A stretch of 64,000 nt of DNA, taken from positions 22,866 through 86,865 of the IMG/VR virus record IMGVR_UViG_3300020420_001038; one strand, given 5' to 3'. Each line of letters opens with the position of its first letter. Within the stretch, counting starts at the first letter, position 1. The DNA is from a virus. The translations under genes and the position numbers were made by a program. Below the pieces are notes generated by a model. It did no database searches. It was not told the origin of the DNA and worked only from the letters and a program-made list of their open reading frames with translations. Below are positions 1 through 64,000 of this stretch, piece by piece.

Positions 1-364
1 ATATTATTTTGTAATCATCCAAATTAATATCAAACTGAACTACTGGTCTTTTGTAAATTTTTCTATCTCTAATATAAATCGTCTTGTCGTTATTATCAAA
101 AAGGATTAAATTATTTGGAGCATATTCTACGGATTTGCCACTTATTAAAATATCCTTGTTTATTTTATTGTCAGAACGTTCCTTAAAAAACCATAGGCAA
201 ATGACAGGTTTTGAATAATCTGCCTGTTCGACATCTTTAAAAAATTTATATTTGAACCTAATTTTATTTTTAAAATTTTGCCATGTAGTATGGGATAGAT
301 TGTTTTGATTTTCATATAACTTATTGTATTCCTCGTCCTTATAAAAATTTTTAATATATATCAT
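1..364 (-). CDS. Hypothetical protein, paralogue of its upstream neighbour (partial, runs off left edge)
   Basis: The reading frame starts at an ATG whose A is the last base of the neighbour's TAA (TAATG overlap), stays open for about 121 codons and leaves the window. The product resembles the neighbouring protein: both carry a YN(K/R)LYE motif, a hydrophobic VICLWFF(K/R)ER or VVCVWFFRER core and a RP(V/C)VQ(F/I)D segment near the C-terminus. The pair therefore looks like a tandem duplication. It is Lys/Asn/Ile-rich and has no signal peptide or obvious catalytic motif. It is the last visible gene of the operon that contains two glycosyltransferases. Function unknown. Confidence 0.7.
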   Translation of the reverse strand, partial: MIYIKNFYKDEEYNKLYENQNNLSHTTWQNFKNKIRFKYKFFKDVEQADYSKPVICLWFFKERSDNKINKDILISGKSVEYAPNNLILFDNNDKTIYIRDRKIYKRPVVQFDINLDDYKII

Positions 365-852
365 TATCCCAAATTCCTCAAAAGCATTTTTTTTATTTTC
401 TTTTTGTAGACAATATCAATAGTTTGTAAATCTATCTGTACACAAGGTCTACGTATAACAAATTTATTTTTATTTAATTTTATGTCTTTATTTGTAATTA
501 GCATGGTATTTGTTTGATAACTTACATTGTGTTTATTAACTGTAAGATCTACAAAATCTTTGTAGGGATCTATTTTTTTATCTCTACAATACTTGCGATA
601 TTCTGCTGTATCAGGACGCTCTCTGAAAAACCAAACACACACAACCTGTGTTGTATCTATATCCTCTAAATTATGTAAAAATTTAAACGAACATTTATTG
701 TATTTTTTGAATTCAGTCCAATACTTTCCGTCTAGATAATTTTGAAATTCATATAATCTGTTGTAACTTTCGCGTTCGAACACTTCGGGTAAAACTATTA
801 CCCCAGTGTGTATGAGATGCTTATCTTCGAGTTTTTGAAATAGTTTATGCAC
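364..852 (-). CDS. Hypothetical protein, member of a tandem paralogous pair
   Basis: Product of about 162 residues with the VVCVWFFRER core also seen in the next gene downstream. The start is uncertain. A GTG at 852 overlaps the end of the glycosyltransferase gene by 8 bases, in keeping with the tight coupling of this operon. ATGs at 885 and 891 are also possible, and the frame stays open to 963. I do not recognise a domain. Position next to glycosyltransferases suggests a role in the same surface or DNA modification pathway, but this is guilt by association only. Confidence 0.65.
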   Translation of the reverse strand: MHKLFQKLEDKHLIHTGVIVLPEVFERESYNRLYEFQNYLDGKYWTEFKKYNKCSFKFLHNLEDIDTTQVVCVWFFRERPDTAEYRKYCRDKKIDPYKDFVDLTVNKHNVSYQTNTMLITNKDIKLNKNKFVIRRPCVQIDLQTIDIVYKKKIKKMLLRNLG

Positions 853-1519
853 TGAATAAGTTGATAACTTCTTTTTTCCAGTCATCTGCATATTCACATT
901 CTCTATACCCGTCGAACCATGGACCACCTTCGGTGTAGTGTAATATTTTTGGTTTGCCATCATCTGGTTCTTGGTACCAACCTACTAACCAATTATAATT
1001 GTGGGGCAAAGATCCTATCTCAGAGTCATCCAACCATGTAAATCTATGCAAGAATTTAGGGGTTTGTTGGTTTAAAAAATCAGGCGTCAATATCTTATTT
1101 TTTGGATGTTCGCAGTTCCAAAGTACCATGCTACTCCAATTTTTTCTTGGATACACAGTTTGTACCTGTCCGTCCATTTTTGTTGTCTCTTTTGGTTTGT
1201 AATCGTGTTGCACACAAACAACTGCTTTACTAGGATCACAATATTTTTCTAATTCATGACTAGGAATTTTCCATAAAAAATCACAGTCGCAAAAAACTGC
1301 CCAGCCTTTGAAGTCGTTAAGATAAGGAACAAAAAATCTTGTAAATGTAAATTGTGTCGTTGCGAGTTTGTCAACTTCTCTAGTGTATATGCCCTGTTCA
1401 CGCATTTCGTTTTGCTTTAAAGGATACACTTCCGCATCCGGATCTCTACGCTTAATAGAATGTTCGCAAACTTGATATGCAATATCTTCTCGTGAATCCC
1501 AGCCTACATAAATCTTCAT
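845..1519 (-). CDS. Glycosyltransferase, GT-A fold, GT8-like
   Basis: A 224-residue protein beginning MKIYVGWDSRED, followed by the strand-plus-DxD pattern FCDCDFLW (acidic residues 78 and 80), which in GT-A enzymes binds the metal and the nucleotide-sugar. A C-terminal HYTEGGPW segment resembles the metal-binding His of GT8-like enzymes. It probably transfers a sugar from an NDP-sugar; acceptor unknown (phage DNA, virion protein or host glycan). It lies 4 bases downstream of a second glycosyltransferase in the same operon. Family assignment is from motif style, not a search. Confidence 0.7.
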   Translation of the reverse strand: MKIYVGWDSREDIAYQVCEHSIKRRDPDAEVYPLKQNEMREQGIYTREVDKLATTQFTFTRFFVPYLNDFKGWAVFCDCDFLWKIPSHELEKYCDPSKAVVCVQHDYKPKETTKMDGQVQTVYPRKNWSSMVLWNCEHPKNKILTPDFLNQQTPKFLHRFTWLDDSEIGSLPHNYNWLVGWYQEPDDGKPKILHYTEGGPWFDGYRECEYADDWKKEVINLFSA

Positions 1520-1523
1520 AACT

Positions 1524-2216
1524 CTATTTAATTGCTCTTTTTAGTCTTTCTACATCATCTTGAAAGTACACTTCTTTGCATTTTTTATATGTCCATTCAT
1601 CTCTTTTAAATACACCTTTACTTCTATTACGCATTCCTGTTTCATCTTTCATCTTTGTAATTCTTACTGTTATATCTCTTCTATACACAAATCTATCTAT
1701 TGCTTTCGCTAATTCACCAGTCCATTGATCCACGTTCCAGTGCCAAAACATAGGTCCCCAAAAATATCCTAGTGCTTTGCGCCATTCTTTAGTAACGACA
1801 GGAGTAACGCATTGTTGTTTCTCATACCTATTATCTCTGCCGCAAAACATGGCCATACAGAAAATACCATCAGGATACTCCATTTTGGTCAAATCCAATT
1901 TCAAGTCCCAATCCTGTGTCTCAAATACTACTTCGTCTCCTGCCAACATATAGTAATCTGCTTCCGTGTTTTCACACATCTCGTTCCAACTAAGGATAGT
2001 GTTTTGATCGGGTCCTATTTCGTACTGCACAGATTTTCCATAAGTTGACTGCAGGTTTGTAAGTATATTTTTGTAAAACTTTAATTGGTTATCATCATCA
2101 TTAAGATAATATTTTATAATAACATTTGATTTATTATTAGCCATATCTAATGCACTTGTCACTAACTTTTCAAGATACTGCGGCCGGCCACGTGTTGGGA
2201 TTGCTATACAAATCAT
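1524..2216 (-). CDS. Glycosyltransferase, GT2-like
   Basis: A 230-residue protein starting MICIAIPTRGRPQYLEK, the typical first strand and loop of GT2-like (GT-A) enzymes. AGDEVVF around residues 92-98 sits where the metal-binding acidic motif is expected. The second half is rich in Trp and basic residues, probably the acceptor-binding part. Its start overlaps the end of the purine nucleoside phosphorylase gene by 4 bases (ATGA), so the two are translationally coupled. Acceptor and sugar cannot be told from the sequence. Confidence 0.7.
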   Translation of the reverse strand: MICIAIPTRGRPQYLEKLVTSALDMANNKSNVIIKYYLNDDDNQLKFYKNILTNLQSTYGKSVQYEIGPDQNTILSWNEMCENTEADYYMLAGDEVVFETQDWDLKLDLTKMEYPDGIFCMAMFCGRDNRYEKQQCVTPVVTKEWRKALGYFWGPMFWHWNVDQWTGELAKAIDRFVYRRDITVRITKMKDETGMRNRSKGVFKRDEWTYKKCKEVYFQDDVERLKRAIK

Positions 2217-2899
2217 AGTTGAAGCACTGCCTCTATCATGTGTGAAAAGCCTGTTTGCCTTTCTTCGGGGGACATATTTTTGTTTGAATCCTCAAAATGA
2301 TCTGCAACTGTGTTTACTGATAATGCTTTACGATTGAATTGTGCGGCCAATGTGTATAACATATAAGTTTCCATTTCGACTGCTAATATACCATATGCTT
2401 GGTGATCGTGCCACCATGTTTCACTAGGTTGATAGAAATAATCATTAGATGTAATGCCACCAACATGGGCCTCGGGGCAAATATCTGAAAACTTTTTAAG
2501 TAATTGATAATCTGCACTTGGACTATATTGGAAGCCAGGGATTAAATTTTTGCCCATCGCACTGTCAGTACTTGCTGTTGTTGCCGCGACAATGTCTCCT
2601 ACCTTAATGTGTTTTGCTATGCCTCCACAACTGCCTACTCTTATTATTTTTTGTACATCATAAAATTTAAAGAGTTCTGTAATATAAATTGAGTTACTTG
2701 GCATTCCCATACCGCCTGCCTGCACAGATATACGTTTACCATTGTAAGTGCCTGTAAAGCCTAAACAATTCCTCACACTGTTTACTTGTACAGGATTTTC
2801 AAAATAGGTTTCAGCAATCCATTTTGCTCTTAACGGATCTCCTGGTAGCAATACTGTATCTGCATAATCACCTTTTTTTGCTTCATTGTGTGGCGTCAT
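2213..2899 (-). CDS. deoD: Purine nucleoside phosphorylase, DeoD type
   Basis: A 228-residue protein close to bacterial DeoD (about 239 residues) along its whole length. Visible are the N-terminal TPH, LLPGDPLRAKWIAE with the phosphate-binding Arg24, IIRVGSCGG with Arg87, the base/ribose-binding VEMET segment, and NTVADH with the Asp that protonates the purine. Known activity of the family: reversible phosphorolysis of (deoxy)ribonucleosides to purine base plus (deoxy)ribose-1-phosphate in the cytoplasm. All key residues are present, so it should be active. It is coupled by overlap to a HAD phosphatase upstream and a glycosyltransferase downstream. Start chosen at MTPHNEAKKG, which aligns with the conserved DeoD N-terminus. 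Confidence 0.93.
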   Translation of the reverse strand: MTPHNEAKKGDYADTVLLPGDPLRAKWIAETYFENPVQVNSVRNCLGFTGTYNGKRISVQAGGMGMPSNSIYITELFKFYDVQKIIRVGSCGGIAKHIKVGDIVAATTASTDSAMGKNLIPGFQYSPSADYQLLKKFSDICPEAHVGGITSNDYFYQPSETWWHDHQAYGILAVEMETYMLYTLAAQFNRKALSVNTVADHFEDSNKNMSPEERQTGFSHMIEAVLQL

Positions 2900-3452
2900 A
2901 TAATTCCTTCCAGTTTTTTACCCGCTTGCCATTCCAACCCTCACGATTGTATGGGTGATCCATCATAAACGTATTAAGGCCAACTTGTTCGCCTTGTATT
3001 GCATAATCAACTCGATCTTCGATCCAAATATAATTTTTACCTTTGTATCTTTCTTCGAGAATTTCTTTTTTTGGTTTTCTAAAATCTCCTGCACAATATA
3101 TGTAATCAAACACATCGCCAAACAAGTGTTTTAGATTGGCTTTACGCAATTGATGTGCATATTTGTCTTTGCCAATCATTGTGATAACCTCAAAACGCCA
3201 ACCGTCTCTTGCAAATTTACTGACAAACTCCACACTATCTTTGTATGCTGGAACAAATCCTAACACACCAGTTTCGTTAAATTTATGCACTAGTTCTAGT
3301 GCTTCGGTTTCATCTATGCCGTATCTTTTGGATTGTTCAAAATATTGATCGGTCTCAGGAAATCTAACGTATCCTTGCTCTTTCATCCAAATGTCAAAAG
3401 CAAAACACCAGTCTAGCAGTACGCCATCACAATCAGTTATTATTTTTTTCAT
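2883..3452 (-). CDS. HAD-superfamily phosphatase (first of two paralogues)
   Basis: A 189-residue protein with the four HAD motifs: ITDCDGVLLDW (nucleophile Asp7, acid/base Asp9), VITMIG (motif II Thr), a Lys in FRKPKKE (motif III) and YIWIEDRVD (motif IV acidic pair). The C-terminal DHPYNREGWN and VKNWKEL match the second HAD protein encoded two genes away. A nucleotidase or sugar-phosphatase role is plausible next to a purine nucleoside phosphorylase, but the substrate is not readable. It overlaps the phosphorylase gene by 17 bases and the nucleotidyltransferase gene by 20. Confidence 0.85.
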   Translation of the reverse strand: MKKIITDCDGVLLDWCFAFDIWMKEQGYVRFPETDQYFEQSKRYGIDETEALELVHKFNETGVLGFVPAYKDSVEFVSKFARDGWRFEVITMIGKDKYAHQLRKANLKHLFGDVFDYIYCAGDFRKPKKEILEERYKGKNYIWIEDRVDYAIQGEQVGLNTFMMDHPYNREGWNGKRVKNWKELYDATQ

Positions 3453-4170
3453 TGATTAATAATCTTTTTATTTCATCCCAAGTACCTAAGTCTACATAAT
3501 CTTCAACATCAATTGCTTTAGAATTGTAGATTGGTGTTGAACAAATTTCTGTGTTTTCGACTGGTTGTTTAAGTGTAGACTTCTCCATAAAGTCCATACA
3601 AGATTTAAATGCTCTTCTCCTGAAGGCAAATGCACACCAAAAAGCATTAAATTGTTCTAAGTTTGTATCAGGTTTATCTTGATAATTTTTTATTATCTTA
3701 TCATCATCTACGTATAATGCACCTTTTGTTTTTAACACTTCATGATTAATTTCGTCTTTATATAAAAATGTAAATCCTGTCTCGGTTAATGAGGTTTTTA
3801 CAAGTTCAAATAAATCTCCTCCATTCCTAAGTTTCATTATAGTATCAGGCAGGAGAACTAAATTATATTCACCAAATAAATGACTTGCACTTTTAATTGC
3901 ACCTGTGTATTCTTCCTCGTTTGGATTTTGATACACAAAACTGATGTTGTATCTGTCTTTATATTTTGCTAGGTATGTTATTAATTCTGTTTTGTTTTCG
4001 TTTATTACAACTACGAAGTCGACATCTTTACGTCCATAGTCTCTGAAAAAATTAAACGAGTAATCTATCAATGCTTCGTCATTATTAATTCTTAATATTT
4101 CTTTTGGATATGGTAAATTTAATCTTGTTCCTTTTCCTGCCGCTGGTAATATTACTGTAAGGTTACTCAT
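3433..4170 (-). CDS. Sugar-1-phosphate nucleotidyltransferase (RmlA/GalU-like)
   Basis: A 245-residue NTP-transferase with the signature LPAAGKGTRLN...PK (residues 8-23), which binds the nucleotide triphosphate and sugar phosphate, and a metal-binding Asp in VLLPDT near residue 108. Family reaction: NTP + sugar-1-phosphate giving NDP-sugar + pyrophosphate. It lies between the two HAD genes, overlapping both, and upstream of two glycosyltransferases, so an activated sugar for those enzymes is the natural reading. Sugar specificity is not visible. Confidence 0.85.
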   Translation of the reverse strand: MSNLTVILPAAGKGTRLNLPYPKEILRINNDEALIDYSFNFFRDYGRKDVDFVVVINENKTELITYLAKYKDRYNISFVYQNPNEEEYTGAIKSASHLFGEYNLVLLPDTIMKLRNGGDLFELVKTSLTETGFTFLYKDEINHEVLKTKGALYVDDDKIIKNYQDKPDTNLEQFNAFWCAFAFRRRAFKSCMDFMEKSTLKQPVENTEICSTPIYNSKAIDVEDYVDLGTWDEIKRLLINEKNNN

Positions 4171-4808
4171 TTTCTTAAAATTTCATGTATTTGTTTCCAA
4201 TTACTTACTCTGATTACATCAGGATGATTGAAATCTTTATTGTATTCGTGGTCAATTAATATAGGCTTTAAACCGTATTTAAGGCCTGCTAGTGCGTTTT
4301 TTGGCTTGTCCTCGACCCAATATAGTCCGGTTCCATGAAATTCTGCTAAAGCACTATCTTTGTCTGATCCTGTATCTAAAATATGATAATTGGTAAAAAC
4401 ATAACTGCCAAATAATTCGCCTAATCTTTTCTTTCTTAAAAGTTGTGCAGGTATGTCAGAAGTTTGAGATGTGATTGGAATAAAGGTCCAGCCTTCCGCG
4501 GCCAGTAACTTCACCCAAGTCTGTGAGTCGGGCATAGGACATTGTGTTCCCATCCACGCACTTTTATTGAATTCTCTTATTTCTTTTCTTATTTCTGTTT
4601 TGGAAAGACCAAAACGTTCTGCCATTTCGTATGTGTCTTGTTTGTTGTCTATTAATGTATATGGATAAATTTTCTTTCCTGTGTATCCTTCTCCAACTTC
4701 GTTTTCAAAATATGAACGTTGAAGCATCCATTCTGTAAAATGGTTTTCCCATTCCAGTAATACACCATCTACGTCTGTAAGGATAATTCTATTATTTGAT
4801 ATTGGCAT
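4167..4808 (-). CDS. HAD-superfamily phosphatase (second paralogue)
   Basis: A 213-residue protein with ILTDVDGVLLEW (Asp12 and Asp14), FIPITSQTSD (motif II), a Lys in GSDKDSA (motif III) and LYWVEDKPKNA (motif IV). It is homologous to the HAD protein on the other side of the nucleotidyltransferase gene: both start with an (I/L)TD-x-DGVLL(D/E)W block and end with an NWK(Q/E) motif. It carries a longer cap insertion after motif I. Start overlaps the uvsY end by 17 bases. Substrate unknown. Confidence 0.85.
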   Translation of the reverse strand: MPISNNRIILTDVDGVLLEWENHFTEWMLQRSYFENEVGEGYTGKKIYPYTLIDNKQDTYEMAERFGLSKTEIRKEIREFNKSAWMGTQCPMPDSQTWVKLLAAEGWTFIPITSQTSDIPAQLLRKKRLGELFGSYVFTNYHILDTGSDKDSALAEFHGTGLYWVEDKPKNALAGLKYGLKPILIDHEYNKDFNHPDVIRVSNWKQIHEILRK

Positions 4809-5256
4809 CTTCCATTCCCGCTACTCTCAGTTTTACAATGTTTGTAATTTGCCATTGCTTCTGATCTAGTCCTTTGGTGATGCCTAACCATTGATTTCTT
4901 AATAGAGCAAATTCATTTATTATCTTGTCCATGTCAACAACGTCCTGTTCGCCATCTACATATTTTTCAGCATCTCTGCTAGATAAGGCTCTGTTATAAT
5001 TTTCCAAATATTTTTTGAATGCTTTTGATCTTGTCCTACGCAATTCTATATTTAGATATTCTAATATCGCTTCAATCTGCTGAAGTTGTGCAAATCTTTC
5101 TTCTACTATTCCTGGCAACGATGCAGATGCCTTTTCTAAATTTCCGTAAATTTTTACTTCTTGCTTGGCTTTTTGATATTCTTTTTCGAAATGTAATATG
5201 CAGTCTGGGATTTTGTCCAAACTTCTACTTACTTCATTATACCAATTAATCTTCAT
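4792..5256 (-). CDS. uvsY: UvsY-like recombination mediator
   Basis: About 154 residues, helical and charged, close in size to T4 UvsY (137). It has the expected central RRTRSKAFKKYLE, the Arg/Asp-rich RALSSRDAEKYVDG and the final helix ending NIVKLRVAGME. UvsY loads UvsX recombinase on single-stranded DNA coated by gp32. The position two genes downstream of uvsX and three from gp32 supports this. The start chosen is the ATG at 5256, which overlaps the preceding gene by 11 bases; an in-frame ATG at 5283 would add nine residues. Recognition is by pattern, so the family call is strong but not certain. Confidence 0.75.
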   Translation of the reverse strand: MKINWYNEVSRSLDKIPDCILHFEKEYQKAKQEVKIYGNLEKASASLPGIVEERFAQLQQIEAILEYLNIELRRTRSKAFKKYLENYNRALSSRDAEKYVDGEQDVVDMDKIINEFALLRNQWLGITKGLDQKQWQITNIVKLRVAGMEDANIK

Positions 5257-5488
5257 AACGATCGTCGTACTGTTCTTCTTCATCCTCTTGATCTTCGTAG
5301 AAAGTGTTGATCGCTTCTTCTAATTTTAGATCAAACTCACCACAGGCTTTAATTTCGTCTTCTTCAACACCTATATCTTCAAGTGTTTTTATAAAATCAA
5401 TTGCCGCATCTGCCTTTTGCTTCTCTGGCATGTAGTTGGATAAAGAACTCCATAAACGTTCGATGTCTTCGTGTGTCATTTCTGTCAT
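5246..5488 (-). CDS. Small acidic protein between uvsX and uvsY
   Basis: 80 residues with a strongly acidic C-terminus (EDQEDEEEQYDDRYED). Its start overlaps the uvsX stop by 4 bases, so translation is coupled. It is conserved in style with small acidic proteins of marine T4-like phages, but I know of no function. Being locked between recombinase and mediator suggests a role in the same presynaptic complex (inference). Confidence 0.75.
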   Translation of the reverse strand: MTEMTHEDIERLWSSLSNYMPEKQKADAAIDFIKTLEDIGVEEDEIKACGEFDLKLEEAINTFYEDQEDEEEQYDDRYED

Positions 5489-6528
5489 TCATTTGCCTCA
5501 GATTCTTTTGATAATTTATCAAAATCATCCATAAGCATGTCTAATTTGGGTCCAACCCAGGCTTTTCTAAATTCAATATGTTCTTTTTTGTCTGGTCCTA
5601 CGTATTTTAATCTATTTCCTTGCTGTACTAGTATTCCTTTTTTCTCGAACAGGTCAACTAGTCCACTATAAGGATCCATTCCAGTATCATAAGGAATTTT
5701 GACTTGTACACTTTCAAAAGGTTTAGCATATCTTGTTTTCATCACTTTACAAGCGGCTCTTATACCCCTCACGTCAGATACTTTATTACCCTTTTCATCT
5801 TCTTTTAATTTTAACTTTTTCATTGCAACAACGATACTTGATGCATATATAAATCCTTGACCGCCCGATATCTTGTCATCTGGGTCAAACATGTCTTGTG
5901 ATGCATATGTATGGTTGGTTGCTATCATGCCAACGTTCCATGAACCAAACATGTTTACACAGTTCCTTACAAGTGCTGTCAGTGCCTTTGGTTTACGACC
6001 TAGGTCACCTTTCATCTCACCTGCCTCAAACTGATTTACGTCCGTTGGAGTCAACATCATGCCCAACGAGTCAATGACAAAAAGCACCTTTGGTGCACCT
6101 TCTTTGTCGTCAGCATGTTGTTCCTTGTACCCTTTCATGAATTCTGATACTGTTTTTGCTACATCATCGACCATTGATAAACTTAATTTTAGCAGTTTGT
6201 CTTCTGATGTGTCCACTTTAAGTGCCTGTAGCCAAGTTTCATCCAGTGCATTCTCAGTGTCGATCAATATTACAAATATGCCTTGATCCTGTGCATTCTT
6301 AATAATGTTGCCTGATGCTATGTAAGATTTACCAGCACCAGACTCACCGGCAAGTACTGTGACTTTGCCTAAGGGAATACCTTTTTTGAAATCTCCAGTC
6401 ATCAAATAGTTCAATGCGTAGTTGCCTGTCGATATCCAATCTGTTGGATCACTAAATCCAATTCCAAGTCCTTGTATAGACTTTGTTATACTTTTTCTAA
6501 ATTTTGTTGCGTCAAATACTTTTGTCAT
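5485..6528 (-). CDS. uvsX: UvsX RecA-like recombinase
   Basis: A 347-residue protein with a RecA core: Walker A GESGAGKS (residues 61-68), Walker B VLFVIDSLGMM (about 150), a DNA-binding L1/L2 region around MIATNHTYAS and an SGGQGFIYASS segment. It catalyses strand invasion during recombination-dependent replication and repair, with gp32 and UvsY. A sigma70-type promoter lies directly upstream (6540-6568), and AAGAGG lies only a few bases from the ATG. Length is close to T4 UvsX (391) and typical of marine T4-like phages. Confidence 0.95.
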   Translation of the reverse strand: MTKVFDATKFRKSITKSIQGLGIGFSDPTDWISTGNYALNYLMTGDFKKGIPLGKVTVLAGESGAGKSYIASGNIIKNAQDQGIFVILIDTENALDETWLQALKVDTSEDKLLKLSLSMVDDVAKTVSEFMKGYKEQHADDKEGAPKVLFVIDSLGMMLTPTDVNQFEAGEMKGDLGRKPKALTALVRNCVNMFGSWNVGMIATNHTYASQDMFDPDDKISGGQGFIYASSIVVAMKKLKLKEDEKGNKVSDVRGIRAACKVMKTRYAKPFESVQVKIPYDTGMDPYSGLVDLFEKKGILVQQGNRLKYVGPDKKEHIEFRKAWVGPKLDMLMDDFDKLSKESEANE

Positions 6529-6539
6529 AATATCCTCTT

Positions 6540-6568
6540 ATTATATTACACAAGGCCTCAATAGTCAA
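6540..6568 (-). promoter_or_regulatory. Sigma70-type promoter of uvsX
   Basis: Reading on the minus strand: TTGACT (6563-6568), 17-bp spacer, TATAAT (6540-6545). The match to the host consensus is near perfect. The ATG is 11 bases after the -10 box, so the predicted leader is only about 4-5 nt. Confidence 0.75.
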
Positions 6569-6581
6569 TATCAAGGCCTTG
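6551..6581. repeat. Two palindromic CAAGGCCT sites 21 bp apart in the uvsX promoter
   Basis: CAAGGCCT occurs at 6551-6558 and again at 6572-6581 as the full palindrome CAAGGCCTTG. The AGGCCT centres are 21 bp apart, two helical turns. One site lies in the promoter spacer and the other just upstream of the -35 box. In RNA the two could pair as a hairpin after gp32, but no U-tract follows. Operator or attenuating hairpin are both possible. Confidence 0.55.
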
Positions 6582-6595
6582 GTAAAGTGTCAATG

Positions 6596-7579
6596 TTATT
6601 TTTGTTGTCTTGATCTAATAAGTTTCAAGATATCCTCTGCCCTTTTGGCACTATCACCTGTTGGTGCCGCTGGTTGAGGTGCTGTTTCTGGTGCTGGTGC
6701 AGTTTCTTTTACTTCAGCATTTACCGGATCAGCAGTACTTTCAACTGGTGCAGGTGTGTCTGCCTTAGGTAACGATTGTTGTGTACCTTGATAGGCCATA
6801 CCTGCTGGTCTAAAGTATTGTCCATACTTCTCAAGATCATACGCCTCACCATCCACAGATTTTTCAAATAATTCTTTAATTATTTTTACTTCTGCTTCAG
6901 TTGGTTCTTTTGGTCTGAAGTCATTTAGATTATGTAATCCAAATTTATCAATTGCACTTCTTTCTGCTTCTTCTAGTGCTCTTTCTCTTCTTGACCATTT
7001 TGATGTTGAGTAGTCAGCATATCCACCTTTAGTTGTCTTATTAATTCTAAAGTCAACACCTCTCACACTGTCAGTTGGCAATTCTTCCATTTCTGGATCA
7101 AGTAATGCCGCTCTGATTATGTTAAAGATCTGAGGTCCAATTATAAATCTTCTGATTGGATTCTCTGGTGTTGTGTCTTCCGCCAACGGATTAGTTACAA
7201 CAAAACCTTGGAAAATATAACTTTTCTTTTTCCAATATTTTCTGCCCATGTCTTCCATGCTCTTGTCTTTGAACCATGGTCTAACTTCCGTTAGTACTGG
7301 GCAAGTTTTGCCGTACATCTCCATACAAGGAACTTGCACAGTAACTGGTCTTGAATCTGTCTGACCTTTGATGCCTGCGAAAGGCAGTTTGATCATGTTT
7401 CTCTCAGTCCAGAAAAATGTGTTTGCTGTGTCCTTGTCTGGTAAAAATCTAACGACTGCTTCGTCGCCTTCTTTTATATTCCAGTGTGGATAAATGGCGT
7501 TGTCTCCGCCTGTTGATGAAGTGGAGCGATTCACTTCTTGAGATTTTAACTTCGCTCTTATTTCAGCCAATGTAGCCAT
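6596..7579 (-). CDS. 32: gp32 single-stranded DNA-binding protein
   Basis: A 327-residue gp32. Its basic N-terminus (MATLAEIRAKLKSQ, then VNRST, a LAST-type motif for cooperativity) is followed by an OB-fold region with FFWTERN and VPCMEMYGKTCP. Only two cysteines (85 and 93) of the T4 zinc site are obvious, so metal binding may be degenerate. A Pro/Ala/Thr-rich linker precedes a short C-terminal helix (DILKLIRSRQ) instead of the strongly acidic T4 tail. It coats ssDNA and organises replication and recombination. A good Shine-Dalgarno (TTAGGAGG) precedes the ATG. Confidence 0.93.
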   Translation of the reverse strand: MATLAEIRAKLKSQEVNRSTSSTGGDNAIYPHWNIKEGDEAVVRFLPDKDTANTFFWTERNMIKLPFAGIKGQTDSRPVTVQVPCMEMYGKTCPVLTEVRPWFKDKSMEDMGRKYWKKKSYIFQGFVVTNPLAEDTTPENPIRRFIIGPQIFNIIRAALLDPEMEELPTDSVRGVDFRINKTTKGGYADYSTSKWSRRERALEEAERSAIDKFGLHNLNDFRPKEPTEAEVKIIKELFEKSVDGEAYDLEKYGQYFRPAGMAYQGTQQSLPKADTPAPVESTADPVNAEVKETAPAPETAPQPAAPTGDSAKRAEDILKLIRSRQQK

Positions 7580-7651
7580 AATGTAAGCCTCCTAATTTGC
7601 CTATGTTTGTGCCTAAATGTATATTAAGCATTAGTGCATAATATACAACTA

Positions 7652-7659
7652 TATTTATC
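7652..7659 (-). promoter_or_regulatory. Possible late-type promoter upstream of gp32
   Basis: GATAAATA followed by TAG on the minus strand, about 72 bases before the gp32 ATG. A weak sigma70-like pair (TTGTAT, 16 bp, TAATAT) lies between it and the gene, so gp32 may have two promoters. AT-rich background makes either match tentative. Confidence 0.35.
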
Positions 7660-7674
7660 TAATGTCTAGTATTA

Positions 7675-9603
7675 TTATTGGTAATGTGCTAGGTTTTTGA
7701 TTCTGTCTAATTCTGGATTAGACTCTGCTTCTTGCTTATCGTTTGGACGTCTTAGTTTGTCAAAGTTTTTTGAAAGATAAGCCATTGCCTCTTTACCGTT
7801 ATGTGTTTTGAAAACTGATTTACCGTCTTTATCTAATACGTCATTTACAATTTTTCCATTGTCATCTTTATACATTGAAACATAAGGTTTGATGTCTTCG
7901 AAGGTTACGTTTTCACCTGAGAATGCAGGTTCTTTCCTTGCTAGTTCCATTCTTCTTTTGATAACAGCCTGTTTCATTTTTGGATCTTTCATTAGATCCG
8001 GGTCTCTTTGTATTTGATTTAATACTTTTAATTTTTCTCTTCTATCTTCTTCGTCTCTAGGATTTTTATCATATTCATTTGCAGTTTGTTCTGCCCAAGA
8101 CTCAAATGTTTCTGTTTCTTTTGCCTTGCCTTTAAGATCTTTTTTAGGATTGTAATCTGCAGGATCCATTCTTACTTGGTCTGTGTATCCCGGTTCGGCC
8201 TGCATCTTCTTGTAATCATCGATATATCTCTTTGCCAACTGTATTGCAATTTTTTTATTTTTGGCATAATCCGCATCAGGTTTAAACATAGCAGATCCTT
8301 CTTGTTCTAATCCGTCTGCTACTCTAGATGCAAAATTTGCCACTCTATCTTCTTCACCTGTTTTTGTTAACATTCTTGAAGCGATGTCTGACAGGATTGA
8401 ACCTAGCATAGTATTTTTGTCTTTAAATTTTGTTACCTTAAGCATTTTATCTGCACTGTCATCTTTCCTTAGCACTAATTTACTTTTTGGATCACTTAAA
8501 AATGACGTTACAACACCCCCGTGGTCCATTGGTGGTTCGATTGGTGCATCGATTGGCTCTGCATCCGGCTCAAGTTCATTTACCTGTCCTTGTTCAGTAG
8601 CATTTTCTAATTCTGCCATTACTTTATTGATAAGTGGGAAAGCGTCTTCTACTCTTTTATCTAAATTTGTCATAGTGAATTTTTCTCTTAACTTGGAAAC
8701 TGTTTCGTCGTCTAAAATCTGGTCTTCTGCTTTTCTATAACTCTTACAACTAGCCTCGTAATGTTTTTGCTTCGAAAGATTTTTCATATACTCTCTCAAA
8801 TTTTCAAGTTGTAATTTTGTCTTTTCAATGATGTCACCTGCATTATCATTTAATTGGTCTTTGTTAGAAACATATCTTGAAAAAGATTGTAATTTTGCAA
8901 TATCCTCAGAAGTTTGTATGATGTGTTCACCAAACTCGTCATGCGGTCTGCCACCGTTTGCAACGTGTCTAACCATTGCTCTAGCACCAGACAAATGTGT
9001 AAGTGGGTATTTGAATCTTTCACCATCTTCGTTTTCTATGTATAATGATTGTATTTGTCTTGATCTAGCGCCAGGAACAGTTTCATCAACTTTGCCTGTA
9101 TGTCTAATAATAAGTCTTGTCTTGTCCAGGTTCTCATATGAACGTTTTGCGGTACCTGTTAGTCCCTCGGTCACACCTGCTAGTTTTGTGATTCTTTGTA
9201 ATTCTTCTGACATGTCATCAGTATTTACCGTTTTGTTCGTATCTGCAAGATTTTGATAATCCTGCTTCGTTAGGTTCGATTTAGTAATATCTCTCACGTC
9301 AAATGTGAGACTATGCTCTATTGCAAAATCTTTTAATTCCTTAAGGAAAGCATACCATTCGTCTTTGCTATCCTCGTCTATTTTATCAACAAGATCTCTA
9401 TTGTAGAAAACTTTCATGTTTTCGCCATCTGCTAAACTAACACTTACTGAACCATACGTATCTGAATCTTCTTGGAATTCAAATTCGAAAAATACAGCAG
9501 TGCTTGGATCAGCAGTTGCGGCACCGTTTTCGTCGCCGATTCTAATATTAGAAAATTGTGATCTTATTTTGTTAAACAAGTCTTGTGACGTTTTTGGATT
9601 CAT
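7675..9603 (-). CDS. Large protein of unknown function between terminase and gp32
   Basis: A 642-residue soluble, highly charged protein. The N-terminal 100 residues look globular (mixed strands, FFEFEFQEDSDTYGSVSVS). After this come helical, Lys/Asp/Glu-rich segments with a SEELQRITKLAGV motif, a DEFGEHIIQTSED region and repeated DPxxMKDPKMK-like charged stretches. No catalytic motif is recognised. The ITKLAGV peptide resembles short motifs in other virion or core proteins in this window (LKLAGVKP, IRKLAGI), which hints at a packaged internal protein. AATAAATA lies 6 bases before the ATG. Confidence 0.85.
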   Translation of the reverse strand: MNPKTSQDLFNKIRSQFSNIRIGDENGAATADPSTAVFFEFEFQEDSDTYGSVSVSLADGENMKVFYNRDLVDKIDEDSKDEWYAFLKELKDFAIEHSLTFDVRDITKSNLTKQDYQNLADTNKTVNTDDMSEELQRITKLAGVTEGLTGTAKRSYENLDKTRLIIRHTGKVDETVPGARSRQIQSLYIENEDGERFKYPLTHLSGARAMVRHVANGGRPHDEFGEHIIQTSEDIAKLQSFSRYVSNKDQLNDNAGDIIEKTKLQLENLREYMKNLSKQKHYEASCKSYRKAEDQILDDETVSKLREKFTMTNLDKRVEDAFPLINKVMAELENATEQGQVNELEPDAEPIDAPIEPPMDHGGVVTSFLSDPKSKLVLRKDDSADKMLKVTKFKDKNTMLGSILSDIASRMLTKTGEEDRVANFASRVADGLEQEGSAMFKPDADYAKNKKIAIQLAKRYIDDYKKMQAEPGYTDQVRMDPADYNPKKDLKGKAKETETFESWAEQTANEYDKNPRDEEDRREKLKVLNQIQRDPDLMKDPKMKQAVIKRRMELARKEPAFSGENVTFEDIKPYVSMYKDDNGKIVNDVLDKDGKSVFKTHNGKEAMAYLSKNFDKLRRPNDKQEAESNPELDRIKNLAHYQ

Positions 9604-9609
9604 ATAGTG

Positions 9610-9617
9610 TATTTATT
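9610..9617 (-). promoter_or_regulatory. Late promoter motif 6 nt from the ATG at 9603
   Basis: AATAAATA then CACTAT then ATG. Spacing places the predicted transcription start at or one base before the start codon. It overlaps the terminase stop codon. Confidence 0.45.
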
Positions 9618-11211
9618 ATCCGTAGAAGTTTCCAAATATGGGCATTGGTGTGGTTAGTTCTGATGTTCGATCAGTCCATTTTTCAAATATTTTGGGGTCA
9701 AAATCTGCTAATACTTTCATCATTCTTGTCATTAGTAAACAACTCATTACTAAATCATCGTGTTGCCCGGGTTTTGCTTTATAACTAAGGCCGGTTGCAA
9801 CAAAGTCCTTTAGTTCAGATATAAGAAGTTGGGAATTAATCTTCATTTTTCCTCCCTCCACAAGTTCCTTAAATTTTGTACATGCATCAATTTTGTGTTT
9901 TGCAGTGGTGTTGAATCCTCTTCTAAATTTACGTCTATGACCTTTTCTGATTGGTTCAGATAAAAACATACCCATAATATTTTCTTCACCAATATCCATT
10001 ACCCTCATCAGTGCCGCTTCACCTATTGTGTTGTTTTCCATTGAATAAAATATTTGCGGTGTTGCTGTGCTATCTTTTTCCATTATTGTATCATGAATAT
10101 GTTTGTTGATTCCTTGTAGGATCCTTACTTGTTGATTCATTGGAGTCATGTTGTGATGCCATTCAGCAACTTGTTCAAATGTAGGTAATTCAAAAACTTG
10201 AATTCCTGCATAGTCACCTCCAGTACCCATGCTAGGATCTAAACTTACTAGATAAGTCATACCGGGTGTTGGACGTTTAAACCAACGAACTTGGCCTGTG
10301 GTCTCAACAGGTGGCACTCCTTCCATATCCGCCAAATGTATACTGCTTATTAAAGTTTCGTCAAAGATTAAGAATTCACATTCATGCTCCCTTCTGAATC
10401 TTTCTTCACCTATTCTGGATCTTTCCGTTTCTGCCCATGCTTCGTCTCGGTCGGGGTGTTCACTCCAGTGCGCCTTCATTGCATAGAAGCCGTTAGTACC
10501 TACTGTTTGGTCATTTCCGTATTCATCAAATCTTTTGTTTGCTTCCTTCCATATCATCGCAAATTGGTCTTCGTCACTATTTGGTGTTGAAGTAATCAAA
10601 CATTTACCTCCAGTTGATAGTGTTGGAGACAGTGATGTCCAAAACTCTTTGGCTTTTTCAGGTGGTTGAACGAACGCAAACTCATCACAATAAATCATTG
10701 TTAAGGACATACCCCTACCTGTATTTTCTGTTGTGGTGGTTGCCATAATTTTTGAACCATTATCAAATTCAATACTGTTTCTGTTATACTGATTTACACC
10801 TGCTTTGATCCAACTAGGTAACATCTCATAGGCATAACGTACCCTTGACATGATATCTGATGCTCCTGCGTATTTGTGTGCGGCAATTAGAATCTGTGAA
10901 TCCGGTCTGAACATAGCATACCATATCAAGTATCCAGAGGCACAGGTTGTTTTTCCTGTCTGTCTTGGTAACATTGATATACTAAATCTATGATCGTTAT
11001 ATGCTTCAATCAATCTTTCTTGGTATGGATAAGGTTCGAAAGGCAGTTCACCCTTGGTTGGGTGTTGAATCTTCATGAAAGTTTTCATAAAAAACAACGG
11101 ACCTGTTTTAGGATCCATACATTTTTCAAGTTGTTCAACTTGTTCTTTTGTGTATTTGTGCTTTTTGTTTGCACGTTTAATTTGGTCAGAATCTAAACTT
11201 ACATAGGCCAT
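9616..11211 (-). CDS. 17: Terminase large subunit gp17
   Basis: A 531-residue packaging motor. The ATPase half has Walker A PRQTGKTT (residues 82-89) and Walker B MIYCDEFAF (172-180) followed by the coupling motif LITSTPNS. The RNase H-like nuclease half starts with VSLDPSMGTGGDYAG and ends with the acidic GQHDDLVMS motif. It cuts concatemeric DNA and pumps it through the gp20 portal with the help of gp16. Slightly shorter than T4 gp17 (610). No Shine-Dalgarno is seen; TTAAATA lies 7 bases before the ATG. Confidence 0.96.
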   Translation of the reverse strand: MAYVSLDSDQIKRANKKHKYTKEQVEQLEKCMDPKTGPLFFMKTFMKIQHPTKGELPFEPYPYQERLIEAYNDHRFSISMLPRQTGKTTCASGYLIWYAMFRPDSQILIAAHKYAGASDIMSRVRYAYEMLPSWIKAGVNQYNRNSIEFDNGSKIMATTTTENTGRGMSLTMIYCDEFAFVQPPEKAKEFWTSLSPTLSTGGKCLITSTPNSDEDQFAMIWKEANKRFDEYGNDQTVGTNGFYAMKAHWSEHPDRDEAWAETERSRIGEERFRREHECEFLIFDETLISSIHLADMEGVPPVETTGQVRWFKRPTPGMTYLVSLDPSMGTGGDYAGIQVFELPTFEQVAEWHHNMTPMNQQVRILQGINKHIHDTIMEKDSTATPQIFYSMENNTIGEAALMRVMDIGEENIMGMFLSEPIRKGHRRKFRRGFNTTAKHKIDACTKFKELVEGGKMKINSQLLISELKDFVATGLSYKAKPGQHDDLVMSCLLMTRMMKVLADFDPKIFEKWTDRTSELTTPMPIFGNFYG

Positions 11212-11252
11212 AATGTATTATTTAAGGTTAAAAATTACTTAGGAAAAGTAAC

Positions 11253-12356
11253 TTATTTTTTTTCTTTGTCTTCTTTATCTTTAGCGGCTTTTTTCATAGG
11301 TTCTGTTTTATTACCATCTTTATCTATATCGATATAGTCTGGTTTTGCCGCTTCTTGATATGCTTGTTTGAAACTTTCGTACTGCGTTCTCAAACTGTTT
11401 GCTAATTCTTCTTCTGTGATTTTATCTTCAACTGCAAGTGGATTATCTCCAGGATATTCTTTTTTCACTTGTTGTTTTTGTTTGTTTAAACCACCTGAGT
11501 GTACATTTACTAATGTATCTATATCTGAAACTTTTTCTTCTGGCTCATTTGCAAATGTTTCTTCTTGTTTTTCTTCATCCGGTTTAGTCATCATGTCTCT
11601 CATTTTAGCCATTTGCATACTGCCTACAGCGTCGTCACCTGGGACATCCATTTGCTTATTCATTTCGCCTGGGTCCATGTCTGAACCATGTTCTGGTTCC
11701 ATGTCTGGCATTGATCCATCAACAGGTTTTACACCTGCTAATTTTAAAATCTGCATCATAATTCCTGCTTCTTCAGGAGAATCAGTTGTAATTTGAATTG
11801 CTTCTTTTACCTCTTTTTTGTCTTTATTTTCCATAGTGTTTGTATTTACCTGTTCAAAATCGCTATCTCTTAATGTATGCTCTTCGTCTCCAACTTTAAA
11901 CTTGTCGCCTTTTTTCATTCCTGCCGCTTTTGCTTGTTGCACTGCTTGAGCAAAGGCATTGCCTTCGTCTGTAGGTTGTTCTGAATCCATTGCAGGCTCC
12001 ATATCCGGTTTAGGTTCGCCGTCATTGTCGTAATCATTTTTAACCATGTTCATAGCAGTTTCTATTTCATACGATTTAGGAAAAGGTGCCTTTTTTGCTT
12101 CCATATCCATTGCTCTCAAAACTTGATCTTTTGGCATTTTTAAATTGCCGTCTTCATCCTGATAATCACCTAAAACTTCTTGAGCACCAATGTGTATGTC
12201 ACTCATGCCACCTTCTTTCATTTTTTCTTTTTTAGAAATTGCTATTGCGGCTTGTTGTTTAGGGTTCATGGCTTCTGTTGAGGTGATTGCTTTTTCAACT
12301 TCTGGACTTTTGTTCTCAATCTCTTGTAGTTTGTTTAGTACGTCAATCATTTCCAT
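11253..12356 (-). CDS. Acidic low-complexity protein of unknown function
   Basis: 367 residues, dominated by Glu, Lys, Met and Asp with Pro-rich linkers (MPDMEPEHGSDMD). It contains a short hydrophobic helix, EEAGIMMQILKLAGVKP, of the ILKLAG(V/I) type seen in several virion-associated proteins of this phage. The C-terminal SFKQAYQEAAKPDYIDID is followed by a Lys/Glu tail. Mostly disordered. Its place between terminase genes and head-completion genes suggests a virion or assembly role. An AGAGG Shine-Dalgarno precedes the ATG. Confidence 0.8.
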   Translation of the reverse strand: MEMIDVLNKLQEIENKSPEVEKAITSTEAMNPKQQAAIAISKKEKMKEGGMSDIHIGAQEVLGDYQDEDGNLKMPKDQVLRAMDMEAKKAPFPKSYEIETAMNMVKNDYDNDGEPKPDMEPAMDSEQPTDEGNAFAQAVQQAKAAGMKKGDKFKVGDEEHTLRDSDFEQVNTNTMENKDKKEVKEAIQITTDSPEEAGIMMQILKLAGVKPVDGSMPDMEPEHGSDMDPGEMNKQMDVPGDDAVGSMQMAKMRDMMTKPDEEKQEETFANEPEEKVSDIDTLVNVHSGGLNKQKQQVKKEYPGDNPLAVEDKITEEELANSLRTQYESFKQAYQEAAKPDYIDIDKDGNKTEPMKKAAKDKEDKEKK

Positions 12357-12358
12357 AA

Positions 12359-12955
12359 TTATTTCCTCTTTGGGTCAGGGTGTGGGTTAGTGCTTTTTGT
12401 AAGTGGCGATGGTGCCGCTTCGTCTTCTTTAGTTGAAATATTTTCTTTTTCTTTTGGTTGATCTTTTTTATCTTCTCTGTCTTTAAGCAATTCTTTTAAT
12501 AAACTCATGTTTGCTTTTGATGAGTGGAAATCTTCTGCGTTTACTTTTGGCGCATCTTTGTATTCGATGTCTTGTAATTTATTTTTATACTCTGAAGTTT
12601 TTGCAACTTCCATTTGTTCTTGATACTCTTCTGACGGTTCGTTTGGTTTTCTTACAACAACACATGCAGGAGAAATATTCATGTAGTCCGCTATGTACTC
12701 TTTCATTTCTCTTACAGATGCTGGATAGTTAGTTGTAACATCAAAAATAGTAACAGATTCATTGCTCAACTGTGGAAAATCCAAAGGAAGTTTTTGTATA
12801 GGTGTTGTTTTTCCTGCAGACATTTTAGAAAGTTCAAATTTTTGTAGTGCTGTTTCAAGTCTAGTTTTGTCTATGTCTTTAGGTGCACCCGCAACCTTTA
12901 TTTTGTAGTCATATGACTTTGTTGATTCTGTAAGATAATGTTTAAACGTGCTCAT
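12359..12955 (-). CDS. Conserved hypothetical protein next to gp16
   Basis: 198 residues from ATG 12955 (an upstream TTG would add two). The first half (MSTFKHYLTE then YKIKVAGAPKDIDK, later VREMKEYIADYMNISP) looks like a folded alpha/beta domain, and the second half is a charged, probably disordered tail. I do not recognise a family with known function, although marine T4-like phages have a similar gene beside the terminase genes. TAAATA lies 6 bases from the ATG. Confidence 0.75.
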   Translation of the reverse strand: MSTFKHYLTESTKSYDYKIKVAGAPKDIDKTRLETALQKFELSKMSAGKTTPIQKLPLDFPQLSNESVTIFDVTTNYPASVREMKEYIADYMNISPACVVVRKPNEPSEEYQEQMEVAKTSEYKNKLQDIEYKDAPKVNAEDFHSSKANMSLLKELLKDREDKKDQPKEKENISTKEDEAAPSPLTKSTNPHPDPKRK

Positions 12956-12964
12956 ATGCAATAT

Positions 12965-13489
12965 TTAGTCTTTTTTCATCAGTTTTTTCATTAATTCGTT
13001 ACGGTCTGATATTACAAAACCCTCTTGCTCTTGCACACCGCTTGGCTCGTCCTTGTTACCCTGGTCTATTTTCTGCTTTTTAAGTTGTAATTCAACCATT
13101 TTCAACTTCTTATCTATTTTGCTTGATTTGGCATCAATGGCATTACGTAACATAGTACTTGCAACCTCAAAAATACGTCCCGAGTAACGAGAATCTACGT
13201 TCATTCCGAGGTCCATAAGGTTTTTGTAACTTTCTTCTGCTTCCACAGATAATTTGTCTAATTCGAGATCCGACAATTCACCCAATCCTTTTACTTGCGG
13301 TAATGCGGCCGCTATTTTGTCAAATTCAGCATAAGTTTTTTCCAATGCTTTTGCAGTCTGTGGATCGACATTTTTCATAACACTTGCAGTTTGTTCTTTA
13401 TTGGCTTTGGCTTGTTCTTTTTTATCTACATCTTTGAATGCTTCTTTGACGTTTGGTAAATTAAGAATATCTTCTAACTTTTTTGTCAT
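12965..13489 (-). CDS. 16: Terminase small subunit gp16
   Basis: A 174-residue, all-helical protein. The central LMDLGMNVDSRYSGRIFEVA and following STMLRNAIDAKSSKIDKKLK segment is the gp16 core that forms the coiled-coil ring stimulating gp17 ATPase. N- and C-termini are Lys-rich. It lies with gp17 and gp4 in a packaging cluster, as expected. AGTAAATA, part of which is the gp4 stop codon, lies 5 bases before the ATG. Confidence 0.8.
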   Translation of the reverse strand: MTKKLEDILNLPNVKEAFKDVDKKEQAKANKEQTASVMKNVDPQTAKALEKTYAEFDKIAAALPQVKGLGELSDLELDKLSVEAEESYKNLMDLGMNVDSRYSGRIFEVASTMLRNAIDAKSSKIDKKLKMVELQLKKQKIDQGNKDEPSGVQEQEGFVISDRNELMKKLMKKD

Positions 13490-13497
13490 GTTTTTAT

Positions 13498-13938
13498 TTA
13501 CTTACGTTTACCGTTATGGAAAAGTTGTTCTTCTGAAATTACTCTAAAACGTATTTTGTTTTGTTTTGCATAGGCATTGGCGGCTTCCCATTTGGCCATG
13601 TTTATTACTGCTTGTTTCTTTTTTCCCATGCTTTTACCAGCCGCTTCTAAAGATGTCTGTGCTTTAGGTTTTATCTCAATTAATTCTGCGTGTTTGCCGC
13701 CATTTTTATCCACGTACACAACAAAAAAATCCGGTACGTACACTGTGTACTTTCCAGTAAACGGATGTCTATAAGGAATTTTTATAGATTCACTTGCCCA
13801 TTTTGCCACGTTAGGATGTTCGTCACACAATCTCATGAAAGTTTGTTCCCAACTGGATCTGTATGACGGAGTCTTTAATCCTATATACTTTTCAGTATTT
13901 TTTGGATAGAATTTTCCCTTTGCGAATCTTGGTAGCAT
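13498..13938 (-). CDS. 4: gp4 head completion protein
   Basis: 146 residues with the gp4 pattern KTPSYRSSWEQTFMRLCD near the N-terminus, then PDFFVVYVDKNGGKHAELIEIKPK. This has the PD-(D/E)xK layout (Asp in VPDFFV, Glu and Lys in IEIKPK) of the TnsA-like nuclease fold that gp4 shares. It joins the filled head before neck attachment. Start overlaps the next upstream stop by one base (TAATG). Confidence 0.88.
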   Translation of the reverse strand: MLPRFAKGKFYPKNTEKYIGLKTPSYRSSWEQTFMRLCDEHPNVAKWASESIKIPYRHPFTGKYTVYVPDFFVVYVDKNGGKHAELIEIKPKAQTSLEAAGKSMGKKKQAVINMAKWEAANAYAKQNKIRFRVISEEQLFHNGKRK

Positions 13939-14312
13939 TAGTCTAGTATATTTCTAGACACAGTTTCGTTAGTTTTGAGAGATTGCCTTACTCCCAACCT
14001 ACTTGATCTGTATCTGTTTGAGTTGAGTACAACTGTAATAAGTTCAGATAGTTGAGCCGGGTCGGCATAAGTTAGTTTGTCTAATATTTCTTGTGGTGAC
14101 ACACTATCAACTTTTGCCTGTTGTAAAATTACATATGCGGTTGCTTCAGCGGCGTTTCTTCCAAATCCTCTTTTAACAAAAAAGGCAATTGCCGCATCAT
14201 ATTCGCCTGCATTAAATTGAAATTCTTCTACGTATTGATCTTCAGATAATTTTTTTTTAGTTTCTTCTAAATTATCTTTTTCTTTTATGGGTAAATTTGT
14301 ATAAAATGTCAT
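13938..14312 (-). CDS. Conserved small virion-module protein
   Basis: 124 residues, helical, with FNAGEYDAAIAFFVKRGFGR, then NAAEATAYVILQQAK and a VLNSNRYRSSRLG tail. Similar short proteins occur beside gp4 or tail-tube genes in marine T4-like phages; function is not established. It overlaps both neighbours by one base (TAATG at each end), so it is translated with gp4 and the upstream tube-like protein. Confidence 0.8.
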   Translation of the reverse strand: MTFYTNLPIKEKDNLEETKKKLSEDQYVEEFQFNAGEYDAAIAFFVKRGFGRNAAEATAYVILQQAKVDSVSPQEILDKLTYADPAQLSELITVVLNSNRYRSSRLGVRQSLKTNETVSRNILD

Positions 14313-15697
14313 TATATGTTGGCCTTTTCTGTTACTATTGCCACGTCTTGATTTTCTCTTGCAATTCTTACGTAACCTTCGTTTACTAATTTTCTTATAT
14401 CAGTAATTACCTTGTTTCTATAGACAGTTTTAGTTGTTGCAGTTGCGTTGCTGTATTCTAGATCAGATTCGGCCACTGTTAAGTTTTTCCTAGAGCCAAT
14501 ATCTTTGTAATAGATACCAGCCGCTATTTCATCCTTCAGTGTGTCATTTGTCAAGACTAAATTATAGGATTCGTCTGGTGTTAATGTTTTTGTAGCATCA
14601 AATTTTGCTGTGGTTATTGTAGTATTATTTTGTCCTGTTTTGTTATCACTTGTTCCTCTTGCACTAGCAATAGTACCAGCGGCCACTGCCGCACCTATTC
14701 CAAATTGTGCTATTGGATTAGATATGCTTCCGGCTGACTTTGCCACTTCCTGGATACCTTTTTTAGCAAGTCCTTTTAGTTCTTGTTTAACATCCTTCTT
14801 TTTAATTTTTTTAGCATTTCTATATGTGTTACTTGCTGATAATATTGCCCCCAAAATGTTTCCTGATCTTACATTCCTTATTACTGATCCTACTCCGTCA
14901 ATAACTCCACCTGGCCCAAAAACGGAATTTGTGCCCCCACCTAAAATTGTTAATGGACTAGGTTCGTTGTCATATCTGACAGTTGCAAACCCTGGTACAT
15001 CTTGTTTGTTTACTACACCAGATCCATATACAACTGTTTCATAAAAAATTTGCATTACGTTTTCCATGATTCCTGTCCCGTCTGCTTGATCAACAGAATC
15101 ATGATTAAATGATCCTATTAATGGATTAATTAGGCTCATGGATGTGAATCTTTGTTTATGTAGTACAAAAATATCTATCTGTTTTAGAAAAGGCTCTTTT
15201 TTCTTAATAGGAACGTCCATTCCATATTTGTTAATTTTTCTTGTACCAATTGGATCATAGTAATCGTCTTTCATTTGATTAATCATGCTTTCGCTAGTGA
15301 TTCCTACAGAGTCTGCTATGTGATATTCGTAATACTTTTTCCAAAAAGCATTAACAGTGTCAGCATGATCATCATGGAAAGTTATATTAATTGGATCATA
15401 TTGTATCCTTGTTGCGGCATACATTTTTTTGTTATATTGAATTTTTTCTTCGATGTTCAAACCGTACCTAGGAAGGTCACATCTTTTCACCAACATGTTC
15501 AACTCGTACAATTCCTGATTTGAAAATTTATCTATGTGCAGTCCGTTGTTTAGTTGAAAAACTACATGAAACAAGAACTTTTGTTTCGGCATCAACTTAT
15601 ATGTGTCATCAACATACAACCTAGATGCGTGTCTAAAGTCCTTCATTCCTGGAAGGTTATCTTGGAATCCTTGTAAGTAGTCGTTTATCTTTGGCAT
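14312..15697 (-). CDS. Tail-tube-fold virion protein
   Basis: 461 residues from ATG 15697; a GTG at 15715 would add six. The first 220 residues have the tail-tube pattern (FLFHVVFQL, LVKRCDLPRYGL, IQYDPINITFHDD, WKKYYEYHIAD) known from gp19/gp48/gp54-type subunits. The rest is a Gly/Ala-rich segment with a hydrophobic stretch (FGIGAAVAAGTIASA) and an arm-like C-terminal domain. Likely part of the tail tube or baseplate hub. TATAAATA lies 5 bases before the ATG and there is no Shine-Dalgarno. Confidence 0.75.
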   Translation of the reverse strand: MPKINDYLQGFQDNLPGMKDFRHASRLYVDDTYKLMPKQKFLFHVVFQLNNGLHIDKFSNQELYELNMLVKRCDLPRYGLNIEEKIQYNKKMYAATRIQYDPINITFHDDHADTVNAFWKKYYEYHIADSVGITSESMINQMKDDYYDPIGTRKINKYGMDVPIKKKEPFLKQIDIFVLHKQRFTSMSLINPLIGSFNHDSVDQADGTGIMENVMQIFYETVVYGSGVVNKQDVPGFATVRYDNEPSPLTILGGGTNSVFGPGGVIDGVGSVIRNVRSGNILGAILSASNTYRNAKKIKKKDVKQELKGLAKKGIQEVAKSAGSISNPIAQFGIGAAVAAGTIASARGTSDNKTGQNNTTITTAKFDATKTLTPDESYNLVLTNDTLKDEIAAGIYYKDIGSRKNLTVAESDLEYSNATATTKTVYRNKVITDIRKLVNEGYVRIARENQDVAIVTEKANI

Positions 15698-15702
15698 ACT
15701 GT

Positions 15703-15710
15703 TATTTATA
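15703..15710 (-). promoter_or_regulatory. Late promoter TATAAATA, 5 nt from the ATG at 15697
   Basis: Exact T4 late -10 element followed by ACAGT and ATG. By T4 late promoter geometry the first transcribed base would be the A of ATG. Confidence 0.6.
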
Positions 15711-15717
15711 GCCACAA

Positions 15718-15741
15718 AAAAAGCGCCTATAAAGACGCTTT
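15718..15741 (-). terminator. Rho-independent terminator upstream of the tube-like gene
   Basis: Minus strand: AAAAGCGTC, loop TTTATA, GGCGCTTTT with extra T residues. A 9-bp stem with one G-T pair and a U-tract. It lies after gp19 and would separate gp18-gp19 transcripts from the next gene, which has its own late promoter. Confidence 0.7.
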
Positions 15742-15767
15742 TAATGTTATAATTGCTAACTTAATTC

Positions 15768-16394
15768 TTATTGTCCACCACCAGTACTTAATGTACCGAT
15801 AGTTCTTGCAACTGCTGTACCGATTCCTGTACCTTGCGGAGTCTGTATTGCGTTGTCGTATCTGATTCCTAATGTGATAGTCACTGGTTCTGAAGTGTTG
15901 TAAGCCAATGTGTTGTAGTTCACGTTGTCTATGTATGCACCGTATAGTTCAAATGTTTCTAATACATTTGGTGCAGACTGTCCGTTACCACCATCAAGCA
16001 TTTCAATTCTGCCTGTGAATTTGTAATCAATACCAGATGCCGCTGAACTTTGCTCAAAGAAATCAAATTGTTTCTGAATCTGTTCGCCAACCAGTTTAGT
16101 TACTGAGTTGTTTACGTCATCTCTTAAAGTAATTGTAATCGGTTCCCAAGTGTGTTTACCTGCTACATATACTCTTGAGTTGTATACATCTAGTGTTACT
16201 TGATCAAATGTCAAGTTAGGTCTTGTTATGTCCATAACTTGTTTTGTTAATTCTGATCTCGGTGTTGATACTCCAAAATTTTCCAGGATCGCTCTAAAAC
16301 GATATTGTAGTTTTGGCATCAATAAACCTTGTGATGCTGAACTTTGATCGTTTGCTAGTGGTACTGTAAATTTTGATAAAGTTGATATTGCCAT
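15768..16394 (-). CDS. 19: Tail tube protein gp19
   Basis: 208 residues (T4 gp19 is 163). It shows the tube fold: FRAILENFGVS, MDITRPNLTFDQVTLDVYNS, KHTWEPITITLRDD and a C-terminal ETFELYGAYIDNVNY then EPVTITLGIRYDNA. It stacks in hexameric rings inside the gp18 sheath. A clear AGGAG Shine-Dalgarno precedes the ATG, and a terminator follows. Confidence 0.93.
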   Translation of the reverse strand: MAISTLSKFTVPLANDQSSASQGLLMPKLQYRFRAILENFGVSTPRSELTKQVMDITRPNLTFDQVTLDVYNSRVYVAGKHTWEPITITLRDDVNNSVTKLVGEQIQKQFDFFEQSSAASGIDYKFTGRIEMLDGGNGQSAPNVLETFELYGAYIDNVNYNTLAYNTSEPVTITLGIRYDNAIQTPQGTGIGTAVARTIGTLSTGGGQ

Positions 16395-16418
16395 TTTGTT
16401 ACTCCTATTTATCTAAAA

Positions 16419-19400
16419 TTAGTTCCCTAATTTTGCTATTTCTCCTGTGTTTTTGATTCTCAACGGTATGTAAATGAATTCAACTGATTTCACAGGCTCA
16501 ATCGCTATATCTACATACAATTCGTTTCTGTCAATCCTAGTAGGAGTGTTGTTAGTGTCGTCACAAACTACTAAGAAGTCAAACAACGCTCTTTGACCAA
16601 CTAGTTCTAACAAGAATGATTCGATTGCGCCTTTAATCTCGTTTCTTGTTAATTCATCATTTGGTTCAAATATGAAAGGTTTCGCTACTGCATCTAGTTG
16701 TGTTCTTAGATACACTGCTAGTCTTGCCACGTTGATTCTATCTAATGCCGAACTTGCCGAAGTTTTCGTCAAGTTACCAAAGTTTACAATTCCTGCACCT
16801 GAGAAGAAAGTAATTGGATTTACTTTTACTTCATGCATTGAATCTCTCACTGACTCCGTTACAGATATTGTTTCGAATTCACCGGTTTTGCTGTCAATAT
16901 ATCCAACTGAAGTTGCATTGTCTACAATACCTCTTCTAGTTCCTGCTGGTGCAAACCATGGAAATGCAACATTGTCGTTGTTTGCCATTGTTCTTATCAT
17001 CATGTGTGAAGGTGGAACTACAATTTGTTTACTTGCGTTGTCAGTTGTCAATCCTGATGGGTAAAATACTCCTAAATATTCACTAGCACTTACTAGACCG
17101 TCTTCACCGTTGTCAGTTGCACCTGCTGTGTTGTTAGACCAATTAGTAATTGATGTAGCAGTGCCTTCCAATCTCATTGGTGTATCACCAATTATGAAAG
17201 CAGTATTGTTTCTGTCAGTGTTTAGATTAATCATGTTTTGGATCAATTCTGGATATCCAGGTGATGCAATAACATTGTAGCCTCTTTGGTCTTCACGTAT
17301 TGCTTGGTTAGTGTCCATCTCTGATTTTAATTGCTGTACAATAACTTTTCTCTGTGCTTTTCTTCCAAAAGTTCCTGAACCGTCAGTGTTGTTACTTGAT
17401 TTTGTAACCCATCTGTCTGGATAATAACCGCCGACTCCTTCGTTATTGTATCTTATGTTTCCTAAACCTGCTGATCCTGAACTTGGATATTTTGTTTCTG
17501 TAATATAACTGTTTTTATATTCTTTAACATTGTATCCGCTTCTTCTTGTGTTCCAAAGCATTATACCTTGTGGATATAAAACTGGATCTGGAGCATCTGG
17601 ATCTAAGAAAGAATCACTTAATAAGTCTTTGATTGAACTTGGTGAGCCAGCCTGTGTGCTATCGTTTGCATTTTTTTCCGCCGCAGTATGATATCTTGCA
17701 TCTGCAAACACAATACCATCTTCCGTCGTTTGGTCTGCTTTGTCAACTAACACCCATGCCGCACCAGTTGTTGTTACCGCAACTTGGTTTGCTGTGTTTG
17801 TTGAACTTAATGTTGCTGATGTGTTGTACTTGTAAATTTTTGGATAGTTTTCCAAATCACTTGTATCAATCCATAAGTCGTTGTCGACAAGTATAGTTCC
17901 ATCTGATTGTTTGTTTGGTGCTGTTGCACTAAACTGAGGACCATTTGGATCTGTGTTAGCGTAAACTTCTTTGTAACCTTTGAAAGTTGTTCCGTTGTGC
18001 ACCATAATGTCTGCTTCGTCTATGTTTGTGTTGTACCATAATGTACCGTCTGTTGGTTCATTTGTTGGTGAACTTACAGAAGCAGTGTAACTTAATCTTT
18101 TCCAGTTACTTGCCATTACGTCGTTACCTACAGTTGAGTCTTCTGAATCACCAGTTGGTGCAACATATAAGTTGTCAACTAATGTTGTAGAATTAGCAGT
18201 GAAAGTACCATAAGCATGAGCCGATCCTGCTCCGAAACCTGCATCTGCAATTGGAGTACCGCTTGTATCGTTCATTCTAAATTCACCACCTAGTTCGTGT
18301 GTAATTTTAATTGCGCCTTTGAATTCACCTGCACTTATTACTTCTGCTTTTAAATTTGTAAATCCTGCAGTTGTAAATGCAGTAACAAAATCCTCTGCAT
18401 CACCTAAAGTAGAACCATCACCTGAGATCATTGTAACAGTTTTTGCCGCGTTCAATGCCTCTTGGTTTTTAATTGATTCTCTTACTGTAAAACTTTCACC
18501 TGCTGTAAAACTTGGTGATGTGTTTTTAGATTGTATAACTGTTTTTCCACCTTCGTATCTGAAGAGTTGGAAATCACCTACATTTGGTGTAACGTCTTGT
18601 TGACCATCTGAACTTTGCTCAGTGATATTAAATTGTGTATACAATGCACCTGCACTCAAACCTGTTCCACCGTTTGCTGGATCTAGATTAAAGATTGCAG
18701 AATGATGTGTTGCGTGTAATGGAGATGCTACCGAACTAAAAGTTCCTGTTGCACCACTGTACAATTTAGAAATTATATTAGCACCTGCATTTGCAGATGT
18801 TGTTTTAAACCAAACTGAACCGTTCGGTCTATTTTCGTCTGCTGTTTTCCAAGTAGGTCTGTTAGTGTGTTTTGCTTGTAAAAATTTAGTTGCTTGTTTT
18901 GTACCTGCACTTATTCCTAAACCAGCAAGTAATCCAGTTCCTTCTTCGAATCTAAATGTGCCATTACCGCTTGTGGAATCTCCAAATGATAAACCATTGT
19001 AGAATAATTCTAAATTTCCTGTTGTTGCATTTACGCTCGATGATAATCCAGGAACATTTGCATTGTTAATTGCAGTGTTTACATCTGAAAGTGCTGTACC
19101 ACCAGTTTGGACTAGCACACCATTTATGTTCATGTTGTGTGAATTTGTTACCGTCGTTCCTGATGCCACTGTTAAAAATGGATGTGATTGATGCCATGCA
19201 ACTGAACCTAATTGTACCCAAGCATTACTTGAATTTTTTAGATAGATTTTGTTGCTTACGTGTGTTGTATTAATTGCGTAATCACCTTGTGATCCTATTG
19301 ATGTTTTTGGTATACCAGTTGATGCGTTTCCTACCAGGTCGGAAACTGAAGTAATCAATAGTGGTGTTTTTGCTGTAAATTTTTGATCTGTTCTTGACCA

Positions 19401-19847
19401 TTCAAATATTCCATATTGGCTTGTTGCAAGGTCAAACCAGTATGTACCGTCTGTTGGTCTCGCTGTCGGTGCCGATGCACTTCCAACTAGATCTGTTAAG
19501 TTTACATTTGCTCTTAAAATGTATGCTCTGTTAGCCAACCCTAAAAATGAGTAAGCCGCTTGTAAACCATATTCATTTAATTCGTAACCATGAATCGAGT
19601 TTCCAGATGCGTCTGAGTAGAATTTTGGATCTCCAAAAGTCTCTGTTAATTCTCTTTGTGATGAAATCAGTTGTACTTGATTAGCACTAGCAGTTGTTGT
19701 ACCTGCCGCTATACTTGAACCTGATCCCGCTAATTTGTCTTGTGCAGATGCTACAATAAAAAGTGGAGTTGTACCTGCGTCTGATGGTACATAAAAACTC
19801 TCGTTTATTACTGAAACGTCTACTCCTGGTGATGTTAAGTTTGCCAT
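16419..19847 (-). CDS. 18: Tail sheath protein gp18, unusually large
   Basis: 1,142 residues against 659 in T4. The N-terminus (TSPGVDVSVINESFYVPS) and the C-terminal contractile core (YNVIASPGYPEL, ITFFSGAGIVNFGNLT, NVARLAVYLRTQLD, YVDIAIEPVKSVEFIYIPL) are gp18. The middle holds several inserted Ser/Thr/Gly/Asn-rich beta domains with recurring PTDGT-x-WF/WY elements (for example RPTDGTYWFD and EPTDGTLWYN). These probably decorate the sheath surface. Strong AAGGAGA Shine-Dalgarno and an upstream late promoter. Confidence 0.93.
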   Translation of the reverse strand: MANLTSPGVDVSVINESFYVPSDAGTTPLFIVASAQDKLAGSGSSIAAGTTTASANQVQLISSQRELTETFGDPKFYSDASGNSIHGYELNEYGLQAAYSFLGLANRAYILRANVNLTDLVGSASAPTARPTDGTYWFDLATSQYGIFEWSRTDQKFTAKTPLLITSVSDLVGNASTGIPKTSIGSQGDYAINTTHVSNKIYLKNSSNAWVQLGSVAWHQSHPFLTVASGTTVTNSHNMNINGVLVQTGGTALSDVNTAINNANVPGLSSSVNATTGNLELFYNGLSFGDSTSGNGTFRFEEGTGLLAGLGISAGTKQATKFLQAKHTNRPTWKTADENRPNGSVWFKTTSANAGANIISKLYSGATGTFSSVASPLHATHHSAIFNLDPANGGTGLSAGALYTQFNITEQSSDGQQDVTPNVGDFQLFRYEGGKTVIQSKNTSPSFTAGESFTVRESIKNQEALNAAKTVTMISGDGSTLGDAEDFVTAFTTAGFTNLKAEVISAGEFKGAIKITHELGGEFRMNDTSGTPIADAGFGAGSAHAYGTFTANSTTLVDNLYVAPTGDSEDSTVGNDVMASNWKRLSYTASVSSPTNEPTDGTLWYNTNIDEADIMVHNGTTFKGYKEVYANTDPNGPQFSATAPNKQSDGTILVDNDLWIDTSDLENYPKIYKYNTSATLSSTNTANQVAVTTTGAAWVLVDKADQTTEDGIVFADARYHTAAEKNANDSTQAGSPSSIKDLLSDSFLDPDAPDPVLYPQGIMLWNTRRSGYNVKEYKNSYITETKYPSSGSAGLGNIRYNNEGVGGYYPDRWVTKSSNNTDGSGTFGRKAQRKVIVQQLKSEMDTNQAIREDQRGYNVIASPGYPELIQNMINLNTDRNNTAFIIGDTPMRLEGTATSITNWSNNTAGATDNGEDGLVSASEYLGVFYPSGLTTDNASKQIVVPPSHMMIRTMANNDNVAFPWFAPAGTRRGIVDNATSVGYIDSKTGEFETISVTESVRDSMHEVKVNPITFFSGAGIVNFGNLTKTSASSALDRINVARLAVYLRTQLDAVAKPFIFEPNDELTRNEIKGAIESFLLELVGQRALFDFLVVCDDTNNTPTRIDRNELYVDIAIEPVKSVEFIYIPLRIKNTGEIAKLGN

Positions 19848-19886
19848 TATTCGTATTCTCCTTGCAAGTTTGTACGTATACTTTGT

Positions 19887-19895
19887 TATTTATTA
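19887..19895 (-). promoter_or_regulatory. Late promoter of gp18
   Basis: TAATAAATA on the minus strand, about 40 bases before the gp18 ATG, leaving a leader that contains the AAGGAGA ribosome-binding site. Confidence 0.6.
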
Positions 19896-19949
19896 GATCA
19901 TTACGTTTTTACGACAAAATTTACCATTATTTGGTGCCTATATAGGTGA

Positions 19950-19957
19950 CGTAAATA
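19950..19957 (+). promoter_or_regulatory. Late-type motif 6 nt from the HNH-like gene start
   Basis: CGTAAATA then CAATAT then ATG at 19964. Same geometry as the late genes with predicted leaderless starts; one mismatch more than the best sites. Confidence 0.35.
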
Positions 19958-19963
19958 CAATAT

Positions 19964-20323
19964 ATGAATATAGGCATCAGACCGTTGTGCGTTCAGTGTA
20001 AGGTTAAGCCAAGAGCCTACGGGTATAAGAAGGGCACCAAGATATATTGGCGTAGGTTATGTGATACATGCAACAGGAAGAAATCACATAAAAAAATAGG
20101 CGGTATTACGCCTTTGCAACGTTCTGGCTATAAAAAAAGGAATAAATGCGAGTTGTGTGGTTTCAAGGCACAAGACAGCATACAACTTGATGTGCTGTTT
20201 GTTGATGGGAATTTACGTAATACTAATGCTTCAAATCTTAAAACGGTTTGTGCCAATTGTCAAAGACTCAGTAGTGTTAGAAGACTTGGATGGCGTGTTG
20301 GTGATCTCCAAGCCGATGATTAG
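19964..20323 (+). CDS. HNH/zinc-finger endonuclease-like protein
   Basis: 119 residues with two Cys pairs in the N-terminal part (CVQC, CDTC) and a second cluster CELCGF...DVLFVDGNLRNTNASNL...CANCQ. The latter has the treble-clef HNH layout (xDG-x-N-x-NL-x-CxxC), although the first catalytic His is replaced in the VLFVDG motif. A nicking or structural nucleic-acid-binding role is plausible. Its 3' end overlaps the gp1 gene antisense by 93 bases. No Shine-Dalgarno. Confidence 0.75.
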   Translation: MNIGIRPLCVQCKVKPRAYGYKKGTKIYWRRLCDTCNRKKSHKKIGGITPLQRSGYKKRNKCELCGFKAQDSIQLDVLFVDGNLRNTNASNLKTVCANCQRLSSVRRLGWRVGDLQADD

Positions 20324-20872
20324 ATCATCTACTTTTTTGTATAATTCTTCCTTTGTTCCATCGTTGTCTATGATATAGTCAAATTTTGAATCTAACCAGT
20401 CCCACTCTGACTTATGGGCATTTTTTTCCTGCATTTCTTTTTGAGTAGGAAGGTCGCCTCTTTTTACACACACTATCTTTCCACCATGTGCTTTGATAAC
20501 TTTAATCTCATTAACAAATCTAGTATCAGATACAACAGTTTTTTCTCCCTTGTATCTCGATATCAAACTATCTATCCATATTGCATCATGCATATTGCCA
20601 CGCATTACTTCAGTACCAAAATACTGTAATACCCACCTAGGGGTCACTGGTTTGCCAAATTTTTCACTCCAAAAAGCATCGGGTTGTTCACGCCATTCTC
20701 TACTGACATCTGTGTTGCCTTCTAGTAATTCTCTATCCCAATTAAATATATTGGCAGTTGCGTCTTTTAGACTTTTGGCAAAAGAATCTCTTTTGAATCC
20801 ATGTTGTGCAACCAGTCTTTGAGCCACTGTGTCTTTACCAGACCCAATTAGTCCTACTATTCCTATTAACAT
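20231..20872 (-). CDS. 1: Deoxynucleoside monophosphate kinase gp1
   Basis: 213 residues with P-loop GLIGSGKDT (7-15), the Asp/Arg lid region and the gp1-type segment VLQYFGTEVMRG. The family phosphorylates dNMPs to dNDPs for phage DNA synthesis. The last ~26 residues (after LIIGLEI) are a Ser/Thr/Asn-rich tail encoded opposite the HNH-like gene and may be a recent extension. A near-consensus sigma70 promoter ends 6 bases before its ATG. Confidence 0.9.
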   Translation of the reverse strand: MLIGIVGLIGSGKDTVAQRLVAQHGFKRDSFAKSLKDATANIFNWDRELLEGNTDVSREWREQPDAFWSEKFGKPVTPRWVLQYFGTEVMRGNMHDAIWIDSLISRYKGEKTVVSDTRFVNEIKVIKAHGGKIVCVKRGDLPTQKEMQEKNAHKSEWDWLDSKFDYIIDNDGTKEELYKKVDDLIIGLEITNTPSKSSNTTESLTIGTNRFKI

Positions 20873-20878
20873 TAATTG

Positions 20879-20907
20879 ATTATACTACTTTTTTAGTCGT
20901 TTTTCAA
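20879..20907 (-). promoter_or_regulatory. Sigma70-type promoter of gp1
   Basis: Minus strand: TTGAAA (20902-20907), 17-bp spacer, TATAAT (20879-20884), then CAATTA and the ATG. Predicted transcription start is at the start codon or one base away. It overlaps the end of the upstream 60-residue gene. Confidence 0.7.
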
Positions 20908-21067
20908 TGACTTTTTTTGCCTCTTTTACCGCACCAAGTATAGATCTTCTTATATCTAGTTTTTTATTTTTCAAGGCACTAATAGACATATTTTCTAAAT
21001 CGTTTACGATTTCTTCCAACTCGTCAATATTACATTCATGATATCTTTTATATCTTTTATCTTCCAT
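20885..21067 (-). CDS. Small charged helical protein
   Basis: 60 residues (MEDKRYKRYHECNIDE, then two Lys/Arg/Glu-rich helices). It lies between gp13 and gp1, with TTAAATA 8 bases before the ATG and no Shine-Dalgarno. No recognised family. The composition fits a real phage coding region but the short length leaves doubt. Confidence 0.55.
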   Translation of the reverse strand: MEDKRYKRYHECNIDELEEIVNDLENMSISALKNKKLDIRRSILGAVKEAKKVIEKRLKK

Positions 21068-21099
21068 GGTACTATTATTTAAAATGATTGTATTATGAA

Positions 21100-21861
21100 T
21101 TAACCAATAACAAAACTGTGTGGAGTGCCACCCTCGGCATAATTGCCAATTTCCATGTCTAATTTTTCCATCTCGGCAACACCTTGTGCTTGTAACTGTG
21201 CACCGTTCAATTGTGTTCCACCTTGTGGTCCAGCAATGGTGCCAAACTTTCCTCTAGCCTCACCTAGCATAGTTTTTGATACTGCAAGTGTGTAATCTCT
21301 GATCCATGGTTTTGCATACACATCTTTGAATAATGTTATATCTGGTCTAAAATTGTCAGTGTGCATCAACACAGTTTCTTGATCCGATCTTGGTCTTTGT
21401 GTGATTGTTAATTTTTTTGTAGCAACATCGTAATGGAATTGAATAAATGAACCAAACAATTTTCCTACCAATTCTTGATAACTTGCAAAAGCAAAATACG
21501 TTGCAAGTCCACCAGTCGCACCTGCTCTTAACAAGTAAGTGTTTGTGTATGCTAAATTGAATGGTTCAAATAATGTACCACCTTCTCCACCTTCAGTCCT
21601 GGAACCTACTGTTCTTCTGAATAATTTTCTTACGTTTATCACCTCATCTGGTAAAATATATGTGTTTTGATTTTCCTTTAATTGTAGGAAAGCATATGAT
21701 TCTTCTACTGCATTTGAACTACGTTGTCTGTAACGATCTATTGCTCTGGTCAGCGCCGTTTGATAGTGTTTAGGGTCTAATTCCACATCTATCATGCCCT
21801 CGCCTAGATTGTTTTTTACGTAATCAAATATTTCTTGTTGACCTGTTTGAAGTTCTGACAT
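21100..21861 (-). CDS. 13: Neck protein gp13
   Basis: 253 residues starting MSELQTGQQEIFDYVKNNLG (ATG 21861; the frame is open further upstream but that would overlap the divergent gp14). The pattern EVINVRKLFRRTVGS, LRPRSDQETVLM-like RPRSDQETV, DVYAKPWIRDYTLAVSK and a flexible C-terminus match the head-to-tail connector gp13 of marine T4-like phages. It forms the ring under the portal that receives gp14. AATAAATA lies 5 bases before the ATG. Confidence 0.8.
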   Translation of the reverse strand: MSELQTGQQEIFDYVKNNLGEGMIDVELDPKHYQTALTRAIDRYRQRSSNAVEESYAFLQLKENQNTYILPDEVINVRKLFRRTVGSRTEGGEGGTLFEPFNLAYTNTYLLRAGATGGLATYFAFASYQELVGKLFGSFIQFHYDVATKKLTITQRPRSDQETVLMHTDNFRPDITLFKDVYAKPWIRDYTLAVSKTMLGEARGKFGTIAGPQGGTQLNGAQLQAQGVAEMEKLDMEIGNYAEGGTPHSFVIG

Positions 21862-21866
21862 ACTGA

Positions 21867-21874
21867 TATTTATT
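21867..21874 (-). promoter_or_regulatory. Late promoter motif, 5 nt from the gp13 ATG
   Basis: AATAAATA then TCAGT then ATG. Predicted start of transcription is the A of ATG. A second AATAAATA lies on the plus strand (21889-21896) facing gp14, making a compact divergent pair. Confidence 0.5.
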
Positions 21875-21904
21875 ACCTTTACCTGTGCAATAAATATGTA
21901 TGAT

Positions 21905-23071
21905 ATGCCAAGATTATCCATTTTTAAGCCAGAAAAAGGCAATGACTACAAATTCTTCGATCGCAACATCAGAGAGATGTTCACTGTGGGTGGAACGGAC
22001 CTACATTTTCACAAATATTTAGGACCTTACGATCAGGGCGATACAAACAAGGACGGTGAAGCATCACCAACAGAACCACAATATTCAGGCGACACATTAA
22101 ACGAAAAAACAATACAAGATCTATTATTTTTAGAAAACAGAGATAGAAAATATGCTCCGGACATTTATACTGTGCGTGGAATTTATAATGTTCAAGATAT
22201 AGATTTTAACTTATCTCAATTTGGTATGTTTTTAGCAAATGACACATTATTTTTGACTGTGCATTTGAATGATATTGTTGAAAGAATTGGAAGGAAACCA
22301 ATGGCCGGAGACGTTTTAGAATTTCCGCACCTGAAAGAAGACTATTCCTTAGATGAATCTATACCAATCGCACTCAAAAGATATTATGTTGTGGAGGATG
22401 TAAACAGAGCCGCGGAAGGATTTTCACAAACCTGGTGGCCACACCTATTAAGATTGAAATTAAAATCAATGGTTGACTCTCAGGAGTTCAGAGATATCAT
22501 AGGTGACGCAACAACAGAAGGTTCGTTAGCAAGTTACATGTCAACTTTCAACAGAGAAAAAACAATAAGTGACCAAGTTTTAAAACAAGCAGAAGCAGAT
22601 GCACCAAAATCAGGATTCAATTTCAAACAATATTATGTTGCACCGATTGATGAGAGAGGAAATATACGAACTAATAATGTTAATACTACAGATAGAATAA
22701 GTTCAGACAAAACAATTAATGCAACCATCGATACTCCTGCAAGTTCTCATTATGGATTTTATGTAGGCGGAGATGGTGTGGCACCAAATGGACATCCTGC
22801 TGGTTTTGGAATATCATTTCCAACTGCAAATATAGACAAGGGTGATTATTTCCTAAGGACTGATTATTTGCCGAACAGACTTTTTAGATATGATGGGAAT
22901 AGATGGATTAAAATTGAAGATTCTGTGCGTGTCACTATGTCAAATACAGACACAAGAGCAACATACAAAACCGGATTTGTTAACAATACTTCGTCAGATA
23001 CGATAAATGGTTTAACAGTAGAACAGAGACAATCGCTTACAAAAGCATTGAAACCAAAGGCTGACAATTAA
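21905..23071 (+). CDS. 14: Neck protein gp14
   Basis: 388 residues from MPRLSIFKPEKGNDY (ATG 21905; ATG 21896 would add three residues and collide with the promoter motif). Gp14 hallmarks: FFDRNIREMFTVGGTD, HKYLGP, an ENRDRKYAPDIY segment and EGFSQTWWPHLLRLK. The C-terminal half adds a longer domain than T4 gp14 (256 residues in total), with a DYFLRTDYLPNRLFRYDG unit of the kind seen in phage beta-domains. It completes the neck and binds the tail terminator. The gp15 gene follows directly. Confidence 0.85.
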   Translation: MPRLSIFKPEKGNDYKFFDRNIREMFTVGGTDLHFHKYLGPYDQGDTNKDGEASPTEPQYSGDTLNEKTIQDLLFLENRDRKYAPDIYTVRGIYNVQDIDFNLSQFGMFLANDTLFLTVHLNDIVERIGRKPMAGDVLEFPHLKEDYSLDESIPIALKRYYVVEDVNRAAEGFSQTWWPHLLRLKLKSMVDSQEFRDIIGDATTEGSLASYMSTFNREKTISDQVLKQAEADAPKSGFNFKQYYVAPIDERGNIRTNNVNTTDRISSDKTINATIDTPASSHYGFYVGGDGVAPNGHPAGFGISFPTANIDKGDYFLRTDYLPNRLFRYDGNRWIKIEDSVRVTMSNTDTRATYKTGFVNNTSSDTINGLTVEQRQSLTKALKPKADN

Positions 23072-24516
23072 TGTTACATTTTTACGACGGACAGGTTAGA
23101 AAATTTTTGACCCAATTCATGAGAATTTTGGGCAATTTTTCTATAGAAACAGGAAAAGCAAAAGACGACACTGTGAATCTAAGAGCAGTTCCAGTTGTGT
23201 ATGGTGATCCAACCAGACAGGTAGCGAATATCATTAGAAACAATTCGGAAAATGCAATGAATTACACACCGAGAATTGCTTGTTACGTTAGAGAACTGAA
23301 CTATGATAGAGAAAGAATGCAAAATCCTTATCATATTGAAAAGCAACATCTCAAAGAAAGAGACACAGATTCAGACGGAAACTACACAGACAAGTTAGGA
23401 GCAGGATACACAGTTGAAAAAGTTATGCCATCTCCTTTTAGATTAGAAGTTACGGCAGATATTTGGACATCTAACACCGATCAAAAATTACAATTATTGG
23501 AACAAATTTTGTATCTATTCAATCCAGATTTTGAAATACAAAAATCTGACAATTTTTTAGACTGGACAAGTCTAAGTTACGTTGAACTTACTGGAATAAC
23601 ATTCAGTTCAAGAACAATTCCTGTGGGTGCCGATACCGAAATTGATATTGCAACAATGACTTTCAGTATGCCAATATGGTTATCACCGCCTATAAAAGTT
23701 AAAAAATTAGGAGTTGTACAAAAAATTATAATGAGTGTGTATGACGATGACGGCGGAATAACAAAAGGATTGATAGATGGCACATTATTGACGAGAAGTT
23801 TTGTTACCCCAAATAATTTTGGATTATTAGTAACAGGCAATCAACTTAGATTACTTGGTACAACAGGAGTAAATGTAAGTTCGGGTGGAGACGGATTTTA
23901 TACAGGGGCAAAAGAACCTTCAAATTTTGACCCATTTGAAACTTTTGGTCCTCCTGTTAACTGGAAAACATTGATAAATCAATACGGCAAAGTCACAAAC
24001 GGCACATCGCAGATTAGGTTGAAGCAACCAAACGGAAATGAAATTGTCGGAACCATATCCACATCACCTTTAGAAGATACGATTTTACTGTATAACATTG
24101 ATTCAGATACTATACCGGCAAATACTCTTGTGAATGTTAAAAAAATTATAAATCCATCAACATTTGCACCGACTAATCCGCAAAATGGAGATAGATATTT
24201 GATAATTGACGAAATAGGTGATTCCACAGCAACAGTATCCAACCCAACATGGGGCACTTTGGTGGCTAGTGTTGGCGATATAATACAATACAATTCGGCT
24301 TCAAGTATATGGCAAAAAGTATTTGATGCAAGTCATCCAGACTCAACTCAACATTACGTAACGAATACTCATACAGGTATTCAATACAGGTTTAATGGCA
24401 TTGAATGGGTTAAATCATACGAAGGTGTGTACACTGCTGGTAAATGGAGCATTGTTTTAGATGGCGGATATACAGCAAATGATGATGCTTCTGGACAAGA
24501 CGCAACTACTCCTTGA
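23071..24516 (+). CDS. 15: Tail terminator / sheath stabiliser gp15
   Basis: 481 residues (T4 gp15 is 272). The N-terminal 230 residues are gp15: FYDGQVRKFLTQFMRILGNF, VPVVYGDPTRQVA, MPSPFRLEVTADIWTSN, LYLFNPDFEIQ and MTFSMPIWLSPP. The remainder is an added beta-rich domain ending in repeats with NPQNGDRYLI and HTGIQYRFNGIEWV, a surface-type module also seen in gp14 and gp18 here. Start overlaps the gp14 stop by one base (TAATG). Confidence 0.87.
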   Translation: MLHFYDGQVRKFLTQFMRILGNFSIETGKAKDDTVNLRAVPVVYGDPTRQVANIIRNNSENAMNYTPRIACYVRELNYDRERMQNPYHIEKQHLKERDTDSDGNYTDKLGAGYTVEKVMPSPFRLEVTADIWTSNTDQKLQLLEQILYLFNPDFEIQKSDNFLDWTSLSYVELTGITFSSRTIPVGADTEIDIATMTFSMPIWLSPPIKVKKLGVVQKIIMSVYDDDGGITKGLIDGTLLTRSFVTPNNFGLLVTGNQLRLLGTTGVNVSSGGDGFYTGAKEPSNFDPFETFGPPVNWKTLINQYGKVTNGTSQIRLKQPNGNEIVGTISTSPLEDTILLYNIDSDTIPANTLVNVKKIINPSTFAPTNPQNGDRYLIIDEIGDSTATVSNPTWGTLVASVGDIIQYNSASSIWQKVFDASHPDSTQHYVTNTHTGIQYRFNGIEWVKSYEGVYTAGKWSIVLDGGYTANDDASGQDATTP

Positions 24517-24541
24517 TAATTTGCAATTAAATTGTTATAAT
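24513..24541 (+). promoter_or_regulatory. Sigma70-type promoter of the Nudix gene
   Basis: TTGATA (24513-24518), 17-bp spacer, TATAAT (24536-24541), then AGTTT and ATG. A textbook host promoter whose predicted start falls on the first base of the ATG. It overlaps the gp15 stop codon. Confidence 0.75.
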
Positions 24542-24546
24542 AGTTT

Positions 24547-24975
24547 ATGAAAGATAATATAATTTGTTCGGGTGCGTTGTTTTATTCAACCTCTACCAAA
24601 CGTTTCTTGTTCCTACAAAGGACAGATAAAAAAACACAAGGCACATGGGGATTGGTAGGCGGACTTGCACGTAGTACGGAATCTGCATTCGAAGGATTAA
24701 AAAGGGAAATAGAGGAGGAAGTAGGTGATACTCCAAAGTTCAAAAAAGTTATTCCGTTAGAGATGTTCACATCCAATGATCAAAAATTTTATTTTCACAC
24801 ATATTTGATAGCAATCGATTCAGAATTCATACCAAAACTTAACGAGGAACATTCGGGATATTGTTGGACAGCCTTCGAATGCTGGCCAAAAAATCTACAT
24901 GGTGGATTAAGGAATACACTTAATAATAAAAGTATAAAAGGTAAGTTGCAGACTATATTAGATTTGATAGTTTAA
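24547..24975 (+). CDS. Nudix hydrolase
   Basis: 142 residues with a full Nudix box from Gly39 to Gly60: G, five residues, Glu45, seven residues, then REIEEEVG. The family cleaves nucleoside diphosphates linked to another moiety; in phages substrates include NDP-sugars, ADP-ribose, Ap4A or oxidised dNTPs. A WGLVGG lead-in and HTYLIAIDSEF segment complete the fold. It has its own host-type promoter and no Shine-Dalgarno, so it is probably expressed early although it sits among late genes. Tail-to-tail overlap of 4 bases with the fibre gene. Confidence 0.92.
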   Translation: MKDNIICSGALFYSTSTKRFLFLQRTDKKTQGTWGLVGGLARSTESAFEGLKREIEEEVGDTPKFKKVIPLEMFTSNDQKFYFHTYLIAIDSEFIPKLNEEHSGYCWTAFECWPKNLHGGLRNTLNNKSIKGKLQTILDLIV

Positions 24976-27900
24976 TCGTTTTTAATATATTTTTTACCCG
25001 TAAGTTTTTCAATATCTCTAATCATTTCTTCCATGTTGACCCTTACAGTTTTGCCTGTTTTTGTATTTCTTGAGAAGTATTCCCATTCGCCTTGTTCGTT
25101 GTGCGGAGATATCTTAGTAACGTTACCTGCTTCATCACGCACAAAAACTTCTGCACTTGATGATTCATCCTTGGCGTAGATGTGTGCGATATTGGCGGTT
25201 GTAGATGGATCACTTGCTAATACACCCAGTTCAACGTGTCCTGTAACTCTTAAACTGGTGTCATTCAATAACTGTAAACTGTCTGATCTAAATCTACCTG
25301 AAATGTTGTTTGATCCATTTTTTAAGAATGCAAATTCTAATATACCGTCCTCAGATCCGTCACTTGCATCTAAAATCTTACCTGTAATTTTTGCATAGTT
25401 AATTTCTTGATCGTTGTCATTTTCGCCTTTGAATTTTATCTGTCCTAAGTAGTCAGCATCTGCTGGACTAGAACTATTTCTCTTCAATGATATTACCGGT
25501 CCTGCTGTGCTTGAATCTTCTGTTGTGGTAATTGTTAATGAATCATCTGTTGTTGTATTTGTTATTGTCTGGCTTCCCAATACCGCTACCGCACCTGTTC
25601 CTTGAGGGTCAAGAGTGATGTTTGCATTAGAAGCCGGTGATTGGATCGTATCAGTTAACACACCTGCTGTGAATGTTTTTTGTCCTGAGATTGTTTGATT
25701 GTTACTTGTTAAAACAGATAATGAAGTTGATGCACCCGCCGGGTTACGTAGCAACTGGACTCTAAATCCATTTACAGTTGTTGATCCACCGCTGGTGCTC
25801 GATGCACTTAAAGATACAGTTGAGCCACTTAAAGATGCTGTAAATTCTAGTTGGTCAGTTCCTTTAGTTGATACTTGTGGTGCAGTTGTTACATATGCGT
25901 CAGTTCCATCTGTGACAACAAATACCTCACTTATCGATGCGGCGGATTCTGAACTGTTGTTACCGACTACAACATAGTGGGCACCATTGAAAGAATCTGT
26001 ACTGAACGTATCAACCTCTGTTGCCGAACTTGACACAGTGACCTGGCCGATAGTTTTTGTGTTGTCACTGGTTGCATCTGATTCTGAATCACCTAATAGT
26101 ACTCTATACATTTTGACTGCGGTGTTTGGTTCATTTCCTGATGCCCTCAGTCTCACAGAACCACTATCTATGTCTGCTGATAAAGATATCAAAGCATTAC
26201 TTCCTGTGAAAATGTCATTGAACACTGTGATAAATGCATCTGTACCGTTGTGTACAACCAAGCATTCTATATTGTTTAATTCTGTTTTTGTTGAATTGTT
26301 TGCACTGATGTAATATTTTGCACCTCTGTATGATGATGCCGACCATGTATCAAGATTTTCAGTAGCACTGTCTACATCTGTGTTGATAATTGTTGCGGTG
26401 TTTCCTGAACTGGACGCTGATGTATTGTCACCAAGACCTATTCTGAAAAACTTGACAGAGTTTACGTCTGCTGTACCTGTACCTCTTAATCTGACCGTTG
26501 AGCCAGATATGTCTGCATCGAAAGCCACTTGAGTATTTGATCCTGACCTTACTATACCACCTGTACTAGTAAAAGCATCTGTGTCGTTGTGTACTAAACT
26601 GACTGTCTGTGTAGCAATTTCGTCATTGATTTCATCTCTGGTTACCATCTGATAGAATGCACTATCAAAAGATGTTTTGTCAAACGTGTCTACGTTCACT
26701 GCTGTTGTAGAAATACTCGTTGCTTCGCCTGTTGTAGTACCACTTGCTTCAGTTGCCGTTGCCGTTTTGGCAATGTTTACCCAACCCGATGTGTCATATC
26801 TTTCATAACTGTCGGTCGAGGTGTTGTAACGTATCATACCTGTTGCGTTTAATGACGGTCTCTGTGCTGTTGTGCCTTTTGGAATTGTTAATGCACCCGG
26901 TTCTAATTTCAAATTGTTGTGTGTGATATATAAATCATCGGATGTTTGCCCGTTTGCCCTGTAAATGTTATTGGCTTCAAAAGACAATCTTGCAAAAAAT
27001 ATTTTTGTGTTTGGATTACAACTTGCTCTTAATCTTGCTTTGCCGCCGGACACATCTGCTGAAAATGTTGCCAATGTGTTGTTTGCCGAAAGTACAAAAC
27101 TTTCAGAAATTGTTGCATCTGTGCCTGCACTATTCACAGTCATTGTAATTTCTGAGTTTTGATATTCAGATCCCGATTCCATTGTTATGAAATATCTTGC
27201 TGTTTTAAATTTGAACACGTCAAAACTGTCTACTGTTTCAACAGCACTGTCTATGTCTTTTTTGATTCCGTAATGGAAGTTATCAAACTCTCCTAATTTG
27301 GTTTTAGTTCCTAAATCCTGTCTGTATAATACTGCTGTACCTGTTGTGTTTCCTCCAGACAGAGAACTTAATGTTACTGTCTGTCCTGATATTGTGCCTG
27401 TAAAACTATGTAACGGTGTACCTCTGCTTGACACCATTGCGTAATCATCATGATACACTGTTGTTCCGTCATGTACTAAACTTTTTTCAGATATTTGATA
27501 ATCTCCTGATGTATCATCTTTGATTAGGATGACATATTTTGCTCCTCGTATATCTGTTTTTGTAAATTGATCTAATGTTGTAGCAGTTGATCCAATGTTT
27601 GTAGATGTTGCAATTATTTTTGAGTTTGTGTTTGCAACAGTTTCGTGATGATCTCCCAATGCTATTCTATAAAATCGTAGGTTTGTATGAGTAGAAGTAT
27701 TAGTCGCCGCGGATAATTGCACAACATCTCCGGATATTGCGACAGTGAAGTCTACTATTCTCGTTGAGTCTTCGTTGACATTGTATACTGAGATATATGG
27801 TGTAGTATCATCATGGATAATTGAAACTTTTAAGTGTCCAACAAAATTGTTTGTTTGGTCTTCCACTGCAACATCGTATATTGCACCTCTAAATTCTTTG

Positions 27901-28802
27901 ATATCAAATTCATCAACAACTGCTGATGTTGTATCTAGTTTGTAATAATTGAATTGTTTTACCGCTGTGTTGTTACCGCCACCTCCGCCACCAGATTCTG
28001 CAAATGATAATGCACCCGAACCGTCTGTTTGTAACACTTGTCCGTTACTGCCATCTGCTGTTGGCAATGAGTACGCACCACTTATGGTTACAACTCCTGC
28101 TGACGATACTGCAAATTTTTCACTGGCGCCATTGGCATAGTGACTGGTAGCACTAGGTTTAGTCCCGCCACCTGCATCACCTCCAACACTTACAGTAAAG
28201 CCACCGGATGCTGTGCCAAATTTTATTGAACCGTTGGTGTCAGACATCACCATGCTGTTGTTTGCGTCAGTGCTGTGTATGTATAGAGGTATGTCCGAAG
28301 CGGTGTTTATTGTTAATGTGTTGAGAGCAGTGTAACTGGCATCCGCGGTTCCTATACCAATGATACCACCCTCACTCATGTCAATTGTAACTGGTGATAT
28401 TTCAGTACCACCATCGTTGCCTCTGAATATTAGATCTTTATCTGATACGTTTGCTTTGACAACAAAATTATCATTGTCGTTTGTTAGGTAACCAAATTGT
28501 GTGCCGCCACCTTTTTTAAGTATAATATCACCTCCAGCCGCATCTAAGAAAATATCGGCTGAATCATTTATATAAAAGTTTGTTGAAGTAACTAGGTTTG
28601 TTTCTAGGCCAGTTGATGCCGCTAGTGTTACTGCTGTGGCCGTTCCTGCCACTTGTAATTCTGTTGAAGGTTCTGAAGTACCAATTCCTACTCGTGAGTT
28701 TGTGACATCGAGGTACAGTAGGTTTGTTTCAAATGCAAGGTCGACGCCATTCCTAGTCAGATTGGACTTTAATACCGACCCTGTTATACGACCTATGGCC
28801 AT
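24972..28802 (-). CDS. Large modular fibre/virion protein with internal repeats
   Basis: 1,276 residues. N-terminus MAIGRITGSVLKSNLTRNG with the LYLDVTNSRVGIGTSEP beta-helix cap shared with other fibre genes here. From about residue 290 there are at least six copies of a ~90-residue unit with core VDxFxxxxFRGAxY ... VVHxGTxA(F/Y) ... ISGxxVxLxA ... RxxLGD. One RPSLNATGMIRYNT module lies between the third and fourth copies. The C-terminus (EVFVRDEAGNVTKISPHNE then GEWEYFSRNTKTGKTVRVNM) is a typical trimer-ending domain. Likely a long side fibre or adhesin. AAGGAG Shine-Dalgarno; strong late promoter 80 bases upstream. Confidence 0.85.
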   Translation of the reverse strand: MAIGRITGSVLKSNLTRNGVDLAFETNLLYLDVTNSRVGIGTSEPSTELQVAGTATAVTLAASTGLETNLVTSTNFYINDSADIFLDAAGGDIILKKGGGTQFGYLTNDNDNFVVKANVSDKDLIFRGNDGGTEISPVTIDMSEGGIIGIGTADASYTALNTLTINTASDIPLYIHSTDANNSMVMSDTNGSIKFGTASGGFTVSVGGDAGGGTKPSATSHYANGASEKFAVSSAGVVTISGAYSLPTADGSNGQVLQTDGSGALSFAESGGGGGGNNTAVKQFNYYKLDTTSAVVDEFDIKEFRGAIYDVAVEDQTNNFVGHLKVSIIHDDTTPYISVYNVNEDSTRIVDFTVAISGDVVQLSAATNTSTHTNLRFYRIALGDHHETVANTNSKIIATSTNIGSTATTLDQFTKTDIRGAKYVILIKDDTSGDYQISEKSLVHDGTTVYHDDYAMVSSRGTPLHSFTGTISGQTVTLSSLSGGNTTGTAVLYRQDLGTKTKLGEFDNFHYGIKKDIDSAVETVDSFDVFKFKTARYFITMESGSEYQNSEITMTVNSAGTDATISESFVLSANNTLATFSADVSGGKARLRASCNPNTKIFFARLSFEANNIYRANGQTSDDLYITHNNLKLEPGALTIPKGTTAQRPSLNATGMIRYNTSTDSYERYDTSGWVNIAKTATATEASGTTTGEATSISTTAVNVDTFDKTSFDSAFYQMVTRDEINDEIATQTVSLVHNDTDAFTSTGGIVRSGSNTQVAFDADISGSTVRLRGTGTADVNSVKFFRIGLGDNTSASSSGNTATIINTDVDSATENLDTWSASSYRGAKYYISANNSTKTELNNIECLVVHNGTDAFITVFNDIFTGSNALISLSADIDSGSVRLRASGNEPNTAVKMYRVLLGDSESDATSDNTKTIGQVTVSSSATEVDTFSTDSFNGAHYVVVGNNSSESAASISEVFVVTDGTDAYVTTAPQVSTKGTDQLEFTASLSGSTVSLSASSTSGGSTTVNGFRVQLLRNPAGASTSLSVLTSNNQTISGQKTFTAGVLTDTIQSPASNANITLDPQGTGAVAVLGSQTITNTTTDDSLTITTTEDSSTAGPVISLKRNSSSPADADYLGQIKFKGENDNDQEINYAKITGKILDASDGSEDGILEFAFLKNGSNNISGRFRSDSLQLLNDTSLRVTGHVELGVLASDPSTTANIAHIYAKDESSSAEVFVRDEAGNVTKISPHNEQGEWEYFSRNTKTGKTVRVNMEEMIRDIEKLTGKKYIKND

Positions 28803-28880
28803 ACTTGGGTACTCCTTATAATAATGTTAGTACAGCAATACACCGTACACAGCCTGATATCATTGCCGGCTGACCACAGT

Positions 28881-28893
28881 AATAGTATTTATC
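28881..28893 (-). promoter_or_regulatory. Late promoter of the large fibre gene
   Basis: Minus strand GATAAATACTATT, which differs from the T4 late consensus TATAAATACTATT at one base. The ~75-nt leader that follows contains a CAGCC/GGCTG hairpin and an AAGGAG site. Confidence 0.75.
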
Positions 28894-28904
28894 GGCTGTT
28901 TGCT

Positions 28905-29141
28905 TTAGGCTCCTATTACAAGGAAATGGCACCATCTGGGTGGCAACCATTGCAATAGCCATGCTCTATTCCTGTATAATGGGTATAGGTGTTCCAGACT
29001 TATTTGGTCCAAGTTTTTAAATTGTACTCTAAAATATGGATAATCACAAGAAGTGAATATTAGGTCATAATCATCTTGTGTGCCTTTGTACACTCTAATT
29101 TGTAGGTGACGATACCTTTTACTCTTGATTAATTTTTTCAC
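28905..29141 (-). CDS. Small basic protein with start site in a hairpin
   Basis: 78 residues from GTG 29141 (MKKLIKSKRYRHLQIRVYKG...), rich in aromatic and basic residues. The start is chosen because GAGGGAG lies 6 bases upstream; a TTG at 29156 would add five residues but lacks a site. A TATAAATA promoter lies 60 bases further upstream. No known family. Short length and lack of homologues in memory keep confidence moderate. Confidence 0.5.
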   Translation of the reverse strand: MKKLIKSKRYRHLQIRVYKGTQDDYDLIFTSCDYPYFRVQFKNLDQISLEHLYPLYRNRAWLLQWLPPRWCHFLVIGA

Positions 29142-29163
29142 GCACTTCTCCCTCAAAGTGCGT
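29140..29163 (-). promoter_or_regulatory. Hairpin presenting the Shine-Dalgarno in its loop
   Basis: Perfect 8-bp stem ACGCACTT/AAGTGCGT with the 8-nt loop TGAGGGAG. The loop is the ribosome-binding site and the GTG start codon begins in the last two bases of the stem. Confidence 0.6.
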
Positions 29164-29207
29164 TCCTTCGGTTTCCCTACTTCCGTCCTATTGGATGAAC
29201 GTAAAAA

Positions 29208-29215
29208 TATTTATA
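29208..29215 (-). promoter_or_regulatory. Late promoter TATAAATA upstream of the small basic gene
   Basis: Exact TATAAATA followed by TTTTT and A, giving a predicted 60-nt leader that ends in the SD hairpin. It lies just inside the terminator of the upstream gene. Confidence 0.65.
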
Positions 29216-29226
29216 AAAGTCACAAA

Positions 29227-29253
29227 AAAAGGGCGACATAAAGCCGCCCTTTT
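29227..29253 (-). terminator. Rho-independent terminator after the 29.3-30.3 kb virion gene
   Basis: Minus strand AAAAGGGCG, loop GCTTTATGT, CGCCCTTTT followed by T residues. Nearly the same stem as the terminator after gp23 (41586-41613). Confidence 0.8.
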
Positions 29254-29278
29254 GTCTACTAAAAAGTATGAATATTTA

Positions 29279-30292
29279 TTAGTTGTTTGTTCTTACAACG
29301 CAATTTACCAAACCAATACCTTCGTCGGATTTGTTTTCTAATGCTCTTCCGATTACGTTAAATGGACTGATACTTTCGCCAGTTGCCGCCGCTCTCGCAC
29401 ATCCTTTGATGCTTGATGTTACAAGTCTTTGACCTTTTGTTACTGATCCAGTTGTTCTTACTGGTGCTCTTCCTGTCATTGCAACAAATGGATGACTGTC
29501 GCCGTTTCCTGCCGCCGCGTTCATCATGTATGCTGGTTTAGTAGATACCACACCAAATACATTGTCAGATAAATCTGATGTTGTTTCAGTGATTTCTGCT
29601 GTACCGCCTACTGTTACTACTGCGCCTTCTCCCATAGGAGCGTCTGCTTCAAATCTTTCACCTAAGTCAGCGTAAGAAGCCGAAGTTGCTCTTGCGTGGA
29701 TTACGTTTGCTCTTATATCCACTAGTGCGTCAATATCACCTGGGTTCATACCTCTACCTGCTGTCCAGGCACCGCCTGCATTTCCAAAAGTAGTTGTACC
29801 GTCATCAGAGTATGATTCATCCCATACCCAGAAAAGATCGTTTTCTGTGGCACTTGATGCGTCACCTCTGTTAACTTTCAAACCTGATAATGTTGGCATT
29901 CCAGAGTTTGAAGAAACGTTTCTGTTTACTTCGATGATGTTGTCTTCAACTGAAAGTGTCGCTGTGTTAATAATTGTTTGTGTACCGTCTACTGTTAGGT
30001 TTCCGTGTACTCTTACACCGTCATCTGTTACAGTCAATTCAGCATTACCGTCTGCTGTAATTATAATTGTACCATTTGTTCCTGTGTCAGTTACTGCTAC
30101 CGAACTGTTTAATTGTGCGATACTGTTTTGTGATAGACCCGCTAATGAGTCATCAACATATTTTTTGTTTGCTAACTGCCCGTCTGCTGTTGGAGCCGAC
30201 GTTGTGTTACCATGAATAGTGTTTGCACTTGCTGATATTACTATATCACCAACTGAAATACCATTATGTACTCTAAAGTTACGTGTTGTCAT
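29279..30292 (-). CDS. Fibre/virion protein with conserved C-terminal chaperone-like domain
   Basis: 337 residues. It begins MTTRNFRVHNGISVGD, has a QLANKKYVDDSLAGL junction, then the HGNLTVDGTQTIINTATLSVEDN module shared with three other genes here. The C-terminal ~150 residues (YADLGERFEADAPMGEGAVV ... VAMTGRAPVRTTG) resemble the self-associating or autoprocessing end domain of phage fibre proteins. AAGGGA precedes the start at 6-20 bases. Receptor-binding or fibre-tip role is inferred. Confidence 0.8.
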   Translation of the reverse strand: MTTRNFRVHNGISVGDIVISASANTIHGNTTSAPTADGQLANKKYVDDSLAGLSQNSIAQLNSSVAVTDTGTNGTIIITADGNAELTVTDDGVRVHGNLTVDGTQTIINTATLSVEDNIIEVNRNVSSNSGMPTLSGLKVNRGDASSATENDLFWVWDESYSDDGTTTFGNAGGAWTAGRGMNPGDIDALVDIRANVIHARATSASYADLGERFEADAPMGEGAVVTVGGTAEITETTSDLSDNVFGVVSTKPAYMMNAAAGNGDSHPFVAMTGRAPVRTTGSVTKGQRLVTSSIKGCARAAATGESISPFNVIGRALENKSDEGIGLVNCVVRTNN

Positions 30293-30343
30293 AGTTCCAT
30301 GTTTCCCTTATGATTTATATTAATATAAAGTTAAGTCGTAAAA

Positions 30344-30380
30344 AAACGCCCTAACAGTTGTATTTACCATTAGGGCGTTT
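30344..30380 (-). terminator. Rho-independent terminator after the 30.4-32.0 kb virion gene
   Basis: 11-bp perfect stem AAACGCCCTAA/TTAGGGCGTTT with a 15-nt loop, followed on the minus strand by a T-run. Confidence 0.8.
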
Positions 30381-30412
30381 AAAATTATCTGTAAGGTATA
30401 TTCTCTACCGGA

Positions 30413-32023
30413 TTACGCCGCTAGTGAAGATTGTACAGTAGCCGCCGTTGTGCCTCCTGTACTTGTTGCCTGTATGTTCACTGTTCCTGAATCATATACT
30501 GCTGTTACTGTCGCCAAGTCTGTTGAACCTGAGTTAGTAATACCGTAAACAGTTATGAATGCAGTTGTACCGTTGTGTACAACAGTTGCTTTCATGCTTG
30601 AGTATTCAGAGTTTGAAGAGTCTTGTAAGACTATAAACAATTCTGCCGCTCTGTATGTAGATGCATTGAAACTCATAATTGTTGTAGCAGTTGATGTGAA
30701 GTTCACTGAACTTGTTTCAGTTCTTGCAACACCACCTGATGCTAAAGCAGTATTATCAAAACCAGTTATCGCAAATATTCTTGCACCACTGTGTGGAGCA
30801 GAAGTAAATGTAATGTTTGTTCCTGATACTGTGTAGTTTTCAGTTGGTTCTTGGTATACGTTGTCAATGAAGACAAGTACGTTAGCCACCGCCGCCGGCG
30901 CTGAACTGAAGAAACCTGTGAATGTTGTAGTTGATCCGTCACCTGTTCCCGATACTTTAGAAATAGTTGGTGTGTCACCTGCTATCGCCAAGTTAACATA
31001 AGTTGAACCATCTTGACAGCCTTCGTATTGTCCTGTCTGTGAGTTGAATCTTATGATACCAGTTGCCGCAGTCGGTCTTGCCGCTGTGTTACCAACCGGA
31101 AGTCTAAACGCATCAGTCGAACCTGACATGTCAAGTTCGTAAACCGGTGAACTAGTGTTGATACCAATTGCATCTGCTGAACCATCTAAAAAGAATTGGT
31201 GCGTGTTTGCCGCCGATTCCATTCTGAAGTCAAGATCGTTTGCTGATGCTTCATTGAAGACAACTGCTCTTGAGAACGTAGCACCACCTGTGATGTTTGC
31301 GTTCAAGTCTGCGTAAGAGTCAATTGTAACGTTACCTGCTGTTGTACCATCCTCTGAAGCCGAAACTGCCGCAACAAATTCGTCTGCTGATTCGTCCCAA
31401 ATGAATACTACGTTTGCATCAGATCCTCTGTTAAAGAATATACCTTGGTCAAACGTGTTAGCCGCTCCACCTGAGTTATTCTTTGCTAATTGAATTAGCG
31501 GATCTTCAATTGTTAATGTTGTTGAGTCAATGGTAGTTGTTGTACCATTTACAGTCAAGTTTCCTGTGACTGTCAAGTTTGATGTTATACCACCTGAAGT
31601 AAATGAAAGTCCACCTGCTCCGATTGTAGCAATCTCAGATCCTGCCACGTCGAATCTAATTACGTCTTCGTCTGAACTTTCTTCTACTTGGATTTTTGTA
31701 TCTTCGTCAGCGTCTTGAATTGCTGAACCTGATGCCAAGTTTTTGTAGGCACCGCCGGCATAACCTTCGATTGTTCCAATCGTTGTGTTATATCTTATAT
31801 CACCGTTTGCTGGCGATCCCGGTCTCTGTCCTGTTGTACCTGATGGTAACCTTAGTGAGTCAGTTGCTGAGATGTGTAAGGTAGTAGCCGGTGAAGCCGT
31901 TCCAATACCTACTCTGCTGTTACTGACATCCAAGGCTAATAAATTTGTTTCAAATGTTAAATCAGTACCTGACCTTGCCAAGTTACTGGATAACATCTGT
32001 CCTGTTATTCGTCCTATTGCCAT
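30413..32023 (-). CDS. Modular fibre/virion protein
   Basis: 536 residues built from modules found elsewhere in this cluster. They are: N-terminal MAIGRITGQMLSSNLARSG with RVGIGTASP; two TTGQRPGSPANGDIRYNT-type units; the VTGNLTVNGTTTTIDSTTLT module; a GDGSTTTFTGFFSSAP...VLVFIDNVYQEPTENYTVSG unit; and one copy of the repeat of the large fibre (STYRAAELFIVLQDSS ... VVHNGTTAF). Probably a shorter fibre or baseplate-attached spike. AAGGGGA ribosome-binding site and a GATAAATA promoter about 50 bases upstream. Confidence 0.83.
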   Translation of the reverse strand: MAIGRITGQMLSSNLARSGTDLTFETNLLALDVSNSRVGIGTASPATTLHISATDSLRLPSGTTGQRPGSPANGDIRYNTTIGTIEGYAGGAYKNLASGSAIQDADEDTKIQVEESSDEDVIRFDVAGSEIATIGAGGLSFTSGGITSNLTVTGNLTVNGTTTTIDSTTLTIEDPLIQLAKNNSGGAANTFDQGIFFNRGSDANVVFIWDESADEFVAAVSASEDGTTAGNVTIDSYADLNANITGGATFSRAVVFNEASANDLDFRMESAANTHQFFLDGSADAIGINTSSPVYELDMSGSTDAFRLPVGNTAARPTAATGIIRFNSQTGQYEGCQDGSTYVNLAIAGDTPTISKVSGTGDGSTTTFTGFFSSAPAAVANVLVFIDNVYQEPTENYTVSGTNITFTSAPHSGARIFAITGFDNTALASGGVARTETSSVNFTSTATTIMSFNASTYRAAELFIVLQDSSNSEYSSMKATVVHNGTTAFITVYGITNSGSTDLATVTAVYDSGTVNIQATSTGGTTAATVQSSLAA

Positions 32024-32072
32024 TTTAATTTCCCCTTATCGCGATAATTTTAGTTTGTTTTAAAACTATGAA

Positions 32073-32095
32073 TATTTATCGGATTGTGCTATAAT
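32073..32095. promoter_or_regulatory. Back-to-back promoters: late (minus) and extended -10 (plus)
   Basis: Minus strand GATAAATA (32073-32080) drives the fibre gene to the left. Plus strand TGCTATAAT (32087-32095), an extended -10 element without a good -35, faces the gene starting at 32121. Confidence 0.5.
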
Positions 32096-32120
32096 TTGAG
32101 TGTTAAATACCGCTAACGAC

Positions 32121-32660
32121 ATGAAAAACACGTATATTACAGTAGTTGGAAATATGCCAGTCAAGTTTGACTTGGACCAAGCGAAGCATCTGGGGCCTTT
32201 GATAGGGTCTAGCAACAGCAATAAAACAGTGGTATTTGACTATGCAACCGTAAACAGCGAATTAAACCTACAAGACATGTTAAATTCAACCCATTTCAAG
32301 GATTGTGAAATCCTCACAACGGAAGAATTATATAAAAAATACCTTTTTTTCGATGGTGTTTGCAATATGCCAATGTTTCCCGGCATCAAAAGTTTTGATA
32401 TAGACCAAGAAAATTGCAGTCCACAGACTCTCAGTTTGCTTTTAGCGGTATATCTTAAAAAGCCTGTGATATTTTTATTAGGATACGACATCTCTAATCC
32501 AACAGAACTAACCAGATTAAAAAGTATTGCACTGTCCAACCCAGATACCAAGTTTATGTACATATGTAATCCACCAAGAACCTATCAATTAGATGATTTG
32601 TCAAACGGATTTTGTGATACCTACATCAAGTTTCAGGAGTTGATTGATCGTGAAAAATAA
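32121..32660 (+). CDS. Hypothetical protein, Rossmann-like
   Basis: 179 residues from ATG 32121 (GTG 32100 would add seven). Pattern: YITVVGNMPVKFD at the start, then PVIFLLGYDIS in the middle, followed by FMYICNPPRTYQ. The VGN...LGYD arrangement recalls the VLGNGES...ILGFDYQG pair in the protein at 45655-46284, so the two may share a fold. No catalytic motif is assigned. It sits on the plus strand inside the minus-strand fibre cluster with its own promoter. Confidence 0.7.
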   Translation: MKNTYITVVGNMPVKFDLDQAKHLGPLIGSSNSNKTVVFDYATVNSELNLQDMLNSTHFKDCEILTTEELYKKYLFFDGVCNMPMFPGIKSFDIDQENCSPQTLSLLLAVYLKKPVIFLLGYDISNPTELTRLKSIALSNPDTKFMYICNPPRTYQLDDLSNGFCDTYIKFQELIDREK

Positions 32661-33012
32661 AATATTTTACAAATACAGTCTCAAGGTAAGATGGCCAGCA
32701 ACCTGTAGAAATAGAAGTGTTGAAGTGTTGAAAGAACGCCCCGATCTTATAGAACAAATGAATAACTTTAGGCAAAAAATTGATACAGTGTTGAAAATAG
32801 TTTGCAGAAAAAATTATCAAGTGGATGGTTCACATTCTATGACAGGAGTAAGACTTTGGTTTGAGTCGGGTCAAGATTCTTATGAATTTATTATTAGACA
32901 ACCTGAATTCGAGTGGGAGATTGTTCCGGAGATATCAGTAATAAATGTGATTACAAGCCAACTACAAACGTTTCAGATAGTTTACACACCTACAGGTGTC
33001 GTAATAGATTAA
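32650..33012 (+). CDS. Hypothetical protein
   Basis: 120 residues from GTG 32650, overlapping the upstream gene by 11 bases. Basic N-terminal half (KNKIFYKYSLKVRWPATCRN) and a beta-rich C-terminal half (GVRLWFESGQDSYEFIIRQ). No recognised family. Co-transcribed with the upstream plus-strand gene and convergent with the fibre gene, overlapping it by 4 bases. Confidence 0.65.
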   Translation: MKNKIFYKYSLKVRWPATCRNRSVEVLKERPDLIEQMNNFRQKIDTVLKIVCRKNYQVDGSHSMTGVRLWFESGQDSYEFIIRQPEFEWEIVPEISVINVITSQLQTFQIVYTPTGVVID

Positions 33013-34028
33013 TCAGCAAACCCGTGCATGACAACAATTCTTGCACCTGTGTGTGCGGCCTCACCAGCAGTTGTGACAGTGGTTCCGCTCATTGTATAAT
33101 TGGTTGTTGGTTCCTGCATCACTCCATCAATATATACGATAACATTTTTAGCATCGGTAGGAGTTGTACTCATTGTGAATGACGTTGTTGATCCATCGCC
33201 AGTAAAAATATCTTTTGTAATAGTTCCTGCAACTGCTTCAGTTCTCAAAGCAGTGTAAGTTGATCCATCTTCTGATACTTCATATTTTCCTGTTGTGGTG
33301 TTGAATCTTATCACACCTTCCTGAGCACTTGGCCTTTCAGCAGTGGTACCTGTTGGTAGAACTACACCTGAATTTGCACTGAACACATATTGTCCTGTAC
33401 CGGTAGTACCAAAACTCATATCGGCATTTGTTGAAATATTGTTTATTGCGTTGTCGCTGAATTCAGTGTTGCCTGTACTTGCACTTATATTCTGTACACC
33501 AATTGGCCCAACATATCTTGCACCACAGATGTAAACGGATTTGCCTGAAAAATTAACGCCATTTGGCAAATTAGCACCTATGAAATGTAGTACTCCTGAT
33601 TGATAATCAAAAAACCATTCGTCGTCGTTACCTGATCCAGTGGCAAAGAGTTGTGATCCACCTGATGCGGCATTGCCGGCATCTCCTGATGTGTGTACAT
33701 AAACTTTTACTTGATAAGTTGATCCAAACTCCGGTGGTATCCAATCAGTTAATCCTGTTTTCCATGTTCTGTTTGCGGCCGCTGTACCGTCATTAGTGGT
33801 TTCATCAGGAGCACTGGCAGGATAAACAGTAACTATACCCGCACTTGAGGCTGGTTGAGTCGCTGGTATGTTGTTTGCTTCTGTCCAAACTTTGTCACCT
33901 CTTAATAATAAAGGAGATGCAATGGCTTCGTTGGGTGCTTTCTTGGCCGCATTGGTGTCTGTCTTTGTTGCCGCATAACCAATTTTCTTCCAAAGATAAT
34001 CTACTTTTTTTGCGTCAGTTATTGCCAT
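33009..34028 (-). CDS. Fibre/virion structural protein
   Basis: 339 residues. The N-terminal domain (MAITDAKKVDYLWKKIGYA ... WTEANNIPATQPA ... WIPPEFGSTYQVKVYV) is common in structural proteins of marine T4-like phages. It is followed by TTAERPSAQEGVIRFNTTTG, then GDGSTTSFTMSTTPTDAKNV and IDGVMQEPTTNYTMSG modules also present in neighbouring genes, ending GARIVVMHGF. Start overlaps the upstream stop by one base (TAATG). Confidence 0.82.
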   Translation of the reverse strand: MAITDAKKVDYLWKKIGYAATKTDTNAAKKAPNEAIASPLLLRGDKVWTEANNIPATQPASSAGIVTVYPASAPDETTNDGTAAANRTWKTGLTDWIPPEFGSTYQVKVYVHTSGDAGNAASGGSQLFATGSGNDDEWFFDYQSGVLHFIGANLPNGVNFSGKSVYICGARYVGPIGVQNISASTGNTEFSDNAINNISTNADMSFGTTGTGQYVFSANSGVVLPTGTTAERPSAQEGVIRFNTTTGKYEVSEDGSTYTALRTEAVAGTITKDIFTGDGSTTSFTMSTTPTDAKNVIVYIDGVMQEPTTNYTMSGTTVTTAGEAAHTGARIVVMHGFAD

Positions 34029-37000
34029 TAATCTATTGCCAGTGCTGTGACACTGTCTCCTGAGTTTAATTTAATTCTTACTAGTATATTGTTACCTGTG
34101 GCGTTTGTTCCATTTTCAGTACCTAAAGTAAATGTAAATTCTTGTCCGGAATATGTTGTTCCATCCACCACCCTGTCACCAGAGTTGAATGCACAACCAT
34201 TGGATCCATTTCCGCCTGCACCTGTGTTCGATCCTGGTACCCCCGATCCACCATAAGTGGTAGAACAATCTAGCCAACCGTTCAAACCAGAGGCATTATC
34301 GATTGCTGTACCCGGCGCCGCAATGAACATTCCTGAAACTTTACCTGACATTGTAACATTAAAGTTGGCCACATTACTTCTTCTAAATGCAAAAGTAAAG
34401 TACTGTGCCTCTCCTCCATTCCGACCTGTATTTAAATCTGGTCCTACCGGAAGATATCCACTGCTTAAATCCGTTGTGAAGTGAGATATTGTTCCAAATC
34501 GCGAAATAGCCTCGTTGGTTCCCGCCACAGTAACCGCTCCAGACCATGCTGAATCAGTGTAGTAATTGGCATTAGATGAATCAAATAGTGATGGAGTGTC
34601 ACTGTTTAGGGAACCAAACCCTGCTATCCTTACCGCATCGTCATCAAACGTTGCGCCTAAAGAATCTGATACTGTGATACCGCCTGCTTCGTTGTCTAGA
34701 CTTAACAATGATGCTCGGTACACCTGAATTTTTGTTGCAGAACTGTTATAACTTCCAGTTCCGTTTGCGTTTTTACTTCTTGCTCTAATTGTTTTTACTG
34801 CCCTCACACTGTCACTGGTGATAGGCACACTTAAATTTCCTATTGTGTATGCACTTGATACACCAATGTCAACTTTTGGTGTGCTACCACTTAACATTGT
34901 GGTAGATCCATCTACCTGTGTGTATGTGTATGCCGAATCTGTTATTACATCGCCGGATGTGGATTCTTGGTTGGTATCGTTGTGTACTTGGTGAGGTGAG
35001 TTTGTATCTTGAAATGCTTGTCCGGTGAAGTTAGCAATCGTAGTTCCTGATACTTGTAGTGTTGGAGAACCAGTGTTGTAATAAGGCACACCAGAAATAT
35101 ATCTTAATGATCCTGCACTTGATTGAGATACAGTACCAATAGTTGTGGTTGGAGTTGCAGTTACATCATCTCTTACAACATGCACTATGTTTGTGTTCCC
35201 ACCTGCTGTGCTTTCTATTCGTTGTGCATTTGATCCAATAGAATATGTTGACAATGCCTGTGTAATTTTTGCAGTTGCCACTAAAAACATTCTTTGTGGG
35301 AAAGATGCGACTTCGTCTGCATCTCTGTGGTTGGTTACAACTAAACTTGTGAATGTTGCATTATTTGAGCCACCCTCTGAAGTTGTAAATGTCCTGTTAC
35401 CTCTGTCGGCATTATTAATTTTTGCTGTCACTGTTTGGTTAACAGTTGATCCTGTACCATTTGAATTATTAGTTAAGAAGTTCGTACATGTGTTTGTGTC
35501 AATTGTACCACTTGTATAACGTCTTGCAGTTGTTGTGTTTAATGAATCACCTGCTGACTGAGATGTAAACGAACTGGAATTATCAGTGAATCCATGGCAA
35601 AGTTTTGGTGATGTACCTTGTGCAGAATCACTTAATGTCAAACTTTTTGTAGATAAGTTTGCTGGTGCACTTGGCGTAGCATTCATTGTAAAAGTTATTG
35701 TTTCGTTGTCATTTTGGTGTATTGTGTCGGGTGTACCTGTTGCTCTAAAATCTGTTGTGAAACTTCCTGTGGATGTGCCTGTGAAGTTTTTAGATAAGTT
35801 TACGCCAACCACTCCTGCTGTTGACCCATCCTCACCAATTGATAAAACATCACTGGAGTCGTTGAGGAAATCATACTCATAATTGTCGCCATTCTGTGAA
35901 CTATTAGTAAAGTTTACCAATGCTCTGTTGGCACCATCTAGGTCTGTTACGTCATATAAATCTAATCCGTTGTCTCCAGATTTTGTTGATACAATAGGCG
36001 TTGTTGCTGTAAGCACTGCTCTCACGTCTGGTTCAACCACAATGTTTGTTATCGCACTTGTGAATGTTCCTGTCGAATGTCCGTTGTTCAAAACTAATTT
36101 TACAGGATAAGTGGTTGTAGATCCCACAGTTCCTGATCCTGACTGTGTGAAGCCAAATGTTTTAGAAATTGTTTGATCGGTGTCTCCGGATGAACCTGTG
36201 CCAATATTCACAGTTGTTTGCGTTGAGTCATCTGTAAAGTCCCATTGGTATTGCTGTGTTGCACTGAAACTTGAATTTGCACCAGGATTCGTATCGGTTC
36301 CGTTGATAAAAGTTCTAGGAAATCCTGAAGTGCCTTCTTCGTTGACTCCTCTTAATGTTGAGTCTGCTATATCAATTTTTGGAGTATGTGTTGAATACAC
36401 TTCAAAATTTGAATTGGTGCTTTGCGGAATTTGTTCTGGCGCCGCACTTGGATGACTTAACAATGTTAACCTAATATTATATTTTGTATCACCTGCTCCT
36501 GTACCAGCAACAGTTGATCCATCATCTGTGGCACTGTTTGTATAGGTGTGAGATAAGTTGTTGCCTGCCCCACCTCCAGCGGCATTATTATTTGCAATCG
36601 ACTCTGTTGTGCCGTCTCCCCAATCAACTGAATATGTACAAGCACTAACACTGTTTGTGGTATTATTTTGTAAGAAAACTGTACTTCCTGAATCTGTTTT
36701 TGTTATTGCACTGCCACCATTTCGTGTTGCTGAAGTTCTGATTGCAAAAGCAACTGCCGGTGCTGGAGTGGCCACTGCAATATAATCTGTTCTTGTAAAG
36801 GTTGCAAAACTTCCTGCCGAGTCTGTTGTTGCTGTATTGTTAAATGCTTTGACTGTCACATCCATTGGTGTATTTGTTGCGTCATCATAGACGTGAGTAG
36901 GACTTGTGGTCGTTACCGTTTCACTATCTCCATCTCCCCACGTGATAGTGTATCGGTTTGCACCTCCACCCACTGTTGTGATTGTTAGTGTAACGGTGTC

Positions 37001-37723
37001 GCCCTCTGATATTGATGTTGTATTTGCTGTGAACGTAACACTTTTCACGTAAGTTGAGTTACGTATGTTCTCCATTGTTTCGTTAAGTCCGTCCACTGCT
37101 TCTGTAATTTTAGTTGAGTTTCCTATTGTAGTGAGTGCTCCATCACCATATGTTGAGTCCACAGGAGCACCTAAATCTGTATTTGCTCCTGTAATTGTTC
37201 CACTACTAGATAATGTGGAAATTGTGTTGTCTATGTAATTTTTTGTTGCGGCATCCGAATTCGATGTTGGCTCTCCAATTTGTATTTTTTGTAAAGTAAC
37301 ACTTGTCAAATCTGTTCTTGTGGATCCGTCCGAAGTTGTTGTACCAAACTTAAATTTATCCTCTGTTTCATCCCAGAAAAATACAGCAGGATCTTGCGAT
37401 GACCCTCTGTTGATCATTATGCCTGAGTCTGTATCGGCAGATGCATTTTGATTTATTGTTAAAATATTATCTTCAACTGACAAGTTTTGTGAGTCAATTG
37501 AGGTAGTGGTACCTTGGACAATAAGGTCACCTGTTACTGTTTGGTTTCCTGATATTCTAGTGTTACCCGATACATCTAGTGCAAAATTACCAGGCGTATT
37601 GGTATTGACACCTATACGTCCATTTTGTACATCTAAGTAGAGCAATTGGCCGTTGAAAGCCAAATCCGTGCTACGGATAAGATTTGATTCTAATAATTCA
37701 CCTGCTATCTTTGTTATTGCCAT
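34028..37723 (-). CDS. Very large fibre/adhesin with PKD-like domains
   Basis: 1,231 residues. N-terminal fibre cap (MAITKIAGELLESNLIRS, LYLDVQNGRIGVNTNTP) and the VTGDLIVQGTTTSIDSQNLS module. Then come several Ig-like PKD domains with the WGDGDSETV and WGDGTTESI motifs and HVY/HTYTN strands between about residues 220 and 420, and more Ser/Thr-rich beta domains. The Gly/Asn-rich C-terminus (GNNILVRIKLNSGDSV) may form the tip. A carbohydrate-binding adhesin is the likely role. GGTAAATA lies about 13 bases before the ATG; no Shine-Dalgarno. Confidence 0.83.
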   Translation of the reverse strand: MAITKIAGELLESNLIRSTDLAFNGQLLYLDVQNGRIGVNTNTPGNFALDVSGNTRISGNQTVTGDLIVQGTTTSIDSQNLSVEDNILTINQNASADTDSGIMINRGSSQDPAVFFWDETEDKFKFGTTTSDGSTRTDLTSVTLQKIQIGEPTSNSDAATKNYIDNTISTLSSSGTITGANTDLGAPVDSTYGDGALTTIGNSTKITEAVDGLNETMENIRNSTYVKSVTFTANTTSISEGDTVTLTITTVGGGANRYTITWGDGDSETVTTTSPTHVYDDATNTPMDVTVKAFNNTATTDSAGSFATFTRTDYIAVATPAPAVAFAIRTSATRNGGSAITKTDSGSTVFLQNNTTNSVSACTYSVDWGDGTTESIANNNAAGGGAGNNLSHTYTNSATDDGSTVAGTGAGDTKYNIRLTLLSHPSAAPEQIPQSTNSNFEVYSTHTPKIDIADSTLRGVNEEGTSGFPRTFINGTDTNPGANSSFSATQQYQWDFTDDSTQTTVNIGTGSSGDTDQTISKTFGFTQSGSGTVGSTTTYPVKLVLNNGHSTGTFTSAITNIVVEPDVRAVLTATTPIVSTKSGDNGLDLYDVTDLDGANRALVNFTNSSQNGDNYEYDFLNDSSDVLSIGEDGSTAGVVGVNLSKNFTGTSTGSFTTDFRATGTPDTIHQNDNETITFTMNATPSAPANLSTKSLTLSDSAQGTSPKLCHGFTDNSSSFTSQSAGDSLNTTTARRYTSGTIDTNTCTNFLTNNSNGTGSTVNQTVTAKINNADRGNRTFTTSEGGSNNATFTSLVVTNHRDADEVASFPQRMFLVATAKITQALSTYSIGSNAQRIESTAGGNTNIVHVVRDDVTATPTTTIGTVSQSSAGSLRYISGVPYYNTGSPTLQVSGTTIANFTGQAFQDTNSPHQVHNDTNQESTSGDVITDSAYTYTQVDGSTTMLSGSTPKVDIGVSSAYTIGNLSVPITSDSVRAVKTIRARSKNANGTGSYNSSATKIQVYRASLLSLDNEAGGITVSDSLGATFDDDAVRIAGFGSLNSDTPSLFDSSNANYYTDSAWSGAVTVAGTNEAISRFGTISHFTTDLSSGYLPVGPDLNTGRNGGEAQYFTFAFRRSNVANFNVTMSGKVSGMFIAAPGTAIDNASGLNGWLDCSTTYGGSGVPGSNTGAGGNGSNGCAFNSGDRVVDGTTYSGQEFTFTLGTENGTNATGNNILVRIKLNSGDSVTALAID

Positions 37724-37786
37724 AATACTACTTTGATATTTACCAATTATTCATATGACTACAAACTAGCACTAAATAATCATTAT

Positions 37787-38656
37787 ATGGCACTATTACC
37801 TATTAATAAAATTGAAAAAGTATCAAAGTCACGTATATCTGTGCAACAGGTAGATGTATTTGAAAATTCAATAAGTGGCGATGCAATCACAGGCGGAAGA
37901 ATAACAGACTTCGCAAGTTCGGGTATACACGACAAAGCGGACTCGGTGCAATTGGTTATTGAAAATGACCATATAGAGGTTGCAAAAGACCTGCACATCA
38001 AAGGCACAGTGAAAGTAGAGAACTTACAATACGTTCAAGCACAGGTTCCGAAACTGAATGTGACTGATGCAATAATGATTGATCATAACGAAGTGATATG
38101 GAAGGATAGATTAGGCAAGTCTGTCAAAAAGAGTTACATAGAAGAGTTAGGAATTTTACGGAATCTACAAGTTTCAAGGAACAATTTTTATGTCGCGGAT
38201 GGTAGAGTAGGTGTTAATACAACGGCACCATCTGCAGATTTTTCAGTTAACTCCGGAGGATATGAAATTATTACAACAATGCAAGAGTCAAATGCATTTG
38301 TTGGTACGCATTCGCACGTTGCCTTCGCAATTGGAACAGATAACACACCAAGATTGACTTGTAGAGCAAACGGAGATGTTGTTGTTGGATCCGAAAGTGG
38401 GAAGCCTGTAAATCTAAATGTATATGGACAAATGGGTATTGGTGTGAAATATCCCCAAGAAAGTTTACATGTTGATGGCAACATTAAATTTGCCGAAAGA
38501 ACATTCGCATCAGGCGAACAAGCACCAAATGATGGACGTTGGGACACAGGGTCTATTGTATGGAATGAAAAGCCTGAATTGAACAAACCAGTTGGTTGGG
38601 TATGCTTCAAAGGTGGCAAGCCTGGTGCCTGGAGACCTTTTGGATTAATTTACTAA
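37787..38656 (+). CDS. Fibre/spike virion protein on the plus strand
   Basis: 289 residues from MALLPINKIEKVSKS (ATG 37787; an upstream TTG extension lacks any ribosome site). It has beta-helix turns VGVNTTAPSADFSV and MGIGVKYPQESLHVDGNIKF. The C-terminus NKPVGWVCFKGGKPGAWRPFG is typical of tail spike or fibre ends. TAAATA lies 8 bases before the ATG. Transcribed opposite to its neighbours, so it forms its own unit. Confidence 0.8.
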   Translation: MALLPINKIEKVSKSRISVQQVDVFENSISGDAITGGRITDFASSGIHDKADSVQLVIENDHIEVAKDLHIKGTVKVENLQYVQAQVPKLNVTDAIMIDHNEVIWKDRLGKSVKKSYIEELGILRNLQVSRNNFYVADGRVGVNTTAPSADFSVNSGGYEIITTMQESNAFVGTHSHVAFAIGTDNTPRLTCRANGDVVVGSESGKPVNLNVYGQMGIGVKYPQESLHVDGNIKFAERTFASGEQAPNDGRWDTGSIVWNEKPELNKPVGWVCFKGGKPGAWRPFGLIY

Positions 38657-38669
38657 AAAAATATTAGAT

Positions 38670-39155
38670 TTATTCGCCGAGTTTGTTGAGACCATGGACT
38701 ATTGTGATTATATGTCCGCTTGTTGCACCATCATTGGCAGGTGGCGCTGAACCAAAAGTCATTGTGGCTGTTGTGCCTGATCCTGATATAGTATAGTTTG
38801 TTGTTGGAACCTGATATACTCCGCCAATAAACACTAAAATATCAGTGGGATCACTAACTCCTACTGAGAATGTTGCACCTGGACCATCGAAAGACGCCAA
38901 GTCAAGTCCGCCGCCGTTTCCAAAAGTTGTTGTTGTGCCGTCACCTTGAAACTTATCAATAGTAATTGTTTTCTCTCTTGACGATTCTGATATGTTGTAC
39001 CATTCAGAACCATTGTAGACTTGATATGTTGAAGTTGTTGTGTTAAAAACTAACTGACCATTTACACCTGCTGGCCTTTGAGCAGTCGTTACATTTGGAA
39101 TAGTGATACCAAATGCATTGTCTCCTACCAATGGGTTTTTTACAAATCTACCCAT
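38670..39155 (-). CDS. Small modular fibre/virion protein
   Basis: 161 residues: MGRFVKNPLVGDNAFGI, the TTAQRPAGVNGQLVFNTTTS module, YQVYNGSEWYNI, and the FQGDGTTTTFGNGGG...VLVFIGGVYQVPTTNYTISG-type module (split by an acidic insertion). Same building blocks as the genes at 30.4 and 33.0 kb. AGGA lies upstream of the start. Confidence 0.8.
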   Translation of the reverse strand: MGRFVKNPLVGDNAFGITIPNVTTAQRPAGVNGQLVFNTTTSTYQVYNGSEWYNISESSREKTITIDKFQGDGTTTTFGNGGGLDLASFDGPGATFSVGVSDPTDILVFIGGVYQVPTTNYTISGSGTTATMTFGSAPPANDGATSGHIITIVHGLNKLGE

Positions 39156-39160
39156 GGTTA

Positions 39161-39475
39161 TTATAATCCTATAGTTGAGATTGTTGCGTTGAACTGTGCC
39201 GCCGAATCTGGTGCCGCAATATAAATTTTTGCACCTGTTTCCAATATCATTTTTTCTGTGTCAATGATATACGTGTCTCTGGCCTTAACTGTCAGTTGTG
39301 AATAGATTAGATGATTAGCACTCACTGATGCACCATTAGGACACACATAAACGTCAATTGTGCCATCACCGTCTGTTTTGTTTGTGATGTAGATTACTGT
39401 CACTGCCGTGTCCGCAGTTGCCGTAAATGCCGCTGATCCTAACCCTGTTCCAACTTGATAATTTGTTATTGCCAT
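39161..39475 (-). CDS. Small virion-type beta protein
   Basis: 104 residues: MAITNYQVGTGLGSAAFTA, VTVIYITNKTDGDGTIDVYV, SQLTVKARDTYIIDTEKMIL, ending IAAPDSAAQFNATISTIGL. An all-beta jelly-roll-like pattern found in short tail or capsid accessory proteins of marine phages. GGGAT precedes the start. Exact role unknown. Confidence 0.78.
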   Translation of the reverse strand: MAITNYQVGTGLGSAAFTATADTAVTVIYITNKTDGDGTIDVYVCPNGASVSANHLIYSQLTVKARDTYIIDTEKMILETGAKIYIAAPDSAAQFNATISTIGL

Positions 39476-39478
39476 ATT

Positions 39479-40330
39479 TTATCCCAATGCAATGGCCAAT
39501 GCCGTTGCTTTGCTTTTACTTATCAGTTCTCCTACAGCGCCAGAGCCAATGTTAGAGTTCCTAAAATACAATCCTGTACCACCGCCTCCTGCTGTTTTGT
39601 TATAAACTTTTGTTTGTGTTGTTGCCGCTGGATCCGAGGCCATTGCGGAAAATGTCAATATATCATTGATCACAATGTGCCCTGTACCGTTTGCTTTTAA
39701 TTCTAAATTACCATTTGAGGCATCTGATGTGATTGATGTAATGCCTGTCAAATCATTATTCAAATTGAATGTTATTGAATCTGCCCCAACCACAGTGGTG
39801 TTAGATATATTTGAACCACCAAGTAGTTGTAAAGTGTCTGATGAACCACCTATTGAAACAACAGAAGAATCATCTCCTGCTATTTGAACTGTTGATGCCG
39901 CTGTGTTGTCCACATAAGTTTTTGTTGCCGCATCCGAACCATTAGTAGGTTCTGCAATTCTTATGTTTGCTAATGCTGTGTCTGTGATTGCATTACCAGA
40001 ACCATCTGATGTTGTTGCGACTGCTTTGAAAACATTATCACCCTCGTTCCAATAAAAAGCAACATTGTTGCCTGCTTGATATCCTGATTGTCCTGATCTA
40101 TTGATCATTATACCTGCATCAACGTCTGCACCTGAATTATTTCTTGCTAAAATTATTTGTGCGTCTTCTACCGATAGAGTTGCAGTGTTTAAAGTTGTGT
40201 TTGTACCATCAACTACAAAATCTCCCATTACTCTGAGAGTTTTAGAGTCTACAAATACGGTGTTTGAACCACTCGCACCTGTGCCCGTTTTAATTGTATA
40301 ATCTCCTGAAGTACGTAAATGCTTTGCCAT
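39479..40330 (-). CDS. Fibre/virion structural protein
   Basis: 283 residues: MAKHLRTSGDYTIKTGTGA, the VVDGTNTTLNTATLSVEDAQ module shared with four neighbours, ARNNSGADVDAGIMINRSGQ, an IRIAEPTNGSDAATKTYVDN junction and a C-terminal half with ISNTTVVGADSITFNL. Likely a fibre segment. ACATAAATA lies 7 bases before the ATG and there is no Shine-Dalgarno. The terminator of the upstream unit ends about 20 bases away. Confidence 0.8.
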   Translation of the reverse strand: MAKHLRTSGDYTIKTGTGASGSNTVFVDSKTLRVMGDFVVDGTNTTLNTATLSVEDAQIILARNNSGADVDAGIMINRSGQSGYQAGNNVAFYWNEGDNVFKAVATTSDGSGNAITDTALANIRIAEPTNGSDAATKTYVDNTAASTVQIAGDDSSVVSIGGSSDTLQLLGGSNISNTTVVGADSITFNLNNDLTGITSITSDASNGNLELKANGTGHIVINDILTFSAMASDPAATTQTKVYNKTAGGGGTGLYFRNSNIGSGAVGELISKSKATALAIALG

Positions 40331-40350
40331 TTGCTATTATTTATGTAAAG

Positions 40351-40377
40351 AATAGGGGAGCATTGAACTCCCCTATT
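40351..40377 (-). terminator. Hairpin terminator after the 40.4-40.8 kb virion gene
   Basis: 10-bp perfect stem AATAGGGGAG/CTCCCCTATT with a 7-nt loop. The U-tract is weak (CTTTAC), so it may act mainly as a 3' stabilising hairpin. Confidence 0.6.
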
Positions 40378-40397
40378 ATAAGCACGTGTCGAGTTGA

Positions 40398-40814
40398 TTA
40401 CTCAGATACGATATCTATGTTACCTTTACCTGACGCAATTGAACCTTGGATGTCAGTTCCTAATGAATAAGGTACTGATCCTGTGGCACCGCCTGCAGTC
40501 ACGTAGTGTACTGTGTTGTTGAAAAATTTCTCAACATAAGCAACAGTTGAATCGTCTAATGTAATTTGTACACAGAACTGGTTTGATGTGTTCGCAAGTG
40601 ATCCTGGTGCTACTGCTTTTAATTCGTAAACTGCTTCTGTAGAATCATCCAAGTGTATTTTGAATAACTTAGATCCTCTTTGTGAAACAATGTACGCAGT
40701 AGTTGAATCAACTTTTGCACCACCAGTTGGTCTGTAAGCCGTCACCGCAATTTTACCTGCTGTTGAGGCACCAAAGTCTGATACAAATCTATCTTTTCTT
40801 ATTGGTCTTCCCAT
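40398..40814 (-). CDS. Virion protein, possible head or tail decoration subunit
   Basis: 138 residues: MGRPIRKDRFVSDFGASTA, GKIAVTAYRPTGGAKVD, then a beta-rich body (YIVSQRGSKLFKIHLDD, AVYELKAVAPGSL, FCVQITLDDSTVAYVEKFFN) and a GTDIQGSIASGKGNIDI end. Similar small proteins near gp23 in marine T4-like phages are virion components, but the exact location is not known to me. It has a strong CAGGAGA site, a late promoter and a highly structured leader, all signs of high late expression. Confidence 0.75.
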   Translation of the reverse strand: MGRPIRKDRFVSDFGASTAGKIAVTAYRPTGGAKVDSTTAYIVSQRGSKLFKIHLDDSTEAVYELKAVAPGSLANTSNQFCVQITLDDSTVAYVEKFFNNTVHYVTAGGATGSVPYSLGTDIQGSIASGKGNIDIVSE

Positions 40815-40830
40815 TTTTTTTCTCCTGTTT

Positions 40831-40902
40831 CAGAGCCTAATGTGAGTTCTACTCACTACGCGGTTTATTCCGCATAAGTCCGCACTTGGTTGTGCGGCTC
40901 TG
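40831..40902 (-). ncRNA. Cloverleaf-like 5' leader RNA of the virion gene
   Basis: 72 nt that fold as a four-way junction. Closing stem CAGAG/CTCTG (40898-40902 with 40831-40835; could extend to 7 bp). Hairpin CCGCAC/GTGCGG (40892-40897 with 40880-40885), hairpin GCGG/CCGC (40870-40873 with 40860-40863) and hairpin GTGAG/CTCAC (40852-40856 with 40842-40846). It occupies nearly the whole leader between the late promoter and AAACAGGAG. There is no T-loop or anticodon arm of tRNA type on either strand. Confidence 0.55.
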
Positions 40903-40914
40903 TTTGACTGTACG

Positions 40915-40922
40915 TATTTATG
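40915..40922 (-). promoter_or_regulatory. Late promoter of the 40.4-40.8 kb virion gene
   Basis: CATAAATA followed by CGTAC; predicted transcription start near 40909, seven bases before the cloverleaf stem. Confidence 0.6.
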
Positions 40923-40997
40923 ATTTTGTGAGATGTTTAATGTGTTGCTACAAAGGCCGATTCAAAAAAACTACAATGTCGGCCTTGTATGAAATTA

Positions 40998-41108
40998 TTA
41001 ACCTTGAACTTCAGGTGCAGGTTGTCCAGACCATACTGCCCATCCAATCGCAATGACTACAATGGCAATACCTATCCAAACTTTTTTGCTTTTAAAAAAA
41101 TTTTTCAT
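40998..41108 (-). CDS. 36-residue single-pass membrane peptide
   Basis: A basic N-terminus MKNFFKSKKVW is followed by one transmembrane helix, IGIAIVVIAIGWAVW, and a short polar tail SGQPAPEVQG. The TAGGAGACAAATT leader gives a good Shine-Dalgarno, and AAATAAATA lies just upstream after a terminator, so the tiny gene has its own late expression signals. Possible holin, spanin-like or membrane-signalling peptide; the sequence alone does not decide. Confidence 0.75.
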   Translation of the reverse strand: MKNFFKSKKVWIGIAIVVIAIGWAVWSGQPAPEVQG

Positions 41109-41141
41109 AATTTGTCTCCTATACTATATTTATTTTAATAA

Positions 41142-41173
41142 GAGTGGTGTAAGATCGATGGCTCACACCACTC
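41142..41173 (-). terminator. Hairpin terminator between the two membrane-protein genes
   Basis: 9-bp stem GAGTGGTGT/ACACCACTC with a 14-nt loop, followed on the minus strand by TTATT. It ends the transcript of the 41.2-41.4 kb gene just before the promoter motif AATAAATA (about 41126-41133). Confidence 0.65.
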
Positions 41174-41201
41174 CGAGGTTTATGTATTACTAGATTTTAG
41201 A

Positions 41202-41435
41202 TTATTTTCTATTATAGATATGATATAAAATCCAAACTGCTACCAACCCAATCAGACCTTGATCTGAAAAGCCTTGCAGTACGCCCTGGACGTTTCCTAT
41301 TACAGAAACGTTTGGCCAGAACGGAATACCTTGACCGTTGAAAAGGATTTCTAAAACAATTCCTAACGCAATTAAACTTACTCCTACGTCAGCAATTCCT
41401 TTTGCCCATCCTTTTATCTTGTTAAGATAATCCAT
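41202..41435 (-). CDS. Small two-helix membrane protein
   Basis: 77 residues with two predicted transmembrane helices, IADVGVSLIALGIVLEILF and LIGLVAVWILYHIY, joined by a polar loop (PFWPNVSVIGNVQG) and flanked by basic ends. Size and topology suit a class II holin, but similar proteins next to gp23 in marine T4-like phages have no proven role. Very strong AAGGGAGG site. Its leader starts with an AGTTTC-GAAA-GAAACT hairpin (GNRA tetraloop) directly after a CTAAATA late-type motif near 41475. Confidence 0.78.
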   Translation of the reverse strand: MDYLNKIKGWAKGIADVGVSLIALGIVLEILFNGQGIPFWPNVSVIGNVQGVLQGFSDQGLIGLVAVWILYHIYNRK

Positions 41436-41585
41436 GTTGGACCTCCCTTGATTAAAAGTTTCTTTCGAAACTCGAATTTATTTAGGTCCATGATTTCCAG
41501 ATTATAATGTCACATTTGGTCTGTGGCACCTATGACTGTGAAAATAATTCTTTAAGTGTGTGTATAAAGAAAGTTCAGCCACAAA

Positions 41586-41613
41586 AAAAAGGGCGACCGA
41601 AGCCGCCCTTTTT
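41586..41613 (-). terminator. Rho-independent terminator of gp23
   Basis: Minus strand AAAAAGGGCG, inner GC-UUCG-GT, CGCCCTTTTT plus more T residues. Stem of at least 10 bp with a UUCG tetraloop, about 20 bases after the gp23 stop. Confidence 0.88.
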
Positions 41614-41634
41614 GAAATAAAAATAAGCCTTGGC

Positions 41635-42807
41635 TTACTTGAATTTTAAGTTACCTGATGTTACTCCTACTAATCCAACGTAGTCAGCCGCGTTACCAAG
41701 AGATGATGCAGTGTTTGTTAACTCTACATAACCATATCTTGTTAAGAAGCCTACTACTGGTTCGAATGTAGCCGGATCTAATACAACACCTGAAGACATT
41801 AATGGAATGTAAGGACAGTAGAACGCTGGTGCGTCTGCTTCACTTGATCCTTTGTATCCAACTAGTACTGCTGTACTATCTTCTGCGTATGCGTCAACGT
41901 ATACTCTCATAGAAGCATTTAACGTACCAACAAATTTTGTGTTAGTAGGTGCTTCGAAAGTACCTTCAGTTGATCTTGCGAACGCTGATGTTGTTGCAGA
42001 TTGAAGAACTGTTAAAGCAGTTGGTGATACTACTGCGTAGTTACCAGCGCCTCTTCTTGTTCTTGTTGCGATATTGTTTGCAACTCTGTTGATTAACACA
42101 GCCAAAGCCGCGTGTTCATCACCAACGAATGTTGCAGTACCAGATACAGCCGCTTGGTCAAAAGTTTCTTGAGCGGAACCCGCCAATGTTCTTAAAGAAC
42201 CAATGATCTCTTGATCGATCTCAGCAGTAATCTCTTGTGCTAATGCCGCCATGATTTCTGCTTCTACGTCTATACCTTGTTGTGCTTGTGCATCTTGAGC
42301 CGCTTCAAAAGTCCATCTAGCACTTAATTTTCTAGATTTCGCTTCAACCGGTTGTTTCAAGATTTGGATAGACATTCTCTTACCAGGCTCACCTTCTAGT
42401 GACGCCGTTGACGCACCTTTTGGTGTTGTGTTGTTCTGGTTACCTGAGTATGCTTTCGCAATTTTGAATGGAGATAACGCTTCTTCACCAGCAACTGTGT
42501 TAGATGCTACTGTGTCTGCATATCTTATTCTTAGTGTGTGGATCTGTCCAACCGGACCAGTCATTGGTTGTACACCAACGATCTCGTTCGCTATAACAGT
42601 AGGCATAACCCTACGTATTACTGGAAGGATCACTCTGTTTAACGTAGCAACGTTACCTGCAGATGTGGCACCAGCAGTTGACTGCTCAGCCAAGTATCTT
42701 TTTGTGTTTTCCAACACAACATCCATAGTTTTTTTCTTGTTGCCTGCTAAACCTTCAGTTAGAGCGGTTTTAGTTTCGCTCCATTTTGATTCAAATATCT
42801 CTGACAT
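41635..42807 (-). CDS. 23: Major capsid protein gp23
   Basis: 390 residues, shorter than T4 gp23 (521) but with the conserved core: VGVQPMTGPVGQIHTLRIRY, MSIQILKQPVEAKSRKLSA, RWTFEAAQDAQAQQGID, RRGAGNYAVVSPTAL and the C-terminal FYCPYIPLMSSGVVLDPATF and VGFLTRYGY. The N-terminal ~60 residues are probably removed by gp21 protease. AAGGGGA ribosome site; it lies 26 bases after gp22 and is followed by a strong terminator. Confidence 0.96.
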   Translation of the reverse strand: MSEIFESKWSETKTALTEGLAGNKKKTMDVVLENTKRYLAEQSTAGATSAGNVATLNRVILPVIRRVMPTVIANEIVGVQPMTGPVGQIHTLRIRYADTVASNTVAGEEALSPFKIAKAYSGNQNNTTPKGASTASLEGEPGKRMSIQILKQPVEAKSRKLSARWTFEAAQDAQAQQGIDVEAEIMAALAQEITAEIDQEIIGSLRTLAGSAQETFDQAAVSGTATFVGDEHAALAVLINRVANNIATRTRRGAGNYAVVSPTALTVLQSATTSAFARSTEGTFEAPTNTKFVGTLNASMRVYVDAYAEDSTAVLVGYKGSSEADAPAFYCPYIPLMSSGVVLDPATFEPVVGFLTRYGYVELTNTASSLGNAADYVGLVGVTSGNLKFK

Positions 42808-42833
42808 TTCAATCTTCCCCTTTAGTTTATTAA

Positions 42834-43904
42834 TTATATACCCGCCAACTTACGAATATCTGTTAAATCAGCATCTTCTCTCACTTCTCTGTCACCCGCT
42901 GATTCTGTAATAACTTTCGTTTCTTTTACAGAAGCAATTGGCTTGTCTGCCATTACGTGAGGTAGATACTTGTCAAATGAAGTCTGCAACTTGCTAGTTT
43001 GTACACTTTCAAGTAGTTGTGCCATTACTTCACTCTTTTCTTTGCCCAATGGTTTGAGCATCTCAGCCATCTTTTCCTTGCGTTCCATCAAGTCCGCTTG
43101 TCTTTTCGCTTCCGCTTCTTTGGACTCAATCACCGCTTGTTTCTCTTCGACAGCCTTCTCAGCGTCTTTTAATTTAAGTGTAGTTTCATCTACAACTTTC
43201 ATTAACTTCGAAGTTTCCGATTTCTCATTTAAGTAAGAATTCGTGTACTCAGAAGCAAACGCCTCGAATATTTTCTTACCAAAGTTGATTTCTCTTGCCG
43301 CTGTAATGTCTTCTTTCAACTGTGCTAATTCCTCAGCAAGTTTTTTGTTTACAGCAGTCTCTACAACTTTAGCAGATCTTGTAATGAAAGCCTCTTTCAT
43401 CTTAGCCATTTGTTTTTTGGCTTCGGCTACTAGTTTGACTTTCGTTTCCACAACGCCTTTTTTGTCTTCATGGAACTCTTTAATTTCTTTTGCAAGAGCA
43501 TTTACTACGAACTCCTCCATTTTCTTAAAGTTTTCATGAACACCTTTTCTGTCGCTGTGTAGTTCTTTTAACTCTTCTGATAATTTAGAAAGTATAAACG
43601 ATTCTAATTTAGCAGAATGAGTGCCTACGTTTTCTTTGTAAGCAATTTTTTCTTGTGCAAGTGCTTTTCTATCTTCAACAAACTTTGAAATCTCTTCAGA
43701 TAATTTCTCAGTCATCATTTTGTCGATAGCCTCGATCATGTTTGCTTTGTCGTGTTCGTATCTTTTTGCAAACTCTTCTCTTAACTCTGCACCTACAGTT
43801 TCTTTGTTTTCTTTTATCTTGCTATCCCAAGCATCAGCGATTGCCTTTTGAGTATCTTCTGATATTGCTCCAGATTCAACAAGTTTTGATATTGCATCTA
43901 TCAT
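42834..43904 (-). CDS. 22: Prohead scaffold protein gp22
   Basis: 356 residues, almost entirely long charged helices with coiled-coil periodicity (repeats of KLxEELxxL-type and FHEDKKGVVETK, LHSDRKGVHENFK). The C-terminus EDADLTDIRKLAGI is short and acidic. Gp22 forms the inner core of the prohead and is degraded by gp21 during maturation. Longer than T4 gp22 (269). Located exactly between gp21 and gp23 as in T4. Confidence 0.92.
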   Translation of the reverse strand: MIDAISKLVESGAISEDTQKAIADAWDSKIKENKETVGAELREEFAKRYEHDKANMIEAIDKMMTEKLSEEISKFVEDRKALAQEKIAYKENVGTHSAKLESFILSKLSEELKELHSDRKGVHENFKKMEEFVVNALAKEIKEFHEDKKGVVETKVKLVAEAKKQMAKMKEAFITRSAKVVETAVNKKLAEELAQLKEDITAAREINFGKKIFEAFASEYTNSYLNEKSETSKLMKVVDETTLKLKDAEKAVEEKQAVIESKEAEAKRQADLMERKEKMAEMLKPLGKEKSEVMAQLLESVQTSKLQTSFDKYLPHVMADKPIASVKETKVITESAGDREVREDADLTDIRKLAGI

Positions 43905-43906
43905 GG

Positions 43907-44536
43907 TTATTTTAGATCCTTTATTATGTTGGTTAGTGCCTCTTTGAGGTATTTTTGTGCTTTTGCATCATTTCTAACTTCTTGCGCCAGACCTTTTGCC
44001 ATGTTACCACCCTTTGTGTTCATCAGGTGTTCGTAAATTGGCGTTGGGTAAGCACCCGGTGCCGAAGGTTGGGCCACAACATCAACTGTGATGATCTCAA
44101 AGTCTGAAACTTCACCGCTTCCGTACTCGGAAATGTTACCACTTCCTCTACTTGAAACGCCTAGTTTCACACCTGATTCCAACATAGTTTTGACAAGTTG
44201 ACCCATCGGTGTTGGTAAAATTTTCATCTTACCGTATCCATTTGGACCGTCCATCCACATCTCAGTTATCATGTGAGACACTCGGTCCAAATTAATCTTT
44301 AAATCGTCTGGATGATCTACTTCTCCTAGAACACTGTAACCTGAACCGATCTGATCATTAAGAGTTTTTACTGCTTTTCCAATTTCGTTCACTGGGTAAA
44401 CTCTTTGGTTAGCATTCTTAATGCCTCCTTGAATACAGATTCCCTTCATGTACAAATCCTTACCATGCTCGCCTTCGTGTAAGATCTGCACTCTGGCCTG
44501 ATCGTATGTTAGGTGTTCTCTTAGATATAGTGACAT
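43907..44536 (-). CDS. 21: Prohead core protease gp21
   Basis: 209 residues with a herpes/phage protease fold. Catalytic His75 lies in LGEVDHPDD and Ser128/129 in GVSSRGSG; GKMKILPTPMGQ and DFEIITVDVVAQPSA follow the gp21 pattern. It cleaves gp22, gp23 and core proteins after (I/L)-x-E motifs. AACAGGAG lies upstream, and the gp22 gene follows 2 bases after its stop. Confidence 0.95.
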   Translation of the reverse strand: MSLYLREHLTYDQARVQILHEGEHGKDLYMKGICIQGGIKNANQRVYPVNEIGKAVKTLNDQIGSGYSVLGEVDHPDDLKINLDRVSHMITEMWMDGPNGYGKMKILPTPMGQLVKTMLESGVKLGVSSRGSGNISEYGSGEVSDFEIITVDVVAQPSAPGAYPTPIYEHLMNTKGGNMAKGLAQEVRNDAKAQKYLKEALTNIIKDLK

Positions 44537-44557
44537 CTAGACTCTCCTGTTTTCCAA

Positions 44558-45553
44558 TTACGCTTTTGCGTTAACTGGAGATTTAGCAGATTTATCTGAA
44601 TGATCAGCGGTATCAGCCTTTTCATTTTTCTTGAATGAACCTGACTTGTCTTTTCCGCCTGTATTCTCAAAATCACCACTCATTTTTTGTGCAGTTGGTG
44701 CCGGTCTGCCTGTTTCATCAGCGCCACCTTTTGCAATATTATGAGTTCCGCCACCCATGCTCTTTACTTTAGAGTTAACAGGTGAACCTTTGCTGTCTGC
44801 CTTGTCTGAGTTATCTGCAGATTTTTGGATTTTGTACTCATCCATTTTCTCTTTTTTCATATCTGCTTTTTTACCTTCAACTGGCATTTCTACAGGAGCC
44901 TCAATAGGTGCGTCTAATGACTCGTCTTTATCTTCTTCGCCGTTGTCATCATCTTTTTTATCACCCATCATTGCTTCGAATTCTGCTTTTAGTTCGTCTA
45001 AAGCGTCTTCCAAGTCAACTACTCTGTCTTCCATGTCTTCTTCGCCTTTGTCACCGTCCATGTCCATGTCTTTACCCATGTCATCAGCGGCTTTTGGGCC
45101 TTCACCTTCATCATCAGCAGAAATGTCTTTGATTAATTCATCAGTAGCATCGCCACCAACTTCTTCAATTGACTCTTCTTCTGTGTTTTCTGGTTTTACT
45201 GGAGTTTCAGATTCCGTTGCTTCGTCTTCGATTTCAACAACTTCGTCAACTTTTTCGTCTTCTTTAGATTCTTCTGAAGTTTCTTTTACTTCTTCGTCTT
45301 TAGTTTCCTCAGTAGTTTCTTCTACTGCTTCTTCTTTAGACTCTTCTGAAGTTTCAGACACTTCATTTTCTTTCATGTCTTTTTTATCTTTATCTTTCTT
45401 GTCATGCATCGCTTCAGTAGTAGTTTCTGAATCTGCAAGACCTTCGTAGATATCTCTAGATTTTTCTACAACGATTTCATGAAATAAAGACTCTGCTTTA
45501 TCTGTCTCTTCGTTGATTAGAAGTTCTAGTAATTGCTCAAATTTATTAGTCAT
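44558..45553 (-). CDS. Acidic prohead core protein, gp67-like, greatly elongated
   Basis: 331 residues. The first 40 (FEQLLELLINEETDKAESLF then HEIVVEKSRDIYEGL) match the helix pattern at the start of T4 gp67. After that it is extremely acidic (Glu/Asp/Ser/Thr repeats), then ends with a Lys/Ser/Gly-rich tail. T4 gp67 is only 80 residues but has the same helix-plus-acidic-tail plan and the same place just upstream of gp21. Likely an internal core component packed in the prohead. AAAGGAG site; CTTAAATAATAC late-type promoter about 45 bases upstream. Confidence 0.72.
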   Translation of the reverse strand: MTNKFEQLLELLINEETDKAESLFHEIVVEKSRDIYEGLADSETTTEAMHDKKDKDKKDMKENEVSETSEESKEEAVEETTEETKDEEVKETSEESKEDEKVDEVVEIEDEATESETPVKPENTEEESIEEVGGDATDELIKDISADDEGEGPKAADDMGKDMDMDGDKGEEDMEDRVVDLEDALDELKAEFEAMMGDKKDDDNGEEDKDESLDAPIEAPVEMPVEGKKADMKKEKMDEYKIQKSADNSDKADSKGSPVNSKVKSMGGGTHNIAKGGADETGRPAPTAQKMSGDFENTGGKDKSGSFKKNEKADTADHSDKSAKSPVNAKA

Positions 45554-45654
45554 ATTACACGTGCTCCTTTATTGATGCGATTTGTACTTATAAGCAGTAT
45601 TATTTAAGATAAAAATGTAAAAACGGCGGTATTAGTGGTGTAAAAATGGTCCTT

Positions 45655-46284
45655 TTAGGTGTATTTTACAGTGAGACCAAACTTTGATAAAAAATCTTCA
45701 GTATCCATGTGTGTCAGGTTATCGTTCCAGTCAAGGTCTTTGGGTCTAAACCAACCGTTCGGCGTTATTCTGTAGAATTGTGTGTCTTTGAAATCTTGTA
45801 GGCAACGTTTTGTCTGATTCATCCAGTTTCCATAGAAAGTTGCCTCGTCCTTGCTACGTTTATAGTTCCTTGTGTCTTTGAAAACATTGTTGAATTTGTG
45901 CCTGTTTGCCTTTTGTGCATCTGTGTGTCCTTGATAATCAAATCCTAATATATAAATGTCCGTGAATTTACGTTCACAAGCCATTCTTAATGCAGTTGGA
46001 CCGCTTGACCAACCCAAACTTGGTTGGAACCATTGCACATGGTTTTTGATTGCTTCATGTTTTTCGTATTGTGCATTGTAATTTGACCATACTTGGTGTG
46101 TCTTGATATACTCTGATTCTGCTATTTCAAGCACCATCTTGGGATCAACAGCAATTAAAAAGTCGGGTTGTTCAGATCTATACACCCCATTACAGGCAAA
46201 AACGGTACCATGTTTTTTGAGATCTTCGATTTTTATGCCCTTTCGGGATTCTCCGTTACCGAGTACGAATGCTGTTGTTGACAT
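45655..46284 (-). CDS. Rossmann-like protein with VLGNGES motif (MptE-like?)
   Basis: 209 residues beginning TTAFVLGNGESRKGI, then GTVFACNGVYR and PDFLIAVDPKMV, and later SSGPTALRMACERKFTDIYILGFDYQG. This layout recalls the DUF115/MptE-like family, some of whose members handle pterin or sugar phosphates, but that link is from memory of motif style. It is unusual to find an enzyme-like gene between gp20 and gp21, so it may modify the capsid or be a moron gene. Start overlaps the upstream stop by one base. Confidence 0.7.
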   Translation of the reverse strand: MSTTAFVLGNGESRKGIKIEDLKKHGTVFACNGVYRSEQPDFLIAVDPKMVLEIAESEYIKTHQVWSNYNAQYEKHEAIKNHVQWFQPSLGWSSGPTALRMACERKFTDIYILGFDYQGHTDAQKANRHKFNNVFKDTRNYKRSKDEATFYGNWMNQTKRCLQDFKDTQFYRITPNGWFRPKDLDWNDNLTHMDTEDFLSKFGLTVKYT

Positions 46285-46526
46285 TATACTTCTAAGTTAT
46301 CGTCTTGGACCGGGGTTCCGTACATCTTTTGAACAAATACGGCTTCTTCTTTCTGCTGTGCTTCGTGTTGTTCCGAAGCAAGTCTCATAGAATTGATATC
46401 TTTGAGTGTTAATCTAGTTTTTCGTGTGTCATCCTTATCCAATATCGAAATATCCTGCTCGGCGTCATAGGATTTGTCCTGTTCAAAGCCGTTTTCGCTA
46501 TATTGAAAGAATTCCATTAGTTTCAT
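46284..46526 (-). CDS. Small conserved protein downstream of the portal gene
   Basis: 80 residues from MKLMEFFQYSENGFEQD (ATG 46526). The frame is open further upstream, but that part overlaps gp20 out of frame and has no protein-like character. The conserved-looking core DDTRKTRLTLKDINSMRLAS and the LVQKMYG-like FVQKMYG end resemble short proteins after gp20 in marine T4-like phages. Possible minor prohead component (inference from position). Confidence 0.78.
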   Translation of the reverse strand: MKLMEFFQYSENGFEQDKSYDAEQDISILDKDDTRKTRLTLKDINSMRLASEQHEAQQKEEAVFVQKMYGTPVQDDNLEV

Positions 46527-46539
46527 AATCGTATTTAAC

Positions 46540-48276
46540 CTAAACCTGGCCACCTCCACCGGTTCCTCCAGGTGTTGTTCCACCACCTCCTGGTGTCTGA
46601 CCAGGCTGTCCTGGCTGTGGTGTTTCCGGATTTGGTGCCTCTGGGTCTGCTGTTGGCTCAGTAAACTGATCCAAATCACTTGTGATGCCTGCCTGTGTAA
46701 CTCCGCCTGAACGTAATTGTCCGGATTTTGTTTTCTTCGCTTGTGGAATATTGTTTTCTTCTGCCCAAAGGTCGGCATTTCTTGCCATTTCTTCCTCAGT
46801 AAGTCCGAGATATCTTTTTAAAGCGAATCTCTTACTCATGTAAGGAAGTTCTGCTACCTGTGAGAATGATTGTATTCTTGTTTGGTCCATTTCTGTCTGT
46901 CTGTACTGTGCAAAGTTTTGTGGTGGATTTAGTTTTAGTTCAAACATACCACTATCGATGTTGTAACCTTTAGATTTGATCCATAATTTGAACTCTTCGT
47001 CGAATGTTGGGTTCAACATACTTTGTAATCTTGCACAATATTTGTTGAATCTTAATTCTTGAATGTAAGCAGTACCTACCCTACCATCATTATACTGTTG
47101 TTGCGAATCATCTGGTCCTGTTGGCAAGTATGAACTTGGTATTCTCAAACCTCTGAACAGTTTGTTTGTAAAGAATTTAAGGTCATCAATCTCACCCAGG
47201 TTGGTTCCACCCGGTAGTGTGTCAACTTTAGACCCTCTTCCTTCTGCTGTTTGCGGAAAGAAGTAATCCTCATTAATACTCATTGGATTATATGTAGCAT
47301 CAATATAGTTGACACCACCTGATGTGCTTGGAATTCTTCTTTGATTAATTTCGTTTTTGACTCTCTCAACGAACTGCATAGCCAAGTGTGTTGGCATATT
47401 ACCCACGTCGATGTAAAATACTCTTCTTTCAGGTGCTCTCTGTACCCTGTAGATGATAATTGCGTCTTCTAATAATTCTTTTTGTTTGTAAACTTTGAAA
47501 ACTTGTTCTAATACCGACTGTCCAAACGGAAATAAGTTGTCTAAACCATCTGACATACTCATATGCACCACGTGTTCTGCATTGATGTTGTATGCATTCA
47601 TTGTTTTGTAAAATCTACCGCCTGCATTTCCTTGTGCGAAGCCAGACATGTTGGTTCCCGAACCACCACTTGCATAACTTTGACCATAAGCCGCGGTTCC
47701 GCCGCCTGTTGTTCCACCTCCACCGTATGTTTGGTTGGGTGTTATCTGTGTTGCACTCAATCTTTGTAGGTTTGGATTAATATCTCTTATCACATACTGT
47801 TCAGGCTTCTTGCCTTCTGATTCATTGACAACAATTCTATCAACTTTTGCATTGTCAACATACAACCACTTGTATGTTTCAGGATCTCTCACGAAGAAAC
47901 AATCTCCGTATTTCAATGCATTCCTGAATATTCTAAAAATTCTTTTTGTTAGTTTATTAGACTTGGTCCATTGTTGCAGTGCCTTCTTTAAAAGTTTGAC
48001 TTCGTGCTCTGTGGTTTCGTCTTTGAATAAAATATCAAATGGTGTTTCGTTCTCTGTGTTTAATTGTGTTGAAAATTCTGCTAGTATATCAAGTGCCGCA
48101 TTTATTTCAGAGTCCGAATCCATTTGGTCATATTGAAAATATCTTTGTATCCTGTTTGGGTGTCCTGTGTAAACATCCGGAAGATACGAACTGTAATTTC
48201 TTTTTGCAAAGTTAGGCACTTTTTCGCCGGATATCGGAGAAAGATTAGCGTCTTTAAAATATTTTTTCCAAGCCAT
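46540..48276 (-). CDS. 20: Portal protein gp20
   Basis: 578 residues with the gp20 core: HPNRIQRYFQYDQMDSDSEI near residue 40, FFVRDPETYKWLYV, IIYRVQRAPERRVFYIDVGN, GGVNYIDATYNPMSINEDYF, FFPQTAEGRGS and GRVGTAYIQELRFNKY. The C-terminus is Gly/Pro/Thr-rich. It forms the dodecameric DNA gate and prohead initiator. It lies 6 bases from the preceding tape-measure-like gene. Confidence 0.96.
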   Translation of the reverse strand: MAWKKYFKDANLSPISGEKVPNFAKRNYSSYLPDVYTGHPNRIQRYFQYDQMDSDSEINAALDILAEFSTQLNTENETPFDILFKDETTEHEVKLLKKALQQWTKSNKLTKRIFRIFRNALKYGDCFFVRDPETYKWLYVDNAKVDRIVVNESEGKKPEQYVIRDINPNLQRLSATQITPNQTYGGGGTTGGGTAAYGQSYASGGSGTNMSGFAQGNAGGRFYKTMNAYNINAEHVVHMSMSDGLDNLFPFGQSVLEQVFKVYKQKELLEDAIIIYRVQRAPERRVFYIDVGNMPTHLAMQFVERVKNEINQRRIPSTSGGVNYIDATYNPMSINEDYFFPQTAEGRGSKVDTLPGGTNLGEIDDLKFFTNKLFRGLRIPSSYLPTGPDDSQQQYNDGRVGTAYIQELRFNKYCARLQSMLNPTFDEEFKLWIKSKGYNIDSGMFELKLNPPQNFAQYRQTEMDQTRIQSFSQVAELPYMSKRFALKRYLGLTEEEMARNADLWAEENNIPQAKKTKSGQLRSGGVTQAGITSDLDQFTEPTADPEAPNPETPQPGQPGQTPGGGGTTPGGTGGGGQV

Positions 48277-48282
48277 ACTTTA

Positions 48283-50352
48283 TTATACTAGACTTCCGTC
48301 CATTTTTGCAAGATTAATATTTGTTTTTTTGGTATTTTGTTCAGTCTTTGCACCTATCATAACAAGCATATTTAAGTGATCTGCAAGTTTTTCGTTCGTT
48401 GCAACCATACGGTTAATACCTTCTATTAAGTTTGGCTGTGTTGTGGTAGCCATTGTTTCTCTGGCCGCCTCGCTGACAGGCATTCCTGTTGCAGTCATGT
48501 CTTTTGACAGCATTGCCAATGCACTGGCAAAATTTGCTTTAGGAATAACTGCTTCCTCACCATGCAACATTGCCAATTTGCCACTGCCAAAATTTTGGAA
48601 TCCGTCTGTGCCTTGATTGAAATCAGGAATTATACTTTTTAAGTAATTGTAACCTGCAATGACTCCCTCTTTGGAGTTTGAAAAGAATCCTTTGCCGTCT
48701 TCGCCCTTGGTTGCAAATTCTTTCACCGCCGATCCGGCCGCTTTTGCATCTTCCGTAACGTTTGTGAAAATGCCTTTGTCATCTGCACCCGGAAGTATGT
48801 ACTCCAAGGTGGATTTTGCTCCCTTGGCCACACTATCATATATTGTTCTGAAACCCTCCCAGTTCAAAATGTGTACACCGATCTCTGCCATCTTGTCTAT
48901 TGTCTTTTGTATTGGATTGCTTTCCCCTGTGAAGTAAGTAGTCAGGTCGTCCAACATTGTTCCAATTTTTGTCGGCACTGTTGTGATAAAGGCCTTGGCA
49001 ATTGCAAGTCCGGCTTTTTCTGCCTGCACTTCAAGTTTTTGTAATTTGTCTGTGGCATTTACTAGTGCTGTGGTGTTTGCATCTCTGGCACTCATCTCTT
49101 TGTCTAATGTTTCAGACTGACCACCTGCAAGTTTGGCCAGTGCAGATAGTCCTTCTCCAAAAGATCCTCCGGCAAATGCGGCATCACCAAAACCTTCGCC
49201 TGTCTTGATTGCTTCATTGGCCGAGGCACGTAACGCATTCATTAAACTTTCAACATCACCATTACCTCTACTGAAAGCAAGTATGGCATCATTGATTGCT
49301 CCGCCACTCATTGTAGTTAGATTTCTTGATGTTTCTGTGATGGGTGCACCTAAGGCAATAAGTTCTTGTGCCAGTTGTCCGAGGTTGCCGTCTACCGCGC
49401 CAAGACTAGCCACCATGTTGTTTAATCGATTTGCTTCTTCAGGAGCCATGCCTGCCAACTGTGCCTGGAACGCACCATTAACCGACAATGCTCTGTTCTG
49501 TTGATCTAATTCTTGAACACTTGCACCTGTAAGTTTTGAAAGTTTTACTAAATTTTTTGTGTAGTCAACAGTGATGGAAGCAAGATCCATGCTACGCATT
49601 TTGTCTGCGTTACCTCTTGCTCTTTCTAATTCAAGAACAGTGGCTCCAAATTCTGCTGTCTCTTCTAAATTCAAACCAAATTGTGCAAGTTCGTTGATTG
49701 TTCTATCTCTCAGTTCTCTTGTGAACCTTGTCAACACTGGCATCGATTGATCAACTGTTCCAAACAGTCCCGCAAGTCCTTGTGAATTTTGTCCAACCAG
49801 ATCAACAAATTGCATCAATGGCATGTTTGCATCCAGTGCCGCTTCTCTCAATTTGATAACCGATCCTCCAAATGTGGCTCCATTCTGTGCCAATGTTTTG
49901 AATATGCTTGAGTTGAAGTCAACAAATTTTCCTAGTTTTTCTAAACCAAAACCTAAACCTTGTGTAGCCTCACCAAACGATTGGAAGTATTTGTCTCCTT
50001 CAATCGCTGTTTTTGTATTTTGTGCCAATCCTGCAACAGTTTTCTTTGCTTCATTGCCGATCAAAGTTCCCATCTTTTTGACAGCGGCTCCAAAACTATT
50101 CACGGATTTGGTAGTGACATTGAATTCCTCGCCCATTTTTCGTATTTGGGAGATATTCTTTCTGATGGCCTGTCGCTTTTTCTCGTCGGCCTCTGTGGAA
50201 CCCTTAATGGCTTGTAATTCTTTTTCTTGCGCCTGTATGGTTCTCTTTAAAATTGCTTCTTTTTGTTTTTCCGTGTTGGCAAGTTTTAACATCGATCTTG
50301 TTGTTGACAATATCGTTGAATTGAACTTTTCTAGATTCTCTATCTCAGCCAT
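48283..50352 (-). CDS. Tape-measure-like virion protein
   Basis: 689 residues, mostly alpha-helical. A charged coiled coil (residues 20-90) precedes an Ala/Leu/Gly-rich helical body with phage tape-measure features (FGAAVKKMGTLIG, LREAALDANMPLMQFVD) and a C-terminal GKLAMLHGEEAVIPK, the classic end motif of tape-measure proteins. A ruler of this length would set a tail near 100 nm (0.15 nm per residue), as in T4, where gp29 (590 residues) does the job. It diverges from the tail chaperone gene. An alternative is an extra internal virion protein. Confidence 0.65.
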   Translation of the reverse strand: MAEIENLEKFNSTILSTTRSMLKLANTEKQKEAILKRTIQAQEKELQAIKGSTEADEKKRQAIRKNISQIRKMGEEFNVTTKSVNSFGAAVKKMGTLIGNEAKKTVAGLAQNTKTAIEGDKYFQSFGEATQGLGFGLEKLGKFVDFNSSIFKTLAQNGATFGGSVIKLREAALDANMPLMQFVDLVGQNSQGLAGLFGTVDQSMPVLTRFTRELRDRTINELAQFGLNLEETAEFGATVLELERARGNADKMRSMDLASITVDYTKNLVKLSKLTGASVQELDQQNRALSVNGAFQAQLAGMAPEEANRLNNMVASLGAVDGNLGQLAQELIALGAPITETSRNLTTMSGGAINDAILAFSRGNGDVESLMNALRASANEAIKTGEGFGDAAFAGGSFGEGLSALAKLAGGQSETLDKEMSARDANTTALVNATDKLQKLEVQAEKAGLAIAKAFITTVPTKIGTMLDDLTTYFTGESNPIQKTIDKMAEIGVHILNWEGFRTIYDSVAKGAKSTLEYILPGADDKGIFTNVTEDAKAAGSAVKEFATKGEDGKGFFSNSKEGVIAGYNYLKSIIPDFNQGTDGFQNFGSGKLAMLHGEEAVIPKANFASALAMLSKDMTATGMPVSEAARETMATTTQPNLIEGINRMVATNEKLADHLNMLVMIGAKTEQNTKKTNINLAKMDGSLV

Positions 50353-50382
50353 ATGGTTTTATTTCGCCCCTTTTTATACGCA

Positions 50383-50422
50383 TATAAATATTGACATACA
50401 TACGCAATTATCGTATATTTAT
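50383..50422. promoter_or_regulatory. Divergent promoter block between tape-measure-like gene and gp26
   Basis: Plus strand: late element TATAAATA (50383-50390) and a sigma70 promoter TTGACA (50391-50396), 17-bp spacer, TATATT (50414-50419), 5 bases, ATG 50425. Minus strand: late element TATAAATA (50415-50422) facing the gene at 50352. Early-type and late elements overlap within 40 bp. Confidence 0.7.
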
Positions 50423-50424
50423 AG

Positions 50425-51291
50425 ATGCAAAAAATGACAGAAAATACTAACCCTTTACAAAAGTATTATAGACAGCCACAGATCTATGTGAAACTGCCAT
50501 CGGGCGGTAAATGGTATGGCCCTGAGGTTTTCACCCCAACTGAAAATGGTGAGATACCAATCTTGCCAATGACAGCAAAAGACGAACTGGCTTTCAAAAC
50601 TCCAGATGCATTGATATCAGGACAAGCGACAGTGGATGTGATAAAATCTTGTGTACCAAATCTTAAAGATCCATGGCAAATGGTGAATTTTGACACTGAC
50701 ACTATATTATTAGCAATCAGGATAGCATCGTATGGTGAGACCATGAACATCGACTTCACTGTACCTGTTACTAATGAGCAGGATTCCACTACATTAAATT
50801 TGCCTGCCATGTTGGAAGATCTGGGCAGAGCAAAAATATCAGATTCTTGCAAAACAAAAGCAGGATTTGTTATTAAACTTGCACCTTTAAGATACAATCA
50901 ACTAACAAAAATAATCCTTGCACAGTATGAACAGCAAAGAATTTATGCATCGGCGGTGGCCTCAAACGTGAATGAAGTTACCAGAAGCAAAACTTTCTCC
51001 GAAAGTTTTAAAAAATTAAATGAACTAAATTTTGATATGCTTATCAACAGTGTGGCAAGTATTACCACTCCAGATAATGTCGAAGTCAATGACCAAAAAC
51101 AAATTGTGGAATTCTTAAGCAACGCACCTTCTGACGTGGTGGATGATATACAAACAGAATTGGCAAAAGTGAGAAGCCAGGCACAGACTCCTCCGTTGAA
51201 AATAAAGGCCACGGAAGAGCAGATCAAGAAAGGTGTTCCGGCAACATTTGAGGTACCCGTAACTTTCGACAACTCAAATTTTTTCGGGTAA
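50425..51291 (+). CDS. 26: gp26-like baseplate/tail assembly chaperone
   Basis: 288 residues of the T4_baseplate family (gp26/gp51): QIYVKLPSGGKWYGPEVFTP, ILPMTAKDELAFKTPDALIS and SCVPNLKDPWQMVNFDTDTI at the start, then a helical C-terminal half. The family acts in baseplate hub or tail assembly and is related in idea to the lambda G chaperone. ATG 50425 follows a consensus sigma70 promoter by 5 bases; ATG 50434 is an alternative. The gene ends in a slippery run and probably makes a longer -1 frameshift product. Confidence 0.85.
   Translation: MQKMTENTNPLQKYYRQPQIYVKLPSGGKWYGPEVFTPTENGEIPILPMTAKDELAFKTPDALISGQATVDVIKSCVPNLKDPWQMVNFDTDTILLAIRIASYGETMNIDFTVPVTNEQDSTTLNLPAMLEDLGRAKISDSCKTKAGFVIKLAPLRYNQLTKIILAQYEQQRIYASAVASNVNEVTRSKTFSESFKKLNELNFDMLINSVASITTPDNVEVNDQKQIVEFLSNAPSDVVDDIQTELAKVRSQAQTPPLKIKATEEQIKKGVPATFEVPVTFDNSNFFG
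51276..51288 (+). promoter_or_regulatory. Putative -1 ribosomal frameshift site
   Basis: Zero frame reads TCA AAT TTT TTC GGG TAA. Two X-XXY-YYZ heptamers overlap here: A-AAT-TTT (51276-51282) and T-TTT-TTC (51279-51285). They lie 2-3 codons before the stop, and the -1 frame is open from well upstream to 51515. Confidence 0.7.
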
Positions 51292-51293
51292 GG

Positions 51294-51515
51294 TTGCTAA
51301 CACAGTCGGAATCTGAAATTGTAAAATTTCTAAAAGATTTCGAGTCTCAACAAAAAAATCTAAAATTGGAACTTATGAAACTTTGTTGGTTTATGCGTGG
51401 CGGCATAACTTGGCAGGAGGCACTCAATTTATCGCCGGATGAGCGCCAAATAGTGTCACAATTGGTAAAAGAAAACTTGGAAACTACCAAAAAAACAGGT
51501 CAGCCATTCTTCTAA
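51294..51515 (+). CDS. -1 frame extension of the gp26-like chaperone (or short separate protein)
   Basis: 73 residues if read from TTG 51294, but the frame is continuous with the slippery site at 51279-51285. The conserved-looking body LKLELMKLCWFMRGGITWQE and ENLETTKKTGQPFF resembles short proteins next to gp26 in other T4-like phages. A TTG start with AAGG directly touching it is a poor initiation site. A frameshift would give a ~363-residue gp26 fusion, as in lambda G/GT, where the extension binds the tape measure. Confidence 0.75.
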   Translation: MLTQSESEIVKFLKDFESQQKNLKLELMKLCWFMRGGITWQEALNLSPDERQIVSQLVKENLETTKKTGQPFF

Positions 51516-51567
51516 AATATAGTATACTATAATGGATGTTAAAAAATACGATAATTAACACTTGCAT

Positions 51568-51894
51568 ATGTCCGAAAGAGATCTAATTAAAGAACTCAAA
51601 GCACAAATTGTTGACCTCACCGCAGATCGCGATGATGCTCTGGCTAAAGTCAAGAGCAAGGAGTCACGTATGAAGCAGGTGTTGATAAAATTAGAACATG
51701 CAACTTCAGATGTGCAGGCAACAGGTCACAAGATAGGCGATCAGAACAAGAAGATAGCAGAACTTGAGGCCAAACTCGCGACCAAAGAGGAGTTACTGGA
51801 AGAAGCGTTAACTAAGATTAAAGTATTCAAGCAAGGACATTTTGACCCAGATGACTCAACACACACCGACGCAAAAGATCAAGACCTGGATTAG
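51568..51894 (+). CDS. Small coiled-coil protein
   Basis: 108 residues from ATG 51568: a long charged heptad coiled coil (ELKAQIVDLTADRDDALAK ... KIAELEAKLATKEELLEEAL) with an acidic tail FDPDDSTHTDAKDQDLD. No known family. DNA from here on is clearly richer in G+C than the upstream genes. It overlaps the next gene by 44 bases. Confidence 0.7.
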   Translation: MSERDLIKELKAQIVDLTADRDDALAKVKSKESRMKQVLIKLEHATSDVQATGHKIGDQNKKIAELEAKLATKEELLEEALTKIKVFKQGHFDPDDSTHTDAKDQDLD

Positions 51895-52351
51895 CGAATT
51901 CGTAACCAAACCGAATCCCATATTCGGCGACCTACCGCCATGCCCGTTTGCCCAAAAGGCCATGCTGGAGGACAAGGTGGAGTTCCTGGAACTGGACGGT
52001 GTTGCCGGATACGAAACACTGTACGGACACATATTCAATTTTGATTTCGAGGACAAGGACGTGTTGGTAATGATAGCACAGCCTGACCAATTCACTGGCC
52101 CAGAGACCGAGCAGTTGGCACGTGATCTCAACTCATACTTCATGTCCAAGGATGTGGTTGTGTTGGAGGACCATCCGGAGATAGATGAGTCGGTCAAACA
52201 TGTCAAACTCAACAATGGTGAATACGTATTGTTCCTGGCCCAGAGCCTCAGCAAGTTGAACCATTTCAGCAAACTGCTGGAATCCGGTCCTTACTATAAA
52301 AATTGGTCTAAAAATTATCTCGAAGCAGTGAAAGGTTTCCGAGAGAAGTAA
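51851..52351 (+). CDS. Hypothetical protein with CPFA motif, GC-rich coding
   Basis: 166 residues from ATG 51851. It has an N-terminal FVTKPNPIFGDLPPCPFAQK motif recalling the NLCPFA signature of DUF1415-type proteins (tentative), then a beta/alpha body (VLVMIAQPDQFTGPE, EYVLFLAQSLSKLNHFSK). Codons prefer G/C in third position (CTG, GTG, GAC), unlike neighbours. It is convergent with the next gene, overlapping tail-to-tail by 44 bases. Function unknown. Confidence 0.75.
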   Translation: MTQHTPTQKIKTWISEFVTKPNPIFGDLPPCPFAQKAMLEDKVEFLELDGVAGYETLYGHIFNFDFEDKDVLVMIAQPDQFTGPETEQLARDLNSYFMSKDVVVLEDHPEIDESVKHVKLNNGEYVLFLAQSLSKLNHFSKLLESGPYYKNWSKNYLEAVKGFREK

Positions 52352-53081
52352 CCTGGTCGATCTCGCTGTCTCTCTTGCACAGCCTACGGTACAGCCGTTT
52401 GTTAGATGTCCACTCCATGCCGGTCCACCATTCGAATCCCCTCCATGATGCCTTGTATTCCGAGGACTTCTCGTATCCACTGCCCATGTAGTAGTATGGT
52501 ATGGATTGATCCGCGGCCCACATCATCTCGAGATCCATCGTGATCGCCGATATGGGCACTGTGTTGGCGTGTATGCAACTCTCCAGTCCCGACACTGTGT
52601 ATGCGTCCATGTCGTCTATGGTGGGTGCCATCATGTCCTCCTGCCACCAGTAACGTTTTTGCTTTGTGAATCCTATTATGTTGTCAGCGGATCCGGTGTA
52701 GAATATCATGAATTGGTCACGTTTGTGGTAATGTCCGAAAGGGTTGTAGTCCGCGCCAAATTTTTTCCGCTTCATGTACTGCTTGTATATTTCGGGCAGT
52801 CCCAACAGTTTAACCATCTCGGATGCGTCTATCACTTTCAGTTCCACACGTTGTCCCTGCCATTTGTGTTCACGGAATCTCGGTCGGAACCGATCCATGT
52901 GTATGCGTGTGCTACGTGATTGGTAAAAAACTTCCTTGCCGCCCACTGGCTCGTCCAGCGCCAGCCAACCATGTTCTATTGCTTCCGACTCTTCGCCCTC
53001 GTCAAAGATTGCCATGGGTTTGCATACCACTAAATCCTGCTGTTCCTGTTTGCCGAAAGTGTGATCCCAAATAAACTGCAT
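52308..53081 (-). CDS. GNAT-like protein resembling the aminoacyl-tRNA-protein transferase C-terminal domain
   Basis: 257 residues. The second half (FMIFYTGSADNIIGFTKQKR, then LESCIHANTVPISAITMDLE, IPYYYMGSGYEKSSEYKASW, RGFEWW) has the order of elements seen in the C-terminal GNAT fold of arginyl/leucyl-tRNA-protein transferases (YLYLGYW...YKxxFxPxE). The N-terminal part lacks the Cys-rich region of those enzymes. A GNAT acyl or aminoacyl transferase is the best guess. About half of its bases are G/C, far above the window average. Alternative: unrelated phage enzyme. Confidence 0.6.
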   Translation of the reverse strand: MQFIWDHTFGKQEQQDLVVCKPMAIFDEGEESEAIEHGWLALDEPVGGKEVFYQSRSTRIHMDRFRPRFREHKWQGQRVELKVIDASEMVKLLGLPEIYKQYMKRKKFGADYNPFGHYHKRDQFMIFYTGSADNIIGFTKQKRYWWQEDMMAPTIDDMDAYTVSGLESCIHANTVPISAITMDLEMMWAADQSIPYYYMGSGYEKSSEYKASWRGFEWWTGMEWTSNKRLYRRLCKRDSEIDQVTSLGNLSLLRDNF

Positions 53082-53189
53082 ACTGTACTTAATTCAATAC
53101 AAAGATGGTTTGCAACCATCTGAAACTTCGCTACGCTCGTTTCTTTTTTTAATTAACGCAGTTTAAGAAAACTTAACGCATTGTGCGTT

Positions 53190-53271
53190 CTCTGTGGTAG
53201 ATGAGCAGTCACTATTCTGCTATTACTAGCAGAACAGATCGTAAACTCTGTGGTGAGTTCACAGTCACTAT
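53190..53271 (+). repeat. Imperfect direct repeat, 56-bp period
   Basis: CTCTGTGGT, seven variable bases, CAGTCACTAT occurs at 53190-53215 and again at 53246-53271. The variable seven bases differ (AGATGAG and GAGTTCA), while both flanks are identical. Confidence 0.6.
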
Positions 53272-53549
53272 ACATCGCTACTCTCGTCGGGCGGTTGTGC
53301 TGTACCCGTTTGCTCATTCATTACAACGCGAGCCTACTAGATCCTTGTATAATAGTATCTAATAAACTTGAGGTTTATCTTTTTCTAAGAGCCTCATCAT
53401 TTTTGCTGTGTGCATCAAAGGATTCACCTGTCGCTTGTTAGCCGCATTTCCTTGCTCACTGGTTGCGATGCTATGTTTGCCTGGGGGAAATTGTGTGTGC
53501 CTATCGCATATGTTTATATGAGTTTTATTTTAAGGTCAATCTTTTTGGC

Positions 53550-53557
53550 TTTAAATA
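53550..53557 (+). promoter_or_regulatory. Late-type motif 5 nt from the GIY-YIG gene start
   Basis: TTTAAATA then TTGTA then ATG 53563, with no Shine-Dalgarno. Same geometry as the other predicted leaderless late genes. Confidence 0.4.
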
Positions 53558-53562
53558 TTGTA

Positions 53563-54009
53563 ATGCATTGGCAGTACCGAGAAAAAGACATCACAGAATT
53601 ACCAGATGAGGTTGTGGGATTTGTTTACCAAATAACAAATACAACCAACGGTAGGATGTACATAGGAAAAAAACTTGCTAGATTCAAAAGGTCAAGGAAG
53701 CCTTTGAAAGGCAGGGTCAACAAAAGAAGATACACGGTGGCCAGCGATTGGCAGGATTACTATGGATCAAGTGATGCCCTCAATGAGGACATACAAAAAC
53801 TTGGTAAAGACAAATTCAAAAGAGAAATATTATTCTACTGCAAATCCAAAGCGGAACTTTCATACGTTGAGGCCAGAGAACAGTTTGCACGAAAAGTTTT
53901 GGAAACAGACGATTACTACAACGGCCATATCAGGGTTCGTATACACGGGTCTGGGATAATGAGAGAAAAATCTACAAAAGGTATATTAAAAGAAAAAGCC
54001 TCCACTTAA
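53563..54009 (+). CDS. GIY-YIG-family endonuclease-like protein
   Basis: 148 residues from ATG 53563. The motif GFVYQITNTTNGRMYIGKK contains the GIY-YIG pair (here GFVYQI and MYIG) followed by basic residues. DWQDYYGSSDALNED and KREILFYCKSKAEL then YVEAREQF carry the expected helices and Glu. Related proteins in marine T4-like phages are conserved and not obviously mobile. It borders the gene-free region and GC-rich island, so a homing or transfer role is possible but unproven. Followed by a bidirectional terminator. Confidence 0.82.
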   Translation: MHWQYREKDITELPDEVVGFVYQITNTTNGRMYIGKKLARFKRSRKPLKGRVNKRRYTVASDWQDYYGSSDALNEDIQKLGKDKFKREILFYCKSKAELSYVEAREQFARKVLETDDYYNGHIRVRIHGSGIMREKSTKGILKEKAST

Positions 54010-54028
54010 AATAAGCAGAGGCCTTTTT
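53993..54028. terminator. Bidirectional terminator between convergent genes
   Basis: AAAAAGCCTC, 15-nt loop, GAGGCCTTTTT (one bulged C). A/T runs on both sides allow use in both directions, for the GIY-YIG gene and the small basic gene. Confidence 0.75.
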
Positions 54029-54055
54029 ATCGCGTTCGGATCCAATTAGCAATAA

Positions 54056-54247
54056 TTACGCCGCAGTTTTTGCCGCGTTTTTAGCCTCTTGAATTTCTTT
54101 TCTTCTTGCTTTGATCAATTTTGAAAGATTAGCAAGTGCTTTTCTGGCTCTTGTTGCAGAAGCCTTTACGCCTTTCTCTGTGAACTTTCCGTTCTCTTCA
54201 GAGTATGCTTGGATCTCACTCATGATCTGTTCATGTGTTTGTGACAT
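54056..54247 (-). CDS. Small basic protein, histone-like in composition
   Basis: 63 residues: MSQTHEQIMSEIQAYSEEN, then KFTEKGVKASATRARKALA and a Lys/Arg/Ala C-terminus (LIKARRKEIQEAKNAAKTAA). Similar short basic proteins are common in marine T4-like phages and may bind DNA; no function is proven. Good AAGGAAGG ribosome site. It lies alone between a terminator and an ~90-base spacer. Confidence 0.78.
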   Translation of the reverse strand: MSQTHEQIMSEIQAYSEENGKFTEKGVKASATRARKALANLSKLIKARRKEIQEAKNAAKTAA

Positions 54248-54335
54248 ATTAATTGTCCTTCCTTTTTATTCGTACGATAATATTAATTAACATATGCTTA
54301 ATTAAAGCACGTAAGAACTGGTTCTGTCAAGTAAA

Positions 54336-54812
54336 TTAATATGGAATATATGATTCTTTTACCAAATCATATATTTGATTTTTGGTAAACTGCCAATCTT
54401 CATAGATATCAGCAAATTTTTTTGCAATTTTGTCGTAATCTTCTTTGGTTTCCATGTGCCCAGGTTCAAATATTTGGGCATTTTGGTTCTCCATGTTGTG
54501 TCTGTACACAATAAAATTTAAATTTAATTTTTCCAACCCGTAATTTATTGGGCCTGTTTTCTTCCAATTCAAGAACGTGCCTTGTTTGCTTGTGAATACA
54601 AATATTTTCTTTGCTTTGGAAAATAGCAATGAAAGATTTTCATTTATATTCCTATTTCCCGTGGCAGTATGAATCAATATTTCGTATTCTGGTAGGTTTC
54701 GGATGCAATTTCTATCTGTGATATCCAACATATCTTTGCCATAGTAATCACCATCTATAAATTCTTTTAGACTATTTGCAAGATTTCCATGTCCGCCAGT
54801 GACTAGGATCAT
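54336..54812 (-). CDS. Short NAD-binding epimerase/dehydratase-like protein
   Basis: 158 residues beginning MILVTGGHGNLANSLKEF, a GxxGxxA Rossmann nucleotide-binding motif of extended SDR enzymes. It continues with YGKDMLDITDRNCI and ILIHTATGNRNINENLS, the sugar-epimerase/dTDP-rhamnose-reductase layout. It is about half the usual length and lacks a clear YxxxK catalytic pair except possibly INYGLEK. It may bind NAD without full catalysis or act as a minimal sugar reductase. Overlaps gp46 by 4 bases. Confidence 0.72.
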   Translation of the reverse strand: MILVTGGHGNLANSLKEFIDGDYYGKDMLDITDRNCIRNLPEYEILIHTATGNRNINENLSLLFSKAKKIFVFTSKQGTFLNWKKTGPINYGLEKLNLNFIVYRHNMENQNAQIFEPGHMETKEDYDKIAKKFADIYEDWQFTKNQIYDLVKESYIPY

Positions 54813-56584
54813 ACAATTATCTCTACATCGTTAGCATAATTGGTAAAGCCATTTTCTTTTGTAACTTTTAATACTGAATTTACTCTGCTGACAAGTTCGT
54901 CTTTGTGTGAAATCAAGAAAATATTTTTCCTTTGTGTTCTACTCATGTCTTTAAGAACCGCCATGGAACTTTCTACACCAGATAGATCCATACCTGCATC
55001 AACCAGTTCATCTATGAACAATAAGTTGATCTGTTGATAAAGGCTTTCCCATACATCTCTGAATGCCCAACTTAGACTCAATATCAGTCTATTACGTTCA
55101 CCTCTGCTTAAATTATCAAAATCCAGTTCTCTTCCAAGTTCCTCGATAGTTACTGTCAAGTCTGGTTGGAATGTAACCGTATGCGGTAGTTTAACTTTGC
55201 CCAAGAAGTGTGCAAGTCTTTGGTTCAAATATGTTAAGTTTTGTTCGATTATTCTTGTTCTTATAAATGAGTCTTTCGCTGTTAGTAGTTTGTACAAAAA
55301 CTCCTGGTGTCTATACAAATCTTCCATTTCATTTACACTTGTATAGTCTACTTTTTGTATGGCTTTTTGTGTTAGTTCTTCTATCTGTTCAGCATACGGA
55401 TCTTCTTTTTTCTCTGTTTGTTCCAGTTGTCTTTGTAAATCTTTAAGACTGCCTTTATGGTTGTATGCTTCGTCCATTGTGTCGTAATAGGTATCCGGAG
55501 TTTGTCCTAAATCTCCTATAACATCAAGATCTTGTTGTATTTTTGCAAGATCACTTTTTACTTTGTCACTAATTTCTCTGCTTTCATTTAAGGTTTGTGT
55601 AAGTTGTTCTGTGAGATGCTTATGCTTGTCGTCGTTTAAAGATTGTTCACATGTGGGGCATTTTGCATCTTTGGTGTATTCCAAGTCTGCTTCTGTTTTT
55701 GTTATTGTTTGTTCTGTTTTAGTTAAACTATCTTCGTGATATGCTTTTTCTTTATTTAGACTTAATTGTTTAAGATAGTTTTCATTGTGTTTTTGTAATT
55801 TTTTGTGTGCTTCTAGTTCTTCCTTTATGTTTACTTTTTCAAGTTCTGTGATTGCTTCGTTGAAATTTTTCACGTCTTTTTCTTGTTGCGTTTGCCATGC
55901 ACTAGATCTTATTTTCAAACTTTCAATTGATTCTTGTATTTTTTCATTAGCGGCCATTTTAGAATCTATTTTGTATTTTTCTTCAGTCAATTGTGTTTTG
56001 GTTGATTTCATCTTCTCTTTTAGCAGATCTGCTTTTTGAGATAATAAAGTTATGCCAAGTAATTGTTCAATTATTTCTCTTTGTTCGTTTGCTTTAGTAG
56101 ATAAAAACGGTTGTGTGTATGTGTTCAATGCAATTATATTTTTAAACATTGCCAACGTCATACCGATCAAGTTGTTAATTTCTACTTGCGTTTCCCTATT
56201 TTCACCTTGTGCTTCGTTGCTTTCTGTATTTTGTTCAATGTTGTTTGCATAGAATCTAAAAATACCAGGCTTTCTACCACGTTCAATTGTGTACTCTACA
56301 TTATTTTTTATAAATTTAATGCTTACCATCATGGCTTTTTCGTTGGTTTTGTTTACAAGATTATCTCTTCTGATATTTGTTAAAGCCTCACCAAAGAAGA
56401 CATATGATAGTGCATTTATAATTGTTGTCTTACCTGTACCGTTTCTTGCACCGGCATCATCGCCGCCCAGGTCCAAGTTTTCACCAATAACTAAAACTAA
56501 ATTTTTATTGGCAAAATTAATGCTTTGTGTAGCATTACCCACACTCATGAAATTTTTTACTGTAAGTTCTTTAATTGTTAACAT
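54809..56584 (-). CDS. 46: gp46 recombination endonuclease subunit (Rad50/SbcC-like)
   Basis: 591 residues: Walker A GARNGTGKTT (45-54), long coiled coils, a zinc hook CPTCEQS near residue 313, the ABC signature LSRGERNRLILS and Walker B LLFIDELVDAGMD, then a His-switch ISHKDEL. With gp47 it resects DNA ends for recombination-dependent replication and host DNA breakdown. It overlaps gp47 by 14 bases. Confidence 0.96.
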   Translation of the reverse strand: MLTIKELTVKNFMSVGNATQSINFANKNLVLVIGENLDLGGDDAGARNGTGKTTIINALSYVFFGEALTNIRRDNLVNKTNEKAMMVSIKFIKNNVEYTIERGRKPGIFRFYANNIEQNTESNEAQGENRETQVEINNLIGMTLAMFKNIIALNTYTQPFLSTKANEQREIIEQLLGITLLSQKADLLKEKMKSTKTQLTEEKYKIDSKMAANEKIQESIESLKIRSSAWQTQQEKDVKNFNEAITELEKVNIKEELEAHKKLQKHNENYLKQLSLNKEKAYHEDSLTKTEQTITKTEADLEYTKDAKCPTCEQSLNDDKHKHLTEQLTQTLNESREISDKVKSDLAKIQQDLDVIGDLGQTPDTYYDTMDEAYNHKGSLKDLQRQLEQTEKKEDPYAEQIEELTQKAIQKVDYTSVNEMEDLYRHQEFLYKLLTAKDSFIRTRIIEQNLTYLNQRLAHFLGKVKLPHTVTFQPDLTVTIEELGRELDFDNLSRGERNRLILSLSWAFRDVWESLYQQINLLFIDELVDAGMDLSGVESSMAVLKDMSRTQRKNIFLISHKDELVSRVNSVLKVTKENGFTNYANDVEIIV

Positions 56585-57590
56585 CTAGATCATTATAGAT
56601 TGCTGTGAGAATATTTTTGTCATACGTCTCAGAATCTACACCTTGTAATTGTTTTATAACAATTTGATCTACACTGTCAAACTTTTGTACTTCGACAAGT
56701 TGTTGTTGTGCTTGATCAATTTGTTCTGGTATTAGTTGCAATTCTCTCAAATTATATTTCTCAATGAATGTTTCTCGGATAAAATTTGCTTCCTCATATG
56801 AAATTTTTATATCTAAAGTTACTCTTACGTACATCTTTGGTTTCAAATATTGTTCCGGATCTGCTAACAAGTCGGAAATTTTGATTGTGATATACCTTGG
56901 CATATCTGGCCAATTAATATATTTTGGTTTGCCGCCATGTTCTATAATCATCATGCCTCTATCATCGTCCCATGCATCGGCGTAGTTGTGCGGAAATGCG
57001 TTTCCCATGTAAGTGACATTTTTCATAACCTGTCTCTTATGGAAGTGTCCTGAAAAAACTTGCCCACAACCTGCAAAGTGTTCTGTTTGTATACCGCCAA
57101 CATCTGGCATCTCTACCATTGCATTCATTTTAAAATATGGGATCTCAAAATGTCCAAACACATATTGTTGTTTCATCTTTTCAATTTTTTTCCATTCGTC
57201 TCCGACTATCCATGGTATGATTGCCACATCGTCTTCCAAGATCCATTCGTTGACAATATGGATATTCGGAATATTTCTTATGAATTCCATGGAGTTTATT
57301 TCTCTTTTTTCTCTGTAGAACAAATCGTGATTACCCATTATTACATAAACTTTTTCAAATGCCGCACCCAATCTTTCCATGTTAGAAACTGTGTAGTTCA
57401 TTGTGGAAACATTTGTCGAGGCTCTGTGGTGATGCCAATCACCTAGGAATATGCAGGTTTCACAACCATGTGCTTTGGCCTGTTCGATAAACCAATATAC
57501 GAATGATTCGCAATCGTCGTTATGCACACGACTATTACCTTTCATTCCAAAGTGTATGTCTGTGAAACAAGCAACTTTTTTAAAAAACAT
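56571..57590 (-). CDS. 47: gp47 recombination endonuclease subunit (Mre11/SbcD-like)
   Basis: 339 residues with all metallophosphoesterase motifs: CFTDIHFGMKG (start), FLGDWHHHR, VIMGNHDLF and FSGHFHKRQ. These residues bind two Mn ions. It is the nuclease partner of gp46 and is encoded immediately upstream of it. Its own start lies 3 bases after gp55. Confidence 0.96.
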   Translation of the reverse strand: MFFKKVACFTDIHFGMKGNSRVHNDDCESFVYWFIEQAKAHGCETCIFLGDWHHHRASTNVSTMNYTVSNMERLGAAFEKVYVIMGNHDLFYREKREINSMEFIRNIPNIHIVNEWILEDDVAIIPWIVGDEWKKIEKMKQQYVFGHFEIPYFKMNAMVEMPDVGGIQTEHFAGCGQVFSGHFHKRQVMKNVTYMGNAFPHNYADAWDDDRGMMIIEHGGKPKYINWPDMPRYITIKISDLLADPEQYLKPKMYVRVTLDIKISYEEANFIRETFIEKYNLRELQLIPEQIDQAQQQLVEVQKFDSVDQIVIKQLQGVDSETYDKNILTAIYNDLDVNN

Positions 57591-57593
57591 ATT

Positions 57594-58574
57594 TTACCAT
57601 CTTTTTTTGACAGGAGGCTTGTGATTAGTCATGTCTACTTTTTTATAATTGACATCATCAAAATCGCCCTTATCAAGTGTTCCTGTCTTTTTGAATTTTT
57701 TATTCAATTTTGCGATACCAGTTTTGTTTACAACTTTAACCTCGCCATGCACACTTTTCATTTTCTTTTTGTAAGACTCTGTATTCCTATCGTTTTCACC
57801 TTGCCTTGTGTATGAAGGCATCATGTGATTCATTTCTAATAAATCATCTCTAATAGATTGGTTTTTCTTTTCGATGTTTAATATCCTTGTAAATGAATTG
57901 GTTATAGCGGCAGTATAATATGCAAAAGGATTCTCAGATTTTGATTCGTCAAACTGCAAACCAATCTGTGATAATTGCATCAAGGCCTGTGATTGCATTT
58001 CGTCGTTGTAAGTATAACCTCTCCAGTTTGCTCTGGTACCATATCTTTCACAAAGTTTCATGAACATCATTGCCAAACTGTTTGTTATTTTTCCATGCTC
58101 TGCAGAAAAGTAACCGTTACTCATACCACCTATCCAGTGACTCTTTCCAACACATTTTATTTTACCTTTGGTATCAATTCTATAATGTTGGAAGGGTGGA
58201 AAGTTTACTTTAGCATGATGATCTGCTACACTCTTTGGATTCTTTTTTCTTCCAGCATCCATGGGTATGTGATCAAACATCATTACTCTAAAAACTAAAT
58301 CTGTTTTTGGAATTTTTCTAGTAGAAACCGTGTAATCCGAAAGTTTTATTTTTTTAAGTCCTGATGCTTTTGCATCTTCCCATGCTTTTTGTGTTAATCT
58401 TTTTGATCTGTTTTTTCTAGCCTGTGCTATTGCATTGGCGTTAATTTTTTTTAGATTAGGCACAATTAAATCATATTGTGTATCTTCCTTTGCCACATAC
58501 GAACAATAGGTATTTTTACTGGCATGTATTTGCGCCAACAGATCTCGGTTGTTTAAGTATTTCACTCGCTTCAT
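57594..58574 (-). CDS. 55: Late-transcription sigma factor gp55
   Basis: 326 residues (T4 gp55 is 185). The sigma core is the block WRGYTYNDEMQSQALMQLSQ, FDESKSENPFAYYTAAITNS and FTRILNIEKKNQSIRD, matching gp55 region 2. Both ends are basic and longer than in T4: ~150 residues before the core with GKSHWIGGMSNGYFS, and a Lys-rich tail. It directs host RNA polymerase to TATAAATA late promoters, many of which are visible in this window. Confidence 0.88.
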   Translation of the reverse strand: MKRVKYLNNRDLLAQIHASKNTYCSYVAKEDTQYDLIVPNLKKINANAIAQARKNRSKRLTQKAWEDAKASGLKKIKLSDYTVSTRKIPKTDLVFRVMMFDHIPMDAGRKKNPKSVADHHAKVNFPPFQHYRIDTKGKIKCVGKSHWIGGMSNGYFSAEHGKITNSLAMMFMKLCERYGTRANWRGYTYNDEMQSQALMQLSQIGLQFDESKSENPFAYYTAAITNSFTRILNIEKKNQSIRDDLLEMNHMMPSYTRQGENDRNTESYKKKMKSVHGEVKVVNKTGIAKLNKKFKKTGTLDKGDFDDVNYKKVDMTNHKPPVKKRW

Positions 58575-58661
58575 AATTATCTTTCATTAAAGTTAAAGTG
58601 ACCACAAACAGGTCTGTTGGATCGTGTCGTACGGGGAATTAAATGCGCCTATAATTGTGCC

Positions 58662-58669
58662 TATAAATA
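58662..58669 (+). promoter_or_regulatory. Late promoter of the baseplate operon
   Basis: Exact TATAAATA followed by TGTTTTA; predicted start about 58675 and a ~38-nt leader before the gp48 ATG with AAAGGA in it. Confidence 0.7.
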
Positions 58670-58712
58670 TGTTTTAAGTATACGCAAATTAACAAAGGAT
58701 TGCAACCAAAAA

Positions 58713-59576
58713 ATGTCATTGATAGGTAAAGGAATTGGATTTTTAAGTAAGACAGCATCTAGGCTTATGGGTGCTGGTATTAAGTCGGATTCACGACTGC
58801 AAAATGCTTCTGCAAACTGGAGCGACAGAGATGCTCAAAAAGACTGGCGTGTGAGACTGACAATACCGGTAGGTTCACCTGTACAAGATGTATTTTTTGA
58901 TAACAGTAAATTGTTAGCGCCACTAAAACCAAACAATGGAATTTTTTGGCCCTTGACTCCTTCCATGATTGTTCAGCATTCGGCAAACTATAATGCAATG
59001 GAACAAACACACAGCAACTATCCTCACTATGCTTACCAAAATTCACAGGTAGACCAGATTAACATCATTGGTGAGTTTCCAGTGCAAAATTCAGAAGACG
59101 CAAGGCAATGGGTAGCCACAGTGCATTTCCTAAGAGCAGTAACAAAAATGTTTTTTGGTCAAGACGAAGGCTACGGATTAAAAGGTAGTCCACCACCGAT
59201 ACTACACCTCGATGGTTATGGTGATAAAATGTTTAGGAAAGTACCAGTAATTATAAACACATTCAACGTGGAACTAAGAGCAGGAATTGACTACATCTCC
59301 ACGAGAGAAATGGGACAGTATGAAAGAGAAACAAAGGCAACAAAAGTGGCTGATAGTGTGATGAATTTTTTGAGTGCAGGTATTTGGAAAGATGTAAAAG
59401 GTGACCTTGCAGGATATACAAAAGATGTAGAACAAACTTGGGCACCTACACTCTCAAATATTTCTGTTTTAGTAACGCCTATCTACTCTAGAGATAGTAT
59501 AAAGAAATTCTCAATGAAAAAATTTGTAAATGGAGAATTGAGCGGCAAAGGTAAAGATTCAATTGGATTTATTTAA
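58713..59576 (+). CDS. 48: Baseplate tail-tube initiator gp48-like
   Basis: 287 residues from MSLIGKGIGFLSKTASRLMG (ATG 58713; an upstream TTG extension would cover the promoter). Tube-like pattern DWRVRLTIPVGSPVQD, PLTPSMIVQHSANYN, EFPVQNSEDARQWVATVHFL, LRAVTKMFFGQ. This is the protein that caps the hub and starts tube polymerisation in T4 (gp48/gp54). First gene of a baseplate operon with gp53 and gp5. Confidence 0.82.
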   Translation: MSLIGKGIGFLSKTASRLMGAGIKSDSRLQNASANWSDRDAQKDWRVRLTIPVGSPVQDVFFDNSKLLAPLKPNNGIFWPLTPSMIVQHSANYNAMEQTHSNYPHYAYQNSQVDQINIIGEFPVQNSEDARQWVATVHFLRAVTKMFFGQDEGYGLKGSPPPILHLDGYGDKMFRKVPVIINTFNVELRAGIDYISTREMGQYERETKATKVADSVMNFLSAGIWKDVKGDLAGYTKDVEQTWAPTLSNISVLVTPIYSRDSIKKFSMKKFVNGELSGKGKDSIGFI

Positions 59577-59875
59577 TGGCAAAATATAATAACACATCAC
59601 CTTATTTTGAGACAGAGCAGTTTGCAAACTATCTTGATATCTTAAATCCGAGAACACTAACAGCAGACAGTGACGACCAGGTATACACCGTGGAGAGAAC
59701 ATATGCCTATAGGCCCGACCTTTTAGCCTATGACTTATATGGATCACCGAGACTGTGGTGGGTATTTGCACAACGTAATCCAGACCAAATCGAAGACCCA
59801 ATCTATGATTTCAAACCTGGAGTGAAAATTAAATTACCAAAAAAGGATAACCTGCTTAAAGATCTAGGAGTTTAA
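59576..59875 (+). CDS. 53: Baseplate wedge protein gp53
   Basis: 99 residues (T4 gp53 is 196). It carries the conserved RTYAYRPDLLAYDLYGSPRL and WWVFAQRNPDQIEDP blocks followed by a LysM-like FKPGVKIKLP. Gp53 clamps wedges around the hub. Start overlaps the gp48 stop by one base (TAATG). Confidence 0.9.
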   Translation: MAKYNNTSPYFETEQFANYLDILNPRTLTADSDDQVYTVERTYAYRPDLLAYDLYGSPRLWWVFAQRNPDQIEDPIYDFKPGVKIKLPKKDNLLKDLGV

Positions 59876-59879
59876 GCAA

Positions 59880-62147
59880 ATGAGTTACGCCAATCCTAAT
59901 ATACGAAGTGCTGAAGTTGAAAAGAGACTTTTAGCGGAAAATAAAAAAAGTTCTTACGTCAATGATATTGCACAACCGAATCCTTTATTCAAATATGCTT
60001 CTGTAAATTATTTGTTTACACTTTCCTGTTTGGGGGAAAAAGACCTAACAAACACAAAAACTTTGTTAAACAGTGTGCCGCATGATATATTAGTGAGAAG
60101 TGGTGGTATAGGATCCGACAATAATCCCACAGACGGTACCTTAGATGCAACCAATCCACATTTTGACGCAAAAGATATTTTGAACAAAAGAGGCAAAAAA
60201 ACTTTTGATAGAATAAAAAGCGTTTTTGATAATCCTAGAGATTTATTTTTCCAAAATGTTGAATTAACAAGTGTACCATCACACAATCAAAATAGGCCTC
60301 AAACATCAGTTACCTCTATACAAATGATGATCGTAGAACCGCAAGGCATAACGTTTTTAGACCGATTGAGAGCAGGAGCGGCCAACAACGGATATTTCGA
60401 TCATTTGGATGCACCATATTTGTTGACTATAGAATTTAAAGGGTTTGACGAAAAAGGCATGCCGGTATACGACGACGACCAGTTAAAAAATTTAAAGAGG
60501 GTGATCCCTGTCAAATTGACAGACATGAATTTAGATGTGAATCAAGGTGGATCAACATATCAAGTTACTGCTATACCTTACAACGAATTTGGATTTTCAA
60601 ACACCTATTTGTATCCAAGGACCAGCGGTAGTGTGCATGGTGGAAATTTATCAGAAGCCTGTGCATCAATAACAGAAATTTTAAACAATCAAAACTTGGA
60701 TGAAAAAGCGAAAGCATTAGTAGACAAACCAGATATTTACAGTGTGACGGTAGATAAGGATTTTAAAGACCAACCTTTTGAATTCAAAAATATAAAAAGC
60801 ACAGGAATGAATTTGCAATATGAAGATAAAATTGTAAGAGACGCCAGACGTGCAGATCAGTTAGGAGAAGTAAATCCAAAACAAATTGTAAAATTCACTT
60901 CCAAAAATTCTATCCTAAAGGTGTTGACAGAAATATGCAAGGCATCACCTGAGTTTGGAGATGACGCATACAAGGCATGGTATTCGAAGGTATCTACCGA
61001 GTTGACAGCCTCTCAAATAAAAGGAGGTAATCAAGCAGTTTATGATGCAAGTAACGAAAGAGGTATGTATTTTAGAGACTATCAAATCAAGACTACAATT
61101 ACTCCATTATCCGGTCCGGGAAACTGGGACCAAAAAAGAAATACCCATAGGAAAAAAATTAACATACACATCACGCCACATTATATTCATGCATACAGCC
61201 TTGCCATACCGGGCGTAAGCACCGGTAACAAATTTAGATCTTTTGTACATAAAAAATACAATTACATTTTCACAGGAGAAAATGTTGATATTTTGAATTT
61301 AGATATCAATTATAGACTGGCATATTTTCAATCAAGACTTAAAGATGTTGACCCGGATCCAAGGTCTCCGGGGGTAAGGGTAGTGGACTCTGCACCAGCA
61401 CCTAGGACAGGAGAAGACATAGTAGAGGATGGTACCCACATAATGAAAAGTGAACCAGGAGTAGTTAAAAGCGAAGGCGATCAAACTGCTGAAAAATATT
61501 TTTATTTGGATCAATTACAAGACGAATTATCAAATCCACTGGCAGACATGGTGAATATACAAATGGAAATTTTAGGCGACCCTGCTTGGATATCTCAATC
61601 ACAGTTTATACCTCTAGAACTTTTTGCCGCGGATCCAACAAAAGGTGGTACTGCTGAAAGAAAGAACACTGACTATTGGCAAGGAGGTAGAGATTTTATA
61701 TGGAACGAACAATATCAATGCTATAATTTTGATGTCGCCGATCCAATCGTGATGCTTAACTTTAGGATGCCGTCCGACATCAACGATTCTAAAGGTACCT
61801 ATGAACTTGCAGATGGAAAGTCAACAACATTTACAGGCTTGTACAGGATAACTCAAGTCTCGCACAGTTTTGATGGAGGCCAGTTTACTCAAACATTAAA
61901 TATGGTTAGATTCAAAAATCAAGGAGTAAAAATTAGTAAACCAATTGAAAATGCTGTGACCTATACATCGGATGGAAGATCATATGTTGCTTTAAGAAGT
62001 GAAGCAGAAAGCCTAGTTGAAAAATTTAGGAATACTGCATTTGAAATCAAAGATGTGAAAAATATTTTTGGTAAAATTACAAGTTTTGCAACATCGGTTA
62101 GGACAACAATTGAAAACAAGGTGAAAAATTTTATAAAAAATGTCTAA
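59880..62147 (+). CDS. Baseplate hub structural protein (gp27-like role)
   Basis: 755 residues. The N-terminal part (NPNIRSAEVEKRLLAENKK, NYLFTLSCLGEKDL) continues to PYLLTIEFKGFDEKGMPVYD and then VIPVKLTDMNLDVNQGGSTY; the C-terminus YRITQVSHSFDGGQFTQTLN is the strand pattern of hub proteins of the gp27/gpD type. In marine T4-like phages a gene of this size sits between gp53 and gp5. Hub assignment is an inference from position and the C-terminal motif. Confidence 0.72.
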   Translation: MSYANPNIRSAEVEKRLLAENKKSSYVNDIAQPNPLFKYASVNYLFTLSCLGEKDLTNTKTLLNSVPHDILVRSGGIGSDNNPTDGTLDATNPHFDAKDILNKRGKKTFDRIKSVFDNPRDLFFQNVELTSVPSHNQNRPQTSVTSIQMMIVEPQGITFLDRLRAGAANNGYFDHLDAPYLLTIEFKGFDEKGMPVYDDDQLKNLKRVIPVKLTDMNLDVNQGGSTYQVTAIPYNEFGFSNTYLYPRTSGSVHGGNLSEACASITEILNNQNLDEKAKALVDKPDIYSVTVDKDFKDQPFEFKNIKSTGMNLQYEDKIVRDARRADQLGEVNPKQIVKFTSKNSILKVLTEICKASPEFGDDAYKAWYSKVSTELTASQIKGGNQAVYDASNERGMYFRDYQIKTTITPLSGPGNWDQKRNTHRKKINIHITPHYIHAYSLAIPGVSTGNKFRSFVHKKYNYIFTGENVDILNLDINYRLAYFQSRLKDVDPDPRSPGVRVVDSAPAPRTGEDIVEDGTHIMKSEPGVVKSEGDQTAEKYFYLDQLQDELSNPLADMVNIQMEILGDPAWISQSQFIPLELFAADPTKGGTAERKNTDYWQGGRDFIWNEQYQCYNFDVADPIVMLNFRMPSDINDSKGTYELADGKSTTFTGLYRITQVSHSFDGGQFTQTLNMVRFKNQGVKISKPIENAVTYTSDGRSYVALRSEAESLVEKFRNTAFEIKDVKNIFGKITSFATSVRTTIENKVKNFIKNV

Positions 62148-64000
62148 ATTATCTACAAATTTAAGAGGGCACGTGTCCACATCCAAAGCACCCGACAAGG
62201 ATACATCATGGTCTGAAGGAAGCACAGGTCCGTTTATCGGAATTGTAAAAGGAAATAAAGACCCTGCACGTATGGGAAGACTAAATGTTTTTATCCCTGC
62301 TCTTGCAAAAACAGATGAAGACAAACAGGACAATTTGATTATATGTGAATATCTATCTCCGTTTTATGGAAACAAGGATATTGCTCATAACAGTCCAGGC
62401 TCTTCTGAACATCAATATTCACAGCACTCGTATGGATTTTGGGGTGTACCACCTGATATTGGAACCAGGGTACTTGTAATCTTTGCAGAAGGCAAGGCCA
62501 GCCAGGCGTTTTGGATGGGTTGTATACAGGAACCACTTACTAATCACATGACGCCAGGACTTGCGGCTAGTGATAAAACTTGGGACAAAGGTGGCGGAGG
62601 TCCTCCAGGACAACCGAGTAGTAATGTTGATAAAGAAAAAACGTATGGAACAAAAAAAGTTGTTGCCGGTGAAATAAATCGATTATCCAACAAAAATATT
62701 GATCCTATTGCAAACTATGATAATATTCCTCTGCCTATTCATCCATTCAGTAATGTGCTTTTGGAACAAGGACTGATAGCAGACGAAGTAAGAGGTACTA
62801 CAACTTCGTCAGCACGAAGAGAAACACCAAGTGCAGTTTTTGGAATTAGCACCCCGGGTAGGCTGAATGAAAAAACTCAAAAGAAGCAGGTAGGACCTAA
62901 AGACGAATTATCTACTGAATTTGTAACAAGAGATGCAGGACACACTTTTGTTATGGACGACGGAGATGCAAACAGGCAAAACCAACTGGTAAGATTACGT
63001 ACATCATCAGGACATCAAGTGCTTATGCATGACACCGAAGGTGTGGTTTATATTGCAAACGGATCAGGAAAAAGTTGGTTGGAGATGTCATCGGATGGTA
63101 AGATATACATTTATGCACAAGACGGTTTCAATCTAAGAGCAGACGGAAATTTTGACTTACACGCGGGTGGTGACATTAATTTCCATTCTAAAAATAGTAT
63201 TAAGTTTACAGCAGAAGGAGAAATTGTAAACAATGCAAACGCAATTTTAAATTTAGGATCCGCAGGAATTTTTAATACATCGCAAGAAGGCGTCATCTCA
63301 AGTTATAGTAAAAGTGGAATATCATCTTTCACTGGAGGACAGCAATTACACGGGGGTGCCGGCACACACCTTGCAGGAGGTCAAATTCACTTCAATAGTA
63401 TTGCACCAAGTTCTGATTGGGGACCTACGTGGTTAAACACACAATCAGCAGGAATAGTAATTGATGAATCACAAAATGATGTGAATGTGGCAGTCGGTCC
63501 TGGCCAAATACTAGAGGCAAACACAAAGAAAACAATGACGACCGTGCCGAATATTGTCACACATGAACCTTTCGAAAGGGCACCTTCGGCGGTAAATGAA
63601 AATGTTTCACAATGGGATGATCCTGTGAAATGGAAACAATTATCCGAAACACCGGGTACTTTAGAATACATGGCACAAAAAAATAGGGAGTCCGATGTCG
63701 AATATATTAGAGAATTACAATACATCCAAGATGCTAAAAAATATGTTGAAGCAAAAAGTGGTTTAGATAAAACAATTAAAGGAGTAATAAGTCCTTACAC
63801 AGGTGGTGCTGGCGGATTGCATAGTTTGGCTAAAAATTTAGATATTAACAAAGCAAAAAAATTATCTGATGCTTTTGCCAAAGATTATTCAAAAGTATTC
63901 AACGTGAAGACTAGTTTGAAGTCGTTATCCACAGATAATTTACAAAGTGTCCTTACATCAAAAGTTGTTGCTGGAAGAATTACTAGTGTTGCGTCAAAAA
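62140..64000 (+). CDS. 5: gp5 baseplate hub spike (partial, runs off right edge)
   Basis: The frame is open from ATG 62140 (8-base overlap with the hub gene) to the window end, at least 620 residues. OB-fold of gp5/VgrG type: GPFIGIVKGNKDPARMGRLN, VFIPALAK, YGFWGVPPDIGTRVLVIFAE, FWMGCIQ. Later there is a beta-helix-like region with VVYIANGSGKSWLEMSSDGK, then IYIYAQDGF and FDLHAGGDINFHSKNSIKF turns. No T4-lysozyme domain is seen in the visible part. It pierces the outer membrane at the tail tip. Confidence 0.88.
   Translation, partial: MSKLSTNLRGHVSTSKAPDKDTSWSEGSTGPFIGIVKGNKDPARMGRLNVFIPALAKTDEDKQDNLIICEYLSPFYGNKDIAHNSPGSSEHQYSQHSYGFWGVPPDIGTRVLVIFAEGKASQAFWMGCIQEPLTNHMTPGLAASDKTWDKGGGGPPGQPSSNVDKEKTYGTKKVVAGEINRLSNKNIDPIANYDNIPLPIHPFSNVLLEQGLIADEVRGTTTSSARRETPSAVFGISTPGRLNEKTQKKQVGPKDELSTEFVTRDAGHTFVMDDGDANRQNQLVRLRTSSGHQVLMHDTEGVVYIANGSGKSWLEMSSDGKIYIYAQDGFNLRADGNFDLHAGGDINFHSKNSIKFTAEGEIVNNANAILNLGSAGIFNTSQEGVISSYSKSGISSFTGGQQLHGGAGTHLAGGQIHFNSIAPSSDWGPTWLNTQSAGIVIDESQNDVNVAVGPGQILEANTKKTMTTVPNIVTHEPFERAPSAVNENVSQWDDPVKWKQLSETPGTLEYMAQKNRESDVEYIRELQYIQDAKKYVEAKSGLDKTIKGVISPYTGGAGGLHSLAKNLDINKAKKLSDAFAKDYSKVFNVKTSLKSLSTDNLQSVLTSKVVAGRITSVASK

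Follow-up and report, generated by a model that had tools for sequence, protein, structure and literature searches.

A putative -1 frameshifted tail-assembly chaperone of the gp26/gp51 type and its conserved slippery site in T4-related phages

The gp26-like gene, its junction and its neighbours

The window, i.e., the whole stretch of 64,000 nt of phage DNA analysed here, carries at 50425–51291 (+) a gene for a gp26-like (T4_baseplate) chaperone, the 288-residue zero-frame product of which (TAC-N) was assigned by PF12322, phrog_150 and an AlphaFold2 model. In the zero frame, this gene ends AAC TCA AAT TTT TTC GGG TAA, where the initial annotation had noticed two overlapping canonical slippery heptamers before the stop; both of them, A_AAT_TTT (51276–51282, +) and T_TTT_TTC (51279–51285, +), are indeed in the zero-frame register, and the stop codon TAA (51289–51291, +) lies two codons beyond the slip. 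The -1 frame was likewise confirmed to be open across the heptamers: it begins after a TGA stop at 51249, is free of stops from 51252 to 51515 and provides 76 sense codons after the slip (51285–51515, +), which are open and homologous in relatives and would encode the C-terminal domain of a fused product, TAC-NC. A slip at either heptamer would give the identical 363-residue fusion, ...DNSNFF-RVRLLTQ.... The only nearby start codon in the -1 frame is, as had been described, TTG at 51294, which is touched by AAGG with no spacing (51290–51296, +); given the zero spacing and the lack of conservation of this start, we judged it non-functional.

Heptamers of the X_XXY_YYZ type are found in frame about once per 180 codons in the window (106 in 19,038 ORF codons), and the chance of finding one within the 13-codon overlap of the two frames is hence about 7%. 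A heptamer in a single genome is therefore weak evidence alone, and comparative evidence was needed.

Upstream of the chaperone gene, a 689-residue protein is encoded divergently at 48283–50352 (-). Its description as a tape-measure-like neighbour holds with respect to position, namely adjacent and divergent, but its identity was not confirmed by sequence; the protein matched no Pfam or PHROG family, and no match to phrog_1283, the tape-measure family of T4 gp29, was found in the window contig. The position is homologous to that of a large structural protein in jumbo phages, the RaK2 counterpart of which carries a tape-measure-like annotation, and the neighbour is thus a probable tape measure protein. 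In lambda-type systems, the chaperone gene is expected between those for the tail tube and the tape measure. The gene order in KVP40 is tail tube, gp26, gp51C and a 656-residue protein, and in Cr30 an annotated tape measure gene is located two genes downstream.

A box resembling the T4 late promoter, TATAAATA, is present at 50383–50390 (+), 35 nt upstream of the ATG of the chaperone gene, and a second match to the motif at 50416–50423 (-) faces the divergent tape-measure-like gene. The forward box was found within 110 nt upstream of the gene in 16 of the 21 representatives in the window clade and in 30 of all 75 representatives, with none in the gene bodies, and the minus-strand box in 24 of the 75. 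In the window, the two boxes are opposed between the divergent genes with their transcription crossing.

Two further observations were made around this locus. A gene for a SegE-type GIY-YIG endonuclease (53410–54009, +; PF19835, E = 3.7e-36) is present near the chaperone and gp46/47 genes, and the relatives have at this position endonuclease VII (121Q, RaK2 and GAP32) or a RusA-like/Holliday junction resolvase (PA5oct and Phosso); a resolvase swap or a homing insertion is possible. Also, an ORF at 46284–46778 (-) overlaps in another frame the 3' end of the portal gene (46540–48276), has no Pfam match and probably represents a small gene, prohead-core-like, the true start of which is further downstream.

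Conservation of the slippery site and of the -1 frame among relatives

Relatives were collected by three protein searches of IMG/VR and one search of GenBank phages, resulting in 150 distinct junctions that form 75 clusters at a protein identity of 70% and 28 clusters at 60%. A canonical heptamer in the zero frame is kept in 149 of the 150, and the conservation of the slip site and of a continuous -1 frame, for which an alignment of related gp26 loci had been proposed, was thus borne out. Both heptamers are present in 118 relatives, A_AAT_TTT alone in 14 (132 relatives with this site altogether) and the T6 type alone in 17, including the jumbo phages in GenBank (135 with this type). While the search patterns included the Phe-Phe residues in one search, those in another were placed far upstream of the junction, and the site was still found in 68 of the 69 distinct loci obtained with junction-independent patterns. 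Furthermore, Asn-Phe-Phe is encoded exactly as AAT TTT TTC in 48 of the 50 cluster representatives having those residues, against about 13% expected from the usage of Asn and Phe codons in the same genes, where the background of the two specific heptamers is about 0.0006 per codon.

These numbers bear on the reading of the junction as chance or artefact, namely two unrelated frames that happen to adjoin at a slippery run, or one gene broken by an indel into a pseudogene. AT-rich genes often contain in-frame heptamers, as the frequency above illustrates, but the heptamer recurs in 149 of 150 distinct sequences, which come from finished genomes as well as independent assemblies, and both frames are under coding constraint; the doubt about chance is therefore removed, also with the junction-independent patterns, and this reading, with a practically negligible probability, is already refuted by the comparative data. 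The only relative with no canonical heptamer (L127) has TCT TTT TCT with the -1 frame and the homologous domain intact, and either a slip in the P site only or a local sequence error is possible there.

None of the 150 relatives has a closed -1 frame; it encodes a homologous C-terminal domain in every case and typically extends 70–75 codons beyond the zero-frame stop, and we found no case in which the two frames are separated by stops. The +1 frame is usually closed within about 8 codons. The zero-frame stop is at the same spacing as in the window in 90 of 149 relatives and mostly 2–3 codons later in the others. The -1 frame is under purifying selection; in the window clade, the divergence at its codon positions 1, 2 and 3 is 0.278, 0.138 and 0.553, respectively. 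Such protein-coding constraint is already present in codons 3–8 after the slip (0.302, 0.092 and 0.467), which mostly precede any candidate start codon.

The constraint before any start is relevant to the possibility that no fusion is made and that the downstream frame is instead a small gene of its own, i.e., a stand-alone gp51-like gene whose translation begins by reinitiation or translational coupling. It is indeed listed as such in GenBank for most relatives, and an ATG is located at or near the zero-frame stop in KVP40, S-PM2 and 121Q, as is the TTG at 51294 in the window. A start is nonetheless not conserved: ATG, GTG and TTG are all absent from the first 15 post-slip codons in 40 of the 74 cluster representatives, an ATG with a Shine-Dalgarno-like motif was found in only three of the 74, and 10 of the 21 members of the window clade have no start within 20 codons. 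A clear ribosome-binding site with a conserved start, which would have spoken against the frameshift, is hence not a feature of these loci, and a separate gene also leaves unexplained both the fixed codons AAT TTT TTC and the constraint ahead of the start. We thus consider a separate gene in place of the fusion to be very unlikely, while additional separate initiation is conceivable in the lineages of 121Q, KVP40 and S-PM2.

The extension is systematically mis-annotated in several of these jumbo phages: it is missing from the annotation of RaK2 (NC_019526.1, 78433–78645) and PA5oct (NC_071039.1) and shortened to a later start in GAP32 and CBB. The conserved junction corrects the annotation in many genomes, where the extension appears as an orphan hypothetical protein, is given in a shortened form or, as in RaK2, is missed.

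As for stimulatory signals, the mean folding energy of the 60 nt following the slip is more favourable, at -12.7 against about -8 kcal/mol. In the window clade, no conserved RNA structure was found downstream; the window itself has a folding z of -3.0, which is not common to its clade and is hence not claimed as a signal. A Shine-Dalgarno-like upstream stimulator was found in none of the 74 representatives. In several clades, however, a hairpin starts about 3–6 nt after the heptamer; the hairpin of one clade (L149–L178) has three pairs with compensatory changes, and a clade related to PA5oct (L103–L113) has an 11-bp hairpin about 5 nt after A_AAT_TTT, within the first 50 nt post-slip. The stimulators appear to be lineage-specific, and since hairpins are present in some clades and neither a structure nor a Shine-Dalgarno-like stimulator in the window clade, the frameshift efficiency may differ between clades.

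The hairpins are typical of ribosomal -1 signals and also bear on slippage of RNA polymerase, which could produce mixed mRNAs and thereby the fusion at a junction that is a run of T's. The run is, however, only T5–T6, its A-rich part varies by clade, and the feature that is kept is the X_XXY_YYZ register in the zero frame; transcriptional slippage is accordingly an extremely improbable source of the fusion.

Protein families and the relation to gp26 and gp51 of T4

The N part matched PF12322 with E = 1.1e-14 and 55.1 bits (cut-off, 24.5) and phrog_150 with E = 2.6e-18. Both gp26 and gp51 of T4 match PF12322, and gp51 reaches the end of the longer phrog_150 profile, which spans gp51 to its C-terminus. 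In S-PM2, P-SSM2, HTVC008M, Cr30 and phiM12, phrog_150 is matched by two overlapping frames, one for its N part and one for its C part; the columns from about 206–230 to 276–282 match the -1 frame. The -1 domain of the window clade was aligned by hhalign to a C-terminal profile of gp51 and cyanophages (E = 2.8e-5, probability 74%, 33 columns), which, together with the intermediates and the position, argues with moderate strength that the C domain in the window carries a gp51-type C-terminal tail. When single T4 sequences were used in hhalign, the C domain of the window clade was not detected with gp51, and the window profile gave no significant match to gp26 or gp51; the link to gp26/gp51 hence rests on the Pfam and PHROG models and the intermediates.

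Structure models, for which alignments were built from IMG/VR loci only, were obtained for the N part (pLDDT 86.8, pTM 0.80) and the C domain (all helical, pLDDT 87.7) with AlphaFold2. Among viral folds, the N model was closest to baseplate hub assembly proteins of the T4-like type (E = 5e-23). A fold search of the PDB gave no match with E below 0.001 for the N model, including solved tail-assembly chaperones (HK97 gp13, 2OB9), and no significant match for the C domain; in BFVD, the annotated chaperone of phage Molivia was the one weak match of the N model (E = 9e-3). With no PDB match, membership in the structural family of HK97 gp13 was not assigned, and HK97 gp13 is regarded only as a functional analogue.

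The same junction was found in 121Q, RaK2, PA5oct, GAP32, CBB, XbC2, Atu_ph07, Phosso and Vibrio 2.275, and the same arrangement in S-PM2, P-SSM2, the pelagiphage HTVC008M, Cr30, phiM12 and KVP40. The junction heptamer is T_TTT_TTC or T_TTT_TTT in S-PM2, P-SSM2, HTVC008M, Cr30 and phiM12, and KVP40 shares this junction; a similarity of the small ORF downstream to the C-terminus of gp51 had been remarked on by its annotators (KVP40 GenBank record). The initial annotation had placed the arrangement in a T4-like phage, which stands, but the arrangement is not peculiar to one such phage, being shared by jumbo phages, cyanophages and KVP40.

The eight jumbo-phage records searched, all of which contain the junction, have a single PF12322 gene apiece, versus two (26 and 51) in T4. 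Gene 26 of T4 ends GAG TTC TTT GAG TTA CTA TAA, in which the Phe-Phe pair is kept with no heptamer, and gp51 is longer than gp26 at exactly the end that is encoded by the -1 frame elsewhere. KVP40 keeps the frameshift junction, whereas T4 and Aeromonas phage 44RR2.8t encode full-length gp51. From these sequence comparisons, the frameshifted arrangement appears to be common in the wider T4 superfamily, which includes jumbo, marine, cyano-, rhizobial and Vibrio phages, and T4 to be exceptional. We consider it likely that a frameshifted gp26/gp51 gene is ancestral across the superfamily and that the two-gene state of T4 is a late split by duplication in Straboviridae.

Frameshifting model and comparison with known chaperone systems

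Taken together, the locus very probably encodes, as judged from its sequence, a -1 frameshifted tail-assembly chaperone like lambda G/GT in the forms TAC-N and TAC-NC. The anatomy, the protein family and the neighbourhood are all consistent with the earlier proposal of a lambda-type system in a T4-like phage. Most ribosomes would translate TAC-N (288 residues) and terminate at 51289, while a fraction would slip back by one base on A_AAT_TTT/T_TTT_TTC, bypass the stop and add the helical domain of 76 residues to give TAC-NC (363 residues). Slips of this kind occur by re-pairing of tRNA-Phe on UUU/UUC. The slippage itself, how often it takes place and the partners bound are predictions. On the model of lambda, the tape measure protein would be coated by the N part, tail-tube subunits would be brought in by the less abundant C-extended form, and the slip efficiency would set a fixed ratio of TAC-N to TAC-NC. 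In T4, the same two forms would come from separate genes, 26 for the short one and 51 for the long one.

Tail chaperones made by frameshifting are textbook knowledge, and the present locus is a well-supported, mostly unannotated case of a known mechanism. Frameshifted chaperones in some T4-like phages have probably been reported already, according to papers citing Vladimirov et al. 2022: PRFect (PMC10885494) cites it for some T4-like phages carrying separate short and fused genes, and the Adele paper (PMC12846349) for slip sites of the polyT type in the TAC-N genes of T4-like phages. Among the papers covered by our literature search, none was found to report it for Rak2-type jumbo phages or the marine lineage of the window.

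As in lambda gpG/gpGT, two frames overlap, the slip site is close to the end of the upstream one, a short chaperone and one extended at the C-terminus would be produced, and a probable tape measure gene lies alongside, although the neighbour is divergently transcribed here. The slip site of lambda is G_GGA_AAG, and its chaperones belong to an unrelated protein family; chaperones of the lambda type are expected to be absent from virions. In lambda, gpG and gpGT both bind the tape measure, the latter through its G part, and the T part of gpGT binds the tube protein (PMC5009743). The chaperone of phage Adele (Vandenendeviridae/Andersonviridae) likewise has a -1 slip where TAC-N ends, on the T-rich sequence GTTTTT, and a downstream frame that is unannotated and open in all relatives (PMC12846349), but it comes from other phage families and is likened here by arrangement.

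The lambda system has been described as widely conserved in long-tailed phages, "except T4" (Atkins et al. 2016, PMC5009743), whereas the relatives of T4 examined here do carry the frameshift junction. The exception of T4 is thus a narrow one, as the slip site in the gp26 gene is retained in relatives as diverse as jumbo phages, cyanophages and KVP40. The N part here is of the same family as gp26 and gp51, and the extension aligns with the tail of gp51 that is absent from gp26; gp51 itself is explained by the frameshifted gp26 arrangement. The short and long forms are two genes without a slippery site in T4, whereas here there is one PF12322 gene with a frameshift junction.
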